Assembly (NCBI GenBank): GCA_946631805.1 | Contig: CAMPAJ010000029.1 | Span: 1-11,354, forward strand | Direction of reading: 5' to 3' | DNA: 11,354 nucleotides | From: an uncultured Eggerthellaceae bacterium | GTDB taxonomy: Bacteria; Actinomycetota; Coriobacteriia; Coriobacteriales; Eggerthellaceae | In this document: piece by piece, positions 1 through 11,354 of the stretch | How the letters are laid out: each line of letters starts with the position of its first letter | Position numbering within the stretch: position 1 is the stretch's first letter | Program-made: the position numbers and the translations under genes | The notes under the pieces: model-generated | Seen by the model: only the letters and a program-made list of their open reading frames with translations | Databases searched by the model: none | What the model was told of the DNA's origin: nothing

Positions 1-264
1 TTTGCTGGGCGTCAACTCGCCCTCGCCGCATAACATAAGTCGGCGCGTCAAACCCGGGAGTTTTCCCGCCCCGGGCGCGATGTCATCTTAGGGAAATGCT
101 CGTGCGCACGTAGCCGGTATGGCGCACGCTAAGATCGAACCGACTCGGGGCTGCAACGCACGTCGTTGCGCCAAGCAGTCCTCAAATCTGAGCATCGACT
201 AAGCTTGTAGAGCCTGACCAGGGATTCAGTATGGACCGGAGTTCGATTCTCCGCGCCTCCACCA
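1..264 (+). ncRNA. ssrA: tmRNA (transfer-messenger RNA), 3' portion
   Basis: tmRNA rescues ribosomes stalled on nonstop mRNA by acting first as an alanyl-tRNA and then as a short message encoding a degradation tag. The 5' half lies outside the window. Visible here is the end of the tag frame, positions 1-33, reading FAGRQLALAA then TAA; the ALAA ending is the usual protease-recognition terminus. GC-rich inverted segments follow, including GCAACG/CGTTGC at 153-158/164-169, as expected for the pseudoknot region. The tRNA-like end is clear: T-stem CGGAG (237-241), 7-base T-loop TTCGATT (242-248), CTCCG (249-253), the 3' acceptor strand (254-260), a discriminator A and an encoded CCA (262-264). 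A canonical terminator follows directly. The T-arm with CCA, the tag and the terminator make this nearly certain; the exact pseudoknot boundaries were not modelled. Confidence 0.95.
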
Positions 265-274
265 CATTTCATAG

Positions 275-302
275 GCCGCTACCATCATGGTAGCGGCTTT
301 TT
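275..302 (+). terminator. Intrinsic terminator of ssrA
   Basis: A perfect 10-bp stem (275-284 pairing with 288-297) with a 3-base loop is followed by five T residues (298-302). It starts 11 bases after the tmRNA CCA end, so it ends ssrA transcription. On the minus strand the hairpin is not followed by a T tract, so it is unlikely to be an efficient terminator for the converging operon. Confidence 0.93.
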
Positions 303-480
303 GTTGTCGACCGCCACATAGCAATAGGCCATTTCGGCCGACCTACGGGAATATACGTGCACGCGCGCCCGGAGCAACACGCATATCACCGTGGGTAGGG
401 CAAATCGTGCAATTTCGCTGAGGGCAGTAACGAACTAAACGAGCGGGCACGAGCCCCGCAGCGCATTTGCTTTTGAATCA
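303..480. other. Convergent intergenic gap between ssrA and the LytM-like gene
   Basis: There is no credible gene or RNA here. For the minus-strand operon that ends at 481, the only candidate stop signal I see is a weak hairpin (443-447 with 455-459, 5 bp, 7-base loop) followed on the minus strand by a short T-containing stretch. It is well below the strength of the ssrA terminator, so transcription of the operon may run further toward ssrA. Confidence 0.5.
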
Positions 481-1398
481 TCATTCTGCAGCAACGGCGC
501 CCTTGAGCTTCTTCTTGCGATAGTCTTTTGCATCCGCATTATTCAGCTGCACGTGAGTATGGTTACCGCCGACGCCTTCGGGCGTGTAAAACGCCAGCTG
601 AACATCGGTGAGGTCTTTTTCGATATCGCGCACATGGCTAATCTCGGTAATGCCAGCCTCGACGCGATCGCCCGCACTTACAAGCGGCTCGTCAGTGTGA
701 ATGAGCACGCAGTCTAAGTCTTTGCGTCCGTCGGGCTGGATGTGAATCTCGATATCGGGCACGGTATCGTAAAGCTTGTACTTCTTGACCAGGACAACCG
801 TGCCTGTAATTGGGGCGCGCACGATCGTGCCGGGCAGCGCGCCAACGTCGATGGAGGTGTCCATGGCCGTTGCATCTGACGAACGCCACAGGTGCAGCGC
901 ATCGGCATCGAGCCACTCCCCCTGTTCCTGCGATGTGTTCACTCGAATCTGGTGCTGTTTTTGCACCTTCTCGTAATCGGCTTCGGGCAGCTCAGTTGAA
1001 AGGACGTACGCATAGTCGTATGACGCCTGGTGAAACAGGACGCCCGTCAAATCCGAGGGCTGAATGGGGCTGCGCAGGTCAACGCCTTGCGCATTCGCGA
1101 TGAACGGAGTTTGATGCTGGCGGACCCACTCGGCACGTTCCTCGGCAACCTCTTGGTCGGTCAGCACGGTGTCTCCGACCTCGGAGAACGAGTGCCCCGA
1201 CTGGCCCTGCACTCCTGTTGCGCCCTTCGAGCCTGTGTCGAGGCCTCCCCCACCTTGGGTATCTTGCTGCTGGCTTACGCCAATCACATTCAGGATCGGG
1301 TCGAACAGCGTCGGGCGAACAGCCCACATGGCACCGATTGCCGCCACCATGAGCACCGTAACTACGACGGCTGCTATTTCGGCCCTGCGCATGTTCAT
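481..1398 (-). CDS. Membrane-anchored LytM/M23-like protein with altered zinc site
   Basis: This is a 305-residue protein with a short N-terminus, one hydrophobic segment (about residues 8-28, probably an uncleaved signal anchor), a Gly/Gln/Ser-rich linker (about 42-70), an unassigned middle region (about 75-175) and a C-terminal domain resembling LytM/M23 peptidoglycan endopeptidases. Matching features are GT (190-191), AP (195-196), G199, H234, AGDRVEAG (242-249) and the HTH of HxH at 280-282. In active M23 enzymes the first motif is HxxxD; here it reads DTSID (180-184), so the first zinc-ligand His is Asp. LytM domains lacking zinc ligands, such as EnvC, activate cell-wall amidases rather than cut peptidoglycan. 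The ATG start overlaps the rnr stop by 4 bp (ATGA), implying translational coupling. The M23-like assignment is fairly secure; loss of activity is inferred, since Asp can sometimes bind zinc. The exact function is unknown. Confidence 0.75.
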   Translation of the reverse strand: MNMRRAEIAAVVVTVLMVAAIGAMWAVRPTLFDPILNVIGVSQQQDTQGGGGLDTGSKGATGVQGQSGHSFSEVGDTVLTDQEVAEERAEWVRQHQTPFIANAQGVDLRSPIQPSDLTGVLFHQASYDYAYVLSTELPEADYEKVQKQHQIRVNTSQEQGEWLDADALHLWRSSDATAMDTSIDVGALPGTIVRAPITGTVVLVKKYKLYDTVPDIEIHIQPDGRKDLDCVLIHTDEPLVSAGDRVEAGITEISHVRDIEKDLTDVQLAFYTPEGVGGNHTHVQLNNADAKDYRKKKLKGAVAAE

Positions 1399-3413
1399 GA
1401 GAGCAGCCTGAACTTGAGCGACCGCATTCGCACGTCTGCTTCGATGAGCCGCACGGCCACGCGTTTGCCCAAACGGTATTCCTTGCCGGTATCGGACCCC
1501 GTCAACGTATGGCGCACGGGATCGAGGGCGAAGTATTCACGACCCAAATCCGCCATCTCCACCAGGCCCTCTGCCGTGTTATCAAGACGCACGAACAACC
1601 CGTAAGTCGCCACGCCGGCAATCATGGCCGGGAACGTTTCGCCAACATGGGACTCCATGAGCTCGATTATCTTGACTTCCTGGGACTCCTGGGCAGCTCT
1701 TTCGGCGACGCGTTCCATCTCGGATGAATGCTCGGCGATCCACGAGAGGTTCGAAACCTCCTGGTCGAATTTCTCGGGCCTGCCCATAAGAGCCGCCTTG
1801 AGCATGCGATGCACTACAAGGTCGGGGTAGCGCCTGATAGGCGATGTGAAATGAGCATACGCCTCGCTCGCGAGAGCGTAATGCTCGCCTAGCTCGGGCT
1901 CGTAAAGAGCACGTTTCATCGAACGGAGCACGAGCGTCGTGACGAGCGGACCTTCGGAACGGCCTGAGCACTGCTCCAAAACGCGTGCGATCACATGGGG
2001 GTTGCCGCTCGCGAACGCCTCCGCATCCATGCGCTTGAACCACGGGAACTCCTGCAGCACGGGCAACAGGCCCGACAAGCTCTCGTGCGAGGGCTTGTCG
2101 TGAGTACGGTAGATGCAGGGAAATCCGGCGTCTCGCAGATACCGCGCAACCGCCTCGTTTGCCGCAATCATAGCCTCCTCGATGAGCTGCGTGGCATCGG
2201 TCCGTTTTCGTATGGAAATAGCCAGGGGCGCCCCCGCCTCGTCGAGCTGCACTTTCGCTTCGACGGTATCGAAATCGATGCCGCCCGCGCCGTCCCGCAA
2301 CTGCTTGCGCTTCTTCGCTAGCCGAGAAAGCTCGCGGATACGCCACGAGAGCCCCTCGCGTAGCTCTTCTGCCACATTGGGCAATCCCTCCCCATCCGAA
2401 CGCGCATCGATAAACGCTTGCGCCTGTTCGTAGGTAAGGCGCGCACGCGACCGAATAACGGCAGGGTAGATATCGACATCTGCAACTAAACCCGACGCGT
2501 CGAGATACAAATCGACCGTCATGCTCCTGCGCTCCTCGTTGGGTTTGAGCGAGCACACCTCGTTCGAAAGAGCCTCGGGCAACATGGGCACGACCCGATC
2601 GACCAAATACACGCTCGTCGCGCGTTTTCGCGCCTCGAGGTCTACCGAGCTGCCCCAAGGTGCGTAATGCGATACATCGGCGATATGCACGCCTAGCCGC
2701 CACGCGCAATTCCTCTGGGTGTTTTCGTCAACGCGCTCCAACGATACCGCATCGTCGAAATCCCGCGCATCAAGCGGGTCGATGGTGAATATGAAGCGCT
2801 CCCGCAAATCGACGTAGCCGTTTTGCAGGGCATCCTCAGCGTCAACGCGCGCTTCGGCAGCCTGCTCGAGCGCCGCCGGCGAAAAATCAGTTTGAAGCTT
2901 GTGGCGAGCCACGATGAGGTCGATGGGAACGCGTTCGTCGTCATCGTCGCCGAGCACTTCCACGATCGTGCCCGTCGCCGCCTCCTTGCGGCTCGGATAC
3001 GTGACCATGGCCACGCGCACGAACGCTCCTTCCGGCACGTCGGCGCATTCGGAAAGCATGGTGAAGATATCGTAGTGAATGCGCGGATCCTCAGGCACGA
3101 CGACGCCGAATGGCTCAGCCCTGTGAAACCTGCCGACTATATGCGTATGAGCATGCTCCACGACGCGTTTCACGCGTGCCTCGCGACACTGCGAAGACGA
3201 GGCGGCGCGGGCAAGCGCTTTGCGCGAACGCTCTTGGCGCGCCGGCGATATCTCGACTACATCCCCGTCAAAAGCTCCGTTCATCCGGTCGGCCGGCACG
3301 AAGAACTCCCCTTCGGGCGTCTGAACGAACCCGTAACCTCCCCGCGTGACCGAAAGCGTGCCACGTGGATACTGATGCGCAGAGCTGCGCGTATGAGAAC
3401 GATTACGCGCCAT
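1395..3413 (-). CDS. rnr: Ribonuclease R (RNB-family 3'-5' exoribonuclease)
   Basis: RNase R degrades structured RNA processively from the 3' end and, in bacteria where it was studied, removes nonstop mRNA during tmRNA-mediated rescue. The 672 residues show an N-terminal cold-shock/OB domain (about 17-57, with GGYGFV and FVPADRMNGAFDGD), a second OB-like segment (about 85-155), the RNB catalytic domain and a C-terminal S1 domain (about 590-672). The magnesium-binding Asp cluster is intact in the motif at 211-221: D212, D218, D220 and D221. The conserved HFTSPIRRYPDLVVHR block is at 521-536. Length is slightly short of typical RNase R, partly because the Lys-rich tail of the E. coli enzyme is missing. 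The ATG start is 5 bp after the preceding stop, with a weak purine-rich GAAGAA stretch as ribosome-binding site. The frame is intact. Confidence 0.95.
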   Translation of the reverse strand: MARNRSHTRSSAHQYPRGTLSVTRGGYGFVQTPEGEFFVPADRMNGAFDGDVVEISPARQERSRKALARAASSSQCREARVKRVVEHAHTHIVGRFHRAEPFGVVVPEDPRIHYDIFTMLSECADVPEGAFVRVAMVTYPSRKEAATGTIVEVLGDDDDERVPIDLIVARHKLQTDFSPAALEQAAEARVDAEDALQNGYVDLRERFIFTIDPLDARDFDDAVSLERVDENTQRNCAWRLGVHIADVSHYAPWGSSVDLEARKRATSVYLVDRVVPMLPEALSNEVCSLKPNEERRSMTVDLYLDASGLVADVDIYPAVIRSRARLTYEQAQAFIDARSDGEGLPNVAEELREGLSWRIRELSRLAKKRKQLRDGAGGIDFDTVEAKVQLDEAGAPLAISIRKRTDATQLIEEAMIAANEAVARYLRDAGFPCIYRTHDKPSHESLSGLLPVLQEFPWFKRMDAEAFASGNPHVIARVLEQCSGRSEGPLVTTLVLRSMKRALYEPELGEHYALASEAYAHFTSPIRRYPDLVVHRMLKAALMGRPEKFDQEVSNLSWIAEHSSEMERVAERAAQESQEVKIIELMESHVGETFPAMIAGVATYGLFVRLDNTAEGLVEMADLGREYFALDPVRHTLTGSDTGKEYRLGKRVAVRLIEADVRMRSLKFRLLS

Positions 3414-3418
3414 GGGAA

Positions 3419-4711
3419 TTATTCTTCGGGAGCCAACGACTCGGCAAGCTCGAGCGCGTAGCTCTTCTGCGTCTTCGCCGCCGCTTCGAGCGGGTTCGTC
3501 GGCGTTACGCCAATCTGGTCGATGCTATGCCCTTCGGGGGTCAGGTAATATGCAGCCGTATAGCGAAGGGCGCCGCCGAACGACAGCTGCGAGACGACTT
3601 GCACCGAACCCTTGCCGAGCGTCGTCTCGCCCACAAGCGACGCGCGTTGGCTTTCTTTCAAGGCCGCCGCGACAACTTCGGCTGCTGCGGCCGTGTTCTT
3701 GTTGATAAGCACGACGAGCGGCGCGTCTGTGGTCGGTTGACCCGAAGCGGCTTTCGCGGAAATGCCGTTCGTCGTCTCGAGCTCTACGACCGTACCGCTG
3801 CTCATGAACAGGCTCGCGATGTCCACGGCTTGGGAAAGGTAACCGCCTGGATTGTCGCGCAAATCCAGCACGTAGGCCGCCGCGCCATTATCGGCAAGCG
3901 ACTCTATTGCCGTCTTGACCAATGATGCCGAGTTCTCGGTGATCTGGCGCACTTTGACGTACCCAACATGGCGATCTTTGTCGTATTCGCGCGTGACGTT
4001 GGGCTCGTCGTACTCGTAGCACGGCAGCGTCGTGGTTATCTCCTCGCCCCCATCGGATTCCAATGTTTCGGGACGCCGCCATGTAATGACGACGTCTGAG
4101 CCAGCTGCCTGCGCAAGCTTCGCCGTGACTTCCGAACGAGACCAGGTCTGCGAGCTATCCATATCGACCGACTCGACGAAGTCCCCCTCCTGCACGCCCT
4201 TGCTCTGGGCAGCCGAGCCTTCGAACACATCGACGACGTACGCCTGCCCCTTGTATTCCGAAAACAGGACGCCTATGCCAGCATAGCCTTCGTCCTGCTT
4301 GTTCAGAAGCTCGGTGTATCGCTCGTTGGAGTAGTAGCGCATGAAGGGGTCGTTGGACGACTCGGCCACGGCTGTAAGGACCGCATCGGTCGTAGGATCG
4401 AGTTCGTAGGTGTCGAGGCTATCGTCCTTGATTAGCGTATCGACTTCCTTGATACGCGCAGACAAGGAATGGTACACGTCGTCGGAGGTCGATTTATCGC
4501 CGGGCGTTTGCACCGAGGTGATGCCCGTCAAAGATGACGGAAGGCCCAACGATGCAAGGAAACTCGATTGCCCGCGCACGAAGAAGCCCAACCCGAAGGC
4601 CAGGCACAGCATGATGATGGCCGCAAAAAAGCGTATGAAATGGAAGTTGCGCGCACGCATTTTACGCGTACGCGCAGCTGCTCGATTGGTATTGCCGCGT
4701 CGACTGCCCAT
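3419..4711 (-). CDS. S41-family (Ctp-like) membrane protein lacking the catalytic serine
   Basis: The 430 residues match carboxy-terminal processing proteases. In order: a basic N-terminus, a membrane anchor (about 27-46), a helical segment (about 78-135), a PDZ domain (about 140-212, with GIGVLF and the GVQEGDFV region) and an S41 core (about 245-400, with LDLRDNPGGYLSQAVDIAS, VGETTLGKGSVQ and the TPEGHSIDQIGVTP ending). Known Ctp enzymes use a Ser/Lys dyad spaced 25 residues apart, with a Gln four residues after the Lys. Here Lys367 and Gln371 are present, but the residue 25 before Lys is Ala342 (codon GCA, 3686-3688), within NKNTAAAAEV. The protein is therefore predicted to be a pseudoprotease, possibly a peptide-binding adaptor. 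It lies directly after ftsX, as ctp genes do in several bacteria. The start is the ATG at 4711; M18 is a possible alternative. Confidence 0.88.
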   Translation of the reverse strand: MGSRRGNTNRAAARTRKMRARNFHFIRFFAAIIMLCLAFGLGFFVRGQSSFLASLGLPSSLTGITSVQTPGDKSTSDDVYHSLSARIKEVDTLIKDDSLDTYELDPTTDAVLTAVAESSNDPFMRYYSNERYTELLNKQDEGYAGIGVLFSEYKGQAYVVDVFEGSAAQSKGVQEGDFVESVDMDSSQTWSRSEVTAKLAQAAGSDVVITWRRPETLESDGGEEITTTLPCYEYDEPNVTREYDKDRHVGYVKVRQITENSASLVKTAIESLADNGAAAYVLDLRDNPGGYLSQAVDIASLFMSSGTVVELETTNGISAKAASGQPTTDAPLVVLINKNTAAAAEVVAAALKESQRASLVGETTLGKGSVQVVSQLSFGGALRYTAAYYLTPEGHSIDQIGVTPTNPLEAAAKTQKSYALELAESLAPEE

Positions 4712-4730
4712 AGGCGCTTACGCCTGCCTG

Positions 4731-5666
4731 CTACACCTTTAGGTAGCGGCGCATCGCGAATGCGGAGCCGATGAGGCCGATGATGAGACCCGCCACAAGC
4801 AGAGCCAGGTAAATGATAATGAAAATGTTAGGCTCGACCTGGATGGGCAAAAACGCGAGCGAGGTTTGCAGCCTGGGAAGCGCGAACCGGCGGATGAGCT
4901 CGATGCACCCGATTGCCAGGGCGGATCCGATGACGGCATGCAGGGCGCCTTCCATGAGGAACGGCCCGCGGATGAAGCCGTTGCTCGCACCGACCAGCCT
5001 CATGATGGCGATTTCCTTGCGGCGCGCCATGATGGCCAAGCGGATGGTGTTGTTGATGAACACGAGCGCGATGAACACCAAGAGCGCGATGAGCACGATG
5101 CCGCCGTAACGCAGGTAATTGGTCACCTGGAACAAACGCTCGACGGTGCGCTGCCCGTACTTGAGCGATTTCGCGGGATCCTTCTCGTCGGCCACCTTTG
5201 CAAACAGGTCGCTCGTTTGGATGCTATCGGCCACTTCCTGAACTTGCTGGGGATTCGACAGCTCGACGTTGATGGAAGCCGGAAGCGGATTGCCGCCCAG
5301 CTCGTCCACGATATCGGCGTTCGACGACATGGCGCGGAACTCCTCGAGCGCCTGCTCCTTCGTCGTGAACGTGACCGACGCCACGCCATCAAGGCCCTTT
5401 ATGTACTTCTGCACAGCATCGAGGTCGGACTGATACTGCTTGAATGCGTCTTTATCGTCTTGGCTCGGCGCGTCCTTGACGTAAGCGGTAATGGATACTT
5501 CGCTCTCGACCGATTTAACGATGTTGTCGACAACGGTAGCCCCCACCAGGAACAAGCCAATGATGAACAACGACAGGAAAATCGTGATGATGGAACCAAG
5601 CGTCGTCGACAAGTTGCGGGCAAAGCCCTGCAACGATTGCTTGAAAAAGTAAATGAGACTAGACAT
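4731..5666 (-). CDS. ftsX: Cell division ABC transporter permease FtsX
   Basis: FtsX is the membrane half of the FtsEX complex, which couples ATP hydrolysis in the cytoplasm to control of peptidoglycan hydrolases outside. The 311 residues fit the family: a short cytoplasmic N-terminus, TM1 (about 22-46), a large extracellular domain (about 47-185) that in characterised systems binds the hydrolase or its activator, then TM2 (about 188-208), TM3 (about 238-258) and TM4 (about 278-303). The FtsX/MacB-type cytoplasmic motif [14 protein letters not shown] (215-228) sits between TM2 and TM3. The gene overlaps the end of ftsE by 8 bp, supporting coupled translation and equal stoichiometry. The start is ATG and the stop TAG. 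Membrane boundaries are by eye. Confidence 0.95.
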
Positions 5667-6447
5667 CGGAGCCGTACACCCCCCTCTGCTGGTCGCGCGT
5701 CAGATGACCGCGCTCCAGGGCGATGACGCGCCTGCGCATGTTGTCGACCATCTCGCGGTCGTGCGTCGCCACGAGAACCGTCGTGCCCGTGCGGTTGATG
5801 CGCTCGAGCAGGTCCATGATGCCACGCGAAGTCTGCGGGTCGAGGTTGCCGGTGGGCTCGTCGCACACGAGCAGCGGAGGACGGTTGACGATGGCGCGCG
5901 CAATCGAAACGCGCTGCGCCTCGCCGCCCGAAAGCTGGTCGGGGAGTTTGTCGAGCTTGTCCTGCAGGCCGACGAGGCGCAAGACCTCGGGTACCTGCGT
6001 GCGGACGATGCTGCGGCTCTTGCCGATTACCTCGAGCGCAAATGCAACGTTTTCGAACACCGTCTTGTTCGGCAGCAGCTTGAAGTCCTGGAATACGCAG
6101 CCGATGTTACGACGCAAATACGGCACGCGCCAGTTGCGCATGGAGCCCAAGTCTTCGTTTGCGATGGTAATCGTGCCCGAGCTGGGACGAAGCTCGCGGA
6201 TAATCAGGCGCACGAGCGTCGACTTGCCCGAGCCCGAATGCCCTACGAGGAAGACGAACTCACCCGGGTATATTTGAAGAGAAACGTTATCGAGTGCGGG
6301 ACGGTTTGGCTGGGCGGGATACACCTTCGAAACACGATCGAAGGAGATAACCGGTACCCCCTGCTGCGGGATGTCCTCGGCGCCGACGATTGGCAGCGAC
6401 ATGGACAAATCAGCAGAACGCGCCCCCTGAGTGGTGGCTTCTGTCAC
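5659..6447 (-). CDS. ftsE: Cell division ATP-binding protein FtsE
   Basis: FtsE is the ATPase of FtsEX. All ABC motifs are present: Walker [10 protein letters not shown] (69-77), Q-loop Q120, signature LSGGE (172-176), Walker B LLVCDE (192-197) and H-loop H229, so the ATPase is predicted active. Length is 262 residues, about 30 more than a minimal FtsE, because of an N-terminal extension of about 31 residues before the usual [11 protein letters not shown] start. The GTG start at 6447 is supported by a GGAG ribosome-binding site six bases upstream; an internal Met16 is the alternative and would shorten the extension. The gene begins 46 bp after the transketolase stop with no terminator between, and overlaps ftsX by 8 bp. 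Confidence 0.95.
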
Positions 6448-6453
6448 AGAATG

Positions 6454-6457
6454 CTCC
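6454..6457 (-). promoter_or_regulatory. Ribosome-binding site for ftsE
   Basis: On the minus strand GGAG lies six bases before GTG at 6447. This spacing favours the non-ATG start and so the roughly 30-residue N-terminal extension over the internal Met16. Confidence 0.65.
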
Positions 6458-6493
6458 GTTCGAATAGTCGTTATTTACTGAGACTTTTCGATT

Positions 6494-8389
6494 CTAGCAC
6501 TCATGCTTGCGAGCGATAACCCTCTTCACAGCTTCGACAATCGCTGTGGCGTCCATCTGGAAATATGCTGAAAGTTCTTCGTAGGATCCCGACTTGCCAA
6601 AACGGTCGCGCATGCCCACGAATTCAACGGGCACAGGGTACTCGCACGACAGGGCCTCGGCAACAGCAGAGCCCAAACCGCCTATAACGCTGTGCTCCTC
6701 GGCGGTAACGACAGCGCCCGTCTTGCGCGCCGAAGCGACGATGGTCTGCGCATCGAGGGGCTTTACGCTGAAAGCGTCGATGACCTCTGCGGAAATGCCC
6801 TGCTCCGCAAGCATGCTGCACGCAATGCGGGCCTGCTCGACCTCCACGCCGCATGCGACGATGGTCACGTCGGAGCCTTCGTTCAGAACGTACGCACGGC
6901 CAAGCTCGAGCTCGACGCCCTCGGCATACACGCAGGGCACCGAAGCGCGGCCCATACGGATGTAAACGGGACCCGGCGTCTTTGCGGCAAGGCGAATTGC
7001 TGCCGCAGCGGCCGCGTAATCAGCCGGCACGAGCACGCGCATGTTCGGAAGGCCCCGCATGAGCGTGATGTCCTCGAGCATCTGGTGGCTGCCGCCGTCG
7101 GGACCAACGGAAATGCCGGCATGCGTCGGCGCGATCTTCACGTTGAGGTTCGAGTAGCACACGGTATTGCGAATTTGGTCGTAAGCTCGGCCAGTGCCGA
7201 ACACGGCGAACGAGCCCGTGAACGCCACATTGCCCGCGAGGGACAAGCCGGCCGCAACATCTACCATATTCTGCTCGGCAATGCCCGCATTGAACAATCG
7301 CTGCGCGTACTCGGGCTTGGCCTGCGCGAACTTGGCCGTTGTCGTAGATCCCGTAAGGTCGGCGTCCACGGCAACGACGGGCATGCCCTCGTCGGCGAGC
7401 GCAGCCAACGTCACGCCAAAAGCAGCGCGCGTCGCCTTCTTCTGAGCCGCCTCTTCGGGGCTCGCCATGCAAGGCGACGCCACATCGGCATTAAAAGCGC
7501 CCGCTTCAGCAGGTTCAGAAGCAATCGGTGCTGCGAATTTCGAAGGGTCTGCGCACGCAGCATCATCTGCAAAATCGTATCCGAGCTCTTCCAAGGCAAC
7601 CTTTGCTTGCTCTTCGCTGGGAGCCTTGCCATGCCAACCGGCCTGATCCTCCATGAAGGACACGCCCTTGCCCTTGACGGTGTTGGCAATGATGACATGG
7701 GGCTTGCCATCGCGCGAAGCCTTCGCGGCGTTCAGGACATCTATGACGGCCTCGATATCGTGCCCGTCGACTTCGGCTGCCTCCCATCCGAACGCAGCAA
7801 ATTTTGCCCCCAGATCGCCCGGGTCGCATACGTCTGCGGTATTGCCGTCGATCTGCAGATGATTGCGATCGACGATTGCCACAAGGTTGTCGAGCTTGTT
7901 GTGGGCTGCGAACATAGCAGCCTCCCACACCTGGCCCTCCTGGCATTCACCATCGCCCAGCAGGGCAAATACCGCATGGTCATCGTTGTTGAGCTTAAGG
8001 CCAGCCGCCAGGCCGGATGCGATCGAGAGGCCCTGGCCCAACGATCCGGTGGAAACCTCAACCCCTGGCACCAGATTGCTGTCGGGATGGCCTTGCAGCC
8101 GGGCACCGAGCTTCCGCAACGTCAGGAGCTCCTCGTGCGGGAAATAGCCGGCTGCAGAAAGGGCGGCATACAGGGCAGGCGCCGCATGCCCCTTCGCCAT
8201 AATGAAATGATCGCACGCGGCATCGGGATCATCAACATCGTAGTCGAGCACATCTCCAAAATACAGAGCGGTTAGAATATCGGCGCAGGACAGCGATCCG
8301 CCAGGATGGCCGCTCCCCGCCTCGGTCACCATGCGGATGATGTCTATGCGCATGTCGTTGGCAAGGGCATTCAGCTTGTCGATATTCAT
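6494..8389 (-). CDS. tkt: Transketolase, fused N- and C-terminal halves
   Basis: A thiamine-diphosphate enzyme of the non-oxidative pentose phosphate pathway that moves two-carbon ketol units between sugar phosphates. The 631 residues have an N-terminal cofactor domain (about 1-272) with SGHPGG (26-31), KGHAAPALYAAL (66-77), GDG (145-147) and N176 for the pyrophosphate/Mg site. A pyrimidine-binding domain (about 317-480) carries catalytic Glu372 in GIAEQNM, and a C-terminal domain covers about 495-631. Each half resembles the separate N- and C-terminal subunits many bacteria encode as two genes, rather than E. coli TktA. They are joined by an Ala/Pro/Glu-rich linker (about 273-316). The ATG has a good AAAGGTG ribosome-binding site. 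No terminator separates it from ftsE, so it probably leads the ftsEX operon. The family also includes DXS-like and sugar-specific relatives, but transketolase is the best call. Confidence 0.93.
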   Translation of the reverse strand: MNIDKLNALANDMRIDIIRMVTEAGSGHPGGSLSCADILTALYFGDVLDYDVDDPDAACDHFIMAKGHAAPALYAALSAAGYFPHEELLTLRKLGARLQGHPDSNLVPGVEVSTGSLGQGLSIASGLAAGLKLNNDDHAVFALLGDGECQEGQVWEAAMFAAHNKLDNLVAIVDRNHLQIDGNTADVCDPGDLGAKFAAFGWEAAEVDGHDIEAVIDVLNAAKASRDGKPHVIIANTVKGKGVSFMEDQAGWHGKAPSEEQAKVALEELGYDFADDAACADPSKFAAPIASEPAEAGAFNADVASPCMASPEEAAQKKATRAAFGVTLAALADEGMPVVAVDADLTGSTTTAKFAQAKPEYAQRLFNAGIAEQNMVDVAAGLSLAGNVAFTGSFAVFGTGRAYDQIRNTVCYSNLNVKIAPTHAGISVGPDGGSHQMLEDITLMRGLPNMRVLVPADYAAAAAAIRLAAKTPGPVYIRMGRASVPCVYAEGVELELGRAYVLNEGSDVTIVACGVEVEQARIACSMLAEQGISAEVIDAFSVKPLDAQTIVASARKTGAVVTAEEHSVIGGLGSAVAEALSCEYPVPVEFVGMRDRFGKSGSYEELSAYFQMDATAIVEAVKRVIARKHEC

Positions 8390-8393
8390 TTGT

Positions 8394-8400
8394 CACCTTT
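8394..8400 (-). promoter_or_regulatory. Ribosome-binding site for the transketolase gene
   Basis: AAAGGTG on the minus strand ends four bases before the ATG at 8389. It is the clearest Shine-Dalgarno match in the window and fixes the start codon. Confidence 0.75.
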
Positions 8401-8413
8401 CTCTCGACGGTGC

Positions 8414-8425
8414 CATTGTACAATG
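8414..8425 (-). promoter_or_regulatory. 12-bp palindrome overlapping a -10-like hexamer upstream of tkt
   Basis: CATTGTACAATG is a perfect palindrome. On the minus strand it contains TACAAT (8415-8420), one mismatch from TATAAT. A start site about seven bases downstream would leave a leader of about 19 bases carrying the ribosome-binding site. No convincing -35 box is seen at normal spacing, which would suit an activator-dependent promoter or an operator. Function is inferred from position only. Confidence 0.35.
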
Positions 8426-8532
8426 ACCGATGTCTCCAGAAGGACCCTAACGGCAAATCAACCGCACCTCACACAATTGCCCCATCCACGACCTTTTTCA
8501 TCAGATTCGAACACTAAGCCATTTCATCCCCC

Positions 8533-8645
8533 GCCCCGCGAGGTCGGGGTGGTGGGCCTCTCGCTTGGCTTCGGCTAACCTAAATGAATAACAGGAGCAG
8601 TGCCTGCAGAATCGCTCAAGACCCACCACCCCGACCTCGCGGGGC
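8533..8645. repeat. Palindromic element 1: 24-bp perfect arms around an inverted core copy
   Basis: Positions 8533-8556 and 8622-8645 are exact reverse complements (24 of 24). Between them, 8561-8616 is a 56-bp core lying in the opposite orientation to the other copies. Read on the minus strand it starts AGCGATTCTGCAGGCAC and ends GTTAGCCGAAGCCAAGCGA. Within the core the + strand has a small stem capped by TTCG (around TTGGCTTCGGCTAA). The arms can form a long cruciform or RNA hairpin with the core as its loop. Confidence 0.92.
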
Positions 8646-8672
8646 TCCGTTATTCCGACCGCAAATCGCTCA

Positions 8673-8715
8673 AGCAGATTTGCAATATCAGTTTTCGCCA
8701 GCCAAAGCCAAGCGA
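8673..8715 (+). repeat. Highly degenerate remnant of the 56-bp core
   Basis: The right end GCCAAAGCCAAGCGA (8701-8715) differs by one base from the core end GCCGAAGCCAAGCGA. The left end (AGCAGATTTGCA, 8673-8684) resembles AGCGATTCTGCA with an indel, and the middle is short. A 7-bp inverted repeat (8661-8667/8677-8683) overlaps it. A further AGCCAAGCAAGCGAA fragment follows at about 8725-8739. Confidence 0.5.
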
Positions 8716-8775
8716 AAAACCTTCAGCCAAGCAAGCGAACCTCCGCGAGCGTCCGCTGCCGAGGGGCGGGGTGTG

Positions 8776-8843
8776 AGCGATTCAACCGCCCCAAAGCCGG
8801 AAACGGCATGCGCACCAACCTCTCGTCAGCCGAAGCCAAGCGA
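8776..8843 (+). repeat. Degenerate copy of the core with a replaced interior
   Basis: It begins AGCGATTC and ends with an exact GCCGAAGCCAAGCGA (8829-8843), but the interior differs and contains a GCCG-GAAA-CGGC mini-hairpin. The left flank (GAGGGGCGGGGTGTG) resembles the arm of element 3; the right flank is not complementary to it. This looks like an older copy that has lost its palindrome. Confidence 0.6.
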
Positions 8844-8868
8844 CCGGCCTCCGAGCAGATAAACGTAG

Positions 8869-8950
8869 CCCCGCGAGGGGAGACGGGGGTCGTGAGCGAT
8901 TCTGCAGGCACAAATCCTGTAATCCACTTAGGTTAGCCGAAGCCAAGCGA
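8869..8950 (+). repeat. Element 2: core copy with only the left arm
   Basis: The 56-bp core is at 8895-8950. It is preceded by a GC-rich left arm beginning CCCCGCGAGG, the same start as the left arm of element 1, and containing a CCCC-GCGA-GGGG hairpin (8869-8880). No complementary right arm follows. The sequence after the core starts GAGGC, as it does after the core in element 1, and forms a 9-bp hairpin with the core end (8936-8944/8953-8961). Element 3 begins 24 bases past the core, so the right arm may have been deleted or displaced. Confidence 0.85.
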
Positions 8951-8973
8951 GAGGCTTCGGCCAAGTTAACGAA

Positions 8974-9098
8974 GCTCTGAGGGGCCCTCTTCTGAGGGGT
9001 GGGGTGTAAGCGATTCTGCAGGCACAAATCCTGTCATTCATATCAGTTAGCCGAAGCCAAGCGAACACCCCACCCCTCAGAAGAGGGCCCCTCAGAGC
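8974..9098. repeat. Palindromic element 3: 34-bp perfect arms around a core copy
   Basis: Positions 8974-9007 and 9065-9098 are exact reverse complements (34 of 34). The core copy is at 9009-9064, in the same orientation as element 2 and inverted relative to element 1. The arm sequence is unlike the arms of element 1. It ends 28 bp downstream of the prfB stop, so it would lie in the 3' untranslated region of secA-prfB mRNA. Confidence 0.93.
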
Positions 9099-9126
9099 GG
9101 TGGGACAAGCAGCTGAAGCCGGACGA

Positions 9127-10218
9127 TTATTGCGAGGCCTCCCATTTATGGTACCCAATAACAAAATCATCGATATCGCCGCCAAGAACCGCATCGACGT
9201 TGCCGGTCTCGACGCCACTCCGCAAGTCCTTTACGAGCTGGTAGGGATACAGCACGTAGTTGCGGATCTGGCTGCCGAAAGAGTTCTCCATGCGCTCGCC
9301 CCGCAGCTCTTCGATCTCGGCGGCGCGCTTTGCCTCCTCGAGCTCATAGAGCTTGGCCTTGAGAACGCGGAACGCAGCGTCCTTGTTTTGCAGCTGCGAC
9401 TTCTGGTTTTGGCAGGTAACGACTATCCCGGTCGGGATGTGCGTTAGGCGCACAGCCGAGTCGGTCGTGTTGACGCACTGCCCGCCCGGGCCGCTCGAGC
9501 GGTACACGTCCACCCGAACGTCGTTGGGATCGAGGTCAACCTCGATATCGTCCGGCAATACGGGCAGCAGCTCCACGCTCGCGAACGTCGTATGGCGCCG
9601 TGCCTTGACGTCGGTCGGCGAGATGCGCACGAGGCGATGCACCCCCACCTCGCTTCTGAGCATGCCGTACGCGTTGCGCCCTTCAAATTGGATAGTCGCG
9701 CGGTCGATGCCGATGCCTTCGGCATACGTCACGTCAAGAACATGGACTTTCCAACCTTTTTGCTCGCCGTAACGCGTATACATCTTGAACAGCATATCTG
9801 CCCAGTCGTTGGCTTCAAGGCCGCCCTGGCCTGGATTGACCGTCAGGATTGCATCGCCTTCGTCGAACTGCCCGGTAAACCATGAGGAAAGCTCGAGCGA
9901 ATCCAATAGCGTCTCGAGCGCTTCGAGGTTCTGCCGCGCCTCGTCGGCAAACGCTTCGTCCTCCTGCGCGAGCTCAAACGCCGTTTGGGCATCCTCGAAC
10001 AGGCTCACGGCCTGATCGTATTCGCGGATGGTATCGCGCAAATTGCCCGAGCGCTTCGACACAGACTGGGCATGGGCCGTATCGTCCCAGAATCCAGGCT
10101 GAGCCGTTTCCTCGTCGAGCTTTTCGAGCTCGGCAGTCTTGTCGTCAATATGCAGATAAGCACGCGCATCGTGCACGCGTCCTTCGAATTGCTCGATTGT
10201 TTTAGCGTCTAGTTCCAT
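9127..10218 (-). CDS. prfB: Peptide chain release factor 2 with SPT recognition tripeptide
   Basis: RF2 ends translation at UGA and UAA. The 363 residues show an N-terminal coiled-coil domain (about 1-110), the codon-recognition domain (about 115-230) and the GGQ domain. GGQ at 245-247, in GPGGQCVNTTDSAVR, is the catalytic loop that triggers peptidyl-tRNA hydrolysis. The stop-codon reading tripeptide, normally Ser-Pro-Phe in RF2, reads Ser-Pro-Thr here (200-202, codons at 9613-9621); the downstream RRHTTF with H209 is kept. The +1 programmed frameshift of E. coli prfB is absent: the frame runs through residues 21-24 (YLHI), where the in-frame UGA would sit. The gene starts 20 bp after secA, suggesting one transcript. 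The RF2 assignment over RF1 rests on the overall match and on the leading Ser-Pro. Confidence 0.95.
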   Translation of the reverse strand: MELDAKTIEQFEGRVHDARAYLHIDDKTAELEKLDEETAQPGFWDDTAHAQSVSKRSGNLRDTIREYDQAVSLFEDAQTAFELAQEDEAFADEARQNLEALETLLDSLELSSWFTGQFDEGDAILTVNPGQGGLEANDWADMLFKMYTRYGEQKGWKVHVLDVTYAEGIGIDRATIQFEGRNAYGMLRSEVGVHRLVRISPTDVKARRHTTFASVELLPVLPDDIEVDLDPNDVRVDVYRSSGPGGQCVNTTDSAVRLTHIPTGIVVTCQNQKSQLQNKDAAFRVLKAKLYELEEAKRAAEIEELRGERMENSFGSQIRNYVLYPYQLVKDLRSGVETGNVDAVLGGDIDDFVIGYHKWEASQ

Positions 10219-10238
10219 CTACGTCTTGCACCCAGCAT

Positions 10239-11354
10239 TTAGTCAGCATACCTGCCGTGACACTTCTTGTATTTCTTTCCGCTGCCGCATGGGCATGGGT
10301 CGTTGCGCCCGACGTTGGCATACGGGTCGTCTTTGTCCTTGACGTATGTCGTGGGCTTCGCCACCTCGCGCGGTACGGGAGCAGCGCCGGACGACGCGCG
10401 GCGAGGAGCAGGGGCCGCCGCATCGCTCGCCTCCAGATTAGCCTCGGGATTCGAATAGCTCACGCGCTTGCCCGCAAGCGGGTCTTCCTGCACGGGCTCT
10501 TCCCGCTCCTGCACGCTTTGGCGCGCGACTTGCAAGCGCAGCAGCGTGCGCAGGTAATCTTCGTACATCGTCCCCGTCATGCGCGAGAACGCATTGTACG
10601 CCTCCTCGCGATATTCGGTCAGAGGGTCGCGCTGACCATAGGCGCGCAGCCCGATGCCGGTGCGCAGATAGTCCATATCCTGCAGATGGGCCATCCAACG
10701 TGCATCCATGATGCGGAGCATGACCTGGCCCTCGAGTCGGCCCATAACATCGGCGCCCACCTCGTCGAGCTTTTCTTCGTATATACCCGACAGGTATTCC
10801 TCGATACCTTCAGCGAGCTCGCGCGGATTCTCGTCGTGGTCGACGTCCTCGACGGCGAAGTCCTCACGGCCCGTCATGCTCGTGACCCACGCTTCGATCG
10901 AGGCGATATCCCATTCGTCGCTCGTGGTTTTCTCGGGGCAGTTCTCGTCGACAATGCCCTGAGCGCTATCGGAAATGATCTGCGGAACGCGGTCCGACAT
11001 GTCCTTGCCGTCCAAGATGGCGTTGCGCTCGTCGTAAATAGCGCGACGCTGCAGGTTCATGACGTCGTCGTACTCCAGGACGTTCTTACGAGCTGCAAAG
11101 TGCATGGCCTCGACCGAGTGCTGGGCGCTTTCGATGGCTTTCGAAACCATGCTGGCCTCGATGGGCTGATCGTCGGGCAGGTTCGTGCGCTGCATCATCT
11201 TGGAGATGCTCTCCATGCGGTCGCCGCCGAATCGGCGCATCAAATCGTCTTCGAGGGAAAGGTAGAATTGCGACTCGCCCGGGTCGCCCTGACGACCTGA
11301 ACGGCCGCGCAGCTGATTGTCGATACGGCGCGCCTCGTGGCGCTCGGTGCCGAT
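10239..11354 (-). CDS. secA: Protein translocase ATPase SecA (C-terminal part)
   Basis: SecA is the ATPase that drives secreted proteins through SecYEG. The last 371 codons are in the window; the frame is open through the right edge, so the true start lies outside. At the edge the translation reads [20 protein letters not shown], the conserved helicase motif region of the second nucleotide-binding domain, followed by [16 protein letters not shown]. Next come the helical scaffold and wing domains (with the conserved [21 protein letters not shown]), a variable Pro/Ala-rich linker and a C-terminal zinc-binding tail with the [13 protein letters not shown] pattern that contacts SecB or ribosomes in other species. 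An internal Met at 11243 is not a start. The stop TAA is followed 20 bp later by prfB. Confidence 0.97.

Follow-up and report, generated by a model that had tools for sequence, protein, structure and literature searches.

A maintained CTP-family protein beside ftsX in Eggerthellaceae with Ala or Gly mostly replacing the catalytic serine

The locus and the nucleophile position

The window, i.e. the whole analysed stretch of 11,354 nucleotides, carries genes in the operon order ftsE-ftsX-S41-rnr (Table 1). The distance between ftsX and the S41 gene is short throughout the clade described below (median 20 bp, at most 300 bp in 71/71 rows), and ftsX is also found within 300 bp of the S41 gene in 80 of the 81 rows that retain the catalytic serine (Ser-type rows). 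The median gap between the S41 gene and rnr is 5 bp in the clade (70 rows) compared with 521 bp in the Ser-type rows (54 rows). At one Ser-type locus (L053), a second short S41-like frame, apparently a fragment of 106 AA and possibly the remnant of a tandem duplication, lies between the ftsX-linked gene and rnr. On the minus strand of the window, the gene of an M23-like membrane protein (481-1398) overlaps the end of rnr. Its Pfam M23 score of 21.8 bits is below the cut-off of 28.7; on visual inspection, its first zinc-ligand motif seems degenerate and the HTH near the end is kept. Among the loci read, the occurrence of this gene 3' of rnr is restricted to the closest relatives (L001, L002, L003 and L159, the last a duplicate of L001), and one more M23-like match is located on the opposite strand in L076.

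Table 1. Coordinates of the S41 gene, its residues of interest and its neighbours in the window
Feature	Position	Strand	Basis
S41/PDZ protein, 430 AA, CTP-type pseudoprotease	3419..4711	-	TIGR00225, PF03572, AlphaFold2 model
Codon GCA, Ala342, nucleophile position	3686..3688	-	alignment to solved CTPs
Lys367, general-base position, kept	3611..3613	-	clade rows 72/72, further rows 29/30, 1/1
Gln371, kept	3599..3601	-	clade rows 72/72, further rows 29/30, 1/1
Glu345, invariant across the clade	3677..3679	-	clade alignment
DLRDNPGG (283-290), S41 core	3842..3865	-	alignment
PDZ domain, residues 144-217, diverged	4061..4282	-	PDZ_2 24.9 bits vs cut-off 27
N-terminal membrane helix, residues ~20-47	4571..4654	-	model helix 9-47 and hydrophobic sequence
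Juxtamembrane stretch with R46 and G56, clade-fixed	4544..4576	-	72/72 clade rows
ftsX, end 19 bases before the S41 gene	4731..5666	-	NF038347 259.3 bits
ftsE, overlapping ftsX	5659..6447	-	TIGR02673 286.9 bits
rnr (ribonuclease R), start 5 bases after the S41 gene	1395..3413	-	TIGR02063 640.6 bits

By descent and fold, the S41 protein belongs to the carboxy-terminal processing protease (CTP, S41A) family. Its uninterrupted open frame matches TIGR00225 (prc) with 221.6 bits (cut-off 218.6), which bears out the statement of an earlier note on this DNA that the frame is undamaged. PF03572 matches with an E-value of 5.5e-46, and the S41 core covers residues 249-405. The AlphaFold2 model has a mean pLDDT of 87.9, with most of the core above 90, and its best PDB matches in a Foldseek search are 1fc6 (D1 protease, E-value 9.1e-30) and entries of CtpA and CtpB. 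The PDZ domain, found at its expected place and confidently modelled, stays below the Pfam cut-off for both PDZ_2 and PDZ_6 (21.4 bits), and three clade relatives that were scanned are each above one PDZ cut-off. The PGG of the DLRDNPGG motif aligns with the peptide-contacting strand P245-G-G-V-L249 of CtpA.

At positions 3686-3688 the plus strand reads TGC and the coding strand GCA (context INKNTAAAAEVVAAALKESQRASLVGETTLGKGSVQV). Alignment to solved CTPs places the resulting Ala342, within the motif NTAAAAEV, on the nucleophile of two of them, P. aeruginosa CtpA and the D1 protease, without a gap. The earlier note's central claim, that Ala stands in place of the catalytic Ser, is thereby confirmed, as is its claim that Lys367 and Gln371 are intact, since both lie downstream in register. 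The spacing of 25 residues between Ser and Lys that it assumed for known CTPs agrees with the published numbering of Prc (452/477), CtpA (302/327) and CtpB (309/334). Thus, the Ser-Lys dyad of active S41A proteases is incomplete in the window protein, with Lys367 present and Ser replaced by Ala342. A shifted loop that would bring another Ser into the catalytic position is ruled out, as the motif is ungapped. Some close relatives have a one-residue insertion between motif and Lys in the alignment.

Distribution and history of the serine loss

The survey covered 396 genomes of the class of L001, a relative of the window; 162 of them were above the TIGR00225 cut-off and 17 had no match. Duplicates (L005, L006, L007, L008, L159), outgroup rows (L004, L009; another genome) and one S41 fragment of 106 AA were dropped before counting. 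In the main alignment, the 72 clade rows, including the window, have Ala (51), Gly (15) or Ser (6) at position 342, and all of the other 81 rows have Ser in this column. Another 34 genomes with lower matches provided 30 rows of the clade type, with 21 Ala, 5 Gly and 4 Ser; a tree placed 29 of them in the clade, and one was too short. One Ala (L254), one Ser-type row (L253) and two Gly outside the clade (L251, L252) were added by reading G275 and six genomes whose S41 ends are cut or remote; no motif was readable in the cut ends of L213, L255, L256 and L257. This results in a total of 103 ftsX-linked clade rows with 73 Ala, 20 Gly and 10 Ser, and 84 rows outside the clade with 82 Ser and 2 Gly. 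The clade rows include L250 (partial) and L254 (half a gene), which are part of no S41 tree; the FtsX of the genome of L254 falls inside the clade in the FtsX tree. Lys and Gln are each kept in 102/103 clade rows. Loss of the catalytic residue is therefore common to the orthologues, and the expectation that Ala would be found throughout an ftsX-adjacent clade holds in the wider sense of Ala or Gly in 93/103 rows. It does not hold literally, because Gly is mixed with Ala and Ser is scattered over 10 rows.

The clade is labelled Eggerthellaceae based on L001, L002 and named proteins; L003 is labelled Coriobacteriaceae. The named proteins come from Gordonibacter, Paraeggerthella hongkongensis, Arabiibacter massiliensis and Raoultibacter, all of them Eggerthellaceae genera, and were found among 240 listed relatives, comprising the best 120 of 5965 and the best 120 of 1164 hits. 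In the nucleophile column, these 240 relatives have Ala (233), Ser (4), Asn (2) or Gly (1); 239 of them keep the Lys and all keep the Gln. Pocket erosion was observed in isolated clade members, namely Lys to Arg in L236, Gln to Ala in L249 and Lys to Gln in P0095.

In an S41 tree computed under a mixture model with the motif columns removed, the clade forms one side of a branch with an SH-aLRT support of 100, and it was recovered again with 101 clade rows. A tree of FtsE and FtsX, which contains no S41 sequence, recovers the same clade (69 rows, support 99) and groups 30 genomes that lack S41 into a separate clade (99), with Ser-type rows beside each of the two. For these trees the Ser-type rows were thinned to 38 of 81 (S41) and 25 (FtsE and FtsX), and 43 rows were read but not placed in a tree. 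In the simplest scenario, an ftsX-linked Ser-type Ctp would have lost its nucleophile a single time, at the root of the Eggerthellaceae clade. A loss-only history of Ser inside the clade was rejected, as it requires 24 losses compared with 7 changes when reversals are allowed; in the S41 tree with 101 clade rows, 9 changes between Ser and non-Ser are needed.

No S41 match was found at the 30 loci of the neighbouring lineage; in 22 of them, the first gene on the same strand downstream of ftsX is rnr. Two genomes assigned to this lineage by FtsX (G230, G302) have an S41 frame beside ftsX with Gly for Ser and with Asp or Ser for Lys. In L251 (1799-2974) Lys is replaced by Asp, and in L252 (3-944) it is replaced by Ser and Gln is missing as well. 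By sequence, these frames are a second, more decayed, predicted pseudo-Ctp in a lineage that mostly lacks S41. Since such Gly-type frames without Lys occur outside the clade, inactivation seems to have happened twice, with wide persistence of an otherwise intact pocket apparently limited to the Eggerthellaceae clade. A single loss event common to the clade and the neighbouring lineage is unsupported because the FtsE and FtsX tree has Ser-type rows beside each, although one of them, L070, is a long branch there. In an FtsX-only tree that resolves deeper forks poorly, the FtsX of G230 and G302 groups with that of L070 (98).

A PF03572 search was run on 71 clade genomes, which had been chosen for holding the gene. 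Each has a single Ctp-type S41, and three of them have an additional remote S41 below 50 bits. In addition, ftsX was looked for in 213 genomes that lack a full Ctp match (sets of 40, 80, 80 and 13). Five of these (G349, G262, G275, G373, G387) have a clade-type FtsX that lies in the clade or at its base in the FtsX tree, and G339 has one by identity alone, with its contig ending inside ftsX. The S41 frame of G373 and G387 is present and cut by the contig end. In G349 and G262 (L211, L212), rnr directly follows ftsX and the S41 gene is cleanly absent, and no S41 was found in the region after ftsX in G275. The clean deletion in two clade genomes and the absence in a third show that the gene is not essential.

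Constraint on the gene and alternative explanations

The median pairwise dN/dS is 0.122 in the clade (18 pairs) compared with 0.109 in the Ser-type rows (19 pairs), with non-independent pairs in both. This value and the intact frames indicate a gene kept by selection, though it is absent in a few members. Together with the clade-wide Ala or Gly, the intact fold and its position as the sole Ctp-type S41 of the genomes checked, the maintained pseudoprotease proposed earlier is upheld: the clade is a real, old and maintained branch of a known family that has very probably ceased to act as a peptidase.

Eight pocket columns chosen by the authors (Asp283, Arg285, Gly289, Gly290, Glu345, Gly366, Lys367, Gln371) are invariant in 72/72 clade rows, i.e. 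8/8 versus 22/157 core columns (hypergeometric p ~4e-8). The same columns are equally invariant in the Ser-type rows, so that their conservation reflects retention rather than gain and could be structural. In the 30 later clade rows, one Lys is changed to Arg and one Gln to Ala, and Asp283, Arg285, Gly289, Gly290 and Glu345 are kept in all. Both glycines of the PGG strand are kept in all clade rows, and Leu292 in 72/72. Around the nucleophile the pattern changes. Position 341 shifts from Ala in 81/81 Ser-type rows to Ala 57, Ser 14 and Thr 1 in the 72 clade rows, and position 343 from Ala in 79/81 to Ala 51, Ser 15, Thr 4 and Gly 2. By numbering, the counterpart of residue 343 in Prc is Ala453, which is described as forming the oxyanion pocket with its amide. 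Some more columns without variation in the Ser-type rows, e.g. 237, 276, 300 and 413, are also loosened in the clade. Constraint thus appears clearly relaxed at the nucleophile and its neighbours. Elsewhere, columns including R46, G56, R86, F150 and Q256 are fully conserved in the clade and not in the Ser-type rows. Arg46 and Gly56 lie immediately beyond the membrane helix; they are scattered or gapped in the Ser-type rows, where the alignment is less sure, and occur in 29/29 and 28/29 of the further full-length clade rows.

These patterns are relevant for the question of what the protein still does. Unlikely, although the strongest competitor, is a structural relic that no longer binds peptide, whose fold has an unrelated role in structure or oligomerisation and whose Lys, Gln and Glu are kept only for folding. 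This explanation accounts for the equal fixation of the pocket in Ser-type rows, for the occasional changes of Lys to Arg and Gln to Ala, for the loss of the gene in a few members, and for conservation of the core outside the pocket (mean entropy of 249-333 is 1.22 in the clade versus 1.55 in Ser-type rows). However, the two ftsX-adjacent S41 frames outside the clade persist with Gly for Ser although Lys, and in one case also Gln, has been lost. Consequently, Lys and Gln are not needed for the persistence of an S41 frame there, and the retention of Lys is not automatic, whereas the clade has kept both almost throughout.

Continued proteolysis, either through another nucleophile such as Thr340 or in Ser-bearing members whose activity toggles between species, is considered improbable. 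Thr340 is present in 71/72 clade rows (Ser in 80/81 outside), but the D1 protease has Thr at this position alongside its catalytic Ser, and CtpA S302A, which keeps a Ser there, is reported to be inactive in vivo. The presence of Ser at 342 in 10/103 rows means that some members may cleave, and the 9 changes in the larger tree are compatible with toggling. Nevertheless, Ser at 342 (6/72) is no commoner than at 341 (14) or 343 (15), which fits a site that merely needs a small residue, and the Ser-bearing cluster P0095 has lost its Lys.

Slow pseudogenisation, with the gene on its way out and persisting by chance, has very little probability. The clean deletions in G349 and G262, the lack of S41 after ftsX in G275 and the mostly S41-free neighbouring lineage are in its favour; the open frames, the dN/dS of about 0.12 and the residues invariant in the clade and not in Ser-type rows argue against it. 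A sequencing, assembly or alignment artefact can practically be dismissed because the same state recurs in many genomes, all four Ala codons are in use, several of the loci lie on contigs of more than 2 Mb, and the motif is ungapped.

Putative function and comparison with known systems

The reading that appears rather likely on balance is a maintained, non-proteolytic CTP (S41A) member, membrane-anchored and extracytoplasmic, which still grips peptide and acts like the Ser-to-Ala variants of CtpA and CtpB. Its parts differ in strength. Without Ser, the S41 protein would not cleave, and going by the sequences, proteolysis has very probably been lost. As the protein has kept its Lys, its Gln and the PGG strand, a retained peptide grip is predicted: the groove would still hold peptide strands and act as a natural substrate trap or scaffold. 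By analogy with the mutants, the chances of retained peptide binding are about even. For P. aeruginosa CtpA, the S302A exchange is reported to abolish proteolysis, and the complex is described with a peptide between the PGGVL and QTV strands; CtpB S309A has been solved with a peptide as well (4c2g). Overall, the conservation pattern suggests that the clade protein, kept beside cell-division genes, now binds rather than cuts its targets.

More weakly, the clients may be cell-wall hydrolases or division proteins, with an effect tied to the co-encoded FtsEX. CtpA and its partner are reported to degrade cell-wall hydrolases, and wall hydrolysis is described as being under the control of FtsEX, which in B. 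subtilis works with membrane cofactors. Taken together, these reports make a client-binding role as FtsEX cofactor plausible for the S41 protein, as far as the operon suggests. A functional tie to FtsEX is nevertheless proposed only tentatively, since co-encoding with ftsEX is not diagnostic of an FtsEX partner when nearly all Ser-type rows are likewise linked. The PDZ adaptor beside FtsEX suggested in the earlier note is circumstantially in line with the tight ftsX-S41-rnr operon and the clade-fixed juxtamembrane signature, but the case for it is weakened by the common ftsX linkage of Ser-type genes, the presence of CC_PcsB-type proteins in all genomes tested and the absence of the gene in a few members. 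CC_PcsB-type proteins are the usual kind of FtsX partner. They were found in 55/55 genomes (25 from the clade, 15 without S41, 15 Ser-type) whatever the S41 state, and replacement of this partner by the S41 protein is therefore unsupported. A more detailed model is somewhat unlikely. Here, a natural substrate trap would use its preserved groove to bind wall hydrolases or division proteins by their disordered ends and, controlled by FtsEX, present or restrain them; cleavage would be off throughout the clade, with Ser re-appearing in scattered species.

Searches of one open-access collection found no literature joining FtsEX with a carboxy-terminal processing protease, none on Coriobacteri with FtsX and S41 or on Eggerthella lenta with 'S41 family peptidase', and no S41 pseudoprotease of CTP type among the matches listed. 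In the same collection, the only match for S41-family pseudoenzymes concerns CtpA. Gordonibacter and Paraeggerthella proteins of this clade are named 'S41 family peptidase', so that a protease is predicted from the annotation although one is unlikely to exist, and no other Ctp-type S41 occurs in the 71 clade genomes examined. The clade is a naturally occurring parallel to the Ser-to-Ala mutants that serve to trap Ctp substrates, and its S41 protein is a concrete candidate FtsEX cofactor of gut Actinomycetota. Matched states are also available at one locus, namely Ser-type, Ala/Gly-type with Lys, Gly-type without Lys, and gene deleted.

P. aeruginosa CtpA and B. subtilis CtpB share the fold, the S41 core, the Lys, the Gln and the PGG strand with the window protein, and probably the PDZ domain as well. 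They differ from it in that the window has Ala for Ser, a PDZ domain below the Pfam cut-off and the clade-fixed juxtamembrane Arg/Gly signature. The ctpB gene of B. subtilis presumably also adjoins ftsX. Another sequence match to the window protein is IRBP (RBP3), a vertebrate S41-fold ligand carrier that uses the S41 module with no known proteolysis. IRBP consists of tandem S41 modules carrying retinoids, has no PDZ domain and belongs to an unrelated lineage. The folds of EnvC and SweC/SweD differ from that of the S41 protein. These proteins are described as working with FtsEX in wall hydrolysis, and the S41 protein is a candidate FtsEX-linked factor by co-encoding. Further parallels are CtpA S302A and CtpB S309A, both reported as solved with a bound peptide, which have Ala at the same position; the CtpA S302A chain (7rqh) reads SAAAAE where the window protein reads TAAAAE. 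However, these are man-made single changes, whereas the clade described here represents an evolutionary, clade-wide loss.
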